DNA of 64,000 nucleotides from an uncultured Monoglobus sp. (GTDB lineage Bacteria > Bacillota > Clostridia > Monoglobales > Monoglobaceae): NCBI GenBank assembly GCA_947628795.1, contig CANRBF010000002.1, positions 62,001 through 126,000 on the forward strand, in the 5' to 3' direction. The translations under genes and the position numbers were made by a program. Shown piece after piece: positions 1 through 64,000 of this stretch (the stretch's first letter is position 1; every line of letters starts with the position of its first letter). The notes under the pieces were generated by a model. That model did not search any database. It was not told the origin of the DNA and worked only from the letters and a program-made list of their open reading frames with translations.

Positions 1-743
1 AGCCCGAAACCCTGAAAAACAACGCTTTTCTTGATAAGCTCGAGGAACTTGGCCCCGATATAATTATTGTGGCCGCTTACGGAAAAATTCTGCCCGGATA
101 CATTCTGGATTACCCGAAATACGGATGCATAAACGTTCACGGCTCACTTCTTCCGAAATACCGCGGCGCGGCGCCTATTCAACGCTGCGTGATAAACGGT
201 GACAAGATAACCGGGGTCACCACAATGTATATGGACAGAGAGCTTGACACCGGAGATATTATTCTTAAAGAACAAGTTGAGATAGGCGAAGCCGAAACCG
301 CGGGAGAGCTTTTTGACCGTCTCGCGCGGCTTGGAGGAAAGCTTATTGTCAAGACGATCGAAGCTTTGGAAAACGGTACTGCGCCAAGAATAAAGCAGGA
401 TGATGACGCTGCAACTTACGCGCCGATGATGGAAAAGTCCACGGGCCATATAGACTGGACCAAAACAAGCGGGGAGATCATAAATCTGATCCGAGGCGTC
501 AATCCCTGGCCGATCGCTTACTCGGAGTATAAAGGCGATGTTATGAAAATCTTCAGAGCGTCCGCCTCCGACGGTGACGGCGCTCCGGGCGAAGTTCTCG
601 GACTTCGTGACAAAAAAATCGAGATCGCGTGCCGAGGCGGCAGCGTTCTGATCGAGGAGCTTCAGATGAGAGGCGGAAGGCGAATGTCCGCCGAAAGCTA
701 TTTAAACGGGCACAGCATAGAGCCGGGCGAGATATTAAAATAA
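1..743 (+). CDS. fmt: Methionyl-tRNA formyltransferase, 5'-truncated by window edge
   Basis: Formylates the amino group of Met-tRNAi with 10-formyl-tetrahydrofolate for translation initiation, in the cytosol. The reading frame is open from base 3, so the gene starts before the window; about the last 247 residues are present. The formyltransferase core signature HGSLLPKYRGAAPIQ is visible near bases 141-185, followed by the C-terminal OB-like tRNA-binding domain (GEVLGLRDKKIEIACRGG, near bases 588-643). It ends with TAA at 741-743. It heads a co-directional run with the peptidase, rsmB and rlmN, an order common in Clostridia, where def or priA usually lies just upstream. Identification is secure; the true start cannot be seen. 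Confidence 0.95.
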   Translation, partial: PETLKNNAFLDKLEELGPDIIIVAAYGKILPGYILDYPKYGCINVHGSLLPKYRGAAPIQRCVINGDKITGVTTMYMDRELDTGDIILKEQVEIGEAETAGELFDRLARLGGKLIVKTIEALENGTAPRIKQDDDAATYAPMMEKSTGHIDWTKTSGEIINLIRGVNPWPIAYSEYKGDVMKIFRASASDGDGAPGEVLGLRDKKIEIACRGGSVLIEELQMRGGRRMSAESYLNGHSIEPGEILK

Positions 744-787
744 CTAAATTATAACGATTACAGAAACAAAAGCGAAGGAGGATAATT

Positions 788-1495
788 ATGTATTTGGGAT
801 ATTTTGACCCTACGGTAATTTTACTCATACCTGCGATCATATTGGCTATGTGGGCGCAGGCCAGGGTGTCAAGCACATTTAATAAATATTCAAAAGTTAT
901 AAACACGCGCGGATTGACCGGAGCCGAGGCGGCTCGTTTAATCCTTGACCGCAACGGTCTAAGGAACGTGCGCGTTCAGCATATTCAGGGAAATCTGACC
1001 GATAACTTCGACCCGCGCACCAATGTTGTGAGTCTGTCCGATTCGACTTACGCGAGCAACAGTATCGGTGCTATCGGAGTTGCCGCGCACGAGTGCGGAC
1101 ACGCTGTTCAATATGCCACAGGATACGGACCGATACGCGTCAGAAACGGCATATACCCCGCTGTAAACATATGCAGCAAACTGTCGATGCCGATCATTCT
1201 GATAGGGTTTATACTGACCGCTTTCGGAGGCATCGCGCCGATAATCATTGATATCGGGATTTTGCTATACTGCGCTACGGTCGTTTTTCAACTTATCACG
1301 CTGCCCGTTGAGTTTAACGCCAGCGGCAGAGCCCTTAAAACGCTTGAATCATACAACATGCTGAGCCCGCAGGAGCTAAGCGGAGCGAAAAAAGTTTTAT
1401 CGGCGGCTGCGATGACCTATGTTGCCGCGGCTTTCAGCGCGCTTATGACTCTGCTGCGCTTGATACTAATCTCGCGCAACTCAAGACGGGATTGA
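788..1495 (+). CDS. YugP-type zinc metallopeptidase (membrane)
   Basis: A 235-residue membrane protein of the YugP/Zn_peptidase_2 family, a group of predicted membrane zinc proteases of unknown substrate. The zinc-binding HExxH is HECGH at residues 101-105, and a likely third ligand is the Glu in LPVEFNASGRAL further on. Hydrophobic segments lie near residues 6-24, in a pair at about 137-180, and at the C-terminus (about 210-230). The ATG is preceded by AGGAGG at 776-781, which fixes the start. It sits between fmt and rsmB, its usual place in Clostridia, with only 4 bases before rsmB. The family call is firm; the cellular role is unknown. Confidence 0.9.
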   Translation: MYLGYFDPTVILLIPAIILAMWAQARVSSTFNKYSKVINTRGLTGAEAARLILDRNGLRNVRVQHIQGNLTDNFDPRTNVVSLSDSTYASNSIGAIGVAAHECGHAVQYATGYGPIRVRNGIYPAVNICSKLSMPIILIGFILTAFGGIAPIIIDIGILLYCATVVFQLITLPVEFNASGRALKTLESYNMLSPQELSGAKKVLSAAAMTYVAAAFSALMTLLRLILISRNSRRD

Positions 1496-1499
1496 TAAT

Positions 1500-2783
1500 A
1501 TGAACGGAAGAGAGGCCGCGTTTTTGGCTTTACTCAAATTTGAGCGCGGGAAAACATATATAAACCTGGCGCTGAACGAAGTGTTTTCGAAAAACGATGT
1601 AAGCGAGCTTGAGCGCTCGTTCGCCACCGAATTGACCTGCGGCTGCCTAAAAAACAGGCTTCTGCTCGATTATGTAATTTCCCGATTTTCGAAAATAAAG
1701 ATCAGGAAAATGTCGGCTCAGGTCAGAACAATACTCGAGATCGGCGCGTTTCAGATAATCATGCTTGACCGCGTTCCCGATTCGGCGGCATGCGACGAAT
1801 CCGTGAAGCTTGCGCGCAAATTCGCGGGCCGCTCCCGCGGTTTTGTGAACGGGGTGCTGCGGAGTTTGTGCAGAGGCAAAAATGATATCGTATATCCCGA
1901 TCGAGCCGATGACGAGGCCGAATATTTATCGGTTATGTTCTCCTTCCCGAAATGGATGGTCGAGCATATCATATCCGATTACGGGATAGATACCTGCGAG
2001 AAAATACTTGCGGCCGCAAATAAGGCATATTCGCCGTATATAAGGCAAAACCGTCTTAAAAATAGCGATAATTTTATCGGACTTCTTGAAGCGGACGGCA
2101 TCAATGCAGAACCCGAACCGGAGATAGAAGGTTGTTTCAAAGTTCACGGCAGCCTGAACATTTCCGAGTCGGATACATACAAAAACGGACTATATACGAT
2201 CCAGAACAGAAGCTCACAGTCTGCGGCTCTCGCGCTTGAGCCAAAGCCCGGAATGTTTGTGATAGATATGTGCGCCGCCCCGGGCGGAAAAACAACCCAT
2301 ATCGCCGAACTTATGAATAATCAAGGCGAGATACGCGCCTTTGATATTCACGAGCATAAGATAGATCTGATTAACGCCGCGGCAAAAAGGCTCGGGATCG
2401 ACATAATTAAAGCCGAGGCCCGCGACGCTTCCGTTCCCGCCTCCGATTTTATCGGCAAGGCTGATCGCGTTCTTCTCGACGCCCCCTGCTCCGGACTCGG
2501 AGTTATACATTCGAAGCCGGATATCAGGTGGACGCGCAGAGAGAGCGATATAGATGAGCTTGTTAAAATACAGCGCAAACTGCTTGATGTTGCGGCCGAA
2601 TATGTTAAATACGGCGGGATTTTGGTGTACAGCACGTGCACGATATTAAAAACCGAAAACGAAAGACAAATTGACCGATTTCTTGAGAAGCACTGTGATT
2701 TCAAACTTGTTTCACAAAAAACATTGCTCACTCACGAAACCGGAGGCAGCGGATTCTATATCGCGAAACTTGTCAGAGTATAA
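1500..2783 (+). CDS. rsmB: 16S rRNA (cytosine-967-C5)-methyltransferase RsmB
   Basis: Methylates C967 of 16S rRNA using SAM. The 427-residue protein has an N-terminal NusB-like RNA-binding domain (about 1-140) and a C-terminal Rossmann methylase. The SAM-binding motif MCAAPGGKTTH begins at residue 257. The two cysteines of m5C methylases are C330 in PCSGLG and the catalytic C380 in STCTI. Length is normal for the family. The start ATG lies 4 bases after the upstream stop and has only a weak ribosome site, which suggests translational coupling to the peptidase gene. It is part of the fmt-rlmN operon. Confidence 0.95.
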   Translation: MNGREAAFLALLKFERGKTYINLALNEVFSKNDVSELERSFATELTCGCLKNRLLLDYVISRFSKIKIRKMSAQVRTILEIGAFQIIMLDRVPDSAACDESVKLARKFAGRSRGFVNGVLRSLCRGKNDIVYPDRADDEAEYLSVMFSFPKWMVEHIISDYGIDTCEKILAAANKAYSPYIRQNRLKNSDNFIGLLEADGINAEPEPEIEGCFKVHGSLNISESDTYKNGLYTIQNRSSQSAALALEPKPGMFVIDMCAAPGGKTTHIAELMNNQGEIRAFDIHEHKIDLINAAAKRLGIDIIKAEARDASVPASDFIGKADRVLLDAPCSGLGVIHSKPDIRWTRRESDIDELVKIQRKLLDVAAEYVKYGGILVYSTCTILKTENERQIDRFLEKHCDFKLVSQKTLLTHETGGSGFYIAKLVRV

Positions 2784-2833
2784 ACTGCCGAGCGTTTAAA
2801 AAGCCGCTTTTATCGCGGCGGAACGGAGAATAT

Positions 2834-3886
2834 ATGGAAAAAATCAAACTTAAAGATTTTTCGCTCTCTGAACTTGAGAATTTTATGGTGTCGCTTGGCG
2901 AACCTAAATTCAGAGCCAAACAGATATACAAATGGCTGTATCAAAAAGTTTCAAGTTTCGACGAAATGACAGACATACCCAAGTCTCTGCGTGAGAAGCT
3001 GAAAGATATTTGTGAAATAAACACAATGATTATTCAAAAAAGATTTGTCTCAAGTCTTGACGGAACACGCAGATATTTGTTAAAATTAGGTGACGGAAAT
3101 TATATTGAGTCGGTGCTGATGAAATACAAGCACGGATATTCGATATGCGTTTCAAGCCAGGTCGGCTGCGCAATGGGCTGCAAATTTTGCGCCTCCACGA
3201 TCGGAGGCAAAATTCGCAGTTTAAGCTCAGGCGAGATCATTGACCAGATAATTACAGTCGAGCGCGACCTTGGCGAGCGGATCTCGAATATTGTCATTAT
3301 GGGAGTCGGAGAGCCGCTTGACAATTTTGAAAATGTGACGGCTTTTATAAAAAACGTAAACGAGCCTTTGGGCCTCGGAATAGGACAAAGACATATAACC
3401 GTATCGACATGCGGCATTGTGCCGAAAATTTATGAGCTTGCCGATATGCGGCTCCAGATCACGCTTGCCGTGTCTTTGCACGCTGCAAACGATAAGGCGA
3501 GAAACAAAATTATGCCTATCAACAGGAAATATGATCTTGAGAAGCTTATTCCCGCCTGCCGCTATTACATAGAGAAGACGGGGCGACGCCTGACTTTTGA
3601 ATACACATTGATAAAAGGGGTCAGCGACGGAGCCGATAAAGCGAGGGAGCTTGCAAAACTGCTTAAAGGCATGCTTTGTCATGTTAATTTGATTCCGGTG
3701 AACAGCGTTGACGGCACCGGATTTTCGCCGCCCGGCTCCGAGTCAGTGCGTATGTTTTCGGAAATTTTCGAGTCAAAGGGAATACCGGCTACCGTGCGGC
3801 GGGAGATGGGAAGCGACATTTCGGCTGCTTGCGGGCAGCTGCGCTCAACACATAATATTGAGCAGAATGGAGGTAATGAAAATTGA
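2834..3886 (+). CDS. rlmN: 23S rRNA (adenine-2503-C2)-methyltransferase RlmN
   Basis: Radical SAM enzyme that methylates A2503 of 23S rRNA (and A37 of some tRNAs in homologues). The 350-residue protein carries the iron-sulfur motif CAMGCKFC with C112, C116 and C119. A C-terminal Cys, C333 in ISAACGQL, matches the methyl-carrier cysteine of RlmN. The N-terminal accessory domain (EPKFRAKQIYKWLYQK) is typical. Its stop TGA overlaps the TTG start of the next gene by 4 bases, so the two are coupled. Assignment is secure. Confidence 0.96.
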   Translation: MEKIKLKDFSLSELENFMVSLGEPKFRAKQIYKWLYQKVSSFDEMTDIPKSLREKLKDICEINTMIIQKRFVSSLDGTRRYLLKLGDGNYIESVLMKYKHGYSICVSSQVGCAMGCKFCASTIGGKIRSLSSGEIIDQIITVERDLGERISNIVIMGVGEPLDNFENVTAFIKNVNEPLGLGIGQRHITVSTCGIVPKIYELADMRLQITLAVSLHAANDKARNKIMPINRKYDLEKLIPACRYYIEKTGRRLTFEYTLIKGVSDGADKARELAKLLKGMLCHVNLIPVNSVDGTGFSPPGSESVRMFSEIFESKGIPATVRREMGSDISAACGQLRSTHNIEQNGGNEN

Positions 3887-4644
3887 GATTTGATGTTTAT
3901 GGTGTTACCGACACCGGCTGCGTCAGAGAACTGAACGAGGACAGTTATATTATCTGCGGCTTTGAAAACGGCACGGAGCCCGGTTTTTGCGTTGTGGCTG
4001 ACGGTATGGGCGGACATAATGCCGGCGAGGTAGCGAGCAAGCTCGCGGTTGATTATATAACAAACTCGCTGAACGGCATTTTATCCGACAGTCCGCCGTC
4101 CGATGTTCCGAGACATATAAATGACGCGCTCTCGGACGCTAACGCAAGCATATACAAAATGTCGCGTGAAGATGCAACACGCAGCGGAATGGGCACAACA
4201 GCCGTTGTCTGCGCATTTGCGGGCGGTGAGGGTTTTATAGCGAACATCGGAGACAGCAGGGCTTACGCCTGCCGCAATAACGAGATATATCAAATAACCG
4301 TCGATCACTCGGTCGTTGAGGAGATGGTCGAGTGCGGAACGATCACAAAAGAAGAGGCAAGAATACATCCGCAGAAAAATATTATTACCAGAGCGGTAGG
4401 CAGCGATGAGACAACAAAGGCTGATATTTTTGAGTATGAATACAAACCGGGCGACAGCATTATAATGTGCAGTGACGGATTATCCGGAATGGTTGAGGAT
4501 AATGTTATTTTGAGTATTGTCAGGCAGTGCGGCACCTCAATGGAAACCGCCGAAAAACTCAGAGATCTGGCCAAAGAAAACGGTGGCCTGGATAACATAA
4601 CCGTTATCGTTATACGAATTCTTGAGGAGGAAAGTGCTATATGA
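3883..4644 (+). CDS. stp: PP2C-family Ser/Thr protein phosphatase (Stp/PrpC)
   Basis: Metal-dependent phosphatase that reverses phosphorylation by the adjacent PASTA kinase; cytosolic. 253 residues with the PP2C metal motifs ADGMGGHNAGEVAS, the IGDSRAY block and the SDGLSGM motif. It starts with TTG at 3883, spaced 9 bases after GGAGG (3869-3873) and overlapping the rlmN stop. The N-terminus RFDVYGVTDTGCVRELNEDSY is classic for Stp. Its stop overlaps the kinase start in an ATGA, so phosphatase and kinase are translationally coupled, as in most Firmicutes. Confidence 0.95.
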   Translation: MRFDVYGVTDTGCVRELNEDSYIICGFENGTEPGFCVVADGMGGHNAGEVASKLAVDYITNSLNGILSDSPPSDVPRHINDALSDANASIYKMSREDATRSGMGTTAVVCAFAGGEGFIANIGDSRAYACRNNEIYQITVDHSVVEEMVECGTITKEEARIHPQKNIITRAVGSDETTKADIFEYEYKPGDSIIMCSDGLSGMVEDNVILSIVRQCGTSMETAEKLRDLAKENGGLDNITVIVIRILEEESAI

Positions 4645-6530
4645 ACATGATTGGTAAATTAATAGCCGGAAGATATGAAATAATAGAGGAGATCGGGAAA
4701 GGCGGCATGGCGCGCGTATACAAGTCGAAAGACAAGCTTCTTAACAGATATGTGGCCGTTAAAGTCTTGAAGGACGATTATAAGGACGATAAAGAATTTG
4801 TACGCCGTTTTAACACCGAGGCTCAGGCCGCCGCAAGTCTTTCGAATCCCCACATTGTTTCGATTTACGATGTCGGCTGTGAAGACGGTATGTATTACAT
4901 CGTTATGGAATATATTGAGGGAGAGACTCTCAAGGATTATATTGATAGAGTGGAAGTTATTCCGTGGCGCAAGGCGGCGGAATTCGCGCTTCAAATATGC
5001 GAAGGCATAGAAGAGGCGCACAACAATTCGGTTATACACCGCGATATTAAGCCTCAGAATATTATAATGGCTCCGGACGGCGTTCTTAAGATAACGGATT
5101 TCGGGATCGCCCGCGCCGCAACTCAGGCGACTACCACAATGGCGAGCAACAACACTATCGGCACCGCGCATTATCTTTCGCCCGAGCAGGCGAGAGGCGG
5201 ATACACCGATGAGCGCACCGATATATATTCAATGGGCGTTGTTATGTACGAGATGCTCACGGGAATGCTCCCCTTTGATGACAGTACGGCTGTGGCGATC
5301 GCCATCAAGCATTTGCAGGAAACGCCAACGCCTATAACCGAGATCAATCCGGATGTTCCCAAGGCTCTCGAGGCTGTTGTCATGAAAGCGATGACGAAAG
5401 AGCAAAACAGCAGGTACTCGTCTATTACCGACATGATTTCCGATATCAATAAGGTGCTTATTGATCCCGATATCCAAGTATATAACAAGAGAAAGCCGCG
5501 CTCGTCAAATTCCGGCTCGGGTTCAAGCACCGTCAAACTGCCGACCGTCAATCGTGACGGCAGTCTTGACAGCAGAATACCGGGTATTGACCTTGACGAT
5601 TACGATAAGCAGGATAAAGAGTTTGAAGCTATGGAGAGACTTAACGAAAAAAGAGCAAGAAGAATTAAAAAGAAGAAAGAGCGCAAAATTGCATTTGTAG
5701 CGTTTATTTCTGCGCTTGCCGTGCTCGCCGCGGGTATCGCGGTCGCTTTCGCGGTGACCGACGGATTCGGAATATTCATGACTTCATCCGACACGCTTTC
5801 GATCCCGAATCTTGTCGGCAAAACTCTTAAAGACGCTCAATCCGAATACGGCAAGACTTTCAGTATTTTAGAGCAGAGCAAAACAGAAAGCACTCAGCCT
5901 GTCGGCACGATCCTTGAGCAGTCGCCGAGCGGCGGCACAAACGTTGCGAACAGAGACAATATTATAATAAGAGTAATAACCAGTTCGGGCAGCTCGTCAA
6001 TAACACTAAAGAGTTATTCCGGAATGTCATATGACGAGGCGAAGGCGGATCTTGAGAAGTTAGGTCTCTCGTGCGGAAAAATAGAAAAAGTAAACGCGGA
6101 CGTTAAGGAAGGTCTTGTGTTCGAACAGACACCTGTGGCGGGCAGCGCGCTCGCGGCAGGCGATATGGTAACTCTGACGGTAAGCTCAGGCCCCGAAAGG
6201 ACTCCCGAGCCGACAAAGGAAGTTAAGCAAAACTATGACAGAACCGAGTCGGATACGACCACGAATAACGACAGAAACCAAGGAAATTCATCCGAAAAAT
6301 ATGATAATGACAGATCCGACACAAGCTCCGATTCGGATTCTAATACCGAGCGGGAAAGTTCCCGTAGCGGCTCAAATGACTCGGGCGATTCCGACAGCGG
6401 CGGTTCGGGCGGCGGCTCAGAAGATTCCGGCGATCTGGGCGGCGGAAGCGGAGGAGGATCCGAAGATTCCAGTGATCAGGGCGGCAGCGAAGGAGGTTCC
6501 GGTGATTCTGACGGCGGTTTGATCGATTAA
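4641..6530 (+). CDS. prkC: PASTA-domain serine/threonine kinase (PrkC/StkP-like)
   Basis: Transmembrane Hanks-type kinase that senses muropeptides or lipid II and controls wall growth, division or germination. 629 residues: kinase domain about 11-270 with glycine loop GKGGMARV (19-26), K41, HRD at 133-135 and DFG at 153-155; a basic juxtamembrane stretch (RRIKKKKERK); one TM helix about 350-372; two PASTA domains (about 385-450 and 454-518); then an unusual outer tail of about 110 residues rich in Ser, Asp, Asn and Gly. Family members usually carry two to four PASTA domains and no such tail. It is coupled to stp upstream and overlaps rsgA by one base. Confidence 0.95.
   Translation: MNMIGKLIAGRYEIIEEIGKGGMARVYKSKDKLLNRYVAVKVLKDDYKDDKEFVRRFNTEAQAAASLSNPHIVSIYDVGCEDGMYYIVMEYIEGETLKDYIDRVEVIPWRKAAEFALQICEGIEEAHNNSVIHRDIKPQNIIMAPDGVLKITDFGIARAATQATTTMASNNTIGTAHYLSPEQARGGYTDERTDIYSMGVVMYEMLTGMLPFDDSTAVAIAIKHLQETPTPITEINPDVPKALEAVVMKAMTKEQNSRYSSITDMISDINKVLIDPDIQVYNKRKPRSSNSGSGSSTVKLPTVNRDGSLDSRIPGIDLDDYDKQDKEFEAMERLNEKRARRIKKKKERKIAFVAFISALAVLAAGIAVAFAVTDGFGIFMTSSDTLSIPNLVGKTLKDAQSEYGKTFSILEQSKTESTQPVGTILEQSPSGGTNVANRDNIIIRVITSSGSSSITLKSYSGMSYDEAKADLEKLGLSCGKIEKVNADVKEGLVFEQTPVAGSALAAGDMVTLTVSSGPERTPEPTKEVKQNYDRTESDTTTNNDRNQGNSSEKYDNDRSDTSSDSDSNTERESSRSGSNDSGDSDSGGSGGGSEDSGDLGGGSGGGSEDSSDQGGSEGGSGDSDGGLID
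6400..6525 (+). repeat. Gly/Ser/Asp-rich imperfect tandem repeat inside the kinase gene
   Basis: The end of the kinase gene encodes about two copies of a 13-14 residue unit, GGSGGGSEDSGDL then GGGSGGGSEDSSDQ, followed by a degenerate GGSEGGSGDSDGG. The DNA copies are similar too (GGCGGCGGCTCAGAAGATTC and GGAGGAGGATCCGAAGATTC). The region is predicted to lie outside the membrane after the PASTA domains. It resembles flexible acidic linkers and may vary in copy number between strains. Confidence 0.7.
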
Positions 6531-7417
6531 TGGCGAATATTCAAGTTGAGGGAAGAATAACAAAGGGCGTCGGAGGATTCTATTATATCTCATCCTCGGG
6601 AGACGGCAAAATTTACGAGTGCCGCGCAAGGGGCAGATTCCGCAAAGAAGGCATAACCCCCTTGGTCGGCGATGTGGTCAGATGCGGCATAGATTCCGCG
6701 TCAAACACCGGTCTGATAAGTGAAATACTGCCTAGAACCAATTCGCTTATCAGACCTCCGGTTGCCAATGTTTCAAGGATCGCGATAGTTTTTTCGGTCG
6801 TAAATCCGAAACCGAATCTTTTCACCGTGGACAAGCTTGTAACTTCGTCAATGTACGCCGGAGTGAGACCGATAATTTGCATAAATAAGACCGATCTCGG
6901 CGATGGCGGCGAGTATTATGACATATACAGCCGCGCCGGTTTTGACACTATATGTATCAGCGCCGAAACGGGCGAGAATGTTGACAGGCTTAATGACATG
7001 TTGATTGGGGAGCTGACCGTTTTTGCGGGTAATTCCGGCGTTGGAAAATCCAGCATACTTAACAGAATTTTGAGACACGCCGATCTTAAAACCGGCGAGG
7101 TCAGCGACAGAGTTGAGCGCGGACGGCATACCACGCGCCACAGCGAGCTTATGCAGCTTGACAGCAGAGACGGATACATTATCGACACGCCGGGGTTCAG
7201 TTCGTTTTCGGTTGCGGATATGGACGAAAAACAGTTATGCGGACTTTTCCCGGAGTTTCAGCCTTATATAAATGACTGCGGATTTACCGACTGCAGCCAC
7301 ACGGTCGAAAAGGACTGCGCCGTTCTAAATGCATTGAAAAGCGGAAAAATCAGCAAGTCCAGACACGAAAGCTACAAAGCTCAGTATAAAGAAATTTTGG
7401 ATAATAAACAATATTAA
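6530..7417 (+). CDS. rsgA: Ribosome small subunit-dependent GTPase A (RsgA)
   Basis: Circularly permuted GTPase acting in late 30S maturation. The N-terminal OB fold is followed by the permuted motif order: G4 NKTD first, then the P-loop GNSGVGKS with K173, then the G3 motif DTPG. A C-terminal zinc-binding segment CGFTDCSHTVEKDC has the expected Cys/His ligands. 295 residues is normal. The ATG shares its A with the kinase TAA stop, with no strong ribosome site nearby, so translation probably depends on termination-reinitiation. Confidence 0.96.
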   Translation: MANIQVEGRITKGVGGFYYISSSGDGKIYECRARGRFRKEGITPLVGDVVRCGIDSASNTGLISEILPRTNSLIRPPVANVSRIAIVFSVVNPKPNLFTVDKLVTSSMYAGVRPIICINKTDLGDGGEYYDIYSRAGFDTICISAETGENVDRLNDMLIGELTVFAGNSGVGKSSILNRILRHADLKTGEVSDRVERGRHTTRHSELMQLDSRDGYIIDTPGFSSFSVADMDEKQLCGLFPEFQPYINDCGFTDCSHTVEKDCAVLNALKSGKISKSRHESYKAQYKEILDNKQY

Positions 7418-7461
7418 TCACAAGCATAAACAATTGATCAGCTCAACAGAAAGGAAAAAAT

Positions 7462-8172
7462 ATGCCTTACATAAAAATTTCTCCATCTATTCTCGCGGCG
7501 GATCCGGCTAATCTTGAGCGCGATGTTAAAAGAGTTGAGGCGGCGGGCGCCGATTACCTACATATTGACATTATGGACGGGCATTTTGTCCCTAACTTGA
7601 GTTACTCATCGTCGGTCGTAAGCGCCCTTCGCGACAAAACGGCGCTTGTTCTTGACGTTCATCTGATGGTGACCGATCCCGAGGAGTTCATTGATGATTT
7701 CGCTGCTGCCGGAGCCGATATAATTACCGTGCATCAGGAGGCGGTAAAAGACCTTCGGGGAACTATTGAGCATATAAAAAGTTTGGGAATCAAAGCCGGT
7801 GTCAGCATAAAGCCCGGGACAGACATAAGCGTGATCACCGATGTCCTTGATCTTGTGGATCAGGTTTTGATTATGACCGTTGAGCCGGGTTTTGGCGGTC
7901 AGGAGTATATGTACTCGGTTGACGAGAAAATAACCGAGCTTTATAACACGCTTAAAAGCCGCGGACTTACGGTTGACATCGAAGTTGACGGAGGAATAAC
8001 GGAAGAAAATATTGATGACGCGACGCGCTCGGGCGCCAACGTCATTGTGTCGGGCTCGTCAATTTTTCATTCCGAGAACTACAGAGACACTATACATAAT
8101 CTCAGAAATCGGGCTGTGCGGGGGGTTGAAAAGCGTGAAGGCAGTGATATTCAGCAGCGCGAAAATACCTGA
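7462..8172 (+). CDS. rpe: Ribulose-phosphate 3-epimerase
   Basis: Interconverts ribulose 5-phosphate and xylulose 5-phosphate in the pentose phosphate pathway. 236 residues with the TIM-barrel signatures ILAADPANL, HIDIMDGHFVPN, HLMVTDPE, VEPGFGGQ and EVDGGI; metal-binding His and catalytic Asp residues are in these blocks. A ribosome site (AGAAAGGA) lies just before the ATG. The last 15 or so residues are a non-conserved tail that runs over the start of the thiN gene, an overlap of 38 bases. Confidence 0.96.
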   Translation: MPYIKISPSILAADPANLERDVKRVEAAGADYLHIDIMDGHFVPNLSYSSSVVSALRDKTALVLDVHLMVTDPEEFIDDFAAAGADIITVHQEAVKDLRGTIEHIKSLGIKAGVSIKPGTDISVITDVLDLVDQVLIMTVEPGFGGQEYMYSVDEKITELYNTLKSRGLTVDIEVDGGITEENIDDATRSGANVIVSGSSIFHSENYRDTIHNLRNRAVRGVEKREGSDIQQRENT

Positions 8173-8770
8173 TTACGAATATCTTAAAAAATATGATTTC
8201 GACGACCAAATGATAATATGTGCCGATGCTGGGTTGAAACACGCGATGAAGCTTGGACTCAGCCCGGATATTGTGCTCGGTGACAATGATTCGTTTGCGA
8301 GTGAAATACCGAACGGCATCAAGCGTGTTGTATATCCTCCGGAAAAGGACAAGACCGATACCAATATAGCGGTAGATTATGCGATACAGTGCGGCGCCGA
8401 TGATATAACCCTAATAGGCGGTCTCGGAGGAAGAATCGACCAGGAGTTTTCACACTTTTGTCTTATTGAATACGCGCTGAACCGCGGTGTTCGTTTAAAA
8501 ATGGTCGATGATATAAACGAGATTTGGATGGAGCGCGCTCCGTTTTTTTTAAAAAAATCAGAATGTGGGAAAAAATATGTGTCTTTTTTTCCGTATGGCG
8601 GTATAGTGCATAATTTTTCTGTTAAGGGTCTTAAATATGAGGCAAGAGGCATGACTCTGCGGCCGGATATGGTTCAGGCATCCAGCAACGAATTTGATAA
8701 ATCCGATGAGGCGCGGATAGATTTTGCCGACGGCACCCTGCTTGTTATGCTGTGTGATGACAGACGTTAA
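8135..8770 (+). CDS. thiN: Thiamine pyrophosphokinase
   Basis: Transfers pyrophosphate from ATP to thiamine to give thiamine diphosphate. Conserved blocks are CADAGLKHAMKLGLSPD, GDNDSF and PPEKDKTDTNIAVDYA, then the C-terminal thiamine-binding sandwich. I chose GTG at 8135, about 9 bases after a G-rich ribosome site, giving 211 residues (VKAVIFSS), the normal size. TTG at 8126 is also possible; the frame stays open further upstream but that stretch is the rpe gene read in another frame. It is encoded within the rpe-containing operon. Confidence 0.9.
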   Translation: MKAVIFSSAKIPDYEYLKKYDFDDQMIICADAGLKHAMKLGLSPDIVLGDNDSFASEIPNGIKRVVYPPEKDKTDTNIAVDYAIQCGADDITLIGGLGGRIDQEFSHFCLIEYALNRGVRLKMVDDINEIWMERAPFFLKKSECGKKYVSFFPYGGIVHNFSVKGLKYEARGMTLRPDMVQASSNEFDKSDEARIDFADGTLLVMLCDDRR

Positions 8771-8792
8771 TGGCGGTTTGTGAGGAATTAAT

Positions 8793-9278
8793 ATGAAAAA
8801 ATATATAAATATATTTGCGGTTTTACTTTTTTTGACAGCTCTTCTCAGCGGCTGCGGCGATGACGCGGCCGTTGACTATACTTATTCTCCAAATGTGGGG
8901 TTCGGGGAAGTTTTTTATGAGTTTACCGATATAAGAGCCGCTTCAAACAGCCTTCTAAACGGCGCGATTGACGCGTCATGGTGGAACAGCTTTGATTCGG
9001 TTAAAGACAATGTAAACGCGGCTGACCTTGCGGCGAAATCCATAAGAGACATTGATAGCCTCTCAAGCGCCGATGCCGCGCTCTGTCCCGTATTGTCCGA
9101 GGTTTTGGACGCGTACGCAAGCGCGTTTGACATCATGAGCGCTTCGCGCGACGGCGCGGATTCGGAAATTGCAGCATATGCCTTGAACGGCTTTAAGCAA
9201 AAAATAACCGGAGCCAACAGCCGTTGGGATGCTGCGTTAAGCGCTGCGGCCGCGCAGACCGCCGCCGCAACGCCTTGA
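8793..9278 (+). CDS. Small lipoprotein of unknown function
   Basis: 161 residues starting with a lipoprotein signal peptide: KK, a hydrophobic stretch, and lipobox LLSGC with the modified Cys at about residue 21. The mature part is rich in Ala, Asp and Ser, predicted mostly helical, with no Cys or obvious catalytic motif and no family that I recognise. It follows thiN by 22 bases and is probably the last gene of the fmt-to-thiN run. It ends 2 bases before the convergent YtxC-like gene, with no obvious terminator between. Confidence 0.75.
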   Translation: MKKYINIFAVLLFLTALLSGCGDDAAVDYTYSPNVGFGEVFYEFTDIRAASNSLLNGAIDASWWNSFDSVKDNVNAADLAAKSIRDIDSLSSADAALCPVLSEVLDAYASAFDIMSASRDGADSEIAAYALNGFKQKITGANSRWDAALSAAAAQTAAATP

Positions 9279-9280
9279 TT

Positions 9281-9772
9281 TCATATGCGCGTCAGTAAAT
9301 CAAGAATATCAAGAAGCTCAAAATAATCCTTAAGTTCCTTATCGCCAAGGATATCGCAGCCGCATTCTTCAACAAGAATTCTGAGCTCGTCTTTATACGC
9401 TTTAAGTCTGAAATTAATAAATCCGTCTATGTTCATTTTGCTGTCATGCTCAAAGAATTCCAGCAGTTTGCTTTTAATATATTCGAGATGCCTAAGTTTG
9501 TATCTGCAGCTTATTATATCACACACGCCTCTGTATACCTCGTCTCTGTCCTCGGTGTCGAGTTTTCCGAAAACATCGTCTATACAGTCATAAATCAGCT
9601 TTGAACGATATTTAGCCACAAGCCATCTCGCAATCAAACCGGCGGTTTCGCTGTCGGGTATTTCACCGTCCGCCTCCAGCACCGCCGGCAGGTCATAATT
9701 ATCATTTATATCCGATATATCCAAATCATCCGATTGGTCAATTTCATCATTAGTGAGTTCGTTTATATTCAT
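9281..9772 (-). CDS. YtxC-like sporulation protein
   Basis: 163 residues. The C-terminal half carries the pattern of the YtxC family (putative sporulation proteins of Bacilli and Clostridia): MNIDGFINFRLKAYKDEL followed by an acidic helix. The N-terminus is acidic and shorter than in the roughly 280-residue Bacillus protein. Start choice: ATG at 9772, preceded by GGAGG at a usable distance; a GTG 12 bases upstream overlaps the ribosome site itself. It follows the GME-fold gene by only 4 bases and is probably co-transcribed with it. The molecular role of the family is not known. Confidence 0.65.
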   Translation of the reverse strand: MNINELTNDEIDQSDDLDISDINDNYDLPAVLEADGEIPDSETAGLIARWLVAKYRSKLIYDCIDDVFGKLDTEDRDEVYRGVCDIISCRYKLRHLEYIKSKLLEFFEHDSKMNIDGFINFRLKAYKDELRILVEECGCDILGDKELKDYFELLDILDLLTRI

Positions 9773-9776
9773 TCTT

Positions 9777-10469
9777 TCAACCACCTCCGTATATCAGGCT
9801 TCCGTAGTCTGTGAGCGCGCCGTTTGAAGCGCAAAAATATTCTATATTCAGGTCATTCAAAAACTTTTTTACTGCAGTGTCGGGATTTCCGAAAAACACG
9901 GCCGTTTCTCCGATCAGTCCGCTCGTGCCGCCGATGAAGCCGTTGCCGTACCCTTCCAGTATTATCCGCGATTGATCGGTTTTAAGGCATTTTATGTTAT
10001 CAAGCTTTTGAAGCAGCGCATAGAGTCCGCTGTCTCCGGTTATAACCGCGCTGCCGCTCACGATTGCAAGACTGCATTTTGCATATCCTTGATTTGTGTT
10101 TACGATACAAAAGCCGTGCTTTTTATAGTATTCTAAAATTTTAGGCTCCGTATACCGCGTATTGGCGATAACATATTTTCCCAGCCTTGCTGCATTATAT
10201 GCAATGTCCGAGGGATACGTGTCCTTCGGGGTCACAGTGCCCGGAATCAAATTGACGCCGCTCAGAGTCGACGAATAGTATTCATAGCACTCGGGAGCGC
10301 ATATTGCCGTGTTTTTACTTACAAAATGGATCTGCATGTCGGGATGAGCTGCGGTTGATCCCGAAACGTTTTTAAGCATCACACTTTTTACTATAGTTTC
10401 GTTCGGAAATCTTTTTGATATACTGTCAATTATTTCATTCGTACAGATTTGATTAATTATAATTGCCAT
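9777..10469 (-). CDS. DUF6873-like GME-fold (amidinotransferase-like) protein
   Basis: 230 residues. Sequence pieces such as YPSDIAYNAARLGKYVIANT, a central HGFCIVNTNQGYAKCS and the C-terminal IEYFCASNGALTDYGSL resemble clostridial proteins assigned to a guanidine-modifying-enzyme (GME) fold family, from memory DUF6873; that assignment is not checked. A Cys (KCSLAIV) sits where GME enzymes can have a nucleophile, but activity is unproven. The start is ATG 10469 after GAGGTG; the frame remains open another 52 codons upstream but without a ribosome site. Divergent from the 45-residue Cys-rich gene. Confidence 0.6.
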   Translation of the reverse strand: MAIIINQICTNEIIDSISKRFPNETIVKSVMLKNVSGSTAAHPDMQIHFVSKNTAICAPECYEYYSSTLSGVNLIPGTVTPKDTYPSDIAYNAARLGKYVIANTRYTEPKILEYYKKHGFCIVNTNQGYAKCSLAIVSGSAVITGDSGLYALLQKLDNIKCLKTDQSRIILEGYGNGFIGGTSGLIGETAVFFGNPDTAVKKFLNDLNIEYFCASNGALTDYGSLIYGGG

Positions 10470-10557
10470 AAAAACACCTCGATTAAAATATAAATGCTTC
10501 TGTTTTTTAGAATAATAAATCCGATGTTGCTCAGAATAAGAACGGGAGGTGAAAATT

Positions 10558-10695
10558 GTGTCAAATATCAACTGTTCTGAATCCGGGTGTGATTTTATGA
10601 AGGACGGCAAATGCACGCTCTGCATGATAACGCGGGCGGGAACGGAGGATGCAGCCGCCTGTCCGTATTACCGAAGCGGACAGACGGGCGGATGA
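10558..10695 (+). CDS. Small Cys-rich protein (45 aa)
   Basis: GTG start at 10558 with a strong GGGAGGTG ribosome site at 10544-10551, stop TGA at 10693-10695. The product contains five cysteines in the order NC..SGC..GKC..LC...CPYY. This matches a group of very short clostridial proteins, often misnamed hydroxymyristoyl-ACP dehydratase, with the pattern C-x(n)-C-x-DGKC-x(n)-CPYF. The role is unknown; metal binding is plausible. It ends 5 bases before the stop of the convergent M20 gene. Confidence 0.7.
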   Translation: MSNINCSESGCDFMKDGKCTLCMITRAGTEDAAACPYYRSGQTGG

Positions 10696-10700
10696 TATTT

Positions 10701-11876
10701 TTAATTCAAAAACTTAACGGCATAGTCGCAAAAAATTTCTGCGCCGTATTCAATACATTTGTCGGAGGCAAAGAATCGCTCGCTGTGAAGCGGGTACCCC
10801 TCACAACCATCATCGGTGCATCCGAGCCAGAACAACGCCGAAGATTTTACCGCGTCGGTCAGATATGAAAAATCCTCGCCCGCCATGGTAGGTTCGGATA
10901 ATACAACGGTTTCGAGATAATTATCTGCCGAGTCTTTGAGAAGCTCGGTCGTGTTTTTGTCGTTTATGAGAGGAAGGAACAGCCTGCGGTAATCATACTC
11001 ACATTCGGCCCCGTATATTGCGCAAATGTTACGAGCTGTTTTGCCTATAGCGTTTTCGATAATCTCGCGGTCCGAGTCGGAAAATACTCTGACCGAGCCT
11101 CCTATATGCACGGAATCGGGTATAATATTATACGCAGCGCCGCCGTTTACCATGCAGACCGAGACAGCCGCGGGATCAAGGGGACTTATAAGTCTTGTCG
11201 GCAAATTTTCGATCGCGGTTATGATCTGCGCGGCAGCAATAATAGGATCGGCGCATTTTTGGGGCGTGGCGGCGTGACCGCCTCTGCCTTTGATAATTAT
11301 GTCAAATTCGTCGGGACATGCGTAAAACGGACCCGGCTTAAAACCCGCCGTGCCGACTTTCATTGACGGCTCAACGTGTAGTGCAACACATGAGTCAACC
11401 TTCGGATTTTCAAGAACGCCTTCTTTTATCATCGGCTCGGCCCCTCCGGTCGTCTCCTCGCCCGGCTGAAACATAAGCTTGACCGTGCCCGAGAAATCGG
11501 CGCGCAATTTATTTAGCGCGGCAGCGCAGCACAAAAGAGTCGATGTGTGGACATCATGACCGCACGCGTGCATTACGCCGTCATTTTCGGAGGCGAATCC
11601 GCATCCGCTTTTTTCAAAAACCGGCAGCGCGTCCATATCGGCGCGTATAAGCAGAGTTTTTCCCGCACCGCTCTTTTCGCCTTTGATAATGCCCAGAACC
11701 CCGGTTCCCGCAATACCGGACCGATATTCGATTCCGTGTTTATCCAGAACCGAACAAACCAACGCGGCGGTTTCATATTCCTCGAATGAAAGCTCGGGGC
11801 GCATATGTATTTTATGCCGCAAATCAATTATTTCCGGCAGTATCTCAGCGATAGTTTTTTTTATTTTATCAGCCAT
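10701..11876 (-). CDS. M20-family amidohydrolase (amino acid/peptide deacylase type)
   Basis: 391 residues of the M20D amidohydrolase family, which hydrolyse N-acyl amino acids, IAA conjugates or related amides with two metal ions. The motif HACGHDVHT supplies metal ligands, GEETTGGAEPMI the catalytic Glu region, and APTMAGEDFSYL-like EPTMAGEDFSYL a C-terminal ligand block. ATG 11876 follows GGAGG by 9 bases; an upstream in-frame codon lies inside the rnmV gene and has no ribosome site. It overlaps the end of rnmV by 8 bases. The exact substrate cannot be told. Confidence 0.88.
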   Translation of the reverse strand: MADKIKKTIAEILPEIIDLRHKIHMRPELSFEEYETAALVCSVLDKHGIEYRSGIAGTGVLGIIKGEKSGAGKTLLIRADMDALPVFEKSGCGFASENDGVMHACGHDVHTSTLLCCAAALNKLRADFSGTVKLMFQPGEETTGGAEPMIKEGVLENPKVDSCVALHVEPSMKVGTAGFKPGPFYACPDEFDIIIKGRGGHAATPQKCADPIIAAAQIITAIENLPTRLISPLDPAAVSVCMVNGGAAYNIIPDSVHIGGSVRVFSDSDREIIENAIGKTARNICAIYGAECEYDYRRLFLPLINDKNTTELLKDSADNYLETVVLSEPTMAGEDFSYLTDAVKSSALFWLGCTDDGCEGYPLHSERFFASDKCIEYGAEIFCDYAVKFLN

Positions 11877-12462
11877 TTTTATCAGCCTCCGCAGCAAGAG
11901 CGTTTTTATATTCTTCGTAAAGTCCGGCTTTGTTTATTAGCTCGGCCATCGCGTTTGGCGAAAGCCTGAGCGGCAGCTTCATGCGGGCAAGTATTTTTTG
12001 TCTCAGTTCAAAACTTCCTTCGCGACCGCTGATACCGTCCAGGTACATTTCGGACTTTGTGAGAGTTTTGATTGGTTTCGCGGCTTCGGTTGCCGCGGCT
12101 TTTTCGATGGCGCGCCGTATGACCTCGTCGTCCATTCCCTCAACGCCCAGCAATCCTTCTTTTCCGGGCTTGTCCTTGCGTTTTTCTTTTCCTTTGAGCG
12201 AGGGTATATATGCGTGTTTTACGGTTCCGCGCTCTCCAACGCAGTTTTTTATGTGGTTCCTGATTTTAAAGCCTGCGCGGTCGCTGTCGGTCAACACGAT
12301 GATACCCGTTGTTTCGGCCAGTTTTCGAATAGTCTCGGTCATGCGCTTTGACCTGAACAGCTCAAAGCCGTCGGTGCATATGATCGGCGCCGAACACACG
12401 CGCTTCACGCGCTCCTTATCAAATTTTCCTTCAACGATTATCGTTTCTTTAATATTCAACAT
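11869..12462 (-). CDS. rnmV: Ribonuclease M5
   Basis: Matures 5S rRNA by cleavage at both ends, with help from L18. 197 residues, with a TOPRIM domain: the Glu motif IIVEGKFDKERV at the N-terminus and the DxD motif VLTDSDRAGF near residue 60. The C-terminal region SEMYLDGISGREGS fits the family. The start MLNIKETIIVEGK aligns with other RNase M5 proteins. No ribosome site precedes the ATG, and the -10 hexamer of a good promoter lies just 6 bases upstream, so the mRNA may be leaderless. Confidence 0.93.
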   Translation of the reverse strand: MLNIKETIIVEGKFDKERVKRVCSAPIICTDGFELFRSKRMTETIRKLAETTGIIVLTDSDRAGFKIRNHIKNCVGERGTVKHAYIPSLKGKEKRKDKPGKEGLLGVEGMDDEVIRRAIEKAAATEAAKPIKTLTKSEMYLDGISGREGSFELRQKILARMKLPLRLSPNAMAELINKAGLYEEYKNALAAEADKNG

Positions 12463-12468
12463 GATAAT

Positions 12469-12497
12469 ATTATATCACTGCCTGCGTGCTTTGTCCA
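12469..12497 (-). promoter_or_regulatory. Promoter of rnmV (leaderless arrangement)
   Basis: On the minus strand TGGACA (12497-12492) and TATAAT (12474-12469) are 17 bases apart. The expected start of transcription, 7 bases after the -10, falls on the A of the rnmV ATG at 12462. Confidence 0.65.
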
Positions 12498-12507
12498 CAT
12501 TTTTTTC

Positions 12508-12536
12508 TTGACCCGAAAAAGATTATGATGTAAAAT
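12508..12536 (+). promoter_or_regulatory. Promoter of the RlmD-family methylase gene
   Basis: TTGACC (12508-12513) and TAAAAT (12531-12536) are separated by 17 bases, about 30 bases before the GTG start at 12567. It is back to back with the rnmV promoter. Confidence 0.6.
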
Positions 12537-12566
12537 GGTTTTATACGATGCAAAGGCGGGTTACAT

Positions 12567-13910
12567 GTGAAAAAGAACGATATTTTTGATATTGAAATAG
12601 ACGGGATGACCGACGACGGAAGAGGAGTCGGCAGAATTAACGGCATGGCTGTGTTCGTGCCGTATGTTATTGTGGGCGAGACCGCGCGTGTTTTACTGAT
12701 CAAAATTACAAAAACATATGCCGTCGGCAAGTTGATAGAGATTATCAAACCCTCGCCATATCGTGTGAAATCCGACTGCCCCGTGTTTTATAAATGCGGA
12801 GGCTGCGCGCTTATGCATATGAGCTATGAAAAAGAACTGGAATTTAAGCAGAATAAAGTCAAAGACTGTATCGAAAGGATCGGCGGATTTAAAAATTATG
12901 AGACAAGTGATGTAATACCGTCGCCGAAATCAAGGCGTTATCGTAATAAGTCGCAGTTTCCGGTGACCCCGGAGGGCATAGGAATGTTCGCGGCGCACAG
13001 CCATCGTCTTGTCGAATCGGATGATTGTTTGATAGCGGGCGAAAACTGTCGAGCTGTTATAAGAGCCGTTAAATACTGGATGAAAAGCCGCGGTATCAGC
13101 GCCTATGACGAGCAGAGCGGCAGAGGTCTGGTGCGCCATGTCTGTGTGAGACAGGCTGACAGCGGCACCTTGGTCACGATTGTGACATCAAAAAATAAGC
13201 TTCCGGGTTCCGATGCTCTTGTGAACGAACTAAAAAGCGCGTGTCCCGATTTATCGGGAGTGGCGCAGAATATAAACTCCCAAAAAACCAATGTTATTCT
13301 TGGAAACGAGAACAAAACAATATACGGCAGTCCTTATCTTATCGACAATATAGGTCATGTGAAGTTCAGAATATCGCCTGTGTCCTTCTATCAGGTGAAC
13401 CGCGCACAGACCGAGAGGCTCTATTCGATCGCCGAGGAATTCGCGGACTTAAAGGGGCACGAAACATTGCTTGATTTGTATTGCGGTATAGGAACTATAG
13501 GACAGTTTATGGCGCGCGGAGCGAAAAAAATCATCGGTGTTGAATACACTCCGCAGGCGGTTATGGACGCGCGTGAAAACGCCGAGCTGAATAATGTGAA
13601 AAACGCGGAATACTATTGCGGAAAAGCCGAGTTTGTTATACGCGATATAATAAAAAATGGTACGCGTCCGGATATAGCGGTGCTCGACCCGCCGCGCAAA
13701 GGCTGCGACATAAAACTGTTAAACGAGCTTTCGGAAATACCGACGCTCAAAAAAATCGTCTATATTTCCTGCAAGCCGTCAACCTTGGCGCGTGACATGA
13801 AAATACTGAACAACCTCGGCTTTACACCGAAAAAAGCCGTCCCCGTCGATATGTTCCCAAGAACCCCTCACGTCGAGACGGTAGTATTGATGTCACGCAT
13901 AAAAAGCTGA
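12567..13910 (+). CDS. rlmD: 23S rRNA (uracil-C5)-methyltransferase, RlmD/RlmCD family
   Basis: 447 residues. N-terminal TRAM domain (IDGMTDDGRGVGRINGMAVFV), an iron-sulfur cluster site with C71, C77, C80 and a later Cys in the DDCLIAGENC region, then the SAM methylase with LLDLYCGIGTIGQ and the catalytic region DPPRKGCD and VYISCKPSTLARD. Firmicutes members methylate U747 and/or U1939 of 23S rRNA; which one cannot be told. The start is GTG 12567, supported by the N-terminal match and a G-rich ribosome site. Confidence 0.92.
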   Translation: MKKNDIFDIEIDGMTDDGRGVGRINGMAVFVPYVIVGETARVLLIKITKTYAVGKLIEIIKPSPYRVKSDCPVFYKCGGCALMHMSYEKELEFKQNKVKDCIERIGGFKNYETSDVIPSPKSRRYRNKSQFPVTPEGIGMFAAHSHRLVESDDCLIAGENCRAVIRAVKYWMKSRGISAYDEQSGRGLVRHVCVRQADSGTLVTIVTSKNKLPGSDALVNELKSACPDLSGVAQNINSQKTNVILGNENKTIYGSPYLIDNIGHVKFRISPVSFYQVNRAQTERLYSIAEEFADLKGHETLLDLYCGIGTIGQFMARGAKKIIGVEYTPQAVMDARENAELNNVKNAEYYCGKAEFVIRDIIKNGTRPDIAVLDPPRKGCDIKLLNELSEIPTLKKIVYISCKPSTLARDMKILNNLGFTPKKAVPVDMFPRTPHVETVVLMSRIKS

Positions 13911-14061
13911 CCGCCGAAAAAGTGTCGTATTTTCGGGCTTTTCGGGTATTAGGCCGTCGGCCATAAGCCCGGCGGCAGCTGTCGAGCTCAGATTTTTCTT
14001 TCAGATTACGGAGCCGTAAAATCTCATCGGCGATGGCGTCGAAATTCTTTACAAATATCAA
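13893..14061 (-). pseudogene. Unassigned decayed gene end (minus strand)
   Basis: The minus strand encodes FDAIADEILRLRNLKEKSEL from 14061 down to about 13985. After one frameshift near 13970-13980 it continues as GLMADGLIPEKPENTTLF and reaches a stop at 13893, inside the end of the methylase gene. The two pieces look like one protein tail split by an indel. No start codon with ribosome site is seen and I do not recognise the family. A CGGGCTT/AAGCCCG inverted repeat (13934-13971) lies in it. The rest of 13911-14158 shows nothing further. Confidence 0.35.
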
Positions 14062-14158
14062 TCAGCATTTCTACTGAACGCTTTAATTTTTCAATCTATA
14101 TTGAGCTTATATACCCGTTTGATTTAACACAACTTATCGTAGAAATTTTCAAAAAATA

Positions 14159-14187
14159 TTGACGAAATGTCAGAATAGTGATATAAT
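14159..14187 (+). promoter_or_regulatory. Promoter of the LysR remnant
   Basis: TTGACG (14159-14164) and TATAAT (14182-14187) with exactly 17 bases between them. A good ribosome site AAGGAGAG (14223-14230) and the ATG at 14235 follow, so the promoter appears intact although the gene is broken. Confidence 0.75.
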
Positions 14188-14208
14188 ATAATCAATGACA
14201 CGACGTCA
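14160..14208. promoter_or_regulatory. Two matching TGAC-N5-GTCA dyads around the LysR promoter
   Basis: TGACGAAATGTCA (14160-14172) overlaps the -35, and TGACACGACGTCA (14196-14208) covers the likely transcription start. Both are 13-base dyads with the same TGAC and GTCA arms and a 5-base centre, and both fit the T-N11-A pattern of LysR-type regulator boxes. Their placement suits autorepression. This is inferred from pattern only. Confidence 0.5.
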
Positions 14209-14234
14209 GAGTATATTTTTCTAAGGAGAGTACT

Positions 14235-14401
14235 ATGGATACACACGGATATTAAAATATTTTCTCGCGGTAGCGAGAGAGGAAAACATAACAAAGGCGG
14301 CGGAGATGCTGCATATTACGCAGCCGACGCTTTCGAGGCAGATTTCAAAGCTTGAGGACGATCTGGGAGCAAGGCTTGTGGTCCGCGACAAAACAAATTG
14401 A
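14235..14401 (+). pseudogene. LysR-family regulator remnant (HTH only, frameshifted)
   Basis: The ATG at 14235 opens a frame that stops after six codons. Shifted by two bases, the sequence encodes a typical LysR N-terminal wHTH, with KYFLAVAREENITKAAEML followed by HITQPTLSRQISKLEDDLGA, from about 14246 to the TGA at 14399-14401. The effector-binding domain of about 230 residues is absent; after RLVVRD the sequence runs into an unrelated stop. Both a frameshift near the start and a 3' deletion are needed to explain it. The intact LysR probably controlled the aldo/keto reductase and flavodoxin genes next door. Confidence 0.8.
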
Positions 14402-14410
14402 CCGAATAAT

Positions 14411-14437
14411 TTATCCATACAAAATTTGTATGGATAA
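14411..14437. promoter_or_regulatory. Perfect 27-base dyad, LysR-type box upstream of the aldo/keto reductase
   Basis: Arms of 13 bases (TTATCCATACAAA and its exact complement) flank a single A. The core TACAAAATTTGTA is a T-N11-A dyad. Its centre (14424) lies about 66 bases upstream of the transcription start expected from the promoter at 14455-14483, the classic place for a LysR recognition site. It has no T-run after it, so a terminator is less likely. Confidence 0.55.
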
Positions 14438-14454
14438 CTATGAAAAACAAGCAT

Positions 14455-14483
14455 TTTACGATATTAAACAACAGGTATATAAT
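14455..14483 (+). promoter_or_regulatory. Candidate promoter of the aldo/keto reductase gene
   Basis: TTTACG (14455-14460), 17 bases, TATAAT (14478-14483). The weak -35 is consistent with a promoter needing an activator. Confidence 0.5.
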
Positions 14484-14541
14484 ATATGTACAGTTAAATT
14501 TTTACACATAGTTTTAAGTAAGCGCAGAAGGAGTGATAGTC

Positions 14542-15552
14542 GTGGAATACACAAAATTAGGCAAGTCCGATCTGAACGTGTCGCGGATATGTATGGGCTG
14601 CATGGGTTTCGGAAACGCTGCGACGGGGCAGCACAGCTGGACGGTCGACGAAAGTCAGACAAGAGAGATAATAAAACGCGGACTTGAGCTGGGTATAAAC
14701 TTTTTCGATACCGCGATAGTTTACCAAAACGGCACAAGTGAGCAGTATGTGGGACGGGCGCTCAGGGATTTTGCGAAGCGCGATGAATACGTGATCGCAA
14801 CAAAATTTACCCCGCGCACGCAGGGCGAGATCGACTCGGGTGTAGACGGCCGCAAACATATCGAAAACTATCTCGATCAAAGCCTTAAAAATCTCGGTAT
14901 GGACTATGTTGACCTCTACATCTATCATATGTGGGATTATCACACGCCGGTGGAGGAAATCATGGAAGGGCTTGACAGAGCGGTCAAAGCGGGCAAGGCG
15001 AGATATATCGGCATCTCCAACTGTTTTGCGTGGCAGCTTGCCAAAGCGAATTACTACGCGAGAGAAAATGGACTTACCGAGTTTGTTTCGATCCAGGGGC
15101 ATTACAACCTTATCGCTCGCGAGGAAGAGCGCGAAATGATCCCGTTTTGCAAGTCGGAAAACATAGCGGTAACGCCGTACAGCGCGCTGGCGGGCGGCAG
15201 ACTGTCCCGCAGGCCGGGCGAAAGTACAAAGAGGCTTAAAGAGGATTCATATGCCAAATTCAAGTATGACGCGACCGCCGAAGCGGACGGCAAGATCATA
15301 AAGCGTGTCGAGAAGCTTGCCGACAGGCGCGGCATTTCGATGACCGAGATCGCGCTGGCGTGGCTGCTGACAAAATCGACCTCTCCGGTGGTCGGATTGA
15401 CAAAGCTCTCCCACGTCGAAGGCGCGGCAAAAGCGGTCGATCTGAAACTGACCGAGGACGAGATCAGCTATCTGGAAGAGCTTTATATCCCTCACGCGCT
15501 GGCGGGAGTTATGGCTCAGAACGGAAAACAAAAAGCCGGAAATGTGGTGTAG
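14542..15552 (+). CDS. Aldo/keto reductase
   Basis: 336-residue NADPH-dependent oxidoreductase with the AKR barrel. The catalytic tetrad is visible: D56 (INFFDTA), Y61, K88 (IATKF) and H129 (YIYHMWD). The C-terminal cofactor region is WLLTKSTSPVVGLTK. GTG 14542 is preferred because GAAGGAG (14526-14532) is 9 bases away; the in-frame GTG at 14533 directly abuts the ribosome site. The flavodoxin lipoprotein follows 19 bases later. The natural substrate cannot be predicted. The gene is in a neighbourhood of broken genes but is itself intact. Confidence 0.9.
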   Translation: MEYTKLGKSDLNVSRICMGCMGFGNAATGQHSWTVDESQTREIIKRGLELGINFFDTAIVYQNGTSEQYVGRALRDFAKRDEYVIATKFTPRTQGEIDSGVDGRKHIENYLDQSLKNLGMDYVDLYIYHMWDYHTPVEEIMEGLDRAVKAGKARYIGISNCFAWQLAKANYYARENGLTEFVSIQGHYNLIAREEEREMIPFCKSENIAVTPYSALAGGRLSRRPGESTKRLKEDSYAKFKYDATAEADGKIIKRVEKLADRRGISMTEIALAWLLTKSTSPVVGLTKLSHVEGAAKAVDLKLTEDEISYLEELYIPHALAGVMAQNGKQKAGNVV

Positions 15553-15571
15553 AATCAAGGAGGTAATCAAA

Positions 15572-16171
15572 TTGAAAAAGTTATTACTGTTACTTTTATC
15601 GGTTGTCATTATAATATCCATGGTGGGCTGCGCCGCGGATAATACCGCACCGGATGCGGAAACGGCGGCAGAACAAGCCGAAGAACCGCCCGCATTATTT
15701 AACAAAACTCTTGTCGTATATTTTTCCGCGACCGGAAACACAAGAAACGTCGCCCAAAACATCGCTTCCGCGACAAACGCGGACTTGCACGAGATCGTGC
15801 CGGAAATTCCCTACACGGACGCCGATCTTGACTACAACAGCGACTGCCGCGCAAATCGCGAGCAGAACGACGATATGGCCCGCCCCGCGATCAACGGAAG
15901 TATTGAAAACATGGAGCAGTATGAAACGATGTTTTTAGGCTATCCGATCTGGTGGGGCAACGCGCCCAAGATAATATTTACCTTCCTTGAAAGCTATGAT
16001 TTTTCAGGAAAGACGATAATCCCGTTCTGCACCTCGGGCAGCAGTCCAATAGGTTCAACGGCGGCAATGCAGAGCGTGACGCCCGGAGCGAACTGGCTTG
16101 ACGGACACCGCTTCAGCGGCGGCTCATCGAGCGACGTCGTTATGGAATGGGTAAACGGCCTCGGCCTGTAA
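15572..16171 (+). CDS. Flavodoxin-domain lipoprotein
   Basis: 199 residues. TTG start at 15572, 8 bases after AAGGAGG. The N-terminus is a lipoprotein signal (KKLLLLLLSVVIIISMVGC) with the lipid Cys at about residue 20, followed by an acidic Ala/Glu linker. The flavodoxin domain has the FMN phosphate loop VYFSATGNTRNVAQ, the 50s loop LGYPIWWGNAPK and a C-terminal FCTSGSS loop. A surface-tethered flavodoxin suggests electron transfer at the membrane. It is likely co-transcribed with the aldo/keto reductase. Confidence 0.85.
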   Translation: MKKLLLLLLSVVIIISMVGCAADNTAPDAETAAEQAEEPPALFNKTLVVYFSATGNTRNVAQNIASATNADLHEIVPEIPYTDADLDYNSDCRANREQNDDMARPAINGSIENMEQYETMFLGYPIWWGNAPKIIFTFLESYDFSGKTIIPFCTSGSSPIGSTAAMQSVTPGANWLDGHRFSGGSSSDVVMEWVNGLGL

Positions 16172-16188
16172 TAATTAAAAACAAAAAA

Positions 16189-16237
16189 TTCGAACAGAGA
16201 CGAAATAACCGCATGGCTTAAAGCAAGCGGAGCTTAG
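16189..16237 (+). pseudogene. Possible flavodoxin C-terminal scrap
   Basis: A short stretch reads NSNRDEITAWLKASGA then stop. Its shape resembles the end of flavodoxins (compare SSDVVMEWVNGLGL of the intact gene just upstream). It has no start or ribosome site. It is too short to be sure; it could be chance. Confidence 0.3.
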
Positions 16238-16304
16238 GAATAAAAATTAAAACAGCGCGGTCCGCTTCAAATCTGACCGCGCTGTTTGATACATGATTTA
16301 ACAA

Positions 16305-16446
16305 TTACTCAATACTGTCGAGCAGCCGCTTTATGCAGGCGTATGTTATATCATAGATCGTCATTTTCGGATAATTCATACCCGCGTCCGTCATTGCCTG
16401 CTGCTTGTCCGTTACGACCGCATACGGATATATACCGAACATAAGG
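16305..16446 (-). pseudogene. Unassigned C-terminal gene remnant (minus strand)
   Basis: The minus strand is open from about 16446 to TAA at 16305 and encodes FGIYPYAVVTDKQQAMTDAG followed by YPKMTIYDITYACIKRLLDSIE. It looks like a genuine protein tail, but I cannot name the family. It breaks off exactly where the plus-strand flavodoxin remnant begins, which suggests a deletion junction near 16441-16446. Confidence 0.4.
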
Positions 16447-16877
16447 AGAGAGCCGCGAAAAATCTCGCGGATGCGGCGGGAGCGGATCTATATGAGATCA
16501 AGCCCGCGGTCCCCTACACAAGCGCGGATCTGAACTGGCAAAATAAAAATTCGCGAAGCTCGGTCGAGATGAAGGATAAGTCGAGCCGTCCCGCTCTTGC
16601 GGACACAAACGCGAATATCGGCGCGTATGACAAAATCCTTTTGGGCTTCCCTATCTGGTGGTACACCGCGCCGACAATAATAAACACGTTTCTTGAAAGC
16701 TATGATTTTTCGGGTAAAAAGATCATATTGTTCGCAACCTCCGGCGGCAGCGGTATCGGCGGCTGCGTTGACGCGCTGAAAGACTCGGTTTTGCAGAGCG
16801 CCGAAATAAAGGCGGGCAGAATGTTAAACGGCAGGCTGCTTAGCGACGAGCTTAAAAAGTGGGTGGAGACGTTATAA
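16443..16877 (+). pseudogene. 5'-truncated flavodoxin
   Basis: The frame from 16443 encodes ERAAKNLADAAGADLYEI and continues with LLGFPIWWYTAPTIINTF and FATSGGSGIGG to a stop at 16875-16877. It is clearly homologous to the intact flavodoxin at 15572-16171 (LESYDFSGK is shared by both), but it lacks the FMN phosphate loop and start. A shorter open stretch begins at ATG 16569 without a ribosome site and would miss a third of the fold. I therefore call it a truncated paralogue rather than a gene. Confidence 0.75.
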
Positions 16878-16982
16878 AAAACTATTTTTATCTAATTAAA
16901 CAATAACCTTAGATTACGATATCCTAGTTGCTTTAAGCAGATTTTTATAGCCTTAATATATGAATGTAAACCTCCATATTCC

Positions 16983-17011
16983 TTGATTTTCCGCCGTTTA
17001 TGTGGTAGAAT
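16983..17011 (+). promoter_or_regulatory. Promoter of ade
   Basis: TTGATT (16983-16988), 17 bases, TAGAAT (17006-17011). The leader to the ATG at 17054 is about 36 bases, too short for a purine riboswitch. Confidence 0.55.
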
Positions 17012-17053
17012 AATTATGTCAATAAAATATATGAGAGAACCGGGTGATTACTG

Positions 17054-18700
17054 ATGAAGAATTTAATTGATGCGGCTATGGGCAGAACCGAGCCCGATAT
17101 GATTTTGAAAAAATGCCGCATTGTAAACGTGTTTACGGGCGAAATAGAGAACGGCGATATTGCCGTCCGTGATGGCGTTATCTGCGGTATCGGCGAATAC
17201 TGCGGCAAAAACGAGGTCGATTTGAACGGACAGTATGTGCTGCCCGGGCTTATCGACGCGCATATGCACATTGAATCGTCAATGGTGACGCCGCAGGAGT
17301 ACGCGAGAGCGGCTGTGCCAAAGGGCGTTACCACCGTAATGGCTGATCCGCATGAAATAGCGAACGTATGCGGCGAAGCTGGATTAAGATTTATGCGGAA
17401 ATGCGCCGAAGGTTTGCCGCTTGATATTAATTTCATGCTCCCATCGTGTGTGCCTGCCGCTCCGATTGAGCACTCGGGAGCTGTTCTGTCGGCAGCCGAC
17501 ACGGCGCGGCTCGCTCCGGATTTTTACGGAATAGGAGAGATGATGAATTATCCCGGCATCGTAAACGCGGACGCGGAAACGCTCGACAAGCTTGTAAAGC
17601 CAATCATAGACGGTCACGCGCCGCTATTATCCGGAAACGCTCTCAACGCGTATTTGTGTGCCGGAATAAAGACCGATCACGAGTGCGGAAATGTTGATGA
17701 AATGCTTGAAAAGCTCGGAAAAGGAATGTATATTTTAATGCGCGACGGCACGCTCTCGCGCGATGTGGTGAGGCTTGTCGGCGGACTTACAGCGCGTAAT
17801 ATGCGCCGCTGTATGTTCTGCACAGACGATTTGTTCGTAGGCGCGGTTAGGGAGCGCGGAAGCGTATCGGCGTGTGTGAGAAAGGCGATTTCTTTGGGGA
17901 TAGAGCCGGTTGACGCGATAACAATGGCAACGCTCAACGCCGCCGAATGTTACAGAATGTACAATAAGGGCGCGGTCGCGCCGTCGTATATAGCGGATTT
18001 GGTTGTTTCAGAGGATCCGGAGCTTACGAAAATAACGAGGGTTTACAAAAACGGAATACTTGCCGCACATAACGGCAAAGCGCTGTTTGAAACGAAGCCC
18101 GTAAACGACGAATCGGTATTAAACACGGTACATCTTCCCGAAATCGACGAGAGCTTTTTTGCATATGCTCCGAAAGCAAATACTTTTCCCGCAATTGAAA
18201 TGATCCCGGGATCAATTATTACAAAGAAAGTCACCGCTTCTATGACTGATAATTTATCAAAGGTCTGCGTGATAGAGCGCCATCATAACATGGGAACAAA
18301 GGGCTTCGGCTTTGTGACGAACTACGGGATCAAAAACGGCGCGATTGCCACGTCCGTGGGTCACGACTCGCATAATATAGCGGTGATAGGCGACAACGAC
18401 CGCGACATGGCGGCCGCCGTAAACGCGCTCGGCAAAACGGGCGGCATTGCGGTTGCCGGTGGAGGAGAGGTTAAAGAATTTCTTACGCTTGAAATAGCCG
18501 GATTGATGTCGCTAAAGTCGGCGGATGAGGTCGAAAAAATTCACAAACGTCTCGACCAAGCCGCGAAAGCCGTGGGTGTTACGGACGGAATAGACCCGTT
18601 TTTATCGCTGTCGTTCCTGCCGCTGCCGGTGATACCGGAGATCCGAGTGACAGACGGCGGATTGTTCGATGTGGAGGAATTTGTTTTTATTGACTTATGA
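17054..18700 (+). CDS. ade: Adenine deaminase
   Basis: Converts adenine to hypoxanthine and ammonia for purine salvage. 548 residues of the Ade amidohydrolase family (average about 570). Metal-binding motif PGLIDAHMHIESS, then GVTTVMADPHEIANVCG, the DGHAPLLSG block and CTDDLFVGAV. The C-terminal half includes VGHDSHNIAVIGDND, specific to this family. The ribosome site before ATG 17054 is weak (GGGTGA). It is the last intact gene before the accessory island and no clear terminator follows it. Confidence 0.95.
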   Translation: MKNLIDAAMGRTEPDMILKKCRIVNVFTGEIENGDIAVRDGVICGIGEYCGKNEVDLNGQYVLPGLIDAHMHIESSMVTPQEYARAAVPKGVTTVMADPHEIANVCGEAGLRFMRKCAEGLPLDINFMLPSCVPAAPIEHSGAVLSAADTARLAPDFYGIGEMMNYPGIVNADAETLDKLVKPIIDGHAPLLSGNALNAYLCAGIKTDHECGNVDEMLEKLGKGMYILMRDGTLSRDVVRLVGGLTARNMRRCMFCTDDLFVGAVRERGSVSACVRKAISLGIEPVDAITMATLNAAECYRMYNKGAVAPSYIADLVVSEDPELTKITRVYKNGILAAHNGKALFETKPVNDESVLNTVHLPEIDESFFAYAPKANTFPAIEMIPGSIITKKVTASMTDNLSKVCVIERHHNMGTKGFGFVTNYGIKNGAIATSVGHDSHNIAVIGDNDRDMAAAVNALGKTGGIAVAGGGEVKEFLTLEIAGLMSLKSADEVEKIHKRLDQAAKAVGVTDGIDPFLSLSFLPLPVIPEIRVTDGGLFDVEEFVFIDL

Positions 18701-18804
18701 GACAGACGAGCAGCGCCTTTGACCGAAGTTGAGCCGTTAATGAGGCGTGTTTAATTTTAAAATGTTATATATTACTAATATAATGACATTTTCTCTTAAA
18801 ACTA

Positions 18805-18833
18805 TTTATTTATAAAAATTAATATGATAGAAT
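18805..18833 (+). promoter_or_regulatory. Candidate promoter of the dynamin/HerA operon
   Basis: An extended -10, TGATAGAAT (TAGAAT at 18828-18833), with a poor -35 TTTATT (18805-18810) at 17 bases. It lies about 75 bases before the first gene, which has the G-rich ribosome site GAGGGGGGGAG. The intergenic stretch 18701-18912 holds nothing else I can name. Confidence 0.4.
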
Positions 18834-18912
18834 AGTCAAGATAGATATCATGCGCGGACATATTGTGTCTGCTCTGTTGTGATATGATAAGCGTAGAGGG
18901 GGGGAGACAGCA

Positions 18913-20097
18913 ATGTTTGAAGAATTTGGCATTAAAGACAATAAAATTTTTAAGGTAGTCGTTGTTGCCACTATGAGCAGCGGAAAATCCACATTTATAA
19001 ATGCTCTGATTGGAAGGGAGGTGCTGCTCAGCAGAAATGAGGCTTGCAGCGCTCAGGTCATATCTATACTTGATAATGACATAAACAAAAATGAGAAAGT
19101 TTTTTTGAAATATAATAATAATAAAATTGAGGAGTATAACCGCATTGACAGAGACCTTATGGAGAAAATCAATCAAAGCAAAAATGTTGACAAAGTTTTG
19201 TTTGAAACAGAAATTGGTGGTATTAAAAACACAGACAGAGCAATGGTTATAGTGGATACTCCGGGAGTGAACAATTCGCAGGATTCATCACATAAGAAAA
19301 AAACCATGGACTTATTGAAGCAGATTGATTCCGGACTTATAATATATCTTATCAACGCTACTCAAATTGGAGTGGATGATGACCGAGATCTGCTTATGAA
19401 AATATCCGAGGAAATTCGTGAAAGCAAAGGAAGAAAAAGAATAATTTTTATTGTAAATAAGACGGATGAAATTGACGAGCAAAAGGAAAATCTGTCTGAA
19501 ACCATTGATCACATTCATAAATATCTGGTCGATGCGGGAATTGTTAATCCGCAGATTTATCCGGTATCATCTTTGGCTTGTAAGTTGTTTAGAATGGTTA
19601 TGAATGGTAATTCTCTGACCAGACACGAAAGTGCTGATTTTGAAAAATTTTATGATACATTCAAACCCGTAGGATATAACCTGAACCGTTATATAATTTC
19701 TGATGAGTACATTGATAGGGAAAACGTCATATGTGTCAGAGGCGTTGAATACAGTTACGCGGATTTATATATGGCAATAGAAAATACCGGTATACCATCC
19801 GTCGAGCATGCAATTGAAGATATAATCGCTGAAACCGGAAATGTATTCAATCCGCTGATAAATCCGCGCAAATTCTCCTATAAAATAGACGGCGATTCGC
19901 TGGAATTCGAAATTAGAAACGGCTTGATATTTAAATGTCCCGCCGGAAATCGCCCTATAAGCAGCGGAGTCAAAAGCGGAGAATCTGTTGCGAGATTTAA
20001 ACGCGCACAATGCACACACTGTGATTATGCCAACCGATGCGGAATAGAAATTAAACCTAAATCAGCAATAAAAATAATTAAGAAAGGCAGGATATAA
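18913..20097 (+). CDS. Dynamin-like GTPase with C-terminal four-Cys domain
   Basis: 394 residues. The GTPase domain begins almost at the N-terminus: P-loop ATMSSGKST with K25, G3 VDTPGVNN with D115, G4 NKTD at 182-185. The spacing and the GREVLLSRNEACSAQV switch-I region resemble the dynamin-like second GTPase downstream, to which it is clearly related. Instead of a long helical stalk it ends in a Cys cluster, C342, C367, C370 and C376 (CPAG ... CTHCDYANRC), reminiscent of the zinc-binding tail of IS1182-type transposases. It is the first gene of a six-gene operon, one base before the next gene. Possible role: membrane-associated GTPase working with its larger partner. Confidence 0.75.
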   Translation: MFEEFGIKDNKIFKVVVVATMSSGKSTFINALIGREVLLSRNEACSAQVISILDNDINKNEKVFLKYNNNKIEEYNRIDRDLMEKINQSKNVDKVLFETEIGGIKNTDRAMVIVDTPGVNNSQDSSHKKKTMDLLKQIDSGLIIYLINATQIGVDDDRDLLMKISEEIRESKGRKRIIFIVNKTDEIDEQKENLSETIDHIHKYLVDAGIVNPQIYPVSSLACKLFRMVMNGNSLTRHESADFEKFYDTFKPVGYNLNRYIISDEYIDRENVICVRGVEYSYADLYMAIENTGIPSVEHAIEDIIAETGNVFNPLINPRKFSYKIDGDSLEFEIRNGLIFKCPAGNRPISSGVKSGESVARFKRAQCTHCDYANRCGIEIKPKSAIKIIKKGRI

Positions 20098-20098
20098 C

Positions 20099-22474
20099 AT
20101 GGGAGTAGCTGCAAATCCTAAAAACAGTAATAATTCGCATAGTGAGCAAACGGACATTGGAACGAAACGAGAATTTTATATTGAGTATAATCCGTATAAA
20201 AACGAAACAAAATTTTTGTTGGACGGTGATCAAGTCGGCGGCGTTTTTGAAACATACAAACGCAATTTCAGACTTCAGCAATATCTTGAAAAACGCGAGG
20301 GATGGAACGGATTATTTGCCGAAATATCAAAAAAATGTAATAGCGGCAGAATAAAGGTGATTTTCAAAGGCAGAGACATTGATTTCGCTGATTTAAAGCT
20401 TTGTCTTGAAGAAAGCATTTATGCCGATAAAACGGAACTTGAATTTATTCCCGCTAAAAAGGATTTTGACGATTTAATGTCCGGCATAGGAGTAATAATA
20501 GATGATATTAAGAACACTGAGATAGATGAGCTTAAAAACAATCGGAGGATTGAAGCTGCTTATCGCGAAGCTATCAATTCGCAGCTTAAAATAAGCGTTG
20601 TGGCGACAATGAGCAGCGGTAAATCAACTCTTATTAATTCTCTGATCGGCAAAGAACTGCTTCCCAGTAAAAACGAGGCGTGCACGGCGACAGTCGCAAG
20701 AATTCTTGATAATGATTATGCCGAGGAGTTTAATTGTGTTTGCAGAAACAAAGATGAAGAAATAATTGACGAGAAACAAAACGTCACCAAAGAAGACCTT
20801 GAGGCGTATAACAATCAGGGAGCGGCGATGGATAATGATGATCCGAATAAAATAATTTTTTTGGATCTGGACGGCCCGATTCCGGAAGTTAAGTCCGATA
20901 AAATCAGATTGTTGCTTATGGATACTCCGGGTCCGAATAATTCGCGCGACGAAAAGCATAAAGCGCTCACGGAGGATATGATAAAAGACAGAAAGAATTC
21001 AGTGATTCTCTATGTAATGAACGCCACACAGCTCAGAGTTGATGACGATTATAAGCTCCTTAATCTTGTTTCCACGGCAATGAAAAACGGCGGTAAGCAA
21101 ACAAGAGACCGATTTATGTTCATAATAAATAAATTTGACGCTCTTGATTTGGAAAAAGAGTCTTCCGAGGATACGATCAAAAAAACAAGGGATTATCTGA
21201 GCGGGTTCGGAATAGAACAGCCGAATATATTTCCGGTAAGTGCTTACGCGGCGCTGCTTTTAAGAAAGCAAAATGAAGGAATTGAGCTTTCGCGTAAGGA
21301 AGCTTCGGACTTCAGTAAGTATTTGTATGACTTTGGAGATAAGGAATATGTAGAATCCCATTTTGAAAAACTGGCCGATTTGTCTCCGTCTGTCAGAAAG
21401 AAACTTGAGTCAAGGCTTGAAACGGCGGATAAGTATGAAAGGGCGATTATACATACGGGAATACCCGCCATCGAGGAAACTATAAACGAGTATCTTGAAA
21501 AATATGCTTACCCGATAAAGGTAAACGATGCCGCAAGCGAACTCAGCAGCTTGATTCGCGAATTGGATATGCAGCGCCGATTCAACGAAAGCATAGTAAA
21601 CAGCAAAGAAAAAAGAGACCTGTTGGAACAGCAGATAAAAGACGCAAAGGAAAAACAAAAGTCGGCAGAAAAAAGCAAAGATGACTTTAATAAAAGAATC
21701 GACGCTTTCAATATTGATGATTTTGATCCAAATTTTGTGATAGGCGAAGCTACTGCTGAAATATCAAGAATCACCGATGAGTTTGTAGGTAAGGGTGAGG
21801 TAGATCATTCAAAAGCCGAGTATTTGCTTAAGGGATTCCGAAAATCCATAGAAAGACTTTTGGATAAGTATGAATCAAGACTTAAATTTTTAATTGAGAA
21901 TGGATTAAAAGAAAAAGGCAATAAAATGAGCCGTGAATATAACGAAATTGTTATGAAAATGTTCAACGATATAGAAATAGAGGGGTTTGATTTTTCAAAT
22001 ATCAGAGAGTTGGACAGATATATAATACCCGATATGGATACTCTTATTTATAAGAATATCCGTTATGAGGATATTGAGGAAGAGTATGAAATCAGAAATC
22101 CGGAAAGATCGGGCTTTTGGGGCAGTTTAAAGTTTTGGAAACCTAAAAAAATTACAAAGACGCGCGTAATCGGACAAAGAGAAATTGTAGATACCGATAA
22201 CATTATTATCGGCGAGATAACTGATGTGGAAAATATGCTGATGAACGAAATCAACACAACATTTAAAAATGCTAAAGATGAAGTTCAAAAATATAAGAAT
22301 ATATTTAAGCGCAACCTTAACAAGCTCAGCGAGAAGATAAAACAAATCATACAGGATCAGGAGGACAAGCTCAAAAACGTTGAGGAACTTAAGTCGGAAA
22401 TAAAAAATAACGAGAAAAAGCTTGCTCAAATAGAAAAGCTTGCGGATAAAATAAATCATATTATGGAATTTTAA
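20099..22474 (+). CDS. Large dynamin-like GTPase
   Basis: 791 residues. An N-terminal domain of about 145 residues (unknown) precedes the GTPase: P-loop VVATMSSGKST with K175, switch-I region KNEACTATVARILDN, G3 MDTPGPNN with D275, G4 NKFD at 344-347. The C-terminal half is largely charged helix and coiled coil (about 480-560 and 730-790), with a central hydrophobic/aromatic patch SGFWGSLKFWKPKKI that could be a membrane paddle. The P-loop and G3 blocks match the shorter GTPase upstream, so they form a pair, as many bacterial dynamin-like proteins do. Likely role is membrane binding or remodelling; unproven. Confidence 0.8.
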   Translation: MGVAANPKNSNNSHSEQTDIGTKREFYIEYNPYKNETKFLLDGDQVGGVFETYKRNFRLQQYLEKREGWNGLFAEISKKCNSGRIKVIFKGRDIDFADLKLCLEESIYADKTELEFIPAKKDFDDLMSGIGVIIDDIKNTEIDELKNNRRIEAAYREAINSQLKISVVATMSSGKSTLINSLIGKELLPSKNEACTATVARILDNDYAEEFNCVCRNKDEEIIDEKQNVTKEDLEAYNNQGAAMDNDDPNKIIFLDLDGPIPEVKSDKIRLLLMDTPGPNNSRDEKHKALTEDMIKDRKNSVILYVMNATQLRVDDDYKLLNLVSTAMKNGGKQTRDRFMFIINKFDALDLEKESSEDTIKKTRDYLSGFGIEQPNIFPVSAYAALLLRKQNEGIELSRKEASDFSKYLYDFGDKEYVESHFEKLADLSPSVRKKLESRLETADKYERAIIHTGIPAIEETINEYLEKYAYPIKVNDAASELSSLIRELDMQRRFNESIVNSKEKRDLLEQQIKDAKEKQKSAEKSKDDFNKRIDAFNIDDFDPNFVIGEATAEISRITDEFVGKGEVDHSKAEYLLKGFRKSIERLLDKYESRLKFLIENGLKEKGNKMSREYNEIVMKMFNDIEIEGFDFSNIRELDRYIIPDMDTLIYKNIRYEDIEEEYEIRNPERSGFWGSLKFWKPKKITKTRVIGQREIVDTDNIIIGEITDVENMLMNEINTTFKNAKDEVQKYKNIFKRNLNKLSEKIKQIIQDQEDKLKNVEELKSEIKNNEKKLAQIEKLADKINHIMEF

Positions 22475-22486
22475 GGAGTGATAAAA

Positions 22487-23140
22487 ATGACAGCACAGGA
22501 AATTATAGATCGCATATCCGGTGATATGAAAAACAATAACATAACTGCGGCGAGGACCAGAACCGCAAATATATTAATGAGTAAAAGCTTCAGCAAGGAA
22601 GACATAAGCAAGTACGGAATGGTTATAGAGAAGCTTAGCGCGAATTATCCCAATATGTTTGAGAAATACAGCGGCTCTCCCGAGCTTATTGCTCAGTCAA
22701 AAACTCAATTTACGGCAAATGATTTTATAAATGCGGTCACCAACCTTAAAATAAACTTTTGCAAAGAACGCTTTAATGACGCGGTTCGTATAGGTGAAGC
22801 GGTCTATGGTAATACAGCGAATCAAAAAACTCAAACAGAGCATATCTCAAAACCAATGTCCGCGCCAAACACCGCAAACTACAGAGCGAACAGTGTGTCC
22901 GGTGGAAACGCGAAGGACACTGCGAAGGTGAAAACGGCATCCGGAGGAAACGCGAGTGACGCCGCGAACGTAAAAAAGGCAGCCGGTGAAAACGCGAACA
23001 GAACTAATTCAAATCAAAATAATTATACTCGGCCCGAATATAAAAAGAACGTTCAGTCATCGTCTTTTATTCCGTTAGCGGCCGGTGCTGCTGCGGCAAT
23101 CGGGGCTGTTATTTGGTTATTAAAAAGCATTTTTAAATAA
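22487..23140 (+). CDS. Small tail-anchored protein with a three-unit repeat
   Basis: 217 residues, unknown family. The N-terminal 110 residues look globular and helical. Then come three imperfect units of about 15 residues, SGGNAKDTAKVKTA, SGGNASDAANVKKA and AGENANRTNSN, in a polar linker, and finally a single TM helix (FIPLAAGAAAAIGAVIWLL) with a short basic end, so the protein is probably tail-anchored with the bulk in the cytosol. ATG 22487 is chosen over an in-frame GTG at 22478 because TAAGGAG directly precedes the GTG. Twelve bases after the large GTPase. Confidence 0.65.
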   Translation: MTAQEIIDRISGDMKNNNITAARTRTANILMSKSFSKEDISKYGMVIEKLSANYPNMFEKYSGSPELIAQSKTQFTANDFINAVTNLKINFCKERFNDAVRIGEAVYGNTANQKTQTEHISKPMSAPNTANYRANSVSGGNAKDTAKVKTASGGNASDAANVKKAAGENANRTNSNQNNYTRPEYKKNVQSSSFIPLAAGAAAAIGAVIWLLKSIFK

Positions 23141-23173
23141 ATCAATGATACGAAAACTGAAGGAGGGGTGGTT

Positions 23174-26100
23174 TTGTCCAACAATAATTCTCTTGATATA
23201 AGAGACAGCGCGGCTCTTGAATCAGCGACCGAAAAAATGAATATGGTAATAACAAAAAACTATCTTGCTGAACTTTCGGATTACGATGTACTGCAAATTG
23301 ATGATGAAATATTGCAGAAAGACATTATCAAGAGTATGCGTTTGTATAAGCTTGATAAATTTGTTTATCAGAAGGATGAAAGCGTGATAGATAAACTCGG
23401 CACGGCGCTTAATGTTGCATTTACCAACGGTATGACTGTTATTACCATCATGGACAGCAACGGCGAAAAAACGGACTTTTACATTGGAGCTGTAAATAGA
23501 AGCGAAGAAGACGGAAGTGTGGCCGGTGAAACGCTTGAGGGTGCGTTTAACGGCAATTTCCCGGGCTCGTATTTAAGCAATATTGACGCGGAAAATATTG
23601 AAAGAATAATAAAAAACAGCATAACGGGTGATACGTCGGGAAAAGTTGTGTCCTCCGTCTCCGCAATACCGTCGCTCCGTAAGAAGAACAGGGACGAAAT
23701 TAAAGCATATACTCAGGGCGTTGAAAATATGATTGACGCCCTTTCGGGTAAAAAATATACAGCGATTATGATCGCTGATCCGATTCAACCCGATGAACTT
23801 GACAGAATTGAACTCGGCTATGAGATGCTTTACACACAACTTTCACCGTATGCGAAAAGCGCTTATTCCTATAACGAATCAAAGACAACAGGAACATCGC
23901 ATAGCGACACAACATCAATAACCAAAAGCATCAATCAGAGTGTGAGCTACAGCAACAGTACAAGCGTCAACAGCGGTTGGAGTACGTCGAAAAGTGACAC
24001 AAAGTCCACATCCGCTGACGCTTTAAAAGTTTTGGGAGCCGCCATAGGAATGATTCCGAATCCGATAACAAATATAGTTGGCGGTATAATATCAATTGCC
24101 GGTTCAATGGGTTTTTCAAAAAGTCACACCACTTCCGAGAGTGAATCCGGCGGAACAAGCGAACAGCATGGAACAACGGATACAAAAGGAACAAACCTGG
24201 GAAGTTCAAAGTCCGCAACGGACACAAATATGAATTCGGATCAGAGCGGTCGTTCACTTACGATTACTTCGATAAATAAAACGGTGCAGGATCTGCTCGG
24301 CAAAATTGACGAGCATTTGGCGCGTATCAAATCTTGCCGCGTTTATGGTGCTTTTAATTCCTCGACATATGTAATTTCTGATGATACCCAAACAAACGGC
24401 ATTGTTTCGGCAAATTATAAGGCTCTGATTCATGGCGAGTCATCGTCCATGCAGGCTTCATATGTAAATACTTGGGATGAGAGAGGTAAGCCGGCTGAAG
24501 TTAAAGAGCTTAAAAAATATCTCTCAAAATTTACTCATCCGATTTTTCTGAAGCCAAACAATACTGACTTATATCTAAGCGCGTGTTCGGTTGTCACCGG
24601 ACAGGAACTTGCGGTACAGACAGCGCTTCCAAAAAAATCAGTAAACGGGATCTCGGTAGTTGAAACCGCTCCGTTTGGCAGAAACATATACAGACTTTCC
24701 GACGCAGCTCATAAGCGTTCCGCAAATATGGGCAGAATTTATCACATGGGTAAAGTATCGGGTGACAGGGTGAAACTTGATTTGGACAGTCTTGCCTCTC
24801 ATACGTTTGTTACCGGCTCGACAGGTTCGGGCAAGTCCAATACAGTATATAAAATCCTGAATGAAGCGGTAGAACGCAGTGATGTAAAGTTTCTTGTTGT
24901 AGAGCCCGCAAAAGGCGAATATAAGGATGTCTTCGGAGGAAGAGAGGATGTTTGCGTCTACGGTACGAATCCCAATATTTCACGACTTTTGCGAATTAAT
25001 CCGTTTTCCTTTGCCAAGGGGATACATATTTTGGAGCATCTTGACAGGCTTATTGAGATTTTTAGCGTCTGCTGGCCTATGTACGCCGCAATGCCGGCCG
25101 TATTGAAAAAAGCGGTTGAGCGGGCCTACGAAGTCTGCGGATGGGACTTGATGACTTCCGAAAACAAAATAGACAACACATTATATCCGACTTTTAAAGA
25201 TGTTTTAAATGAGATATACAATGTTGTAAACGAATCTTCATATTCCTCTGACAGCAAAAGTGATTATATCGGCTCATTGGCAACAAGAGTTGAATCTCTG
25301 ACAAACGGATTTTATAAGATGATTTTTACAAATAACAGTGTTTCAGATGTGGAATTGTTTAACAAAAACGTTATAATTGATTTAAGTCGTATTGGCTCGC
25401 AGGAGACGAAGTCTTTTATTATGGGTCTTATGGTTATGAAGCTTCAGGAATATCATATGTCGTGTGGAACTGAAGGCAATAGCGAATTAAAGCACATAAC
25501 GGTATTGGAGGAAGCTCACAATTTGCTTAAAAGAACTTCTACGGAACAGTCCAGCGAAGGCTCCAATATTCTTGGAAAATCTGTTGAAATGATTGCCAAT
25601 GCGATAGCTGAAATGCGTACATATGGTGAGGGATTTATTATAGCGGATCAATCGCCCGGTCTTATGGATATGTCTGTTATACGAAACACAAACACAAAAA
25701 TCATTCTTAGATTACCCGATTACGGAGACAGAACCCTTGTCGGCAAAGCAATAGGCCTTAATGAGCAGCAGATCGTTGAACTGTCCAAACTTCCGAAAGG
25801 TGTTGCGGCCGTATATCAGAATGATTGGATTGAGGCTGTTTTATGTCAAGTAGATAAATGCGAGGAAAACAAACCATTTGAAAAGTGCGGCGAAGAAGAA
25901 CTTTATAAAGACGACAAAGATGTTGAAGCCGAGCTGCTTGACCTGATAATGACGAACGAAATATTTGACGGTGATCTTGCGGAATTAAGAAAAATCAGAG
26001 AGAGCGTAATGAACTCAAATATACCGGGAGTTGTAAAATATAATTTTTCCGCATATTTGAAAAATCACCGAAAGAACAGGAGAAAATATCTTCTAAATCT

Positions 26101-26356
26101 TCTCAGCGTGTTCTTTGCCGCGCGTCGCGCAATAGACATAGCGGAGGATTCATGCGAAGATATAGATTCATGGCGAAAATCGATTTTGTCTAATCTGGCG
26201 TATGATATAAGCGGCTACACAGAGCTTCAAAAAAATAAGCTAATCGGCCTTTTGCTTTATCCGCTGCGTGACAGCGAATACGATAAGATATTCATTTATA
26301 TATCTGATTTGTGCCGTGAAGCACCGATTGAGGATACAAAAGGAGTTGTGAAATAA
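23174..26356 (+). CDS. HerA/DUF87-type P-loop ATPase with Ser/Thr-rich insert
   Basis: 1060 residues. An N-terminal domain of about 235 residues is followed by a Ser/Thr-rich region (about 236-358) that encloses a hydrophobic Gly-rich segment (about 280-313). The HerA/FtsK-like motor has Walker A TGSTGSGKSNT (K554) and Walker B ITVLEEAHN (E779, E780), and a downstream IILRLPDYGDR block. A C-terminal helical extension of about 170 residues ends the protein. TTG 23174 sits 7 bases after AGGAGG. Members of this motor family pump DNA or protein and often accompany nucleases in defence loci or toxin systems. Substrate not known. Confidence 0.75.
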   Translation: MSNNNSLDIRDSAALESATEKMNMVITKNYLAELSDYDVLQIDDEILQKDIIKSMRLYKLDKFVYQKDESVIDKLGTALNVAFTNGMTVITIMDSNGEKTDFYIGAVNRSEEDGSVAGETLEGAFNGNFPGSYLSNIDAENIERIIKNSITGDTSGKVVSSVSAIPSLRKKNRDEIKAYTQGVENMIDALSGKKYTAIMIADPIQPDELDRIELGYEMLYTQLSPYAKSAYSYNESKTTGTSHSDTTSITKSINQSVSYSNSTSVNSGWSTSKSDTKSTSADALKVLGAAIGMIPNPITNIVGGIISIAGSMGFSKSHTTSESESGGTSEQHGTTDTKGTNLGSSKSATDTNMNSDQSGRSLTITSINKTVQDLLGKIDEHLARIKSCRVYGAFNSSTYVISDDTQTNGIVSANYKALIHGESSSMQASYVNTWDERGKPAEVKELKKYLSKFTHPIFLKPNNTDLYLSACSVVTGQELAVQTALPKKSVNGISVVETAPFGRNIYRLSDAAHKRSANMGRIYHMGKVSGDRVKLDLDSLASHTFVTGSTGSGKSNTVYKILNEAVERSDVKFLVVEPAKGEYKDVFGGREDVCVYGTNPNISRLLRINPFSFAKGIHILEHLDRLIEIFSVCWPMYAAMPAVLKKAVERAYEVCGWDLMTSENKIDNTLYPTFKDVLNEIYNVVNESSYSSDSKSDYIGSLATRVESLTNGFYKMIFTNNSVSDVELFNKNVIIDLSRIGSQETKSFIMGLMVMKLQEYHMSCGTEGNSELKHITVLEEAHNLLKRTSTEQSSEGSNILGKSVEMIANAIAEMRTYGEGFIIADQSPGLMDMSVIRNTNTKIILRLPDYGDRTLVGKAIGLNEQQIVELSKLPKGVAAVYQNDWIEAVLCQVDKCEENKPFEKCGEEELYKDDKDVEAELLDLIMTNEIFDGDLAELRKIRESVMNSNIPGVVKYNFSAYLKNHRKNRRKYLLNLLSVFFAARRAIDIAEDSCEDIDSWRKSILSNLAYDISGYTELQKNKLIGLLLYPLRDSEYDKIFIYISDLCREAPIEDTKGVVK

Positions 26357-26358
26357 AC

Positions 26359-26802
26359 TTGGAAAAACTACATGATGTGAATGAGGTTAAAAGCACTCAT
26401 AAAAATAGAATAGAAAAAATAAACAAGACACTTCCCGAAACGAAAACAACTCACCAGGAAGCTGAAAAGTCTTTAAATAACAGAATCCCCGAAACATATA
26501 AACGTCCGACGAATTTTAGAAAAGGGCTTCGCGATGAGGTTTGGGATAACGCAAAAGACAAACACGGCAGAGTCAGAGATCCTGTTAGCGGAAGATATAT
26601 GTCAAAAAATAAACAGTGGGATATGGGACATAAGCCGGGATATGAGTTTAAAAAGCATCAGGAGAGCGCCGCGCGCAGAGGAATAAGCAGAACTGAGTTT
26701 TTAAACGAGTATAATGATCCTAATAAATTCAGACCCGAATTGCCAAGTTCGAACAGAAGCCATAAAGGTGAAGACAAAACAAATTTATATTTTGGAGATT
26801 AA
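26359..26802 (+). CDS. GH-E family (HNH/Endo VII-like) nuclease, toxin-type
   Basis: 147 residues. The C-terminal two-thirds matches the GH-E nuclease toxins of the HNH/Endo VII superfamily: DPVSGRYM, then WDMGHKPGYEF with G90, H91 and E96, GISRTEFLNEYNDPNKFRPE, and NRSHKGE at 132-138. The first 55 residues are charged and helical with no signal peptide, WXG or LXG region. TTG start two bases after the ATPase stop. It is normally the C-terminal effector of polymorphic toxins; here it stands alone beside its immunity gene. Predicted to cut DNA or RNA. Confidence 0.75.
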   Translation: MEKLHDVNEVKSTHKNRIEKINKTLPETKTTHQEAEKSLNNRIPETYKRPTNFRKGLRDEVWDNAKDKHGRVRDPVSGRYMSKNKQWDMGHKPGYEFKKHQESAARRGISRTEFLNEYNDPNKFRPELPSSNRSHKGEDKTNLYFGD

Positions 26803-26817
26803 AAGAGGTGTTTTAAC

Positions 26818-27378
26818 ATGAATAAGAAAAGTATTGCGAACTATGCGTTGAGTTTTATAGGCGGCAAGCCTAAGGTTTTTGAGTATCATAACGGGGACAA
26901 ATCAAAATCAATTGACATAATGACATCTATAAACAGCCGTTACTCGGACAGTATTGTTGTGTCTACAATAGGCTTGTGTGATACAGATATAAGCCTGAAT
27001 ATTGATGATAAGCCATTGAGAGTGGAACTCATATCAATAGCTGACAGCGATTTTGAGAATCTTGAAAATGCTGTTGCGGAAGCGGCATTTTACATAATGG
27101 ATGAAAAATCTGCCTATCCCGGATTTATAATTGAAAATGTTTACAAAAATTATATTGAAGACGCAACGACAAAACATGCGGTTTTGTTGACTCCCCCATA
27201 TTGGGATGATTATAAATCAATGGATTGCGGTGACTGCGTTGTTGCGTGGCTGTATCTGCTTCCCGTAACGGATAATGAGGTCGAATATATTATTAATAAC
27301 GGTATTATTGAATTTGAAAATTTGATGGACCAAAAGGGTATAGACACATTGGATTTTGGAAGAGATTCTGCCGTATAG
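26818..27378 (+). CDS. SUFU-domain immunity protein
   Basis: 186 residues resembling the suppressor-of-fused (SUFU) domain used as immunity protein in polymorphic toxin loci: HAVLLTPPYWDDY, VVAWLYLLPVTDNEVEYI and NNGIIEFENL are typical blocks. It has no signal peptide or TM segment, so it is cytosolic. ATG 26818 with a GAGGTG ribosome site, 15 bases after the nuclease gene, in the order toxin then immunity. It presumably binds and blocks the GH-E nuclease. Last gene of the operon. Confidence 0.75.
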   Translation: MNKKSIANYALSFIGGKPKVFEYHNGDKSKSIDIMTSINSRYSDSIVVSTIGLCDTDISLNIDDKPLRVELISIADSDFENLENAVAEAAFYIMDEKSAYPGFIIENVYKNYIEDATTKHAVLLTPPYWDDYKSMDCGDCVVAWLYLLPVTDNEVEYIINNGIIEFENLMDQKGIDTLDFGRDSAV

Positions 27379-27446
27379 TTTAAGTTACAGCGAACATTTT
27401 GGAATACGGCGCAGAGATAGTGATTTTATTGGAATAATTACGGTTA

Positions 27447-27475
27447 TTGACAATTTATTAAAATCCTGCTATAAT
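27447..27475 (+). promoter_or_regulatory. Consensus promoter of proB
   Basis: TTGACA (27447-27452), 17 bases, TATAAT (27470-27475), a perfect match to the main sigma-factor consensus, about 45 bases before the proB ATG. It marks the right end of the accessory operon. Confidence 0.85.
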
Positions 27476-27520
27476 GGTTTGGCTCAATCAAATGTTATTA
27501 AACGGAGGATTTTATACATA

Positions 27521-28294
27521 ATGAAGAAAAAACGGTTTGTTATAAAAGTCGGAACTTCGAGCCTGACGCACAAAAACGGCAAGCTTGATCTTGAGCGGAT
27601 CGAAAAGTTGGTTAGAGTTATAGCCAACGTTAAGAATTCCGGACACGAAGTTATTTTGGTATCGAGCGGAGCTATCGGTGCGGGAATGGGCGTCGTAGGT
27701 CTTGAGGAAAGACCCGCGTCCACCAAAGAAAAGCAGGCGCTTGCGGCGATAGGGCAGGTTGGTCTGCTGGCGATATACGATAAGTTTTTTAAGGAATACG
27801 GCTATAACACCGGCCAGGTGCTGCTGACGAAGTTTATTCTGGACGAGGAAACCAGATACAACAGCGCGCGCCGAGCGTTTGACTCGATGATAAAATACGG
27901 GGTTGTGCCGATCGTAAACGAGAACGACGTTATTTCAACTTATGAGATAGAGTTCGGCGACAATGATACCTTGTCGGCGTATGTGGCGGAGTTGGTTCGC
28001 GCCGACCTTTTGATCGTGCTTTCGGATATCGACGGATTTTACGACGCCGATCCGCGGCAAAATAAATCCGCCAAAATTATACCGATCGTCAAAAAAATCA
28101 GCGATGAGATCAAGTCGTTCGCGGGAGCCGAGGGCAGCTCGCGCGGAACCGGCGGAATGAAAACCAAGCTCAAAGCAGCGGACTACGCAACAAGGCACGG
28201 TATTGACATGGTTCTCACCAACGGAAATTCGCCCGAGAATATCTATAAGATTATTAAAGGCGAAAGCATCGGAACACTGTTTAAACGCAAATAA
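27521..28294 (+). CDS. proB: Glutamate 5-kinase, without PUA domain
   Basis: First step of proline synthesis: phosphorylates glutamate. 257 residues of the amino-acid kinase fold with VIKVGTSSLT, LVSSGAIGAGM, PIVNENDVI, FGDNDTLSAYVA and the GTGGMKTKLKAA block. It lacks the C-terminal PUA domain found in the longer ProB type, as in some Firmicutes. ATG 27521 after GGAGG is used; the frame extends 55 codons upstream over the promoter, which is not coding. No proA is in the window, but proC is at 31.4-32.2 kb on the other strand. Confidence 0.95.
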   Translation: MKKKRFVIKVGTSSLTHKNGKLDLERIEKLVRVIANVKNSGHEVILVSSGAIGAGMGVVGLEERPASTKEKQALAAIGQVGLLAIYDKFFKEYGYNTGQVLLTKFILDEETRYNSARRAFDSMIKYGVVPIVNENDVISTYEIEFGDNDTLSAYVAELVRADLLIVLSDIDGFYDADPRQNKSAKIIPIVKKISDEIKSFAGAEGSSRGTGGMKTKLKAADYATRHGIDMVLTNGNSPENIYKIIKGESIGTLFKRK

Positions 28295-28373
28295 TTTAAA
28301 ATTTTCATAAAAAGGGAACTTTATTAATATTTTTATCGTCTAACATAATATACGGATTACAGGCGGTGATTAT

Positions 28374-30239
28374 ATGAAAACAAAAAGTTCCCGTTTTAAA
28401 TTTTTGCTGTTTTTGGCGCTGTTGCTCGTTCTTTCCATAGCAGCTGTTCTTATATGCGGAGATATATGCCGAGGCGAAAAGCCCGGCGATCCATTCTCGG
28501 GTACATACAGCCCGACAGATTTTCCGGTTTATCTTGACGGAAACAGAATTCAGGCTTATTATTGTGATGGCAGGATCTTGATCTCGCTTGACGATCTAAC
28601 TCGATACGGCTTTGAGATGAATTATGACCCGGGGAATAATATAATTAATCTTATAACAACATCGGATATAGTCGGCAGCCCCGAACCGAGTATGATCGCA
28701 ATATCAAGCTATACGGCCGGGTCCTGTTCGCTTGATACCCGCGTAAACGGTGTAAAAATCAGCGCTTACGCTTTGGATAATTATGCCTGCGTCAGCGTTG
28801 ACGATCTGGTCGCACTAATCGATGATTACAACGTTTGGTGGGGCTGGTCGGACTACAATATGAATGGCGGATATGACGCAGAAAACAATTGCTTTAATAT
28901 AAACGTGTTTCGTCCAAAAGTTTGGGATTGGGCGGCGCTGCTTCATGATATGGAATCAAGGGTCGACAAAACAGAGCTTGAGATATACACCGAGGCACCT
29001 CCTGACGAGGCGGAATATTTCGGAGCGAGACTTGAACCGAGAGCGGGAATATACGCCGGGATCGTTAGCGACGGAAACGGGGATCCAGAAATCGGAAAGC
29101 CACCGGTATTTGACCACGACTTCGGAATATACTCGTCGTATGTCGAGTTTGACGATTTCCAAAAAACTCTCAATAAGCCAAGCAGCTATATTATACCCGA
29201 AAAAGACGCGGTCAGCCAGGTGCCGTGGAACATAAAGGATATAAATCTCGCGCTTGATCACGAAAATGACGGATACATCAAAGAGACACTTGACAATCTG
29301 AGTATGCTCGGAAAACCGACGATCATCAGGTTTGGCGGCGAGATGAATATCGGGTATTTGGGCGACTCGCCGTCGGCCTATGTCAAGGCGTTCAGGAAAA
29401 TTTCCGATATTGTTCACAGATACCCGAATTTCGCGGTTATGTGGTCGCCGAACGACAGCGGCTCCCTCGACAGGCCGTTTTGGTATTACTATCCCGGCGA
29501 CGAGTATGTTGATTGGGTCGGCGTCTCCTCTTTTTCAAAAAAAGATTTTTTCAGCAGCCTTGATATAAAGGACGGCTCGGAGGTCGTCACATCCCGCGAA
29601 TCACAGATTTATTTTACTCTAGGTGATTTCGGATTCGCAACAAACTCGCTCAAGTACATCACGGATTTTATGGCGGAATACAATATAAAAAAGCCGCTCG
29701 CGATAAGCGAGGGCGGAGTTGTGTCCCGACTTTCCTATACCGATGAGAATATCGACCGCTGGGGAGAGACGAGAATACGCAATATGTATTGGTACACCGC
29801 GATGAGATATCCGCAGCTCAAGAGCATTGTGTATTTCAATCATGACATGGCGTCCGAGGTTATCGGGTTTGATCTGAGCTTTAAACCGAATTATGTCAAG
29901 ATAATGGATGAGGCGTTTTCAAACGGTCAGTATCTAATGAGCAAGGACGCGTCTCCGAGATTTGTGTTTAAGCCCGTTCGCGGCAGGAAGTTCAGCGGCG
30001 GAAGCATACCGATATACGGATACGTTTATCAACCGGAGCAGTATACCGAGCGCGTGAATTATTATATTGACGGCTCGCTTATTGACACAAAAACCGAGAC
30101 CCCGTACAAAGCGTCGATTGATACGGCTCAGCTCACCGACGGAACGCATATTCTCGACATGGAGGCTGTCGGCGAAAAATCGACCGATCATCTCGCGTAC
30201 ACGATTGAAAAAAATAACGGCGTAATAACAATATATTAA
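28374..30239 (+). CDS. Secreted/membrane-anchored GH26-like glycoside hydrolase
   Basis: 621 residues. A TM or uncleaved signal (about 8-31) is followed by two copies of a small domain like the N-terminal copper amine oxidase-like repeat (VYLDGNRIQAYYCDGRILIS, about 48-105, and a second to about 175). The central domain looks like GH26 mannanases: IRFGGEMN with E323 as candidate acid/base, WSPNDSG, YYPGDEYVDWVGVSSF, and AISEGG with E446 as candidate nucleophile. An Ig-like C-terminal domain (VNYYIDGSLIDTKTETPYKA) ends it. Likely acts on a beta-mannan or a cell-wall glycan outside the cell. Confidence 0.75.
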   Translation: MKTKSSRFKFLLFLALLLVLSIAAVLICGDICRGEKPGDPFSGTYSPTDFPVYLDGNRIQAYYCDGRILISLDDLTRYGFEMNYDPGNNIINLITTSDIVGSPEPSMIAISSYTAGSCSLDTRVNGVKISAYALDNYACVSVDDLVALIDDYNVWWGWSDYNMNGGYDAENNCFNINVFRPKVWDWAALLHDMESRVDKTELEIYTEAPPDEAEYFGARLEPRAGIYAGIVSDGNGDPEIGKPPVFDHDFGIYSSYVEFDDFQKTLNKPSSYIIPEKDAVSQVPWNIKDINLALDHENDGYIKETLDNLSMLGKPTIIRFGGEMNIGYLGDSPSAYVKAFRKISDIVHRYPNFAVMWSPNDSGSLDRPFWYYYPGDEYVDWVGVSSFSKKDFFSSLDIKDGSEVVTSRESQIYFTLGDFGFATNSLKYITDFMAEYNIKKPLAISEGGVVSRLSYTDENIDRWGETRIRNMYWYTAMRYPQLKSIVYFNHDMASEVIGFDLSFKPNYVKIMDEAFSNGQYLMSKDASPRFVFKPVRGRKFSGGSIPIYGYVYQPEQYTERVNYYIDGSLIDTKTETPYKASIDTAQLTDGTHILDMEAVGEKSTDHLAYTIEKNNGVITIY

Positions 30240-30240
30240 A

Positions 30241-31371
30241 TCAAGTCAAATTGTAAATATCGTCAAATATCAGCTCTCTGTCCCAAATTTTAAGGGCGGA
30301 GGGCAGATTTTTTATACTGTTTCTGTTTTTGGCGAGAGGCAGCGCGGAAGTTTTTTTTGCGCGGTGAAGCAGCTCACGTCCCGTGTCGTTAAAGTCGAGT
30401 ATCTTTATATACTGCGGAGGCGTCGCGGCGTCTTTTTTTGTTATGTCCAAAAAGGCTGACAGCACGATCCGTCTGATCCTGCTGTGAGCGTAGCGCTTGG
30501 ATTTGATATTTTCGCAAAGCTCGAAAAAGCTGTGAGAACCGCGCGCGGCGGATATAAGCTTGTTTTCAAGACCCTCGCCGATATCGGAAATATCTTTTAA
30601 TTTTTTCGGATCAGACAGCATAATTTTGGATATGATGGCGGCGCTCAGATTTTCTATATCATGGATTTCCGCGTTTTCATAAAGCCTGCTTAAATTCTGA
30701 GGCACAGCGTCATACGCCTCGTTATCACCATAATACAGGGCTTCTCTGATCGCGGTGGCCGATGATATTGAGCCGATTATTTTATTCTCATTATGCTCGG
30801 AAAAAACACGTTTAACCACAACAGGCTCGATTTCGCTTTCGAATCTGAGCAGCGATTTTATATACTCGACGGCCAAAATATTGTTCGGTTCGGCTATAAC
30901 ATCAGCGGCGGACTTGCCGAGCATTCGCTCAACCGCCACGGCACGCGCGGTGAAAAACGGTTTTCCGAAATCCAGCTCGGATCTCAGCGCGTCTTTAAAT
31001 CGAGCGGGCTCAAACGCCAAAATTTCCGCAATTTTGGTAAGCAGCGCGGCGTCGGCGCACTCGGCGCCGAACGCGAGAGAGTCGATTATTCCCGACTCGG
31101 ATAATATATACACCGCGTTCCGCGCGAAAACCTCGGCCGTTTGCATCGCGTGATGAGCGGGTAGTTCAAGCACAAGGTCGGCGCCACATTTCAGTGCGGC
31201 TCTTGTCCTGATATTTTTATCAAAAATCGCTATATCACCGCGCTGAGTATAATTTCCGCTCATAAGGCATACGACAGCGTCAAAGCCGTAATTTTGCCTT
31301 AAAATATCAATTTGATATTTGTGTCCGTTGTGAAACGGATTGTACTCGCAGATTATGCCGCAGACTTTCAT
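30241..31371 (-). CDS. tmcAL: tRNA(Met) cytidine acetate ligase (YlbM/TmcAL)
   Basis: Makes N4-acetylcytidine at the wobble base of elongator tRNA-Met from acetate and ATP. 376 residues; nucleotidyltransferase motif ICEYNPFHNGHKYQI with the HNGH box at the N-terminus, and CLMSGNYTQRGDIAIFDK, typical of the family. GGAGG precedes ATG 31371. It is last in the minus-strand run aminotransferase-purB-proC-tmcAL and ends 1 base from the stop of the convergent hydrolase gene. Confidence 0.92.
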   Translation of the reverse strand: MKVCGIICEYNPFHNGHKYQIDILRQNYGFDAVVCLMSGNYTQRGDIAIFDKNIRTRAALKCGADLVLELPAHHAMQTAEVFARNAVYILSESGIIDSLAFGAECADAALLTKIAEILAFEPARFKDALRSELDFGKPFFTARAVAVERMLGKSAADVIAEPNNILAVEYIKSLLRFESEIEPVVVKRVFSEHNENKIIGSISSATAIREALYYGDNEAYDAVPQNLSRLYENAEIHDIENLSAAIISKIMLSDPKKLKDISDIGEGLENKLISAARGSHSFFELCENIKSKRYAHSRIRRIVLSAFLDITKKDAATPPQYIKILDFNDTGRELLHRAKKTSALPLAKNRNSIKNLPSALKIWDRELIFDDIYNLT

Positions 31372-31387
31372 AAAAATTCCTCCGAAT

Positions 31388-31412
31388 TAAAACGGGCGGC
31401 TTAACACCGCCC
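31388..31412 (-). terminator. Hairpin after proC
   Basis: On the minus strand GGGCGG (31412-31407), a 7-base loop, CCGCCC (31399-31394), then GTTTTAA. Stem of 6 G-C pairs with a short T tract; it could be an attenuating terminator between proC and tmcAL. Confidence 0.5.
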
Positions 31413-31435
31413 AAATTAAGGTTAATACAAACCGA

Positions 31436-32224
31436 TCACATATTGTTCGCTTTATCAACGCACGCGTCGACAGCGCCCTGAACTGATGTTCTGAAACCCG
31501 AGCGCTCGAGCTCGCAGACCGCGGCGATCGTTGTGCCGCCGGGACTGCACACGTTGTCCTTGAGCTGCTCGGGATGAATGCCCGTTTCGAGCACCATCTT
31601 CGCGCTGCCCTCGACCGCCTTGGCCGCAAGCTTTAGCGCAAGCGCCTTCGGTATACCATATTTAACGCCCGCGTCAGCCATAGCGTCGATCAGCATATAA
31701 ATATACGCCGGGCTGCTGCTGTGAAGCGCTATCGCGGGATTCATATATTTTTCATCAAGAATAACCGTTTCGCCTATTCCTTTGAGAAGAGCATCTATTT
31801 GTTCAAGCTCGTCTCGCGAAATATTTTTGTTCGGCGTTATGACCGTCATGCCGCAGCCGACAAGCGCCGGAGTGTTCGGCATGGTACGTATTATTTTTTT
31901 GTCGGCTCCGATGCCCGATTCAAGCTTTTTCAGGCTGATTCCCGCGGCTATCGAGATATATACCTTTCCGTCAACGCCTTTGAGCTCGTTAAGTATTATC
32001 GGCATAACATTGGGCTTGACTGCCAGCACAACAATGTCCGCCGATGATTCGACATCGGAAGCGGAGGAGGCGGGAGAAATTCCCAAAGTTCCTGCCATAT
32101 TGTCAAGCTTTTCGGCGTCGGTATCGAACACGATTATATTTTCGGCGGCTGCTTTGCCGGATGAGATAAATCCGTTTATCAGCGCGGACGCCATGTTTCC
32201 GCCGCCTATAAATCCTATTTTCAT
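31436..32224 (-). CDS. proC: Pyrroline-5-carboxylate reductase
   Basis: Last step of proline synthesis, NAD(P)H-dependent. 262 residues: Rossmann start MKIGFIGGGNMASALING, then VVLAVKPNVM, IRTMPNTPALVGCGMT, and the C-terminal dimer signature QLKDNVCSPGGTTIAAVCELE. ATG with GGAG upstream. It sits between purB and tmcAL on the minus strand; proB is 4 kb away on the other strand, so the proline genes are split. Confidence 0.96.
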   Translation of the reverse strand: MKIGFIGGGNMASALINGFISSGKAAAENIIVFDTDAEKLDNMAGTLGISPASSASDVESSADIVVLAVKPNVMPIILNELKGVDGKVYISIAAGISLKKLESGIGADKKIIRTMPNTPALVGCGMTVITPNKNISRDELEQIDALLKGIGETVILDEKYMNPAIALHSSSPAYIYMLIDAMADAGVKYGIPKALALKLAAKAVEGSAKMVLETGIHPEQLKDNVCSPGGTTIAAVCELERSGFRTSVQGAVDACVDKANNM

Positions 32225-32249
32225 AAGAACTGCTCCAATCTTTTAAATA

Positions 32250-33677
32250 TTATACGGTAAGCTCGACCTCGTCGGCCGCGTCGCTTCCCGAGAGCGCGGG
32301 ATCGACATATTCCGCGATAAACTCGGTAACCTGACTTTCGCATCTGCCGATATAGTTTTCGGGCTTTAATATGCCCTCGATATCCTCGCGGCTCAGATTA
32401 AAGGCGGGATCCGCGATAATTCTTTCGATTAGATCGTTTTCTCCGCCCTGCTCTTTAACGACTTTTCCGGCTTCCATGGAGTGCTCGCGAATAAGCTCGT
32501 GAAGCTCCTGACGGTCTCCGCCCGCCTTTACAGCGTCCATCAAAATATTCTCGGTTGCCATAAACGGAAGCTCGGACATTATTCTGTTATGGATGACCTT
32601 AGGATATACAACCAATCCCGAAGCCACATTCATATAAATGTTCAGTATCGCGTCAACCGCCAAAAATCCCTCAGCGACGCTGAGACGCTTGTTGGCCGAG
32701 TCGTCAAGCGTGCGCTCGAACCATTGAGTGGAGGAAGTGATCGCGGGATTTACCGCGTCGACCAGCACATAGCGAGCAAGAGAGCATATGCGCTCACTGC
32801 GCATCGGATTGCGCTTATACGCCATTGCCGATGAGCCGATCTGAGATTTTTCAAACGGCTCCTCGATTTCCTTGAGATGTTGAAGCAAGCGAATGTCGTT
32901 CGCGAATTTATAAGCGCTCTGGGCAATATTGCTTAAAACCGACAGCATGTGATAATCAACTTTTCTTGAATATGTCTGGCCGGACACGGGATAAAACTTA
33001 TCATATCCCATTTTTTCGCATATTTTTTTATCGAGCTGCTTAACTTTTTCAATATCACCGTCGAACAGCTCCATAAAACTTGCCTGAGTTCCGGTCGTGC
33101 CTTTGCAGCCGAGCAATGCTTTTCTTGAAAGCTGAAAATCAATATTTTCAAGATCCATCAAAAGTTCCCATATCCAGAGAGTCGCGCGTTTGCCGACCGT
33201 TGTCAGCTGCGCCGCCTGGAAATGCGTGAATCCCAGCGTCGGCATATCCTTATATTTCAAAGCGAAATCGCGCAGCAGCGATATAACTTTGACTACTTTT
33301 CCGCGAATAAGCTCGAGAGCCTCGTTCATAATAATCAAATCGGTATTGTCGCCAACATAGCAAGATGTGGCACCCAGATGAATTATTCCCTTAGCTTTCG
33401 GACATTGAAGGCCGTAAGCGTATACATGCGACATAACGTCATGGCGCACTTCCTTTTCGCGAGCCTCCGCCTCGGCATAGTTAATATTGTCCATGTTGGC
33501 TTTAAGTTCCTCGACCTGCTCGGGCGTGACATTTAAGCCGAGCTCCATTTCCGACTCCGCAAGAGCAACCCACAGCCTGCGCCAGGTTTTGAATTTTTTG
33601 TCGGGTGAGAACAGATACTTCATTTCCGAGCTCGCGTAGCGAGAGCTCAGAGGACTTTCATAAATATTTTTGCTCAT
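32250..33677 (-). CDS. purB: Adenylosuccinate lyase
   Basis: Cleaves SAICAR and adenylosuccinate in purine synthesis. 475 residues of the fumarase/aspartase superfamily. Blocks: KAKGIIHLGATSCYVGDNTD, LGFTHFQAAQLTTVGKRA, and the signature GSSAMAYKRNPMRSE with the catalytic Ser loop. Good ribosome site (AAAGGAAA). Gene order aminotransferase-purB-proC suggests one transcript. Confidence 0.96.
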   Translation of the reverse strand: MSKNIYESPLSSRYASSEMKYLFSPDKKFKTWRRLWVALAESEMELGLNVTPEQVEELKANMDNINYAEAEAREKEVRHDVMSHVYAYGLQCPKAKGIIHLGATSCYVGDNTDLIIMNEALELIRGKVVKVISLLRDFALKYKDMPTLGFTHFQAAQLTTVGKRATLWIWELLMDLENIDFQLSRKALLGCKGTTGTQASFMELFDGDIEKVKQLDKKICEKMGYDKFYPVSGQTYSRKVDYHMLSVLSNIAQSAYKFANDIRLLQHLKEIEEPFEKSQIGSSAMAYKRNPMRSERICSLARYVLVDAVNPAITSSTQWFERTLDDSANKRLSVAEGFLAVDAILNIYMNVASGLVVYPKVIHNRIMSELPFMATENILMDAVKAGGDRQELHELIREHSMEAGKVVKEQGGENDLIERIIADPAFNLSREDIEGILKPENYIGRCESQVTEFIAEYVDPALSGSDAADEVELTV

Positions 33678-33702
33678 AATTTTTCCTTTCCGGGTTCAAT
33701 AT

Positions 33703-34899
33703 CTAACATTCACCCATCAGATATTTTTCAAGTCTGTCAAGGCCTGTCTTTATGTTTTCCATAGAGGTCGCGTATGACAGACGAACATATCCGTCAATAC
33801 CGAAGCCCTCGCTGGGCACCATCGCGACCAAAGCTTTGTCGAGAACATCGGCGCAGAATTCGTTTGCCGTGTTTATCATCTTTCCGTAATGCTCCTTGCC
33901 GAGTGATTCTTTCACATTCATAAAGATATAAAATGCGCCGTGAGGATTAAGGCAGCTTACTCCGTCGATCGACTTGATCCGCTTAACCATATAGTCGCGG
34001 CGTGTTATGTATTCGCGCTTCATATCGTCTATAATGCTTTGATCTCCGTCCAAAGCTTCAACAGAGGCAGCCTGCGCGATCGAGCAGGGGTTTGACGTCA
34101 TATGGCTTTGAATATTTGATATCGCCTTTGCTATCTCGGGCTCCGCCGCCATATATCCGATCCTCCAGCCCGTCATACAATACGCCTTTGCCATGCCGTT
34201 TACAATGATAGTAAGCTTTTTGATATCTTCGCCCAGCGTGGCAATATTCACATGCTCGCCCTCGTAAACGAGCTTTTCGTATATCTCGTCAAAAACAACG
34301 TATATATTATTCTCGACGCAGATCTTGGCAATTTCCTCAAGCTCGGCCTTTGTGTATATCATGCCGGTGGGATTGCTGGGAGAGTTGAGTACCAGCGCGC
34401 GAGTTCTGGGAGTGATCGCCGCACGGAGCTGATCGGGTGTGAATTTAAAATCGTTTTCCTCGGTAGTATTTATAACGACCGTGGTCGCGTCGGCAATTTT
34501 TATCATTTCGGGATAGCTTACCCAATAAGGAGCCGGGAGTATGACCTCGTCGCCGGGATTGCATATACATATAAAAACGTTTGAAAGCGAGTGCTTTCCG
34601 CCATTGCTTATCACGATATTTTCAACGCCGTACTCAAGTCCGGTATCGCGCTTTATCTTGCGGCAAACCGCGTGTTTTAAATCAAGGGTACCGGAGGCGG
34701 GAGTATATCTTGTGAAATTGGCGTTTATGGCGTTGATGCCCGCGCGCTTAACGTTTTCGGGTGTGTTGAAATCAGGCTCTCCCGCGCCAAATCCCACAAC
34801 GGGAATACCCTCTTTGATCATTTCCTTATATCTCGCGTCAATTGCGAGAGTGGGGGAAGGGGAGATGCTTTTGGCTTTTTCTGAAATAAATAGTGACAT
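33703..34899 (-). CDS. PLP-dependent aminotransferase, class I (aspartate-type)
   Basis: 398 residues. Typical AspB/AspC features: VVGFGAGEPDFNTPENVK, YTPASGTLDLKHAV, LNSPSNPTGMIYT, FDEIYEKLVYEG, the PLP-lysine region VNGMAKAYCMTGWRIGY, and a C-terminal GYVRLSYATS with the substrate-binding Arg. ATG 34899 is 6 bases after GGAGG; a TTG two codons earlier is in frame but less well placed. First gene of a minus-strand unit with purB and proC. Most likely aspartate aminotransferase, linking aspartate to adenylosuccinate synthesis. Confidence 0.9.
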   Translation of the reverse strand: MSLFISEKAKSISPSPTLAIDARYKEMIKEGIPVVGFGAGEPDFNTPENVKRAGINAINANFTRYTPASGTLDLKHAVCRKIKRDTGLEYGVENIVISNGGKHSLSNVFICICNPGDEVILPAPYWVSYPEMIKIADATTVVINTTEENDFKFTPDQLRAAITPRTRALVLNSPSNPTGMIYTKAELEEIAKICVENNIYVVFDEIYEKLVYEGEHVNIATLGEDIKKLTIIVNGMAKAYCMTGWRIGYMAAEPEIAKAISNIQSHMTSNPCSIAQAASVEALDGDQSIIDDMKREYITRRDYMVKRIKSIDGVSCLNPHGAFYIFMNVKESLGKEHYGKMINTANEFCADVLDKALVAMVPSEGFGIDGYVRLSYATSMENIKTGLDRLEKYLMGEC

Positions 34900-34930
34900 A
34901 TTCAACCTCCATAAAAATTACTTAGTTTAT

Positions 34931-34961
34931 ATTTTAATACAATACCTTGCAAAATGCAAGG
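34931..34961 (-). promoter_or_regulatory. Promoter with overlapping dyad before the aminotransferase
   Basis: On the minus strand TTGCAT (34959-34954), 17 bases, TAAAAT (34936-34931). A perfect dyad CCTTGCA-AAA-TGCAAGG (34945-34961) covers the -35, so a regulator could block it. Confidence 0.5.
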
Positions 34962-35009
34962 ATATATTCAACAAAATTTTATAATATATGCCGCGGATTT
35001 ACATGATTC

Positions 35010-35393
35010 TTAAAAATCAATAAATTCACTGACATCGGGAAACGCGTTTATAATATGATTTACGCGTATATCGCCCGCTGTGTACACCTCGATCACGTCA
35101 AAGCGTATATCGGTGTCAAAAGGATTTTCCAAAAGATACTGCTGCGCGGATTTCACAATACGCGATAATTTTGTTTTATTCACGCTTTCGGCCGCGGCGC
35201 CGTGAGTTGAGTCTTTTCTGGTTTTAACCTCAATAAAAACTATAACGTCTTTTTGAGGTGTCAGTGCTATTATATCAATTTCTCCGAAATGTGTGACGAA
35301 TTTTCGCTCCAGTATATAATATCCGTTTGAAGTCAGCATTCCCTCGGCGATGTTTTCGCCGAAATCACCGATATTTTTCTTGTATCTGCTCAT
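35010..35393 (-). CDS. yraN: UPF0102 (YraN) family nuclease-like protein
   Basis: 127 residues of the YraN family, an endonuclease-fold group of unknown role. Motifs: GENIAEGMLTSNGYYILERK, GEIDIIAL and VFIEVKTRK, which hold the Asp/Glu/Lys pattern of restriction-like nucleases. Its start overlaps the rnhB stop (ATGA), and the rnhB-yraN order is conserved in bacteria. Confidence 0.9.
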   Translation of the reverse strand: MSRYKKNIGDFGENIAEGMLTSNGYYILERKFVTHFGEIDIIALTPQKDVIVFIEVKTRKDSTHGAAAESVNKTKLSRIVKSAQQYLLENPFDTDIRFDVIEVYTAGDIRVNHIINAFPDVSEFIDF

Positions 35394-36007
35394 TTCGCGG
35401 TACCTAAAACTTTGGGCGTCATAAAGGTTTTTCTGTGAACATCCGTAACTCCGAATTCGCGTATCGCCTCACAGTGGGCTTTAGTGCCGTAGCCTTTGTG
35501 TTTTTCGAATCCGTATTGCGGGTATTTTTCGGAAAGCTTTGTCATATATCTATCTCTCGTTACTTTGGCGATGATCGAAGCCGCCGCAATCGTCTGTGAT
35601 TTGGCGTCGCCTTTCACTATATAAAGGCTGTCGATCTTGTCAAATTCGAGCTTGTCGTTTCCGTCAACGATCAGAATATCGGGCGTGACGCTGAGCGCGT
35701 TCACCGCGTTCTGCATGGCAAGGTGAGTCGCCTGTCTTATATTAATTTCGTCTATCACGTCCTGAAACACAAATTCCGCCGACCAGGCGAGCGCCTTTCC
35801 TGTTATTTCTTCATACAGAACGGCTCTTTTTTTCTCCGACAGTTTTTTCGAATCATTGATGCCCTCGATAATAATATCTTTTGGCAGAATAACTGCCGCT
35901 GCGCAGACGGGTCCCGCAAGAGGGCCGCGGCCTGCCTCGTCGATCCCGCATATCAGTTTTTTCCCGGAATTATATAAGTCGATTTCGTATTCAAGCATAT
36001 TATTCAT
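35390..36007 (-). CDS. rnhB: Ribonuclease HII
   Basis: Removes ribonucleotides from DNA. 205 residues; the acidic site is in ICGIDEAGRGPLAGPV (Asp, Glu) with DGNDKLEF and SIIAKVTRDRYM supplying further residues. ATG 36007 with AAGGAG 6 bases before. It lies 3 bases after rbgA in the standard Firmicutes order lepB-rbgA-rnhB. Confidence 0.95.
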   Translation of the reverse strand: MNNMLEYEIDLYNSGKKLICGIDEAGRGPLAGPVCAAAVILPKDIIIEGINDSKKLSEKKRAVLYEEITGKALAWSAEFVFQDVIDEINIRQATHLAMQNAVNALSVTPDILIVDGNDKLEFDKIDSLYIVKGDAKSQTIAAASIIAKVTRDRYMTKLSEKYPQYGFEKHKGYGTKAHCEAIREFGVTDVHRKTFMTPKVLGTAK

Positions 36008-36010
36008 GAT

Positions 36011-36898
36011 CTACTCCTTGGTTTCATATAAACGCGGCGGAAGCTCAAGTGTTATATTTCCGAGCGCCGCCGAGCGAAAGTCGCCTAAAACTATATTCGC
36101 CGCCCTGAAAGTGTCGATCTCGCCTCCCGATATAACGCAGCCGCGCTTTCGTCCGATAAGTTCAAGAAGCTCGTATTTGCTCGACGAGTCCGAATCATCT
36201 TCAAGCTTGTACACCTTTTTCAGCGCGGATAAATAGTTTTCTTTAAGATAACCCAAAAGCTCATATGCCAAATCTTCCACGTCAAGTATCTCGTCCTTTA
36301 TGCCGCCAGTGAAGGCGATTTTTTTGGCCACGTCATCATTTTCGAACTTCGGCCATAAAATACCTGGTGTGTCCAAAAGCTCATACTTTCCGGCTATTTT
36401 GATCCACTGCTTGGTTTGAGTGATTCCCGGGCGGTCTCCGGTTTTTGCCGCGGCTCTGCCCGATAGACGGTTAATAAAGGATGATTTTCCCACATTCGGA
36501 ATACCTATAACCATCATCTTCACCGCGTGCCGTTTGATCCCTCTCTGCTCGTCGCGCAGGAATTTGTCTTTGAGTTCGATCTCTATAGCTGCGTCAAGAT
36601 TCTTTCTGAGGCCTTTGCCCGAGCGGCTGTCCGCGGCTATGGCCGTGTTTCCGCTGTTATTAAAATAGTTTAGCCATTTGTCCGTCGCCGCCCTGTCTGC
36701 TATATCCGCTTTGTTCAAAACGATAACACGCGGCTTTGACGCGACGATCTTATCTGTCTCCGGGTTGCGCGACGACAGAGGAAGACGCGCGTCAACCAGT
36801 TCTATAACGACATCAACAAGTTTCAGGTTGTCTTTTATCATGCGCCTGGTTTTTGACATGTGACCCGGAAACCATTGAAGCTGATATTGATTTTCCAT
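36011..36898 (-). CDS. rbgA: Ribosome biogenesis GTPase RbgA/YlqF
   Basis: Needed for late 50S assembly. 295 residues, circularly permuted GTPase: MSKTRRMIKDNLKLVDVVIELVDAR domain start (first 20 residues seen as FPGHMSKTRRMIKDNLKLVD), G4 LNKADIAD, then P-loop GIPNVGKSS, then DTPGI. The C-terminal RNA-binding ANTAR-like domain follows. GGGGAG before ATG 36898. Confidence 0.94.
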   Translation of the reverse strand: MENQYQLQWFPGHMSKTRRMIKDNLKLVDVVIELVDARLPLSSRNPETDKIVASKPRVIVLNKADIADRAATDKWLNYFNNSGNTAIAADSRSGKGLRKNLDAAIEIELKDKFLRDEQRGIKRHAVKMMVIGIPNVGKSSFINRLSGRAAAKTGDRPGITQTKQWIKIAGKYELLDTPGILWPKFENDDVAKKIAFTGGIKDEILDVEDLAYELLGYLKENYLSALKKVYKLEDDSDSSSKYELLELIGRKRGCVISGGEIDTFRAANIVLGDFRSAALGNITLELPPRLYETKE

Positions 36899-36939
36899 AA
36901 TTATCTCCCCGTTAATCTAATTGGTCTGATTATATAATA

Positions 36940-36984
36940 GGGCTGTATCACACTGTTCGTCGGTGATACAGCCCTTGTTTTTTT
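36940..36984. terminator. Strong hairpin between lepB and rbgA
   Basis: GGGCTGTATCAC (36940-36951) pairs perfectly with GTGATACAGCCC (36963-36974), followed on the plus strand by TTGTTTTTTT and on the minus strand by TATTATATAA. Only minus-strand genes are near, so it probably ends or attenuates the lepB transcript. Confidence 0.6.
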
Positions 36985-38383
36985 AAGATACAAATGTAAA
37001 GTTATGTTTTTCGTCCTCGATCAGATAAGAGGATTCGATAGGATAAGCCACCGAGCCGAAATTGCTGATGGGCCAGAATCTGAACACGGCACCGCCGACG
37101 ATTTCATTCTCGGGAACTTGGCCGATCTCTCGGCTGTCTCTGCTGTTGTTGCGGTTATCTCCCATAACAAAAACTTTGTCTTTTTCAATAACAATAGGAT
37201 TTTCCTTACTGTACCTGCCATCGGCTATACATTCCATAATATACGCGCCTGTGCGGGTGGTCTTGTCTTTAATATAAGGCTCGTCAATAACCTGACCGTT
37301 AACGTATACATCGCCGTTTTCAAAGTCAATATAAACTGTGTCGCCCTCTGTTGCTATAACTCTCTTAACGTATGGTCTGTCGGGATCGCTTTCCGGCTTA
37401 AATATTATTACGTCGCCTTTTTCCGGTTTGTAAAAAAAGCGGTTCACATAAAGCTTATCGTTTTCTTGAAGTGTAGGCTGCATTGACGCTCCCTGAACTT
37501 TTACCAGTGTAAAAACAAAATTTCTGATAACCAGAGCCAATGCAACCGCGATCACAAGACATAAAACCCAATCTCTGATTTCTTTCAGCATGTTAATTTC
37601 TCCATTCTTCTTTTTAGCTTTTGTTTTTTTGCCGCTTTGGGAACTCGGCGGCATCTGAGCGCGTGCTCGTGAAGTATCGGTTTTTAGATCACGCGGAGCG
37701 GAAGCTCGATTAGTCTGCGAGGCGGCCGCCGTCCGTTTCTCGGATCTTGGCCGCGATGACGGGTTCTGAGCAACCGACTCTGTAATTTTAGGCATTTTTT
37801 GTGTCTGGCCCGGGGTGACGGTCTGCCTTTTAGCGGGTCCGCTCTGAGACGAACTTCTGTTTTTGCCGTTCAAATCGGCAGATGCTGATGAGGCGGAACG
37901 TTTGGCCGGTTTAGGGGTGTCGGCTTCGCGAGAGGGCTCGCGAGGCGTTCTGCTCGTTTGAGCCTGTGCGGATGTCGGCACATGTGCGGAGCGCGGTTCG
38001 GGACGTGATTTGTTACTGAAAACACTGTCAACCGACGAAACGGTCGGCGCAGGTTTTGGATTTTCACTTTTTGCCGAGGGGCGTGAACCGCTTGAAAGCA
38101 CAGATGATTCACCGGCTTTTGCGCGGGCCATTCTTCTGGCCTTCGCGTTTTCTTCGGCTAAGATCTGCTGTTCCATTTCGCGTTGTCTCGCCAAGCGGCG
38201 GGCTCTGCGCTCCTCAATTTCACGGAGCATCAAATCAGTCTGAGCGTTTATCTCCGACCTTGCTTTTTCAAGTGTAGGATCATTCGCAGAGGAAGAGCGA
38301 GCGGCCTTGTTCGCGGCGTCCTCAAGAATTTTATCAAGTTCCGAGCCGTTTCCGGCTGCGGAATTTCTGTTATTGGAATCCAT
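36983..38383 (-). CDS. lepB: Signal peptidase I with long N-terminal extension
   Basis: Cleaves signal peptides on the outer face of the membrane. The peptidase part is about residues 265-466: TM helix 271-291, catalytic S300 in VQGASMQPTL, K340 in YVKRVIATEGD, and the GDNRNNSRDSR block. Before it lie about 265 residues of polar, basic, Ser/Pro/Arg-rich sequence, with a charged helix near 65-100 (EIEERRARRLARQREMEQQ), predicted cytosolic. Typical Firmicutes SipS proteins are about 180 residues. ATG 38383 follows AGGGGG; the frame is open 24 codons upstream but without a ribosome site. Follows rplS by 75 bases. Confidence 0.9.
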   Translation of the reverse strand: MDSNNRNSAAGNGSELDKILEDAANKAARSSSANDPTLEKARSEINAQTDLMLREIEERRARRLARQREMEQQILAEENAKARRMARAKAGESSVLSSGSRPSAKSENPKPAPTVSSVDSVFSNKSRPEPRSAHVPTSAQAQTSRTPREPSREADTPKPAKRSASSASADLNGKNRSSSQSGPAKRQTVTPGQTQKMPKITESVAQNPSSRPRSEKRTAAASQTNRASAPRDLKTDTSRARAQMPPSSQSGKKTKAKKKNGEINMLKEIRDWVLCLVIAVALALVIRNFVFTLVKVQGASMQPTLQENDKLYVNRFFYKPEKGDVIIFKPESDPDRPYVKRVIATEGDTVYIDFENGDVYVNGQVIDEPYIKDKTTRTGAYIMECIADGRYSKENPIVIEKDKVFVMGDNRNNSRDSREIGQVPENEIVGGAVFRFWPISNFGSVAYPIESSYLIEDEKHNFTFVS

Positions 38384-38458
38384 AATATTTCCCCCTGATA
38401 CCTTATAAAATGCCAAAGAGTGGTGATTAAAAATAACCACCACCGCATTTTGCAAATA

Positions 38459-38800
38459 TTATAACTTTTCTCTTACCTTGGCAGCCTTACCCGCTCTGTC
38501 ACGCAGATAATAAAGCTTTGCGCGTCTGACTCTTCCGTGTCTTACAACCTCGATACGGTCGATCTTGGGCGAATTAACCGCAAATGTTCTCTCAACACCA
38601 ACGCCGTAAGAGATACGTCTGACCGTAAATGTCTCCTGAATGCCGCCGTGATTCTTTTTGATCACGGTGCCTTCAAACATCTGAACTCTCTCTCTGTTTC
38701 CCTCTTTAACCTTTACATATACGCGCACCGTGTCGCCTATCAAAAGCTCGGGAAGATCTTTTCTGATTTGTTCTTGTGTGATTTGCTGTAAAATGTCCAT
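38459..38800 (-). CDS. rplS: 50S ribosomal protein L19
   Basis: 113 residues, full length. Typical L19: [34 protein letters not shown] and [20 protein letters not shown]. Lies at the 30S/50S interface of the ribosome. AAAGGA precedes the ATG. First gene of the rplS-lepB-rbgA-rnhB-yraN run. Confidence 0.97.
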
Positions 38801-38873
38801 TTTAAAAATCCTTTCTGTTTATACCATTCTTAGATATTCATGTCAAAAAATGACAGCGGACTACCCGATATTA

Positions 38874-38902
38874 ACTATATCATAGTAACATACTTTTTTC
38901 AA
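38874..38902 (-). promoter_or_regulatory. Promoter of rplS
   Basis: On the minus strand TTGAAA (38902-38897), 17 bases, TATAGT (38879-38874). The leader of about 70 bases contains a small TGTCA/TGACA hairpin (38841-38855), near the place where Firmicutes carry an L19 leader, but I cannot confirm that fold. Confidence 0.5.
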
Positions 38903-39006
38903 AATCGCAAGTTATTTAAGGCTAAATTTTCAAAATATAAAAATTTCGATTAAATTTACCAAAAATATTAGATTGGATCATGCGCAAATTGTTTAAATTT
39001 GCGGTG

Positions 39007-39933
39007 TTACTCGTCTTCGTCATCCGGGCTGACGATCGCGTCCACAAACTCCTTAGGATCAAACGGTTCAAGATCGTCGATTTTTTCACCAACGCCGATA
39101 TACTTCACGGGAATGTTATAATCGTTTTTGATCGCGAGAACGATTCCGCCTTTCGCGGTTCCGTCAAGCTTTGTCAGGATTATGCCGGTTATATCGGCCG
39201 CCTCTTTGAATTGCTCCGCCTGCTGCACCGCGTTTTGACCAGTTGTGGCGTCAAGTACCAGAAGAACTTCTTTGCTTGAGTCAGGAAGCTCGCGGTCAAG
39301 GATCCTGTAGATTTTTTTCAGCTCAGCCATAAGGTTCTTTTTGTTGTGGAGCCTGCCCGCGGTGTCGCAGAGCAGCACGTCGATCCCGCGAGCTTTTGCC
39401 GCGTTCACCGCGTCAAAAATAACAGCCGCCGGGTCAGAGCCCTCCTGCTGCTTGATGATCTGAACATCGGCTCTGTCAGCCCAGACCTCAAGCTGCTCGA
39501 TTGCCGCGGCGCGGAACGTGTCGGCCGCGGCTATGAGAACCGATTTTCCCTGATTTTTATAGAGATTCGCAAGCTTTCCGATCGACGTGGTCTTGCCTAC
39601 ACCGTTCACGCCGATAACCATAATGACGGCGGGTGTTCCGTAAATCTCAACCGAATTATCGCCGTCCTCAAGTATCTCGGTCATTATGCGGTTAAGCTCG
39701 GACTTAAGCTCATAGCTGTCGCGAAGTTTTTTCTCGTCAGCGGCCTCCCTGAGTTTCTCAATTATGTCCATCGAAGTGTTAACGCCGAGATCGGCTGTGA
39801 TCAACGCTTCTTCAAGCTCGTCGAACAAATCGTCGTCGATCTTTTTAAACGTTTTTATAACCGAATTAAATTTTTCGTTAATTGACTCTTTTGTTTTGCT
39901 TAAACTGTTTCTTAATTTATTGAATAAACCCAT
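39007..39933 (-). CDS. ftsY: Signal recognition particle receptor FtsY
   Basis: GTPase that docks SRP-ribosome complexes at the membrane. 308 residues with the short N domain and SRP-type G domain: VIGVNGVGKTTSIGKLA, AADTFRAAAIEQLEVW, DTAGRLHNKKNLM, ILTKLDGTAKGG and the C-terminal YIGVGEKIDDLEPFD. No acidic A domain, as usual in Firmicutes. Its start overlaps the smc stop by one base. Confidence 0.96.
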   Translation of the reverse strand: MGLFNKLRNSLSKTKESINEKFNSVIKTFKKIDDDLFDELEEALITADLGVNTSMDIIEKLREAADEKKLRDSYELKSELNRIMTEILEDGDNSVEIYGTPAVIMVIGVNGVGKTTSIGKLANLYKNQGKSVLIAAADTFRAAAIEQLEVWADRADVQIIKQQEGSDPAAVIFDAVNAAKARGIDVLLCDTAGRLHNKKNLMAELKKIYRILDRELPDSSKEVLLVLDATTGQNAVQQAEQFKEAADITGIILTKLDGTAKGGIVLAIKNDYNIPVKYIGVGEKIDDLEPFDPKEFVDAIVSPDDEDE

Positions 39934-42900
39934 TATTCACTCACCTCGTCTATATTTAATGATAATAATTTTGATACGCCTTTTTCCTGCATGGTAACGC
40001 CATACAACACATTCGCGGCCTCCATGGTTCCGCGCTTATGCGTTACTACGATAAACTGTGTGCTCTCGCTGTAACGTTTCAAGTATCCGGCGAAGCGGTA
40101 AACGTTAACGTCGTCAAGCGCGGCTTCGACCTCGTCGAGAATACAAAACGGGGTCGGCCTTACATTGAGTATCGCGAACAGCAGCGCTATTGCCGAAAGC
40201 GCTTTTTCTCCGCCCGAAAGCAATGTCAGGCTCTGGAGTTTTTTGCCGGGAGGCTGCGCCTCGATATCAATTCCGCTTTCAAGCACATTGTCGGGGTCGG
40301 ACAGACTGAGCTTTGCGCGGCCGCCGCCGAACAGCTGCGAAAAGACCATGTTAAAGCTGTCGTTTATTTTCACAAACTGCTCCGCGAACTGCGTTTTCAT
40401 TATCGCCGTCATCTCGGTAATAATTCGGTTAAGCTCTTTTTTTGATTTGTTCAGATCGTCGATCTGCTCGGTCAAAAAGTCGGATCTCTCCTTGACGTTT
40501 TTATATTCCTCAATGGCGTCAATATTTATGTTGCCTAAGTTTCTGATTTTTCTGCGCAGCTCGCCTATGCGTTTTGACGCCGCGGCGTGGTCAAACCCGC
40601 TCAAATCGCGGCCTTCCTTGGCGTCGCTGTAAGTCAGCTCATATTCATCCCAAAGATGGTCTATTATTCCCTCAAGCGCGGCGTCCATATTCTCATAGCC
40701 GGTCTGAGCTTTTGTGTGAAGGTTAGACAGCTTTAAAAGGTTGTCGCGCACATCGCTCATTGATTCCTGTTGAGTTTTAACCTCGGCCTCGGTTTCACGC
40801 CGTTTTTCGGTAAGCTCATCAAGATATTCTTCAAGCTTTTTGACCTCGTTCTCATTTTGCGCGGCTTTGAGCTCAAGTTCTTTTATCTCGTTTTCCGTGT
40901 CCGTGATATGCTTTTCAAAAGCTTTTATCTCATCAAGTCGAGCCAAAGTCGATGAAATAAGCTGAGACTTTTCATTGTTGACGCTGCGTATCTTTTCGTT
41001 GGTCTGCTCTATGTCCTTTAAAACCGAATTGCGCCTTATGGTGAGCTCAAGAAGCTCTCGTCCCAGCTTTTCGTTTTCACCGCTCAAACGGTCAAATTCC
41101 TTGCCTCTCGTCTCTACCGCTCGATTCAGTTCGGTTATTTCAATTTCAAGCTTGTCCGCTTTGCCGGCGTTTTGCTCGATCTCATCGGTTATTTCGGTGA
41201 TCTGAGAAATAAGCTGATCGAGTTCCGCGCTCATCTTTTCCCTGTCTGCTCCGGTCGAGTTTATGATCTCGCTGAGGTGGCCGCGCTCGGATTCAAGCTT
41301 TATAAGTTCCTCGTTTTTTTCGGAAATGCGCGCGTTGTTGTTTTTTATTTCCTCAAGCATATCGGCCGCTTCGATAGAGAGGCGGTTGATATGCTTTGTC
41401 AGGGAAACGATCGTTTTTTCGGTTCCCTTAACTTTTTCTTTAAGCTCCTCGATCTCATTTGCGCGCGACAGCGAGCCGATGGTTTTTAATGCGCTTCCGC
41501 CGGTCATGGCTCCGCCGGGATGCACAACGTCTCCACCCAAGGTAACGATCTTAAATCTGTGGGAACATTTTTTCCCCATAGCCGCGGCGTTATCAATGTT
41601 ATCCGCAACAACTACGGTTCCCAATATATTTTCAACGATCTCCGAATACTTATCGTCACATTCAACAAGAGAGGATGCGGTTCCGATATATCCGTCAAGT
41701 TTTTCGGCTTTCTCGGTGTCCAATCCGCGCGAGCGGATCTCGGTGATCGGAAGAAATGTCGCTCTGCCGGCCCTGTTGTCCTTTAGGTATTTTATCGCGC
41801 GTTTAGCGTCATCGGGATCGTCGGTCACAATATTTTGCGCGGCGCTGCCTAATGCCGTTTCAATGGCGGTTATGTATTTTTTGTCGGTTTTGATGAGCTG
41901 CGACAGCGGACCGTGGATATTTGCGCGCAGACGCCCTTTTTTAAACGCGTTCATAACACTTCTGACGCCGCGGCTGTATCCCTCAAGATCCCTTTCCATG
42001 TTTTCGAGCATTTTAATGTTGGAGTTAAGCTCGCTGAGTCTGATGCTGTTTTGATTCTTTTTATTTATCTGACTCTGCATTTCGGAGTTTTTCGCGCCGT
42101 ATGCCTCATCGGTCTTGTTTGTCTCTATTTTCAAATCGTCAATGTATTTTTCCGATACGCCAATTTCGGCGTCAAGCTCGGAAAGCTTCGTGCTCATCTC
42201 GTCGATAGATGTTGTTTTGCCTTCAAGCTCGGCGCGTATGATCTCGGCGCGCGACTTAAAGCTGTCCATCAATATTTCGCGGCTCGAAATATGGCTTTTC
42301 AGACCTCCCAGATCGGCTGTTTTTTCAACCAGCTCGGAGCGCAGCTGTTCCAAAGCCCTGCTTTCCTCGGAAACGTCCAGACCGGATTTGCGCGATTTTT
42401 CCGTCAAATCATCCTCGGTCGCTTTGACTGCCTCGCTTTGCGAGTTAAGCGACTCAAGCGTCGAGTTAAGTTCGCGAATTTGCTCGTCAAGCTTCACGGC
42501 GCGCTTGTCCGCCTCGGTGTTTTCATCGCCGAGTCTTGTTATCGAACTTTCGGAATGGGAAATTTCATTTTCGGCGAGATTGATCTTGTTTTTGATCTCG
42601 TGGGCAAAATCACGAAGCTCCGTCTCTTTTTGGCGGCTGTTTTCCGCCTCCGAATCAAGTTCGGCCATTTTTTCATACAGAGCCTCGACTTTGCTGTCGC
42701 TGTCGGATATCTCGCCTTTTATCGAGTTGATCTGACTTTCATACACGTCAATATTTTCTTTGAGTTTTTTTAGATCCTCGCGCTTTTTTTCGATATTAAT
42801 AATCGAAAGATTAATCTCCAGATCTTTCATCTCGTCGCGCAGGATCAGATATTTTTTTGCTTTTTCGGATTGAACGCGCAAAGGCTCAAGCTGAGTTTTA

Positions 42901-43493
42901 AGCTCGCCCAGTATATCCTCGACCCTGGTTATATTGTCAGAGGTGCGTTCAAGTTTTCTTTCGGCTTCGATTTTTCTGTATTTATATTTTGATATTCCCG
43001 ATGCTTCCTCGAATATATGCCGTCTGTCCTCGGACTTTGTGCTGAGAATATTGTCGATCTGTCCCTGGCCTATGATCGAGTATCCGTCGCGGCCGAGTCC
43101 GGTGTCCATAAACAATTCGTGCACGTCTTTTAATCGGCATAAAGTTTTGTTTATGTAATATTCGCTTTCGCCGCTTCTGTAGAGTCTGCGCGAAACGCGT
43201 ATTTCGGGAAAGTCTATGCTGAAAATGCCGCTTCCGTTGTCAAGATTCAGAGTGACCTCGGCAAAGCCCAGAGGCTTTCTGCTCTCCGTGCCCGCGAATA
43301 TAACGTCCTCCATGCGGCTTCCGCGCAGGGACTTTATGCTTTGTTCGCCCATGACCCAGCGTATCGCGTCTGAAATATTGCTCTTTCCCGAGCCGTTGGG
43401 ACCGACAATTGCGGTTATCCCCGAATTGAAATCAAGATAAATTTTGTCGGCAAAGGACTTGAAGCCCTGCATCTCAATACTTTTTAATATCAT
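39933..43493 (-). CDS. smc: Chromosome segregation protein SMC
   Basis: 1186 residues, normal length. N-terminal ATPase half with GPNGSGKSNISDAIRW (Walker A); long coiled coil; hinge domain near 500-680 (RGRLRANIHGPLSQLI to GGDVVHPGGAMTGGS); second coiled coil; C-terminal LLSGGEKALSAIALLFAI (signature) and ILDEVEAALDD (Walker B). Organises and helps separate the chromosome with ScpA/ScpB. smc-ftsY pairing is conserved; rnc is not next to it here. Several long antisense open frames over the coiled coil are shadows. Confidence 0.97.
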   Translation of the reverse strand: MILKSIEMQGFKSFADKIYLDFNSGITAIVGPNGSGKSNISDAIRWVMGEQSIKSLRGSRMEDVIFAGTESRKPLGFAEVTLNLDNGSGIFSIDFPEIRVSRRLYRSGESEYYINKTLCRLKDVHELFMDTGLGRDGYSIIGQGQIDNILSTKSEDRRHIFEEASGISKYKYRKIEAERKLERTSDNITRVEDILGELKTQLEPLRVQSEKAKKYLILRDEMKDLEINLSIINIEKKREDLKKLKENIDVYESQINSIKGEISDSDSKVEALYEKMAELDSEAENSRQKETELRDFAHEIKNKINLAENEISHSESSITRLGDENTEADKRAVKLDEQIRELNSTLESLNSQSEAVKATEDDLTEKSRKSGLDVSEESRALEQLRSELVEKTADLGGLKSHISSREILMDSFKSRAEIIRAELEGKTTSIDEMSTKLSELDAEIGVSEKYIDDLKIETNKTDEAYGAKNSEMQSQINKKNQNSIRLSELNSNIKMLENMERDLEGYSRGVRSVMNAFKKGRLRANIHGPLSQLIKTDKKYITAIETALGSAAQNIVTDDPDDAKRAIKYLKDNRAGRATFLPITEIRSRGLDTEKAEKLDGYIGTASSLVECDDKYSEIVENILGTVVVADNIDNAAAMGKKCSHRFKIVTLGGDVVHPGGAMTGGSALKTIGSLSRANEIEELKEKVKGTEKTIVSLTKHINRLSIEAADMLEEIKNNNARISEKNEELIKLESERGHLSEIINSTGADREKMSAELDQLISQITEITDEIEQNAGKADKLEIEITELNRAVETRGKEFDRLSGENEKLGRELLELTIRRNSVLKDIEQTNEKIRSVNNEKSQLISSTLARLDEIKAFEKHITDTENEIKELELKAAQNENEVKKLEEYLDELTEKRRETEAEVKTQQESMSDVRDNLLKLSNLHTKAQTGYENMDAALEGIIDHLWDEYELTYSDAKEGRDLSGFDHAAASKRIGELRRKIRNLGNINIDAIEEYKNVKERSDFLTEQIDDLNKSKKELNRIITEMTAIMKTQFAEQFVKINDSFNMVFSQLFGGGRAKLSLSDPDNVLESGIDIEAQPPGKKLQSLTLLSGGEKALSAIALLFAILNVRPTPFCILDEVEAALDDVNVYRFAGYLKRYSESTQFIVVTHKRGTMEAANVLYGVTMQEKGVSKLLSLNIDEVSE

Positions 43494-43511
43494 AATTGTA
43501 TAGCTCCGATT

Positions 43512-45899
43512 TTATTTTGTTTCGGCCGCGGCCACGCTCGGAAGTATCGTAACCGCGATCTCACCGTCAGCGGCGTCAACGAACGCCGTCTTTCCGTGAG
43601 TCATGGTTCCGTCGATCAAGAGCCGCGCCAGCTTATCCTCGATATTTTTTTCGATATATCTGCGCATCGGACGCGCGCCGTAACGTTTGTCGTACGATTT
43701 TTCAACGACCAGCTCTTTAGCCTCTTCTGAAACCTCAAGACATATGTCCTTTTCTTTAAGACCGTCTCTTAAATCATTAAGCATAAGGTCTACGATCCCC
43801 ACAAGGTCATCTTTTTTAAGCTCGCTGAAAATAATAACGTCGTCAACGCGGTTCAAAAATTCCGGTCTGAAAAGCTGCTTGAGCGCGCGGTCTATCTTTA
43901 TGCGCGTCGCTTCCTCGGCTTCGTTAAATCCGACAACGTTGGACTTGCTGTCGCTTCCGGCGTTTGATGTCATGATTATTATCGTGTTCTCAAAATTCAC
44001 GACTTTGCCGTGGCTGTCTGTTATCCTGCCGTCGTCTAAAATTTGCAGAAGAATGTTGAAGACATCCTCGTGCGCTTTTTCTATCTCATCAAGCAGAATA
44101 ACGCTGTACGGTCTGCGGCGTATTTTTTCGGTCAGCTGACCCGCCTCGTCGTAGCCCACATATCCGGGCGGCGAGCCGATTATTTTCGAGACCGAGTGCT
44201 TTTCCATGTATTCCGACATGTCAAGCCGAATGAGCGACTCCTCGCCGTCAAAAACTTCCCGCGCTATCTGCTTGGCAAGCTCGGTTTTGCCGACTCCCGT
44301 GGGGCCGACGAAGATAAACGAAACGGGGCGGCGCTTGAGATTTATTCCCGCTCTCTTTCTGCGGATAGCGTTTGCCGCGCCCGTAACGGCCTCGTCCTGA
44401 CCTATAACGCCCGCGTGAAGTCTGTTCTCAAGGTCGGTAAGCCGCTCGGACTCGTATTCCGATATGTGCTTTACCGGAATTTTTGTCCAATTTTCGATTA
44501 CCGCGGCCACGTCCTCGGGCTCAATGTATTTGACAGCGGATCTGCTCACATTATCTATCTTTGACTTGAGCTGCAGCTCATGTACTTTAAGGTCCGCGGC
44601 TTCCTGATAGTTGTCAGCCTCGGCTGCCGCGTCCTTTTTTTGCACCGTTTCGGCAAGCTCGGCGTTTAGGCGTTCAAGCTCTATCAGCTCGCGGTTGTTT
44701 AAGTTTACTTTCGAGGCGGCCTCGTCGATAACGTCGATTGCTTTATCGGGCAAAAATCTGTCCTGTATATATCTTTCGGATAAAATGGCGGCTGTTTTGA
44801 GTATTTCATCGGTTATTTTCACATGGTGATAGTTCTCGTAATAACCTTTTATGCCCTTTAGTATCTCGATAGTCTCGTCGATCGTGGGCTCGTCTACCAT
44901 AACGGTTTGGAATCTGCGCTCGAGCGCCGAGTCTTTTTCAATATGTTTTCTGTACTCGTCAATGGTCGTGGCTCCGATGACTTGGATCTCACCCTTGGCT
45001 AAAGCGGGCTTTAAAATATTTCCCGCGTTCATACCGCCTTCCGCGTCGCCCGCCGAAGCGATCGTGTGTATCTCGTCGATAACCAGAATAATGTTTCCGG
45101 CTTTTTTCACCTCATTGATTATGTTTCTGAGCCTTGATTCAAATTGGCCGCGGAACTGTGTGCCCGCGATAACCGATGTCATATCAAGCAGATATATCTC
45201 GGTGTTCATCAGCTTGTGCGGAACCTCACCGTTTACTATTTTAAGAGCCAGTCCCTCAGCGATGGCCGTTTTGCCGACCCCGGGCTCGCCGATCAAACAC
45301 GGATTGTTTTTTGTCCGCCTGTTAAGTATCTGTACAGTGCGCTCGATCTCGGAATTTCTGCCGATGACCGCGTCGATCTCACCGTTTGCCGCGCGGGCGG
45401 TCAAATTAACTCCGTAAGTGTCAAGCATACGGTTCTTTTTGCGCTCGCGAGCGGCACGCGGAGCGGTTTTTTTATTATCATCTTTTTGCTCGTTATTCTG
45501 CTGTCTGCCGGGATTCATAAAACTATTAAAAATGCCCGACATATTAAACGGGTCGCGCTGGCGGCTTTTACCCATCGGTTCGTCGCCGTTTGCCTCGTCG
45601 TCCTCGCTTTCGACCGATATCAAATCGGCGTCTCCGCCAAGCTCCTGGCGCAGCATATTTATACTTTCTCCTATATCAAAATCATCGCCCATCTCGTCGA
45701 TGACCGACTTCATTTCACCGTTAAGTCTGTCCATCTCCTCGGCGTCAATACCCATTTTTTTCAAAATATTATCTATCGGGCCCAGATTGAGTTCCTTGGC
45801 GCACGAAAGGCAATAGCCCTCATTTTTTTGCGAGCCGTCGGGGCTGAGTCTCGATATAAACACAACAGCAAGATTTTTATGGCATCTGCAGCAAAGCAT
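43512..45899 (-). CDS. clpE: ClpE/ClpC-like AAA+ chaperone with N-terminal zinc finger
   Basis: 795 residues. Starts with a zinc finger CCRCHKN ... CLSCAKEL, as in ClpE and McsA, in place of the double Clp N-domain. Two AAA modules: GEPGVGKTAIAEGL with VIDEIHTI, and GPTGVGKTELAKQ with LLDEIEKAH; between them a coiled-coil segment with UVR-like residues (AAEADNYQEAADLK). ATG 45899 after AGGAGGGG. Works with ClpP in protein quality control. ctsR and mcsB are not adjacent and I see no CtsR operator. ClpE is the best name but ClpC-type naming is also used. Confidence 0.88.
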   Translation of the reverse strand: MLCCRCHKNLAVVFISRLSPDGSQKNEGYCLSCAKELNLGPIDNILKKMGIDAEEMDRLNGEMKSVIDEMGDDFDIGESINMLRQELGGDADLISVESEDDEANGDEPMGKSRQRDPFNMSGIFNSFMNPGRQQNNEQKDDNKKTAPRAARERKKNRMLDTYGVNLTARAANGEIDAVIGRNSEIERTVQILNRRTKNNPCLIGEPGVGKTAIAEGLALKIVNGEVPHKLMNTEIYLLDMTSVIAGTQFRGQFESRLRNIINEVKKAGNIILVIDEIHTIASAGDAEGGMNAGNILKPALAKGEIQVIGATTIDEYRKHIEKDSALERRFQTVMVDEPTIDETIEILKGIKGYYENYHHVKITDEILKTAAILSERYIQDRFLPDKAIDVIDEAASKVNLNNRELIELERLNAELAETVQKKDAAAEADNYQEAADLKVHELQLKSKIDNVSRSAVKYIEPEDVAAVIENWTKIPVKHISEYESERLTDLENRLHAGVIGQDEAVTGAANAIRRKRAGINLKRRPVSFIFVGPTGVGKTELAKQIAREVFDGEESLIRLDMSEYMEKHSVSKIIGSPPGYVGYDEAGQLTEKIRRRPYSVILLDEIEKAHEDVFNILLQILDDGRITDSHGKVVNFENTIIIMTSNAGSDSKSNVVGFNEAEEATRIKIDRALKQLFRPEFLNRVDDVIIFSELKKDDLVGIVDLMLNDLRDGLKEKDICLEVSEEAKELVVEKSYDKRYGARPMRRYIEKNIEDKLARLLIDGTMTHGKTAFVDAADGEIAVTILPSVAAAETK

Positions 45900-45931
45900 T
45901 ATACCCCTCCTATTTGCCAATATATTAAAAT

Positions 45932-45960
45932 ATTATAACACAATAAAAATGTTTTAGCAA
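45932..45960 (-). promoter_or_regulatory. Promoter of the clpE-like gene
   Basis: On the minus strand TTGCTA (45960-45955), 17 bases, TATAAT (45937-45932), about 33 bases before the ATG. Divergent from the MocR-like gene. Confidence 0.6.
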
Positions 45961-46010
45961 TAAGTTTATTTATAAAGTTTTTATCGTAATCAAATTTTGT
46001 AGAAAAATTA

Positions 46011-46048
46011 CTTGTATTCTTGTATTTTTTATTGATTTGTGGTATAAT
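46011..46048 (+). promoter_or_regulatory. Promoter with tandem 8-base repeat before the MocR-like gene
   Basis: TATAAT (46043-46048) with TTGTAT (46020-46025) 17 bases upstream. The -35 lies in a perfect tandem repeat CTTGTATT CTTGTATT (46011-46026). MocR regulators often bind direct repeats at their own promoter, so this may be an autoregulatory site. Confidence 0.5.
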
Positions 46049-46081
46049 TCTTATGAAATATAAGATACGGGAGAGTAATAC

Positions 46082-47482
46082 ATGGCAATACAAAATTTTG
46101 TCGGCAAAAATAACGGTATACCGCTTTACTTACAGCTAAAGCGGGCTTTGATCGAAGAGATCAAAGCCGGGAAATACGAAAATATGCAAAAGCTTCCGTC
46201 GAGAAGAAAATTGGCGAGAACGCTGGATCTCAGCACAACGACCATAAATAACGCCTATCAGGCGCTTGTTGACGAGGGTTACGCCGTCACGATAGACCGC
46301 AGCGGTTTTTACGCCAGAACCTTTGAATCGACAAACGATGAATATAACGATATTGTTTGGGAAACGAGCACAGAGTATTCCTATAATTTCAGCTACAACA
46401 ACTGCGACACTTCGTTTTTGGAGGAATACTTTATTATTCCGTCCGAAAAATATAACAAAGCGATCGAAAACAACTCCCAAATTTTGTCGGCCCACGGCAA
46501 CAAGAGGGGCGAGCCCGGTCTCCGTGTCGAGCTTTCGAAGTTTTTAAGCCAATTCAGAGGAATAAACTGCTCCATTAATGATATCATAATCGGCGCGGGG
46601 ATCCAATACCTTTTGACTTCTATCGTAATGATCCTCGGGACAGACAAGGTTTACGGCTTTGAAAACCCCACCGATTATAAAATGTATATATGGCTTAAAA
46701 ATCTCGGCGTTAATATAAAATTTCTGAACATCACAGCGCATAACAGAATAATTCCGGATGAGCTTGACAAACTCGGCATTGACGTTATGATTCTAATGCC
46801 CGAGAACCAACTCCCGACCGGCCGCAGAATGGGGCTTGAGGAAAGACAGGAGCTTGCCCGCTGGTGCTCGGGCTCCAATGATAAATATATCATTGAAACA
46901 GGAACCGACGGATATCTGAATTATACTGACAATATAATAAGCACGATATACGCCCTCGCCGAATCAAATGTGATTTATCTTGAGAGTTTTGAATATATTA
47001 TATCACCGAATATTCACGCGTCATATATGGTGCTTCCGCCAGGCACAATTGATTCCGTGATAAAAAAGCTTGAAATATTTTCGCCTCTTGTCACGGCTTA
47101 CGAGCAGGAAATATATCATAATATGCTGAGCGGAGGCTTTTTAAAAAAACTGATACTTAAAAATAATAAAAATATGAAGAAAAAGCGCGATTATTTGATC
47201 TCGGAGCTTAAGGCCTCGGAAATAGGCGACCGCTTCGCCGCCGTCAACACCGAAACAGGAATGAACTTTCTCGGAATAATTGAGAGCGGAGTAAGCGGCA
47301 TTGAGCTTACGCGCGCCGCGTTTGACGCGGGTGTAAAAGTATTCGAGATGAGCAAATTTTTGAATAATCCGAATCCTCAAATCGAGCATCGAGCCTTTGT
47401 GTTCGGATACGGCGGCCTGAATATTCGCGAGATCAAGGACGCGGTAAAGCGCATTGAAAGAGTTTGGAACAGGATTGATTAG
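46082..47482 (+). CDS. MocR-like regulator (GntR wHTH plus degenerate aminotransferase fold)
   Basis: 466 residues. N-terminal GntR winged helix (IPLYLQLKRALIEEIKAGKY, LPSRRKLARTLDLSTTTINNAY, about 10-80), then a type I aminotransferase-like domain. The PLP-lysine block, normally GTFSKSLxPxLRIGYMVLP, here reads ESFEYIISPNIHASYMVLP (301-319): the lysine position is Y305 and the Arg is His. The DDYDSEF block reads TGTDGYLNY. So PLP binding is doubtful. It is expected to act as a transcription factor; its target is unknown. Divergent from the Clp gene. Confidence 0.8.
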   Translation: MAIQNFVGKNNGIPLYLQLKRALIEEIKAGKYENMQKLPSRRKLARTLDLSTTTINNAYQALVDEGYAVTIDRSGFYARTFESTNDEYNDIVWETSTEYSYNFSYNNCDTSFLEEYFIIPSEKYNKAIENNSQILSAHGNKRGEPGLRVELSKFLSQFRGINCSINDIIIGAGIQYLLTSIVMILGTDKVYGFENPTDYKMYIWLKNLGVNIKFLNITAHNRIIPDELDKLGIDVMILMPENQLPTGRRMGLEERQELARWCSGSNDKYIIETGTDGYLNYTDNIISTIYALAESNVIYLESFEYIISPNIHASYMVLPPGTIDSVIKKLEIFSPLVTAYEQEIYHNMLSGGFLKKLILKNNKNMKKKRDYLISELKASEIGDRFAAVNTETGMNFLGIIESGVSGIELTRAAFDAGVKVFEMSKFLNNPNPQIEHRAFVFGYGGLNIREIKDAVKRIERVWNRID

Positions 47483-47519
47483 ATTTTAACAATATTCTTG
47501 AATTAGCCGTATTTTCGGC

Positions 47520-47548
47520 TTGACAAAGAAAATACCTAATGTTATACT
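47520..47548 (+). promoter_or_regulatory. Promoter of the Hpt/HD-GYP pair
   Basis: TTGACA (47520-47525), 17 bases, TATACT (47543-47548), about 28 bases from the likely start of transcription to the Hpt ATG. A small AGCCG/CGGCT stem (47505-47520) abuts it. Confidence 0.7.
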
Positions 47549-47582
47549 GAATCTGACATAATATTAATTGGAGTGAAATTTT

Positions 47583-47939
47583 ATGAAGATTACTGTTGCC
47601 GAAGCGTACGCGAGCCTTAACGAAAACTATGACGAGGTGCTCACACGCCTGCTTGGAAAAGAAAACCTGGTAATTAAATATCTTACCATGTTCAAAAACG
47701 ACGGAACATACGCTCAGCTTTCCGCCGCGTATCAAAAAGGCGACGCGGAGGAATCGCTTAAAGCAGCGCACTCCCTCAAGGGAATGTGCTTTAATTTGGG
47801 TCTGATCGGGCTCGGCACAGCCTGTTCCGATATGGTAGACGCGATCCGCGGCGGCGAGTATGACCTTGACGCACTGTACCGACCGATCGAATCGGAGTAC
47901 GAAAAGGTTATCGACGCTCTTAATAAATGTCTTGATTGA
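47583..47939 (+). CDS. Hpt-domain histidine phosphotransfer protein
   Basis: 118 residues forming a single Hpt helical bundle. The phosphorylated His is H63 in AAHSLKGMCFNLGL. No other domain. It relays phosphate between a hybrid kinase and a response regulator. TTGGAG precedes the ATG. The HD-GYP response regulator gene starts 29 bases later, so the two probably act in one relay; no histidine kinase is adjacent. Confidence 0.88.
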   Translation: MKITVAEAYASLNENYDEVLTRLLGKENLVIKYLTMFKNDGTYAQLSAAYQKGDAEESLKAAHSLKGMCFNLGLIGLGTACSDMVDAIRGGEYDLDALYRPIESEYEKVIDALNKCLD

Positions 47940-47968
47940 TTTTAGAATTTTTATTGACGGAGGAAATT

Positions 47969-49087
47969 ATGACAAAAACTAAGCCGACTGTTCTGATTGT
48001 CGATGACATGGAAATGAACAGAGTTATGCTGAATGATATTCTGGAATCTGATTTCAACACGATCGAAGCCGATAACGGAACGCGGGCAATTGAGATCATA
48101 GAAAGTAATTACGAAAATATTTCCGCTGTTCTGCTCGACGCAATGATGCCCGAGCCGGACGGTTTTGAGGTGCTTAAAATATTATCCCGCAAAGGGCTTT
48201 TGGAGAATATGCCGGTGATTATGATATCAGCCGAAAATTCTCCCGAGTATATCGCCCGCGGTTACGACCTCGGCGTTGTCGACTACATAAGCAGACCATT
48301 TGACCCGAATATAGTTTTAAGACGCCTTTCCAATGTTATTATTCTTTACGCGAAGCAGAATCTTCTGACAGCTTTGATAAAAGAGCAGATATCAAAGCGC
48401 GAGGAAAACAACACAATGCTGATCGATGTGCTCAGTTCGCTTGTCGAGTTCAGAAACGGCGAGTCGGGTCCTCATGTTTTGCATATACGCCGTCTGACGG
48501 AATTGCTTTTAAACGAGCTGCCGCGGCTTGACTCCAAATATTATATGCCGCCGCAGGACATCGCCATGTGGGCGACTGCCTCGGCTATGCACGACATCGG
48601 CAAGATAGCGATAGATGACAAGATCCTCAACAAGCCCGGACGGCTGACGGACGAGGAATTTAAAATAATGAAAAAACACACGATATACGGCTATGAGATA
48701 TTGAACCATCTTAACTGGCACAACGCGCCGCTTATCGAGGCAGCTAAACAGATATGCCGTTGGCACCACGAGCGCTGGGACGGCGGAGGATATCCGGACG
48801 GTTTAAAGGGCGGCGAGATCCCGATACCCGCGCAAGTTGTCGCCATCGCGGACGTGTATGACGCGCTGACAAGCGAGAGAGTTTATAAGCCCGCTTACAG
48901 CCACGAAAAGGCGCTCGACATGATAACAGGCGGCGAGTGCGGAGCGTTTAACCCCGACCTTTTGGAAGCTCTTGTGCAGATCGGACCAAACATAAAAAAT
49001 AAAATGGATGACGACACAGACCAAGATTACGATCAGATTGCCGAGCAGATATTCGAGGGTCTGAGAGAAAAATTGAGTGAAATTTAA
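47969..49087 (+). CDS. Response regulator with HD-GYP phosphodiesterase domain
   Basis: 372 residues. Receiver domain 1-125 (DD at 12-13, phosphoacceptor D57 in LLDAMMPEPDG), then a helical linker and an HD-GYP domain with H208-D209 (MHDIGK) and HHERWDGGGYP at 266-276, including the GYP signature. Expected to degrade cyclic di-GMP or related cyclic dinucleotides under phosphorylation control. ATG 47969 with CGGAGG upstream; the frame opens earlier, inside the hpt gene. Confidence 0.92.
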   Translation: MTKTKPTVLIVDDMEMNRVMLNDILESDFNTIEADNGTRAIEIIESNYENISAVLLDAMMPEPDGFEVLKILSRKGLLENMPVIMISAENSPEYIARGYDLGVVDYISRPFDPNIVLRRLSNVIILYAKQNLLTALIKEQISKREENNTMLIDVLSSLVEFRNGESGPHVLHIRRLTELLLNELPRLDSKYYMPPQDIAMWATASAMHDIGKIAIDDKILNKPGRLTDEEFKIMKKHTIYGYEILNHLNWHNAPLIEAAKQICRWHHERWDGGGYPDGLKGGEIPIPAQVVAIADVYDALTSERVYKPAYSHEKALDMITGGECGAFNPDLLEALVQIGPNIKNKMDDDTDQDYDQIAEQIFEGLREKLSEI

Positions 49088-49114
49088 TATTTTTAAATAA
49101 ACGGAGGAATGAAA

Positions 49115-49759
49115 ATGAGTTTAGTTATTAAGTCTGTTTCGGACAAGGATTTCGTGAAATACGGCAGAGTGGTCGACGGATACGACTTCGGTGAGCTTCT
49201 GTCCACACTTGAGAAATGCTCCCCCAAGCCCGAGGATGTTGTCTATGTTCCATCGTGTCCCGAACTTGAGGCTCATGAGGCGAAAAAATATTTAAGCGAT
49301 AACGTCTACGGCGGAATGCCGATCCAGATCGGTTACTGCAACGGCACAAACACCAAGCTTAACTGCCTTGAGTACCACAAGGACAGCGAGATCGACATAG
49401 CGGCAGATGATGTCGTTCTGCTTGTGGGAAGTCAGCAGGACGCGGCGGCGGGAACCTACGACACATCTAAGATTGAGGCATTTTTATGTCCGAAAGGCAC
49501 CGCGGTCGAGCTATACGCCACGACAATGCACTACGCGCCTTGCAGCGCCAAGCTTGGCGAGGGATTCAGAGTTGTTATCGTTCTTCCCAAGGGCACCAAC
49601 TACGACAAGCCCGATATAAAGATCACAAATGATGAGGACAAGCGCCTGTTCGCGAGCAACAAATGGCTGATCGCTCATCCCGACGCGCCCGAGGCGGAGC
49701 AGGGCGCGGTCGTTGCCATAACCGGCGATAACACCGATATTGCCGAGCTTATTAAATAA
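49115..49759 (+). CDS. DUF4867 family protein (cupin-like)
   Basis: 214 residues resembling clostridial DUF4867 proteins. Pattern: VIKSVSDKDFVKYGRVVDGYD, GGMPIQIGYCNGTNTKLNCLEYHKDSE, the TMHYAPC block and FRVVIVLPKGTN. The His/Glu-bearing beta strands suggest a cupin fold, related in shape to ureidoglycolate lyase, but activity is unknown. ATG 49115 is 7 bases from GGAGG; an ATG at 49109 is too close to it. No operon partner of known function. Confidence 0.75.
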   Translation: MSLVIKSVSDKDFVKYGRVVDGYDFGELLSTLEKCSPKPEDVVYVPSCPELEAHEAKKYLSDNVYGGMPIQIGYCNGTNTKLNCLEYHKDSEIDIAADDVVLLVGSQQDAAAGTYDTSKIEAFLCPKGTAVELYATTMHYAPCSAKLGEGFRVVIVLPKGTNYDKPDIKITNDEDKRLFASNKWLIAHPDAPEAEQGAVVAITGDNTDIAELIK

Positions 49760-49772
49760 GGGGGTCTGATAT

Positions 49773-50183
49773 ATGAGATGCGCGAATTGCGGAGGAGAAA
49801 TAGTTGACGGCAAATGCATTGTATGCGGAACCGGCACTCAATTGACCGAGACGAACGGATATATGCAGCCGCCGCAGATGCCGTCTCCGGAAAAAACCTA
49901 CAGCCGTACGGTTTCCGTTCCGGCGTGGGTCGGCAGGCAGTTTATTTCCTGGATACCCTTTGTAGGCGGGATAGTATATCTGATAATGCTCATCGTTTGG
50001 GCGTGCAGTGACAAATTTGAGCGAACTTCCAAGAATTGGGCGATCGCCACGATCATAGTAACTGTGATAAAAATAATTATCGGTGCTCTTATCATGGCCG
50101 GATTGATAGCTCTTATCACATACGCGGTCAATAATCCCGAATTCAGGAACGAGTTTGAAAACTTTAATTATTATACATATTAA
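49773..50183 (+). CDS. Small membrane protein with zinc-ribbon N-terminus
   Basis: 136 residues. The start MRCANCGGEIVDGKCIVCG is a four-Cys zinc ribbon (CxxC ... CxxC). A polar Pro/Gln linker follows, then two TM helices (WIPFVGGIVYLIMLIVWAC and an IVTVIKIIIGALIMAGLIAL segment, first 20 residues given) and an acidic/aromatic tail. Such zinc-ribbon membrane proteins are common in Clostridia; function unknown. GGGGGTC ribosome region precedes the ATG, 13 bases after the DUF4867 gene. Confidence 0.7.
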   Translation: MRCANCGGEIVDGKCIVCGTGTQLTETNGYMQPPQMPSPEKTYSRTVSVPAWVGRQFISWIPFVGGIVYLIMLIVWACSDKFERTSKNWAIATIIVTVIKIIIGALIMAGLIALITYAVNNPEFRNEFENFNYYTY

Positions 50184-50205
50184 TAAATTGTAAAATAATT
50201 TTAAC

Positions 50206-50243
50206 AAACAGGTCTTGACACAAGGCCTGTTTGCGTATATAAT
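50206..50243 (+). promoter_or_regulatory. Consensus promoter of uppP with overlapping dyad
   Basis: TTGACA (50215-50220), 17 bases, TATAAT (50238-50243). An imperfect dyad AAACAGGTCTT (50206-50216) / AAGGCCTGTTT (50222-50232) is centred on the -35 with one mismatch, suggesting an operator. It is not followed by a T-run, so a terminator for the upstream gene is less likely. Confidence 0.7.
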
Positions 50244-50276
50244 AATAAACACATAAATTTTTGGAGGTATTCTGAA

Positions 50277-51086
50277 TTGAACTTTATCGAAGTTATAAAA
50301 TCAATTATTCTCGGTATTGTCGAAGGCATAACCGAGTGGCTGCCGATCAGCTCCACCGGACACATGATCCTCGTAAACGAGCTTATTCGCAACACGGGCT
50401 TTACCGCCTCGGACTTATATTTGTATGTTATACAGCTGGGCGCTATACTCGCGGTCGTTACCCTGTATTTCCGCAAGCTCAACCCGTTCTCGCCGAGCAA
50501 GACAAAGAGCGAGAAGTCGGACACATGGCAGATGTGGTTCAAAGTGATAATCGCCTGCCTGCCCGCGGCTGTTATCGGTCTGCTGCTCGACCCGATCATG
50601 GAGAAGCTTGAGAATTGGGAAGTCGTTTCCGCGACCCTTATAATCTACGGTATCGCGTTTATTATTCTCGAGAACCGCCCGAGAAAAACTCTCGTGCGCG
50701 ATATGAACGGCATGACTTACAAAACAGCTCTGCTGATCGGCATGTTTCAGGTGCTTTCGATAATTCCCGGAACCTCGCGCTCGGGCTCGACCATACTGGG
50801 CGCCATGATAGTCGGCTGCTCGAGGGAGATCGCCGCGGAGTTTTCGTTCTTTCTTGCGATACCCGTCATGTTCGGCGTAAGCCTTTTGAAAATTTTAAAA
50901 TACGGCCTTGTTATGAGCGGCAGCGACGCGGCCGTGCTGCTTATCGGCATGGCGGTGGCGTACATAGTCTCAATGTTGGCGATAAAGTTCCTTGTAAATT
51001 TCGTAAAAAGCCACGACTTCAAGCCTTTCGGTTGGTACAGAATAGTTCTCGGAGCGGTCGTTATCGCCTACTTTTTGATATTTTAA
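50277..51086 (+). CDS. uppP: Undecaprenyl-diphosphatase (UppP/BacA)
   Basis: Integral membrane phosphatase that recycles undecaprenyl pyrophosphate for wall synthesis; confers bacitracin tolerance. 269 residues with about eight TM helices. Motifs: [23 protein letters not shown] start ([11 protein letters not shown]) and the second block [21 protein letters not shown] start 50277 with TTGGAGGT upstream. Single-gene unit flanked by its own promoter and terminator. Confidence 0.96.
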
Positions 51087-51109
51087 AATAATATTATTAT
51101 CAAATAAAA

Positions 51110-51159
51110 AAGGTTATTGCCGTATATCATGTTTAACGCGGTAATAACCTTATTTTTTT
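51110..51159. terminator. Bidirectional terminator between uppP and the histidine kinase gene
   Basis: AAGGTTATTGCCG (51110-51122) pairs with CGGTAATAACCTT (51139-51151), one G-U pair, followed by ATTTTTTT on the plus strand and preceded by an A-run that serves the minus strand. Confidence 0.85.
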
Positions 51160-51167
51160 ATAATTTT

Positions 51168-52457
51168 TTATACGTCAAAAAGCACTATATCCGTTTCGTA
51201 AATTCCGTTTTCACAGGAAGCGCGCATAATTCCGTTGTATTTTTCGACGACCTCGGTTATGTTTTTAAGTCCGATTCCGTGATTTGCCGCGTCCGCTTTG
51301 TCGGTCATCGGCAGCCCGTTTTTAAATTTCGGCTGCTTGTCCGTAGTGTTTTTTAAACCGATAAATAATTGATCTTGTTCAAATAAAATATCAAAAAATA
51401 TTTTTCGTCTGCTCGGTTCGAGCCCCGCGCAGCCCTCTATGGCGTTGTCAAAAAGATTGCCGAGCAGCATGCAGCATTCCACGCCCGTGAGCTTTAAGTC
51501 ACAAGGCAGTTTTTTGATATTCAGCTTGGTTTCAATGTCGTTTTTTCTCGCCTGTTCGATTTTTGAATTAATTATCGAATCAAGCGCGAGGTTGCCTGTG
51601 TTCATAACGGCGTCCTCATTTTTTACTTTTTCAATGCCAAGCTCCGATATGTACTTTTTTGCCTCGGCGATATTATTGTTTTCAAGCATCGCGTCTATCA
51701 TTTCCAGATGATTTTTGAAATCATGTTTTATTGATATCATTCTTTCGTTCTCGGCATCCGACCTTTTTGCCTGTTTTTCCTGCGCGTCAACCTGATTTTC
51801 AAGAAGAATATTTTTCATTTTTATTTCAACCGTATCTATAAGTTTATCAAATAAATAAAACCCGATCACGCTGCTGTACATTATACATATCATTAACAAT
51901 AACAAAACTATCCCGCTGATATCGGTGAGAGTTTCAAAGAAATACGCTATGCAAATCAGGATCGCGATATTTACTATCGGAGCGGTCATCAGCGCCAGCC
52001 AATAACTGCGGTACATCCCGAACCGCTTTTTATTCCAAATTATACATACTGTTTTTATAATTATAAGCGCGAGGATTTTCGACGCGATTATTCCGACAAA
52101 TCTGGAAACATTTTCATCCATCAGCTCGACAGGACGAAGATGCTTTAAAGCGATAAACAATGCTCCTACCAAATATTCCGAGGCGATTCCGATCAAAATA
52201 AAAGTCAAGGCGTAAAAAACCTTTTGCTTAACACTGTTTTTATATAATATAACGCCTGCCAAGGATGCCGCGACTGACAGTATTGTTGTGATAAGAATAT
52301 TGTCGCCGATAAAACTGCTGATTAGCAAAAAAGCCGCGAACAATACCCTTGAAAGTATTTTGAATTCCCTTTTGTCACATACCAAAAAACTGTCAAAGAA
52401 CATAAACGCCATAATTGTTTCAAATATGATCACGGCGATATCCAAAATTCTAAACAT
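51168..52457 (-). CDS. GHKL-type sensor histidine kinase (AgrC-like)
   Basis: 429 residues. About six TM helices over the first 200 residues, then a coiled coil and the kinase: phospho-acceptor H245 in SIKHDFKNHLEM, N-box LLGNLFDNAIEGC and GIGLKNITEVVEKY. This is the family of peptide-sensing kinases such as AgrC. The LytTR regulator gene ends 6 bases before the start. No agrB or peptide precursor is visible nearby, so the signal is unknown. Confidence 0.9.
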   Translation of the reverse strand: MFRILDIAVIIFETIMAFMFFDSFLVCDKREFKILSRVLFAAFLLISSFIGDNILITTILSVAASLAGVILYKNSVKQKVFYALTFILIGIASEYLVGALFIALKHLRPVELMDENVSRFVGIIASKILALIIIKTVCIIWNKKRFGMYRSYWLALMTAPIVNIAILICIAYFFETLTDISGIVLLLLMICIMYSSVIGFYLFDKLIDTVEIKMKNILLENQVDAQEKQAKRSDAENERMISIKHDFKNHLEMIDAMLENNNIAEAKKYISELGIEKVKNEDAVMNTGNLALDSIINSKIEQARKNDIETKLNIKKLPCDLKLTGVECCMLLGNLFDNAIEGCAGLEPSRRKIFFDILFEQDQLFIGLKNTTDKQPKFKNGLPMTDKADAANHGIGLKNITEVVEKYNGIMRASCENGIYETDIVLFDV

Positions 52458-52463
52458 GATGTG

Positions 52464-53177
52464 TTACCTCTTATTCTTAATATACGCCAAATAACGTCCC
52501 TCAAAACTCTCTCTGCGCGAGTCGCTGACGGGCACGATTTCGCCGTTTTTTAAAACGACCTCTGCGGCGGAACGATTAGCAATTGCGGACAGATTCACGC
52601 AGAATGAATTGTGGGTCATGGCGAATCCGTGTTCTTCGAACGTCTTTTCGTAATCCTTGAGCTTGCCGATAAACTCATAAGTTTCATTTGACGTGTGCAG
52701 AATGATCTTGCGCATGTCGTTATTAACATATATGATTTCACTGAAAGGGATATTATACTCCCTGCGGTTATACTTAAAATAAAATATGGCGGCGTTTTCT
52801 GTTTCGGAAAGCTTCTTATCCAGTATTTTCTTTATATCGTCAAAGCTCACCGGCTTGTCGAGAAATCCGGAAGGCATGCAGCTGAAGCAGTCGCGCATGT
52901 ATTTCTCATAATTCGTGAGAAAAATGATGCTTATGTCTTTGTCAAGCTCTCTGATCCTGTTCGCGGTTTCGACTCCGTTTATCCCGCTCATCTCAATATC
53001 GGTAATAAGCATATCAAAAACATTGCCGTGCGCGGCGCAGTATTTCAAAAGCTCCTCGCCGGAATAGAAAACTTCCCAATCGATTCGATCATTGTTTTCA
53101 TTATACCGCAAAAGACATTTTTCAAGCTCGTTTATCCAATTGTTTTCATCGTCGCACACAGCTATCCGCAGCGCCAT
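52464..53177 (-). CDS. LytTR-family response regulator (AgrA-like)
   Basis: 237 residues. Receiver domain with D9-D10 and phosphoacceptor D60 (LITDIEMSG), then a LytTR DNA-binding domain (YNIPFSEIIYVNNDMRKIIL, MTHNSFCVNLSAI). Upstream gene of the pair, transcribed with the kinase. The 44 bases up to hicB leave little room for a separate promoter, though one is possible. Confidence 0.92.
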   Translation of the reverse strand: MALRIAVCDDENNWINELEKCLLRYNENNDRIDWEVFYSGEELLKYCAAHGNVFDMLITDIEMSGINGVETANRIRELDKDISIIFLTNYEKYMRDCFSCMPSGFLDKPVSFDDIKKILDKKLSETENAAIFYFKYNRREYNIPFSEIIYVNNDMRKIILHTSNETYEFIGKLKDYEKTFEEHGFAMTHNSFCVNLSAIANRSAAEVVLKNGEIVPVSDSRRESFEGRYLAYIKNKR

Positions 53178-53221
53178 TTAATTTTCACCCCTCAATATTC
53201 GCGTTTAAAATTTGCATAATT

Positions 53222-53623
53222 TTATAAACGATTGGTGAGATGAAGCTCGTTTTTTAATGCTCTTTGCAATATTGCCGAAACATTTACGCCGCTTTTTTCG
53301 GCTTCATAATTCAGCCATGACGGCAGAGTGACATTTCGCCGCACCATTCGCTGCTCGTTTTGTCTGCGGTACTCGGTAAAATCGACATCAACTAAAGAAA
53401 TTATATCGCTGCTCGAAGTTTTTTTTAGCTCGCCTAACGCTGTAGGGAGCGGCAATTCCTTTTTGTCATCTTCCATATCAATTCCCATTATCCCTATGGC
53501 GTCCCGCGCCATCTCTATAGCATCTGTAAGTGTGTCCCCTTCGGTATTAATATTAAAATCAGGGATATATACCACATATCCGACTTTGTCCGGCGTTAAA
53601 ATTATAGGATATGAATTTTTCAT
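53222..53623 (-). CDS. hicB: HicB antitoxin
   Basis: 133 residues: an N-terminal partial RNase-H-like HicB fold (YPIILTPDKVGYVVYIPDFN, GDTLTDAIEMARDAIG) and a C-terminal ribbon-helix-helix DNA-binding segment (RRNVTLPSWLNYEAEKSGVN). Neutralises HicA and represses the operon. 35 bases after hicA. Confidence 0.93.
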   Translation of the reverse strand: MKNSYPIILTPDKVGYVVYIPDFNINTEGDTLTDAIEMARDAIGIMGIDMEDDKKELPLPTALGELKKTSSSDIISLVDVDFTEYRRQNEQRMVRRNVTLPSWLNYEAEKSGVNVSAILQRALKNELHLTNRL

Positions 53624-53658
53624 AATATTACCTCCATAAATTGTTTATTAAACGTGAC

Positions 53659-53832
53659 TTATTTAAGCCCTCTCCGCTTTATTATTGCTTTTGCAAGGTT
53701 TTCCTTGATTTCTTTGTGCCTCGGTATTGTCTCGGTATCGGTTCCGTTTGTGTATATATCATGGTTTCCACCGCTGCGCTTCAGATACCAGTTATTTTTT
53801 TCAAGCAATTTGATCAAATCTTTTGTTTTCAT
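53659..53832 (-). CDS. hicA: HicA toxin
   Basis: 57-residue mRNA interferase with a dsRBD-like fold. MKTKDLIKLLEKNNWYLKR, then the catalytic His in GGNHDIYT, and a C-terminal IPRHKEIKENLAKAI. ATG 53832 after TTTGGAGGT. An in-frame ATG 18 bases upstream overlaps the ribosome site. First gene of the hicAB operon, the usual order. Confidence 0.92.
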   Translation of the reverse strand: MKTKDLIKLLEKNNWYLKRSGGNHDIYTNGTDTETIPRHKEIKENLAKAIIKRRGLK

Positions 53833-53855
53833 TCCGAAACCTCCAAACATTATAT

Positions 53856-53884
53856 ATTATACACATCAAATGTGTATTTGTCAA
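53856..53884 (-). promoter_or_regulatory. hicAB promoter with operator dyad in the spacer
   Basis: On the minus strand TTGACA (53884-53879), 17 bases, TATAAT (53861-53856). The spacer holds a perfect dyad ATACACAT-CAA-ATGTGTAT (plus strand, 53859-53877), fit for the HicB ribbon-helix-helix domain. Confidence 0.8.
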
Positions 53885-54000
53885 TATATTATTTAACTAT
53901 CAAGCTAAAAGTCTAAAAATACATTCAGTATTGCGATTATGAATATAATAAAAATGTCAACGGTGTTTTATTTAAAATAGCGGTTTTTTGAAATTAACTA

Positions 54001-54029
54001 TTGCAAATCATCATTTGTTGTTATATAAT
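54001..54029 (+). promoter_or_regulatory. Promoter of argG
   Basis: TTGCAA (54001-54006), 17 bases, TATAAT (54024-54029). I see no convincing ARG box, though ATGAATATAATAAAAATG (53939-53956) has a weak likeness to one. Confidence 0.6.
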
Positions 54030-54080
54030 AGATAAAGAAAATTTTGCCCATGCGGCATAACATAAATTGGAGGTATAAAA

Positions 54081-55295
54081 ATGGCAAAAGAAAAAGTTGT
54101 ACTGGCGTATTCGGGAGGTCTCGACACTTCGATCATCATTCCATGGCTCAAGGAGAATTATGACTATGACGTTATCGCGGTATGCGGCAACGTTGGTCAG
54201 GGCAAGGAGACCGAGGGTCTTGAGGAGAGAGCTAAGAGATCGGGCGCTCTCAAGCTCTATATCGAGGATTTAAGAGACGAGTACGTTGAGGACTTTATAT
54301 TCCCCACGCTCAAAGCCGGCGCGGTTTACGAGGGCAAGTATCTGCTGGGCACATCCCACGCCCGCCCGATCATCGCGAGAAGGCTGGTTGAGATAGCGAA
54401 AAAGGAAGGCGCGGTCGCTATTTGCCACGGCGCCACAGGCAAGGGCAACGATCAGGTTCGTTTTGAGCTGACTATCAAAGCTCTGGCTCCCGAACTTAAG
54501 ATAATCGCGCCCTGGAGAATTTGGGACATCAAATCAAGAGAGGACGCGGTCGACTACGCCGAGGCCCACAATATTGAGATCCCCGTAACAAAAAAGGATT
54601 TGTATTCAAGAGACAGAAATATCTGGCACATCAGCCACGAGGGCATGGACCTTGAGGATCCCGCCAACGAGCCTCAACTTGACAACCTGCTCAAGCTCGG
54701 CGTATCGCCCGAAAAGGCTCCCGATGAGCCCACATACATTACTATCGGATTTAAGAAAGGCGTCCCCGTTTCTCTGGACGGCAAGAAGATGAAGGCGCGC
54801 GAACTGGTTGAAAAGCTCAACGATCTGGGCGGCAAGAACGGCATAGGCATCGCCGACATCGTTGAGGACAGACTGGTCGGCATGAAGTCAAGAGGCGTGT
54901 ATGAGACCCCGGGCGGCACAATTTTGTACGCCGCGCTCCAGGAGCTTGAATATCTCTGCCTCGACCGCGATACGCAGGCCTTCAAGCGCCAGGCGGCCAT
55001 CAAATTCGCCGAGCTGGTATATGACGGCAAGTGGTACACGCCGCTGCGCGAGGCGCTTTCCGCAATGGTTGACTCGATGGAGGAGACTGTAACGGGCGAA
55101 GTTCGCGTTAAGCTCTACAAAGGCTCCGTTACCCCCGCGGGCACAAAGTCGCCCTATTCGCTTTACAACGAGGATATCGCGAGCTTCGGCGACAGCCACG
55201 AGCTCTACAGCCACAAGGACAGCGAGGGCTTCATAAACCTGTTCGGTCTGCCGCTCAAAGTAAGAGCCTTAATGAAGAAAAAAGAGAACAAATAG
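54081..55295 (+). CDS. argG: Argininosuccinate synthase
   Basis: Joins citrulline and aspartate with ATP in arginine synthesis. 404 residues, normal. Motifs: [17 protein letters not shown] (ATP pyrophosphatase loop), [41 protein letters not shown] before ATG. argH follows 27 bases later. Confidence 0.97.
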
Positions 55296-55322
55296 ACAAG
55301 TATTTCGGAAAGAGGACAAATA

Positions 55323-56687
55323 ATGGCAAAATTATGGGGAGGCCGCTTTTCAAAATCCACCGACGCTCTGGTTGACGATTTCAACTCGTCGATCAGGTTC
55401 GATTCGCGCATGTACGCTCAGGACATACGCGGGAGCCAAGCTCATGCCGAAATGCTCGGCAGACAGGGGATAATAAACAAAGAGGACTCCGAGCTTATAG
55501 TAAAGACCCTCGGCGAGATCAAAAAGGATATTGACGACGGAAAAGTCGAGTTCAAGATCGACGCCGAGGACATACATATGAATATCGAGACGATACTCAT
55601 CGAGCGTATCGGTGATGTGGGAAAGAGACTTCACACGGGCCGCAGCCGCAACGATCAGGTAGCGCTTGACACGCGCATGTATGTTCGCGACGAGCTTGAC
55701 GAGATAAAAAAAGAAGTCGAGGCGCTCAAAGCGACGCTGCTTGATCTGGCGGAGGAACATCTGCACACGATAATGCCGGGCTACACCCACCTGCAAAAGG
55801 CCCAGCCCGTGACGCTGGCGCATCATTTGATGGCGTATTACGAGATGTTTAACCGCGACGGCTCAAGGCTTGACGACTGCCGAAAGAGGCTTAATGTAAT
55901 GCCCCTCGGCAGCGGCGCGCTCGCGGGAACCACATATCCCCTTGACCGCGGATTTGTGGCGAACAAGCTCGGATTTGACTCGGTGAGCATGAACAGCCTT
56001 GACGGCGTTTCCGACAGGGATTTCGCGCTCGAGCTGGCGTTTGACTTATCGGTCATTATGACGCATCTCAGCCGTTTTTCCGAGGAAATAATTCTTTGGA
56101 GCTCTCATGAGTTCGGATTTATTGATCTGGACGACGCGTACAGCACCGGATCAAGCATAATGCCCCAGAAAAAGAATCCCGACGTCGCTGAGCTTGCCAG
56201 AGGCAAGACAGGCAGAGTGTACGGCGACCTGATGGGACTTTTGACCGTCATGAAAGGAATCCCGCTGGCTTACAACAAGGATATGCAGGAGGACAAGGAG
56301 CAGCTGTTCGACGCGATCGACACCGTAAAAATGTGTCTGCCGGTATTCGAGAGAATGATCGCCACCATGACGGTTCGGAAGGACAGGATGCTAAGCGGCG
56401 CCAAAGGCGGGTTCACCAACGCAACCGACGTGGCCGACTATCTTGTCAAAAAAGGCCTGCCTTTCCGCGACGCCCACGGCGTTGTGGGCAGAATGGTGGC
56501 ATACTGCATTGAGAAAAACACCGTTATCGACGCGCTCACAATTGACGAGTTCAAGGGCTTTTCCGAGCTTTTCGACGATGATATATACGACGCGATCTCG
56601 CTTGAGACCTGCGTTAATCAAAGAGAGCTTGTCGGCGGCCCCGCGCCGAATACGGTCAAGACGCTAATAGAAAAATATAAAAATTAA
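55323..56687 (+). CDS. argH: Argininosuccinate lyase
   Basis: Releases arginine and fumarate. 454 residues. Motifs: [37 protein letters not shown], and the superfamily signature [13 protein letters not shown]. Second gene of the argG-argH operon; 21 bases before the aldolase. Confidence 0.97.
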
Positions 56688-56708
56688 TATAAAAGGAGAT
56701 TGATTCAA

Positions 56709-57359
56709 ATGAAATTATTTATCGACACAGCTATTGTTGACGAGATCAAAGAAGTCAACGATATGGGCGTGATCAGCGGCGTTACCACAAACCCCTCGCT
56801 CATCGCGAAGTCGGGCAGAAAATTCGAGGACGTTGTAAAAGAGATCACTCAGATCGTGGACGGCCCCATCAGCGCGGAGGTTACAGCGAAAGATCCCGAC
56901 GAGATGGTTGAGCAGGCGATTCCCCTCACCAAGATCCACAAGAACATCATCATCAAGATACCCTTTAACAAAGAAGGTCTTATGGCCTGCAAAAAGATGA
57001 CGGCCAAGGGAATCAAGACGAACGTTACGCTTATTTTCTCGGCGGCTCAGGCGCTTCTCGCGGCAAAGGCGGGCGCTACATACGTCAGCCCCTTCCTGGG
57101 CAGACTTGACGACATAGGCACCGACGGCATGAACCTCATTGAGGAGATAGTTGATGTATTCGCGAACGATTCCGAGATCAACACGCAGATCATTGCCGCT
57201 TCTATCAGAAATCCGATCCATGTTATAGACGCCGCGAGAGTAGGCTGCGACATCGCGACAGTTCCCTACGGCGTTATCATGCAGATGCTCAATCATCCGC
57301 TGACCGATATCGGCATTGCCAGATTCGACGCGGACTGGGCGACGGTTCCCAAAGACTAA
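56709..57359 (+). CDS. fsa: Transaldolase-like protein (FSA/TalC/MipB family)
   Basis: 216 residues, the short single-domain form. [29 protein letters not shown], Schiff-base lysine K83 in IIIKIPFN, and [20 protein letters not shown]. Acts as transaldolase or fructose-6-phosphate aldolase; sequence alone does not tell which. ATG 56709 is 10 bases from AAGGAG; an earlier TTG at 56700 is too close. A strong terminator follows. The link to arginine genes may just be shared transcription. Confidence 0.88.
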
Positions 57360-57371
57360 GAATATATCTAA

Positions 57372-57400
57372 GGGCTCCCGAGCGGGAGCCCTGATTTTTT
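57372..57400 (+). terminator. Rho-independent terminator after the arginine/aldolase operon
   Basis: GGGCTCCCG (57372-57380), loop AG, CGGGAGCCC (57383-57391), then TGATTTTTT. Confidence 0.92.
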
Positions 57401-57971
57401 AATATATAAATATGCCGACCACCGCGCCGCAGAGAATGTACACTATCGGGTGGATTTTTTTCAGAGGTTTCAGATACAGCAAGATCAGCGCGACTATGCA
57501 GATCACAAGGCCCTTGGGATCGGCGAGGTTAAGTATATTGCGCGTTTCGGAAAATTTATCAAGCGTCAGTATCGCCACCTTCATGACCTGAAGAGCGGCG
57601 GCGGCAATCAAGCCCGCAACAGCGGGGCGCAGACCGTAAAACGCGTACTTCACAAGCTTGTTTTCCTGAAATTTTTGCAAAAACTTCGCGATAATAACAA
57701 TAATAACCAGTGACGGCAGCACAAGGCCAAACGTAGCAATAACCGAGCCGAATGCTCCGCCGACCGTGTAGCCCGTGTATGTCGCCATGTTTACGCCCAT
57801 AGGGCCGGGAGTTGATTCGGAAACCGCGATCATATTTGAAATGTCATTTATCGACAGCCACTCGGGGTGTCTTGCCGACATGTCATAGATAAACGGCAGC
57901 GTGGCAAGGCCGCCGCCTACCGCGAAAAGTCCGGTTTTGAAAAATTCATAAAACAAAAGCAGATATGTCAT
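57399..57971 (-). CDS. chrA: Chromate transporter family protein, second half-size subunit
   Basis: 190 residues, about six TM helices. Signature FFKTGLFAVGGGLATLPFI and ESTPGPMGVNMATYTGYTVGG. One of a pair of half-length CHR proteins; its ATG overlaps the stop of the upstream gene (ATGA). Predicted to transport chromate or sulfate-like anions; the native substrate in Clostridia is not known. GGGAGG 8 bases before ATG 57971. Confidence 0.9.
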   Translation of the reverse strand: MTYLLLFYEFFKTGLFAVGGGLATLPFIYDMSARHPEWLSINDISNMIAVSESTPGPMGVNMATYTGYTVGGAFGSVIATFGLVLPSLVIIVIIAKFLQKFQENKLVKYAFYGLRPAVAGLIAAAALQVMKVAILTLDKFSETRNILNLADPKGLVICIVALILLYLKPLKKIHPIVYILCGAVVGIFIY

Positions 57972-58510
57972 TCCTTGCACCTCCCGAGACGGCCCGCGAT
58001 CAGACCGATTATAAGCGCCCCGATCACGACATATACCGAGGATATGCCGAGAATTCCCGCCAGAATAAAGGCGAGAATAAATATAACAAAACCGGTGATA
58101 TCCTTAACTCCGGATTTAAAAAACTTGACAACCGCCTGAATGATAAGCGCGGCTACGACCGCGCGGACGCCTGCGAAAGCGTGCTGCACAAACTCGATCT
58201 CGGCGAAATTCTGCAAAAACGCCGCGATAAGCATTATTATGATCAACGACGGAAAAATAACACCGGCGGTGGCAGCGACAGCTCCGGGAACTCCCTTGTT
58301 TTTATATCCGATAAACGTCGCAGTATTGACCGCGATTATTCCGGGCGTGCATTGTCCGACGGCGAAATAGTTTAAAAGCTCCTCGCTTGTCGCCCATTTT
58401 TTGGTTGATACGACCTCTCGCTCAAGGATCGGCAGCATGGCGTACCCGCCGCCAAAAGTCATCACTCCGACCTTCGCGAAGGTGATAAACATTTCAAGCA
58501 ATTTTTTCAT
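57968..58510 (-). CDS. chrA: Chromate transporter family protein, first half-size subunit
   Basis: 180 residues with about six TM helices. FAKVGVMTFGGGYAMLPILE and GQCTPGIIAVNTATFIGY match the CHR domain and parallel the second gene. Short CHR proteins work as pairs of opposite membrane orientation. First gene of a two-gene operon. Confidence 0.9.
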   Translation of the reverse strand: MKKLLEMFITFAKVGVMTFGGGYAMLPILEREVVSTKKWATSEELLNYFAVGQCTPGIIAVNTATFIGYKNKGVPGAVAATAGVIFPSLIIIMLIAAFLQNFAEIEFVQHAFAGVRAVVAALIIQAVVKFFKSGVKDITGFVIFILAFILAGILGISSVYVVIGALIIGLIAGRLGRCKE

Positions 58511-58548
58511 AAAAATCTCCCCTTCTGCTCAAAACGCAGATTGCACTA

Positions 58549-58577
58549 ATAATACCATATTTTTTATAATCTGTAAA
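58549..58577 (-). promoter_or_regulatory. Promoter of the chromate transporter pair
   Basis: On the minus strand TTTACA (58577-58572), 17 bases, TATTAT (58554-58549), about 30 bases before the start of the first gene. Confidence 0.55.
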
Positions 58578-58635
58578 TACACAAAAAATAATTTATGGAT
58601 AAACTAATTTTGTCACATTTTTAACGTGAGATATA

Positions 58636-58665
58636 TTGACAAGAAGTTAATCATTGTTGTATAAT
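58636..58665 (+). promoter_or_regulatory. Promoter of the ilv operon
   Basis: TTGACA (58636-58641), 18 bases, TATAAT (58660-58665). The leader is only about 35 bases, so there is no room for a T-box or attenuator. Confidence 0.75.
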
Positions 58666-58705
58666 AGTAAAATGGTATTTAAGAGAAAAGGAGATGCGTT
58701 ATAAT

Positions 58706-60400
58706 ATGATTAAAAACGGTGCCGACATCGTTTTGGAATGTTTGCTTGAACAGGGCGTTGACACTGTCTTCGGCTATCCCGGAGGCGCCATACTCAACGT
58801 CTATGATTCCTTTTATAAATATTCGGGAAAAATCAGACATATTCTGACCTCTCATGAGCAGGGTGCGGCCCACGCAGCGGACGGATATGCCAGAAGCACA
58901 GGCAAAGTCGGCGTCTGCGTTGCGACCTCGGGCCCCGGAGCCACAAACCTTGTAACCGGAATTGCCACGGCTTATATGGACTCGATCCCTATGGTTGCGA
59001 TAACATGCAACGTGGCGAATAATCTGCTCGGAAAGGACAGCTTTCAGGAAGTTGACATTGTGGGAATCACCATGCCCGTCACAAAGCATAACTTTTTGAT
59101 AAAGAGCGCTGACGAGATCGCGCCCACATTCAGAAGAGCGTTTAAAATCGCCGCCTCGGGCAGACCCGGACCGGTTCTTATTGATATCACCAAGGATGCG
59201 ACGGCCGGCGAGGCGGATTACAAAAAGGAGATACCCGAGAGAGTTGACAACTATAAGATAGAGAGCGATTCGGCCGCGTTTGACAAGGTTATCGAGATGA
59301 TAGAAAAGGCCGAGCGTCCTTTGATCATGGCGGGCGGCGGAATTATCGCGTCTGGCGCTTCGAAGGAGCTGCATAAGTTCCAGAAAACGATCGACGCGCC
59401 CGTGACTCTTGCCACCATGGGTCTTGGCGCTTTCCCGGCGAGCGACCCCGCTTTTACCGGAATGATCGGAATGCACGGTTCAAAGGCAACGTCTCTCGCG
59501 GTCAAGCACTGCGACCTTTTGATAAACATAGGCTCAAGATTTTCTGACAGAGTTATATGCGATCCCGCGACGTTCGCAAGGCGCGCCAAGATCGTGCATA
59601 TAGACGTTGACAGAGCCGAGATCAACAAAAACATATTGACCGACGCGTACCTGATCGGTGACGCGCGCGCCGTGCTGGATGAGCTCAACAAGCGTCTGCA
59701 CAAGAAAAAGCACGGCGAATGGATGAGCAAGATCGCGGGCTGGAAACAAAAATATCCCGTTAAATACAAGAGCGACAGCGAGTTTAATCCCGAGACAATA
59801 GTAAAAGAGATCAAGTGCCAAACCGGAGACGATACATATCTGGTTACCGATGTAGGTCAGCATCAGATGTGGGCGGCCCAGTTCTTCGGGATCGAAAAGC
59901 CCAGACACTTTTTATCGTCGGGCGGCCTCGGAACAATGGGCTACGGCGTAGGCGCGGCTATCGGCGCGCAGGCGGCTCACCCCGACAGCGTTGTAGTCAA
60001 TATTTCGGGCGACGGCTGCTTCCACATGAATCTTCAGGAGCTTTCGACCGCCGCAACACAGAAGCTGCCGATCATAGACGTTGTTATGAACAACAACGTG
60101 CTCGGCATGGTTCGCCAGTGGCAGAGATTGTTCTACGGAGAGCGTTTCTCCCACACCACGCTCAACAAGCCCACGAACTATGACATGGTTGCAAAGGGAC
60201 TTGGAGCCGATGCGTATACCGTAACAAATATCGAGGAACTCGGAAAAGCCTTGAGCGCGGCGCTTAAGAACAGAACCAAGCCGACGGTCATAAACTGCGT
60301 GATAAATCCCGACCACGCGGTTCTGCCAATGGTTCCGGGCGGCGAGTCTATAGAGGAACCGATACTTGAAATAACTGCGGACGGCAAGGAGGTCAGATAA
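58706..60400 (+). CDS. ilvB: Acetolactate synthase large subunit
   Basis: ThDP- and FAD-dependent first common step of valine, leucine and isoleucine synthesis. 564 residues: VFGYPGGAILNVYD, LTSHEQGAAHAADGYARSTG with the catalytic Glu, and ThDP motif ISGDGCFHMNLQELSTA ... NNNVLGMV. ATG 58706 preferred (MIKNGADIVLE); an ATG at 58694 directly follows the AAGGAG ribosome site. The small subunit gene follows at once, which separates it from catabolic enzymes. Confidence 0.95.
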   Translation: MIKNGADIVLECLLEQGVDTVFGYPGGAILNVYDSFYKYSGKIRHILTSHEQGAAHAADGYARSTGKVGVCVATSGPGATNLVTGIATAYMDSIPMVAITCNVANNLLGKDSFQEVDIVGITMPVTKHNFLIKSADEIAPTFRRAFKIAASGRPGPVLIDITKDATAGEADYKKEIPERVDNYKIESDSAAFDKVIEMIEKAERPLIMAGGGIIASGASKELHKFQKTIDAPVTLATMGLGAFPASDPAFTGMIGMHGSKATSLAVKHCDLLINIGSRFSDRVICDPATFARRAKIVHIDVDRAEINKNILTDAYLIGDARAVLDELNKRLHKKKHGEWMSKIAGWKQKYPVKYKSDSEFNPETIVKEIKCQTGDDTYLVTDVGQHQMWAAQFFGIEKPRHFLSSGGLGTMGYGVGAAIGAQAAHPDSVVVNISGDGCFHMNLQELSTAATQKLPIIDVVMNNNVLGMVRQWQRLFYGERFSHTTLNKPTNYDMVAKGLGADAYTVTNIEELGKALSAALKNRTKPTVINCVINPDHAVLPMVPGGESIEEPILEITADGKEVR

Positions 60401-60401
60401 T

Positions 60402-60959
60402 ATGAGCGGAATTATTACAAATCCTGTTCCCGAAAAGAAGCAGGCAAAAAAGAAAATGCACGTTTTATCTATTCACGTTGTGAATCATGCCGGTGTTCTG
60501 AGCCGTATCGCGGGTCTTTTCTCGCGGCGCATGTATAATATCGACAGCCTTTCGGTCGGCGAGACCGAGGATCCGAAGATCTCGCGCATGACGATCGTGA
60601 CCCACGCCGATGAAAACACGTTCCATCAGATACAGAACCAGCTTGCCAAGCTCGAGGATGTCAAGCATATCTGCGAGCTTCACAAGGACCAAGCGGTTCT
60701 GCGTGAGCATGTGCTGATAAAAGTAAATAACAAGGACACAACGGCGATAATGCAGATCTGTCAGATCTTCAGAGCCAATGTCGTCGATGTTTCCAAAAAA
60801 CTGCTGACTCTGGAGCTTACCGGAGGCCCCAGCAAGATAAACGCGTTTATCGACCTTATGGAACAGTTTGAGATAGAAGGCTTAGTCAGGACCGGTCTGA
60901 CCGGCCTAAAACGCGGAAGCACCACGGAGGCGGAAGAGGCCGCGCGCGAAAATAATTAG
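60402..60959 (+). CDS. ilvN: Acetolactate synthase small (regulatory) subunit
   Basis: 185 residues. N-terminal ACT domain HVLSIHVVNHAGVLSRIAGL, FSRRMYNIDSLSVGETEDP, and a C-terminal regulatory domain. Gives valine feedback control of IlvB. AAGGAGG lies within the end of ilvB; one base separates the genes. Confidence 0.96.
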   Translation: MSGIITNPVPEKKQAKKKMHVLSIHVVNHAGVLSRIAGLFSRRMYNIDSLSVGETEDPKISRMTIVTHADENTFHQIQNQLAKLEDVKHICELHKDQAVLREHVLIKVNNKDTTAIMQICQIFRANVVDVSKKLLTLELTGGPSKINAFIDLMEQFEIEGLVRTGLTGLKRGSTTEAEEAARENN

Positions 60960-60997
60960 AAAAATAATTAATTATTAAATAATTGGAGGTTTTATAA

Positions 60998-61993
60998 ATG
61001 GCAAAATTATATCATGAAAGCGACTGCAATTTAGGACTGCTGAACAACAAGACTGTGGCGATCATCGGCTACGGCAGCCAGGGTCACGCCCACGCTCTGA
61101 ATCTCAAGGAGAGCGGCGTTCACGTAATCATCGGTCTGTATCCGGGAAGCAAATCCTGGAAGGTAGCAGAGGAGGCGGGATTCGAAGTTTACAACTCGGA
61201 CGAAGCCGCCAAGAAGGCTGACATAATCATGATACTTATCAACGACGAGAAGCAGGCAAAGCTGTATGAGGAGAACATCAAGCCCAACCTGGAGCCCGGA
61301 AACGTTCTGGCGTTTGCGCACGGTTTCAATATTCATTTTCAGCTTATCACTCCCCCGAAGGATGTTGACGTTATAATGATCGCTCCCAAGGGACCCGGCC
61401 ACACGGTTCGCAGCGAATATGTAGCCGGCAAGGGCGTTCCCTGCCTGGTAGCTGTTGAACAGGACGCCACCGGCAACGCTATGGATATCGGTCTGGCTTA
61501 CGCCGCGGGTATCGGCGGCGCGAGAGCCGGCGTACTTGAGACAACGTTTAAGATGGAGACCGAGACTGACCTGTTCGGCGAACAGTGCGTGCTTTGCGGC
61601 GGCGTTACCGCTTTGATGGAAGCAGGCTTTGAGACTCTGGTCGAGGCGGGCTATGATCCTCAGAACGCGTACTTCGAGTGCATCCACGAGATGAAGCTGA
61701 TCGTTGACCTTATCTATCATGGCGGATTCGGAGAGATGAGACACTCGATCTCCGACACAGCCGAGTACGGCGACTACGAGATAGGTAAGAGAATAATCAC
61801 CGAGGACACCAAGAAAGAGATGAAGAAGGTACTCAGCGAGATACAGGACGGAACATTCGCCAAGAGCTGGATCACCGAGAACGCTGTTAATCGTCCTCAC
61901 TTTAACGCCACAAGAAGGATCAAGGCTGATCACCAGCTTGAGCATGTGGGCAGAGAGATCAGAAAGCTCTATTCATGGAACGACGAGAAATAA
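60998..61993 (+). CDS. ilvC: Ketol-acid reductoisomerase (class I)
   Basis: 331 residues, the short class I form. Rossmann motif [17 protein letters not shown]; then [14 protein letters not shown], and knotted C-terminal domain with [14 protein letters not shown] and the metal-binding [18 protein letters not shown] block ([14 protein letters not shown]). Converts acetolactate to dihydroxy acid. TTGGAGG before ATG. A hairpin follows. Confidence 0.97.
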
Positions 61994-62005
61994 ACTCTTG
62001 ACTTT

Positions 62006-62034
62006 AAGGCGGCGGCAAACGACCGCCGCCTTTT
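62006..62034 (+). terminator. Hairpin after ilvC
   Basis: AAGGCGGCGG (62006-62015), loop of 7, CCGCCGCCTT (62023-62032), then TT. The T tract is short, so partial readthrough into cimA is likely. Confidence 0.65.
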
Positions 62035-62053
62035 CTAAACGAGGTGTGTTTAT

Positions 62054-63649
62054 TTGAATATCAACAGCCGCCTCGGCGGCAGAGAAGAAAAAAACATTGA
62101 GATCTTTGACTCAACATTAAGAGACGGAGCCCAAGGTGAGGGCATATCGTTTTCGATCGAGGATAAGCTTAATATAGTTAAAGCTCTCGACTATGTGGGA
62201 GCGGATTACATAGAGGCCGGGAATCCCGGCTCAAACCCGAAAGACCTTGAATTTTTTGAAACGATAGACCGCGCCAAAATGCGGCACGCGCGCCTGGTAG
62301 CTTTCGGCTCTACATGCAGAAAAGAGATCATGCCCGAAAATGATGATAACTGCAAATCGCTGCTTACCGCGAATACCGATGTTATAGCTATCTTCGGTAA
62401 GTCATGGGATCTGCATGTGACGGATATTATTAAGACGTCGCTTTCCGAGAATCTTCGAATGATCCACGACACGGTCAAATTTTTCAAGGCTCACAAAAAA
62501 GAGGTAATATTTGACGCCGAGCATTATTTTGACGGATTCAAACGCAATCCCGAATACGCAAAATCGGCGCTAAAGGCCGCGATCGACGCGGGCGCCGACA
62601 GAATTGTTTTATGTGAAACCAACGGCGGCTGCCTTCCCGACGAGGTCGAGCGGATAACCGCGGCAACCTGCGCGGAGTTTCCCGATACAGTGATCGGAAT
62701 ACACTGTCACAATGACAGCGGATGCGCCGCTGCAAACTCGCTGGCTGCTGTAAAGGCGGGTGCGCGGCATGTCCAGGGCACATATCTGGGCTACGGAGAA
62801 AGATGCGGAAACGCGAATTTATCCACCGTGATACCGAATCTTCAAATAAAGCAGGCTTACCGCTGCGTGCCCGAAAAAAATCTTGAGCGTTTCACAAGGA
62901 CCGCCAGATGGATATCCGAGATCGCGAATTTATCACTGTTTAAAGGCATGCCTTATGTGGGCGGCTCGGCGTTTTCACACAAAGCGGGAATGCACATTGA
63001 CGCTGTGGCTAAAGAGTCGGCGTCGTTTGAGCACATTGCTCCCGAGAGCATAGGCAACGAGCGCAGATTTTTGATGAGCGAGGTCGCGGGTCGTGGAACG
63101 GTGCTGAAAAAAATCAGCAAAATAGCTCCCGAGCTTACCAAGGACTCCCCCGAGATCGCCGAGATCTGCGCGAGAGTTAAACAGCTTGAATATGAGGGTT
63201 ATTCGTTTGAAGCGGCGGAAGCCAGCTTTGAACTGTTAGTCAAAGACGTTTTAAAGCAAAAGAAAAACTATTTCACGCTCAACTATTTTAAAACAATAGT
63301 CGAGCCCGAGGAAAACGATTTCAGCGCCTCCGCGATAATTAAGATCACGGTAGGCGATAAAACCGAAATAACCGCCGCCGAGGGAAACGGCCCGGTTCAC
63401 GCTTTGGATAATGCGCTTCGGCGCGTGCTTGAGGGATTCTATCCCGAGCTCAGCGACGTGCATCTGACCGACTACAAGGTAAGAGTTCTCGAGCCCCAGC
63501 AGGCGACCGGCGCCAAGGTACGCGTTCTGATCGAAAGCAGAGACGAGACCGGCAGCTGGACGACTGTCGGCGTTTCGGAGGACGTTATCGCGGCCTCGTG
63601 GATCGCATTGGTTGAATCGGTTGAATATAAATTAATGAAGGAGGAATAA
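62054..63649 (+). CDS. cimA: (R)-citramalate synthase
   Basis: Condenses pyruvate with acetyl-CoA to citramalate, the first step of the threonine-independent isoleucine route. 531 residues: DRE-TIM barrel [20 protein letters not shown], metal-site [16 protein letters not shown], linker domain, and a LeuA-type allosteric C-terminal domain (about 395-525). The N-terminal barrel resembles CimA (LeuA2) rather than classical LeuA, but substrate choice is not certain. TTG start 62054 with GAGGTG upstream. leuC follows 4 bases later. Confidence 0.88.
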
Positions 63650-63653
63650 GAAT

Positions 63654-64000
63654 ATGGGCATGACAATGACACAAAAGATCCTGGCTGACCACGCGGGACT
63701 TGAAAGCGTTAAAGCAGGACAGCTTATCAAAGCAAAGCTTGACATGGTTTTGGGAAACGATGTTACCACGCCCGTTGCCATTAAAGAATTTAAGGCGGCG
63801 GGTTTTGACAAGGTTTTTGACAAAGACAAGGTTTCGATCGTGCTTGACCATTTCACGCCCAACAAGGATATAAAGTCGGCTGAGCACTGTAAGATGTGCC
63901 GCGAATTTGCAGGCGTTAAAGACGTCACAAATTTTTACGATGTGGGCGAGATGGGAGTTGAGCACGCTCTGCTTCCCGAAAAAGGTCTTGTGGCTCCCGG
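63654..64000 (+). CDS. leuC: 3-isopropylmalate/citramalate dehydratase large subunit, 3'-truncated by window edge
   Basis: The first 115 or so residues are present: [38 protein letters not shown] and [16 protein letters not shown]. This is the aconitase-type LeuC N-terminus; the cluster cysteines lie beyond the edge. ATG 63654 follows AAGGAGG by about 10 bases. Next to cimA, it probably isomerises citramalate as well as isopropylmalate. The frame is open to the window end. Confidence 0.93.

What the first reader, a model, noticed from the sequence alone, without database searches (positions are those of the whole stretch)
19921..20060. Transposase-like zinc tail on a dynamin-like GTPase
The short GTPase ends with four cysteines, C342 in KCPAGNRPISSG and C367/C370/C376 in CTHCDYANRC, spaced by a FKRAQ block. 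From memory, IS1182-type transposases end with the same design (CPNG.P......F....C..CP...C). A GTPase with this tail instead of a helical stalk would be an odd fusion and may mean nucleic-acid binding.
Basis: partly seen in the sequence, partly recalled or inferred. Interest (0 to 1): 0.6.

Follow-up and report, generated by a model that had tools for sequence, protein, structure and literature searches.

The report
Transposase zinc module grafted onto GTPase
A small bacterial dynamin-like GTPase, part of a toxin-carrying gene island, has gained the four-cysteine, probably zinc-binding piece of a jumping-gene enzyme as its tail; evolution seems to have kept it, so it probably does something, though what is not known.

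Summary
Observation confirmed. The ORF at 18913-20097 (394 aa) ends in a basic tail with C342, C367, C370 and C376. The tail resembles IS1182-type (DDE_Tnp_1_6) transposases well beyond Cys spacing. A search with the tail hits full-length transposases elsewhere (best E = 2.6e-9), and a transposase searched back against the whole genome hits only this tail (5.7e-8). hhalign probability is 95.7%, and 0 of 1000 Cys-preserving shuffles come near the real score. The borrowed piece lies between the second D and the E of the DDE triad, so it carries no catalytic residue.

Five related short GTPases from the same operon type (E. coli, Treponema and Lactococcus plasmids, two other genomes) all stop 10-15 residues after the conserved TG(I/L) motif. 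Only this gene and one Monoglobus ortholog carry 100 residues there. The tail is under purifying selection between the two (dN/dS 0.14).

The operon (two dynamins, small protein, Ser-rich HerA ATPase, HNH-type nuclease toxin, immunity protein) is an island absent from a congener. Most likely a bacterial host-transposase fusion: a Zn-stabilised basic binding tab on the small GTPase. Ligand unknown; structure prediction failed.

The parts
18913..20097 (+). short dynamin-like GTPase gene, 394 aa, with the transposase-derived tail
   Evidence: ORF; Dynamin_N 61.3 bits; ortholog in L002 with 96% aa identity
18913..19857 (+). GTPase body, residues 1-315 (P-loop ATMSSGKST, DTPG, NKTD; conserved TGI...E end motif at 292-298)
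   Evidence: alignment with short and long dynamin-like proteins of other operons; dN/dS 0.096 against G002
19861..20094 (+). added tail, residues 317-394, net charge +10, absent from the five untailed relatives
   Evidence: dN/dS 0.135 (residues 316-394), Fisher p = 4e-5 for fewer nonsynonymous than synonymous changes per site
19900..20070 (+). IS1182/DDE_Tnp_1_6-derived four-Cys module, residues 330-386 (C342, C367, C370, C376; also P343, G345, P348, A360, F362, K383, invariant across the aligned transposases)
20099..22474 (+). long dynamin-like protein (791 aa) with GTPase domain plus helical/coiled-coil part
   Evidence: Dynamin_N 61.2 bits; alignment
22478..23140 (+). small protein (220 aa) with a C-terminal hydrophobic segment; in the same place as the 155-aa TM-like protein in G712
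   Evidence: ORFs; no Pfam family
23168..26356 (+). Ser-rich HerA/FtsK-type ATPase (1062 aa)
   Evidence: DUF87/HerA 2.2e-17; CedD 5e-23 and ser_rich_anae_1 1e-24, both below the curated cut-off
26359..26802 (+). GH-E nuclease of the HNH/ENDO VII superfamily (147 aa, TTG start), predicted toxin
   Evidence: PF14410 3e-23
26818..27378 (+). SUFU-domain protein, predicted immunity protein
   Evidence: PF05076 8.5e-15
18705..27446 (.). extent of the island: in congener G004 the adenine deaminase gene and proB are adjacent, with about 96 bases between the matching flanks
   Evidence: blastn of the window against L093 and the empty site

Best explanation
A bacterial host-transposase fusion. The small, stalk-less GTPase of a mobile two-dynamin / HerA-ATPase / HNH-nuclease island gained, in the lineage of two Monoglobus species, the four-Cys insertion module of an IS1182-type transposase as a C-terminal extension. 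Shown: homology of the module, its position outside the catalytic triad, absence of the tail in five relatives of the same operon type, purifying selection on the tail, and absence of the operon at the same site in a congener. Inferred: the four Cys bind one Zn; the module folds as a small Zn-stabilised basic tab and is a binding surface that docks the GTPase onto a partner (nucleic acid handled by the island, or the HerA ATPase, nuclease or long dynamin), so that GTP-driven pairing of the short and long dynamins is coupled to that partner. It has no transposase activity.
For: Reciprocal hits with full-length transposases. Pfam/NCBIfam labels for the tail and for the donor-like transposase L006. 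hhalign 95.7%, E = 8.6e-9 over 48 columns; BLASTP 43% over 58 aa. Ten positions invariant between the two tails and nine transposases. In L006 the module (C418, C443, C446, C452) lies between D368 and E494, and D175, D368 and E494 are all outside it. 100 residues after the TG(I/L) motif here versus 10-15 in five relatives. dN/dS 0.135 for the tail versus 0.096 for the body. Tail +10, body -12. The stop is followed after one base by the ATG of the next gene, so the tail is integrated in a tight operon. Empty site in G004.
Against: Only two carriers are known, so selection rests on 19 substitutions in the tail. No confident structure: tail pLDDT about 25-50. No solved structure of the module. 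Zn and ligand binding are untested. The donor element is not in this genome, and the IS1182 fragment of congener G003 gives no significant match to the tail.
Confidence: 0.78

Rival explanations
1. A decaying IS1182 remnant: an element landed at the 3' end of the GTPase gene, most of it was lost, and the readthrough tail is tolerated junk.
For: The sequence is a transposase fragment truncated before the catalytic E; fragments of IS1182 elements occur in related genomes.
Against: All four Cys and the other invariant module residues are kept in both carriers; nonsynonymous change per site is about 7-fold below synonymous (p = 4e-5); no other remnant of the element is detectable in the genome.
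Confidence: 0.13
2. Convergent or generic four-Cys knuckle that only looks like a transposase.
For: Short region; the curated Pfam cut-off is not reached (18.6 against 25.1 bits).
Against: 0 of 1000 Cys-preserving shuffles within 35 bits of the real score; the reverse search of the whole genome with a transposase gives this tail alone; non-Cys positions P, G, P, A, F and K are shared.
Confidence: 0.03
3. The fusion is real and functional, but the tail is a zinc module for protein docking only, with no nucleic-acid role (a sub-case of the best explanation, not exclusive with it).
For: The likely partner proteins are encoded in the same operon; the untailed homologs presumably work without a nucleic-acid contact in the short GTPase (inference).
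Against: The tail is strongly basic, and in DDE transposases insertions between the second D and the E often contact DNA (established knowledge, not tested here).
Confidence: 0.4

Closest known systems
IS1182-family transposases (Pfam DDE_Tnp_1_6, PF13751)
   Same: Four-Cys module CPxGxxP...AxF-x4-CxxC-x5-C with its flanking segments; 38-43% identity to the L006 element over 58-69 aa
   Different: No N-terminal domain, no DDE catalytic residues, no C-terminal helix with the catalytic E; fused to a GTPase
Bacterial dynamin-like proteins (Dynamin_N family; compare LeoA, DynA, CrfC)
   Same: GTPase motifs and tandem gene arrangement with a longer dynamin-like partner
   Different: No helical stalk, paddle or GED in the short protein; carries a Cys module; only weak similarity to LeoA (28 bits)
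Host-transposase fusion genes (best known in eukaryotes; own knowledge)
   Same: A host-type domain joined in frame to a transposase-derived segment and kept by selection
   Different: Bacterial, and the captured part is the Cys insertion module alone rather than a whole transposase or its DNA-binding domain
Two-dynamin / Ser-rich HerA / HNH-nuclease operons (E. coli pTW10590_133, Treponema pTS2, Lactococcus pB26B)
   Same: Same gene order, including a variable HNH/ENDO VII nuclease and a small immunity-like protein at the end
   Different: Their short GTPases have no tail; in Treponema, Lactococcus and G712 a WYL regulator lies upstream, none is seen here

Membership tests
IS1182 / DDE_Tnp_1_6 transposase | Four-Cys module with CPxG...CxxC...C and flanking conserved residues | tested here: met
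IS1182 / DDE_Tnp_1_6 transposase | DDE catalytic triad (D175, D368, E494 in L006) | tested here: not met
   all three lie outside the captured segment
IS1182 / DDE_Tnp_1_6 transposase | Profile score above the curated Pfam cut-off | tested here: not met
   18.6 bits against 25.1 for the tail alone
IS1182 / DDE_Tnp_1_6 transposase | Rest of the element in or near the gene | tested here: not met
   reverse search finds no other piece in the genome; terminal repeats were not searched
Dynamin superfamily | G1, G3, G4 motifs and Dynamin_N profile | tested here: met
   Dynamin_N 1.5e-16; motifs
Dynamin superfamily | Helical stalk / GED for assembly in the same chain | tested here: not met
   absent in this protein and in the other short members; the long partner has the extra helical region by alignment
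Host-transposase fusion | Host domain joined in frame to a transposase-derived segment, present in more than one genome and under purifying selection | tested here: met
Host-transposase fusion | Expressed protein with a function that needs the captured segment | not testable with these tools
   needs experiments
Polymorphic toxin system | Constant core genes with exchangeable toxin and adjacent immunity gene | tested here: met
   GH-E, LHH, WHH/colicin-DNase-type nucleases at the same place in different operons, with SUFU or SMI1-type neighbours
Polymorphic toxin system | Toxin with N-terminal trafficking domains | tested here: inconclusive
   the toxin here is a 147-aa protein with only the nuclease domain recognised; the delivery route is unknown

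The most novel reading that the evidence does not exclude
The IS1182 module has become a nucleic-acid recognition tab that recruits a dynamin-type GTPase to DNA handled by the HerA ATPase and HNH nuclease of the island: a GTPase switch put under nucleic-acid control by a captured transposase part.
Probability: 0.25. Interest if true: 0.7.

Novelty: new variant of a known kind. Interest (0 to 1): 0.47.

Why it matters
Capture of transposase parts by host genes is well documented in eukaryotes and much less so in bacteria; here the captured part is a minimal Cys module without any catalytic residue, with tailed and untailed relatives as a natural comparison. It also points to a thinly described, widely spread island type (two dynamins, Ser-rich HerA ATPase, exchangeable HNH nuclease and immunity gene) whose biology is open, and it offers a way to ask what the Cys module of IS1182 transposases, for which no solved relative was found, does on its own.

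Tried and rejected
To deepen the alignment, transposases were sought in viral contigs; three searches found none and one query was not searchable. No PDB relative of the module. Stalk replacement was rejected after reading five untailed relatives. The short GTPase has no relative in the phages collection. G029 was looked at as a further relative, but its ORF is an odd chimera and was not used. The Calothrix plasmid hit is a long dynamin next to an HNH-like protein, not a tailed short one. Literature searches for the operon type and for IS1182 zinc modules gave nothing on point in the held library; most subscription papers and bioRxiv preprints are not held.

Full report
1. What is there. The ORF at 18913-20097 encodes a 394-aa protein with a Dynamin_N GTPase domain (61.3 bits). 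A second MAG (CANRHV010000006.1, uncultured Monoglobus; G002/L002) carries the same gene at 96% aa identity, with every one of these Cys and the stop codon in place.

2. Is it transposase-like? Yes. The tail alone matches Pfam DDE_Tnp_1_6 (E = 0.0024, below the curated cut-off) and weakly the NCBIfam IS1182 model (0.055). Searching 391 genomes of the class with the tail gave, besides the two GTPases, matches in other genomes whose open frames are transposases or pieces of them wherever they were read. The best, L006, is a 536-aa protein over the Pfam cut-off for DDE_Tnp_1_6. In the reverse direction, L006 searched against the whole 2.35-Mb genome hits this tail and nothing else at E up to 1 (5.7e-8). 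hhalign of the two tails against four transposases: probability 95.7%, E = 8.6e-9. With Cys held in place and other residues shuffled, 1000 decoys reach at most 10.6 bits against 46.1 for the real tail; that HMM was built from transposases found with the tail, so the number is somewhat flattering, but the Pfam and NCBIfam models are free of that selection. Ten positions, six of them not Cys, are invariant across the two tails and nine transposases.

3. Which part of the transposase. In L006 the invariant acidic residues fit D175, D368 and E494 as the catalytic triad (assignment by conservation and motif), and the module (C418-C452) lies between D368 and E494. This is where DDE enzymes commonly carry insertion domains (established knowledge). 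The GTPase tail holds only this module and its flanks, so it cannot be a transposase.

4. How it differs from its relatives. Operons with the same order (short dynamin, long dynamin, small protein or proteins, Ser-rich HerA ATPase, HNH/ENDO VII nuclease, immunity-like protein) were found on plasmids of E. coli, Treponema saccharophilum and Lactococcus cremoris and in G712 and G143. Their five short GTPases end 10-15 residues after the conserved TG(I/L) motif, with no Cys there; the window protein and its ortholog have 100 residues. So the tail is an addition to a GTPase type that has no stalk, not a replacement of one. In the E. coli collection (5,426 genomes) the E. coli operon occurs once at megablast sensitivity.

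5. Is it kept by selection? Between the two carriers, dN/dS is 0.135 for residues 316-394 and 0.096 for residues 1-315; in the tail there are 12 synonymous and 7 nonsynonymous changes on 50.5 and 186.5 sites, Fisher p = 4e-5. This is one pairwise comparison with few changes. Synonymous divergence is higher in the tail (0.29) than in the body (0.13), unexplained. The next gene starts one base after the stop.

6. The island. In congener G004 the adenine deaminase gene and proB are neighbours, with about 96 bases between the matching flanks; in the window 8.7 kb carrying the whole operon lie between them (18705-27446). The nuclease differs in subfamily between operons: GH-E here, LHH in E. coli, WHH/colicin-DNase in Treponema, Lactococcus and G712. 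A related single-dynamin version sits on an element with three serine recombinases in L076. This looks like an exchangeable-toxin module on mobile DNA; whether it is defence or interbacterial conflict is not shown.

7. Mechanism. Most likely the module forms a Zn-stabilised basic tab (17 K/R against 7 D/E) that docks the small GTPase on a partner. Nucleic acid and the island's own proteins are about equally likely partners. Zn binding, fold and partner are inference: both structure predictions were of low confidence and no solved structure resembles the module by sequence.

8. Verdict.

Noticed in passing
18705-27446 and L065, L066, L067, L068, L086: A recurring operon of two dynamin-like GTPases, a small protein, a Ser-rich HerA ATPase, an HNH/ENDO VII nuclease of varying subfamily and an immunity-like protein, on plasmids and chromosomes of distant bacteria; a WYL-domain regulator lies upstream in Treponema, Lactococcus and G712.
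   Followed up: partly
L076:7554-14766: A single-dynamin version with Ser-rich HerA ATPase and a WHH/colicin-DNase-like nuclease on an IMG/VR contig that carries three serine recombinases, suggesting an integrative element rather than a virus.
   Followed up: partly
L069:7264-9669 (G029): Long dynamin-like GTPase domain reads in frame into an HlyD/RND-adaptor-like protein; fusion, pseudogene or assembly chimera not distinguished.
   Followed up: no
20099-20175: The long dynamin has about 24 extra N-terminal residues (MGVAANPKNSNNSHSEQTDIGTKR) compared with its homologs; no transposase similarity was seen.
   Followed up: no
18913-20097 against L002:5512-6696: Synonymous divergence is about twice as high in the tail as in the GTPase body (0.29 against 0.13).
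   Followed up: no

Follow-up and report, generated by a model that had tools for sequence, protein, structure and literature searches.

The window, a stretch of 64,000 nucleotides from an uncultured Monoglobus sp., contains a gene for a MocR-type regulator that lacks the PLP lysine. The gene lies divergently beside one for a ClpE-like unfoldase. The features of the locus, with the evidence for each in brackets, are these:

43512..45899, minus strand: divergent gene for a ClpE-like AAA+ unfoldase with an N-terminal zinc-finger-like segment (Pfam AAA_2, ClpB_D2-small)
45900..46081, no strand: intergenic region, presumed operator/promoter (divergent arrangement in 9/11 orthologue loci)
46082..47482, plus strand: gene for the MocR-type regulator, 466 aa, without the PLP lysine (open reading frame, PF00392, NCBIfam models, PDB matches, AlphaFold2)
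46124..46312, plus strand: intact winged helix-turn-helix (wHTH), residues 15-77 (PF00392, 1.9e-11)
46373..47476, plus strand: aminotransferase-fold sensor/dimer domain, residues 98-465 (structure match to the GabR C-terminal domain)
46673..46681, plus strand: D198-Y199-K200 at the place of GabR Y205-R207, putative new pocket residues (invariant in 11/11 orthologues)
46898..46906, plus strand: T273-G274-T275, aligned with GabR D279 (pyridine nitrogen) to Y281 (ring stacking) (MAFFT; roles from the available part of PMC6917764)
46994..46996, plus strand: Tyr305 where GabR has its Schiff-base lysine, K312 (phmmer and MAFFT alignments)
47015..47017, plus strand: His312 where GabR has R319 (PLP phosphate) (MAFFT alignment)
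47354..47356, plus strand: Lys425 where GabR has R430 (effector carboxylate) (Lys in 10/10 orthologues that reach the position)

The likely start codon of the ClpE-like gene is ATG 45899, which follows a GGAGGGG ribosome-binding site; the mechanical open reading frame instead takes TTG 45920. Beyond the regulator lie genes for an Hpt protein and an HD-GYP response regulator (47583-49087), then one for a DUF4867 protein (49109-49759; PF16161, 8.5e-87). These downstream genes vary between orthologue loci. No pdx gene stands beside the regulator, whose neighbours are the ClpE-like, Hpt and HD-GYP genes.

The two-domain architecture of the MocR subfamily is present in full. PF00392 identifies the GntR wHTH, in which the segment SRRxLAxxLxLSTTTxNNAYQALVD is strongly conserved across the orthologues. 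The fold-type-I aminotransferase domain is recognized through full-length NCBIfam models and structure matches; a search with Pfam Aminotran_1_2 gives no match at E <= 1. All full-length NCBIfam matches are MocR-type models. The best is PdxR NF052282 at 302.1 bits, below its cut-off of 320, which the orthologue L017 also misses (308.3); GabR NF052285 scores 232.3 bits, under a cut-off of 600. An AlphaFold2 model, built with 48 sequences from the window and further loci, reaches a mean pLDDT of 88.6 and a pTM of 0.77. Its sensor domain superimposes on GabR C-terminal domain structures over 356-361 residues (VIA-align Z 43.8-44.3, rmsd 2.1-2.3 A).

Comparison with two characterized regulators sets out what has been kept and what has been lost. 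GabR of Bacillus subtilis (4n0b, 4mgr, 5t4j, 6uxz) shares the architecture and the fold, yet identity is about 25% and none of its nine active-site residues is retained, K312, D279, Y281, R319 and R430 included. PdxR of Bacillus clausii (7pq9) is the best PDB sequence match, with GabR 4n0b also matched, as well as the best NCBIfam match. The window protein differs from it in falling below the model cut-off, in having no pdx neighbour and in the absence of the PLP site.

Across the block aligned with the PLP lysine the reading frame gives ...NVIYLESFEYIISPNIHASYMVLP..., in which phmmer places ESFEYI on the GTFSKS and GAFSKS motifs of GabR (4n0b) and PdxR (7pq9). MAFFT puts GabR K312 on Tyr305, R319 on His312 and D279-D280-Y281-D282 on T273-G274-T275-D276. 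The initial annotation had read the locus in just this way, with Tyr for the lysine, His for the Arg after it and TGTD for the DDYD block, and the PTGRRM and SYMVLP blocks that it described as kept are indeed present. The nine active-site residues of GabR, as listed in the text available of PMC6917764, are His114, Tyr205, Arg207, Phe250, Asp279, Tyr281, Lys312, Arg319 and Arg430; at these places the window protein has Y105, D198, K200, L244, T273, T275, Y305, H312 and K425, with 0/9 identical.

The extent of this loss becomes clear when five core PLP places are scored, namely an aromatic residue (Y/F) at 205, D279, an aromatic residue (Y/F) at 281, K312 and R319. Among 64 lysine-type MocRs the score is 5 (59 proteins) or 4 (5 proteins), with Asp at the 279 place in 63 and Arg at the 319 place in 62. 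Ten of the 11 window orthologues score 0, the window protein with T273 and H312 among them, and the remaining one scores 1. Formation of a PLP aldimine by the window protein is thus very improbable. The protein is a MocR by architecture, and it falls outside the subfamily where PLP dependence is the measure.

Such a change is fixed in the genus. Orthologues of 55-94% identity number 11 and occur in 11 of the 12 Monoglobus genomes, the sole exception (G001) being a genome that is 74% complete. At the chosen E-values, searches of 38 family, 51 order and 196 class genomes gave none beyond the genus; these sets overlap, and the class set is an even draw. The lysine place holds Tyr in six orthologues, His in three, and Leu and Phe in one each. 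Retention of the lysine by orthologues had been set beforehand as the observation that would speak against a regulator acting without PLP or sensing another ligand, and it occurs in 0/11. The loss is fixed and is more than chance or sequencing error. The R319 place is not fixed (Lys in 6, His in 4, Arg in 1).

Gene decay or a wrong sequence would be another way to explain the disappearance of several motif residues and the failure of Pfam Aminotran_1_2 to match. Full length is retained in 10/11 orthologues, however, and the eleventh ends at a contig end. Between the window gene and four close orthologues, Nei-Gojobori (NG86) dN/dS ranges over 0.044-0.057 for the sensor domain, compared with 0.035-0.051 for the wHTH; the pair L014 and L016 gives 0.095 in the sensor domain. 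Sensor-domain values of 0.04-0.06 among close relatives indicate that the gene is not decaying. Decay or error is therefore refuted as far as sequence allows, and has next to no chance of being right. A pseudogene or frameshift reading was rejected on the same grounds of intact orthologues and low dN/dS. The inner TGA stops in three orthologue matches prove to be their own terminal stop codons.

With the lysine and all other PLP contacts gone from an intact and constrained protein, the regulator most likely works without PLP. This supports the suggestion of the initial annotation that it acts without the cofactor or senses a different ligand: 0/11 orthologues have the lysine, 0/9 GabR residues remain, selection is purifying and the fold is intact.

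The pattern of variation within the pocket bears on which of these applies. Places of the former PLP cradle vary among the orthologues (K312 to Y/H/L/F, D279 to T/V/F, Y281 to T/S, R319 to H/K/R). Places on the effector side, in contrast, are fixed on new residues, with Y105, D198, K200 and L244 in 11/11 and K425 in 10/10. Lysine-type proteins show the opposite, keeping D279 (63/64) and R319 (62/64) while 114, 207 and 430 are free. This contrast rests on nine positions picked from GabR and compared by inspection. In the sensor domain as a whole, 127 positions are invariant among the orthologues, and 51 of them carry a residue that is rare (<15%) in lysine-type proteins. Many of the 51 are polar, and they include D167, D198, Y199, N242, L244, N310, N389, N395 and K425. 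The invariant new residues may form a rebuilt polar pocket.

Two of the invariant lysines near the effector side, K200 and K425, could in principle serve a protein that still binds PLP or another B6 vitamer, either through one of them or non-covalently. The non-covalent form of this idea gains from Lys-to-Arg proteins of the PdxR branch beside pdxST, which keep D279 and R319 (13/13 each), as would suit PLP held without an aldimine. The window group is nevertheless also without D279, Y281, Y205 and R319. Moreover, K200 is no replacement lysine, because Lys is the commonest residue at its place in lysine-type proteins too (38/64). Residual binding of the vitamer is accordingly a quite improbable account of the window protein.

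Loss of the lysine extends well beyond this one regulator. The window's own genome encodes four MocR proteins, all without it. Across the 12 genus genomes, the full-length MocRs found lack it in 46/46 cases (Arg 34, Tyr 6, His 3, Leu 1, Phe 1, Thr 1). A class survey of 391 evenly drawn genomes, using a profile of 14 clade members at E <= 1e-90, gave matches in 100 genomes. From these, 60 further proteins were taken, the remaining matches being already in the set or left out. Their lysine place holds Lys in 45, Arg in 7, Ser in 3, Thr in 2, and Asn, Gln and His in one each. An initial tree contained 80 rows, and a second contained 117 of 140 aligned MocRs after 23 near-copies were left out. On this tree of 117, which is quick and carries SH-aLRT support only and no bootstrap, the lysine state changes about 12 times, with at least seven changes forced by starred branches, and the D279 state changes six times. 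Lysine loss is therefore recurrent, and a single origin is rejected. The initial annotation was right that the loss is real, but its frame of a single protein was too narrow for a trait that is genus-wide and recurs across the class.

Erosion of the PLP site is graded: at one end stands PdxR beside pdxST, with just the Lys changed to Arg, and at the other is total loss. Judged from the aligned residues, near-total loss is confined to one clade, to which the window gene belongs. Elsewhere, five proteins in which Ser or Thr replaces the lysine (L208, L215, L217, L219 and L222) keep the remaining PLP site, and their losses are separate from that of the window clade; L215, L219 and L222 adjoin a gene resembling a small membrane (ECF-like) protein. 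Three short MocR-like proteins of 357-367 aa (L171, L214 and L221) align with the profile over its first 350-370 positions only and may be without the small C-terminal subdomain. Short matches of this kind occur in several families of the class survey.

The mildest grade of erosion is found among candidate PdxRs. Forty MocR genes in the set stand beside pdxS, 26 with the lysine and 14 without. The PdxR candidate of the window's own genome (L008, C16; L104:7593-8963) reaches 490.8 bits against the PdxR model and is divergent from pdxS-pdxT (9006-10548). It has Arg at the lysine place and keeps the site Asp and Arg, as do all 13 rows of its group, with D279 and R319 kept in 13/13 each. Such Arg-type PdxRs may sense PLP without an aldimine. 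The presence of pdxS and pdxT means that the organism makes PLP, so the lysine loss is not due to a missing cofactor, and PLP shortage was set aside as an unlikely cause.

The gene neighbourhoods of the window clade suggest what its members may respond to instead. The clade comprises 50 proteins, 46 without the lysine (34 rows on the thinned tree, SH-aLRT 100), and the window protein falls inside it. A GH95, pectate-lyase or pectinesterase-type gene lies within 1.4 kb of the regulator in 30/50 of the clade vs 0/88 outside it. All reference enzymes in this tally were taken from G000 and G002, and it may therefore overlook distant CAZymes elsewhere; L024 is counted with the flank of L027, its own contig ending there; upstream flanks are <600 bases for L030 and L071, and downstream flanks are too short for L019 and L094. 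The 30 cases did not arise independently of one another, since orthologous loci from a single genus make up many of them. Most of these enzyme genes are divergent from the regulator, with 100-270 bp between.

Individual loci illustrate the arrangement. Lysine-less MocRs are divergent from giant secreted GH95-family proteins at L007 (L104:13205-19998), L021 (L109:3573-7484) and L086 (L112:8853-13007), and lysine-less L009 is followed by genes for two large secreted pectate lyases, one with CBM77 (L105:8846-14798). Enzyme neighbours and absence of the lysine do not go strictly together, because the clade members L165 and L166 have pectinesterase neighbours and keep the lysine. L040 and L041, also in the clade, have Lys at the site but neither D279 nor Y281 and no adjacent polysaccharide enzyme; they represent either a return to Lys or a late survival of it. 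The lysine-less paralogues resemble the window group in clade, in genus (with one further family) and in having an eroded PLP site. They differ in mostly carrying Arg at the lysine place and keeping 1-3 of the five core residues, which leaves the window group as the most eroded.

At the window gene, the case for pectin is drawn from relatives and from a single orthologue, since in 9/11 loci the regulator faces a ClpE-like gene. The shared intergenic region is about 160-180 bp long in eight of these and about 100 bp in the ninth. A polysaccharide-degrading gene is adjacent in 1/11 orthologues. In this complete genome (G002), the regulator faces a 6.4-kb gene for a secreted 2130-aa protein with pectinesterase (PF01095, 1.9e-28) and GDSL-like parts, lying before the ClpE-like gene. 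In G011 the ClpE-like and the pectinesterase-type gene are both absent. The frequent, closely spaced pairing with the ClpE-like gene is what would be expected if the regulator controlled the unfoldase in response to a stress signal rather than a polysaccharide product. Such a role is rather unlikely, however: a pectinesterase-type gene intervenes in G002, the ClpE gene is missing from G011, and adjacency kept in close relatives may be inherited without function.

A search for common words in the upstream regions of four orthologues identified no operator. These regions share 54 9-mers, compared with 7-42 in ten dinucleotide-block shuffles, and the excess is not claimed as an operator because AT-rich words, promoter or ribosome-binding-site parts and close kinship explain much of it. 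A tandem CTTGTATT at 46011-46026 was rejected as an operator, since it is not conserved in G004, G007 or G002. A promoter scan of 45850-46110 gave one site, on the minus strand, below the shuffle mean.

Laboratory mutants of other MocR regulators help to frame the mechanism. MocR regulators are described as PLP-dependent, and in the two for which the available texts report it, loss of the lysine abolishes induction or activity (PMC8739950, PMC10790758). In EnuR, according to the accessible text of PMC8739950, the lysine is present in 278/278 proteins inspected by the authors and is needed for induction; the K302H variant is unable to hold PLP and represses constitutively, and the lysine mutants stay dimeric. 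MpaR K314A is inactive, as stated in part of PMC10790758. The window protein is, like EnuR and EhuR, a MocR regulator, and it forms a natural counterpart to the K302H test. Because the EnuR and MpaR mutants fail, a natural loss must be compensated or must change the mechanism.

One way to live with the loss would be to give up sensing, so that the former aminotransferase domain only holds the dimer and the protein binds DNA constitutively or for autoregulation. The dimeric, constitutively repressing EnuR mutants (PMC8739950, as far as its available text goes) show that such a state exists, and the free variation of the PLP-cradle places fits it. A mere scaffold, though, need not fix a pocket, and here the effector side is fixed on new residues while the domain is constrained like the wHTH. 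The scaffold is hence an unlikely description, and a directly bound ligand is the likelier one because the effector side is fixed.

The favoured reading, with a probability of roughly 0.6, is that the window gene encodes a PLP-free MocR regulator whose old pocket would bind another effector directly, possibly a plant-polysaccharide product. The most likely DNA targets of the wHTH would be the regulator's own promoter and that of the divergent gene, and the aminotransferase-fold domain would still dimerise and open or close. The effector would enter the old cofactor/effector pocket directly and non-covalently, forming no external aldimine with PLP. It would more likely be polar, perhaps an acidic product of plant polysaccharide (pectin) degradation, than an amino acid or vitamin B6. 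A plant-polysaccharide product is the more likely effector because the clade mostly adjoins plant-cell-wall enzymes. Confidence is moderate that the window protein senses a ligand other than PLP and low as to which ligand this is.

A wider proposal can be put forward tentatively, with the odds somewhat against it. A clade of MocRs in gut Clostridia may have given up B6 and come to sense pectin products directly, with each member in control of a giant secreted enzyme encoded divergently or next to it. The window protein would then be the most eroded member, with D198, Y199, K200, N242, N310, N389, N395 and K425 forming a pocket for an acidic sugar.

The open-licence PMC literature yielded no description of MocRs that lack the lysine or are linked to polysaccharides. 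PMC5320631, which compares 825 MocR regulators and has 27 regulons in Clostridia, does not use the words "lysine" or "glycosyl" in its available text and has "carbohydrate" and "polysaccharide" in its reference list only. Nature has repeatedly made the lysine loss seen in laboratory mutants, as a graded series from Lys-to-Arg PdxR to total loss of the site. The Arg-type PdxRs pose the question of whether PLP sensing needs an aldimine at all, and the series bears on how an enzyme-derived, cofactor-dependent sensor becomes cofactor-free. If the pectin link is true, these proteins would be candidate regulators of pectin breakdown in a specialised gut genus.
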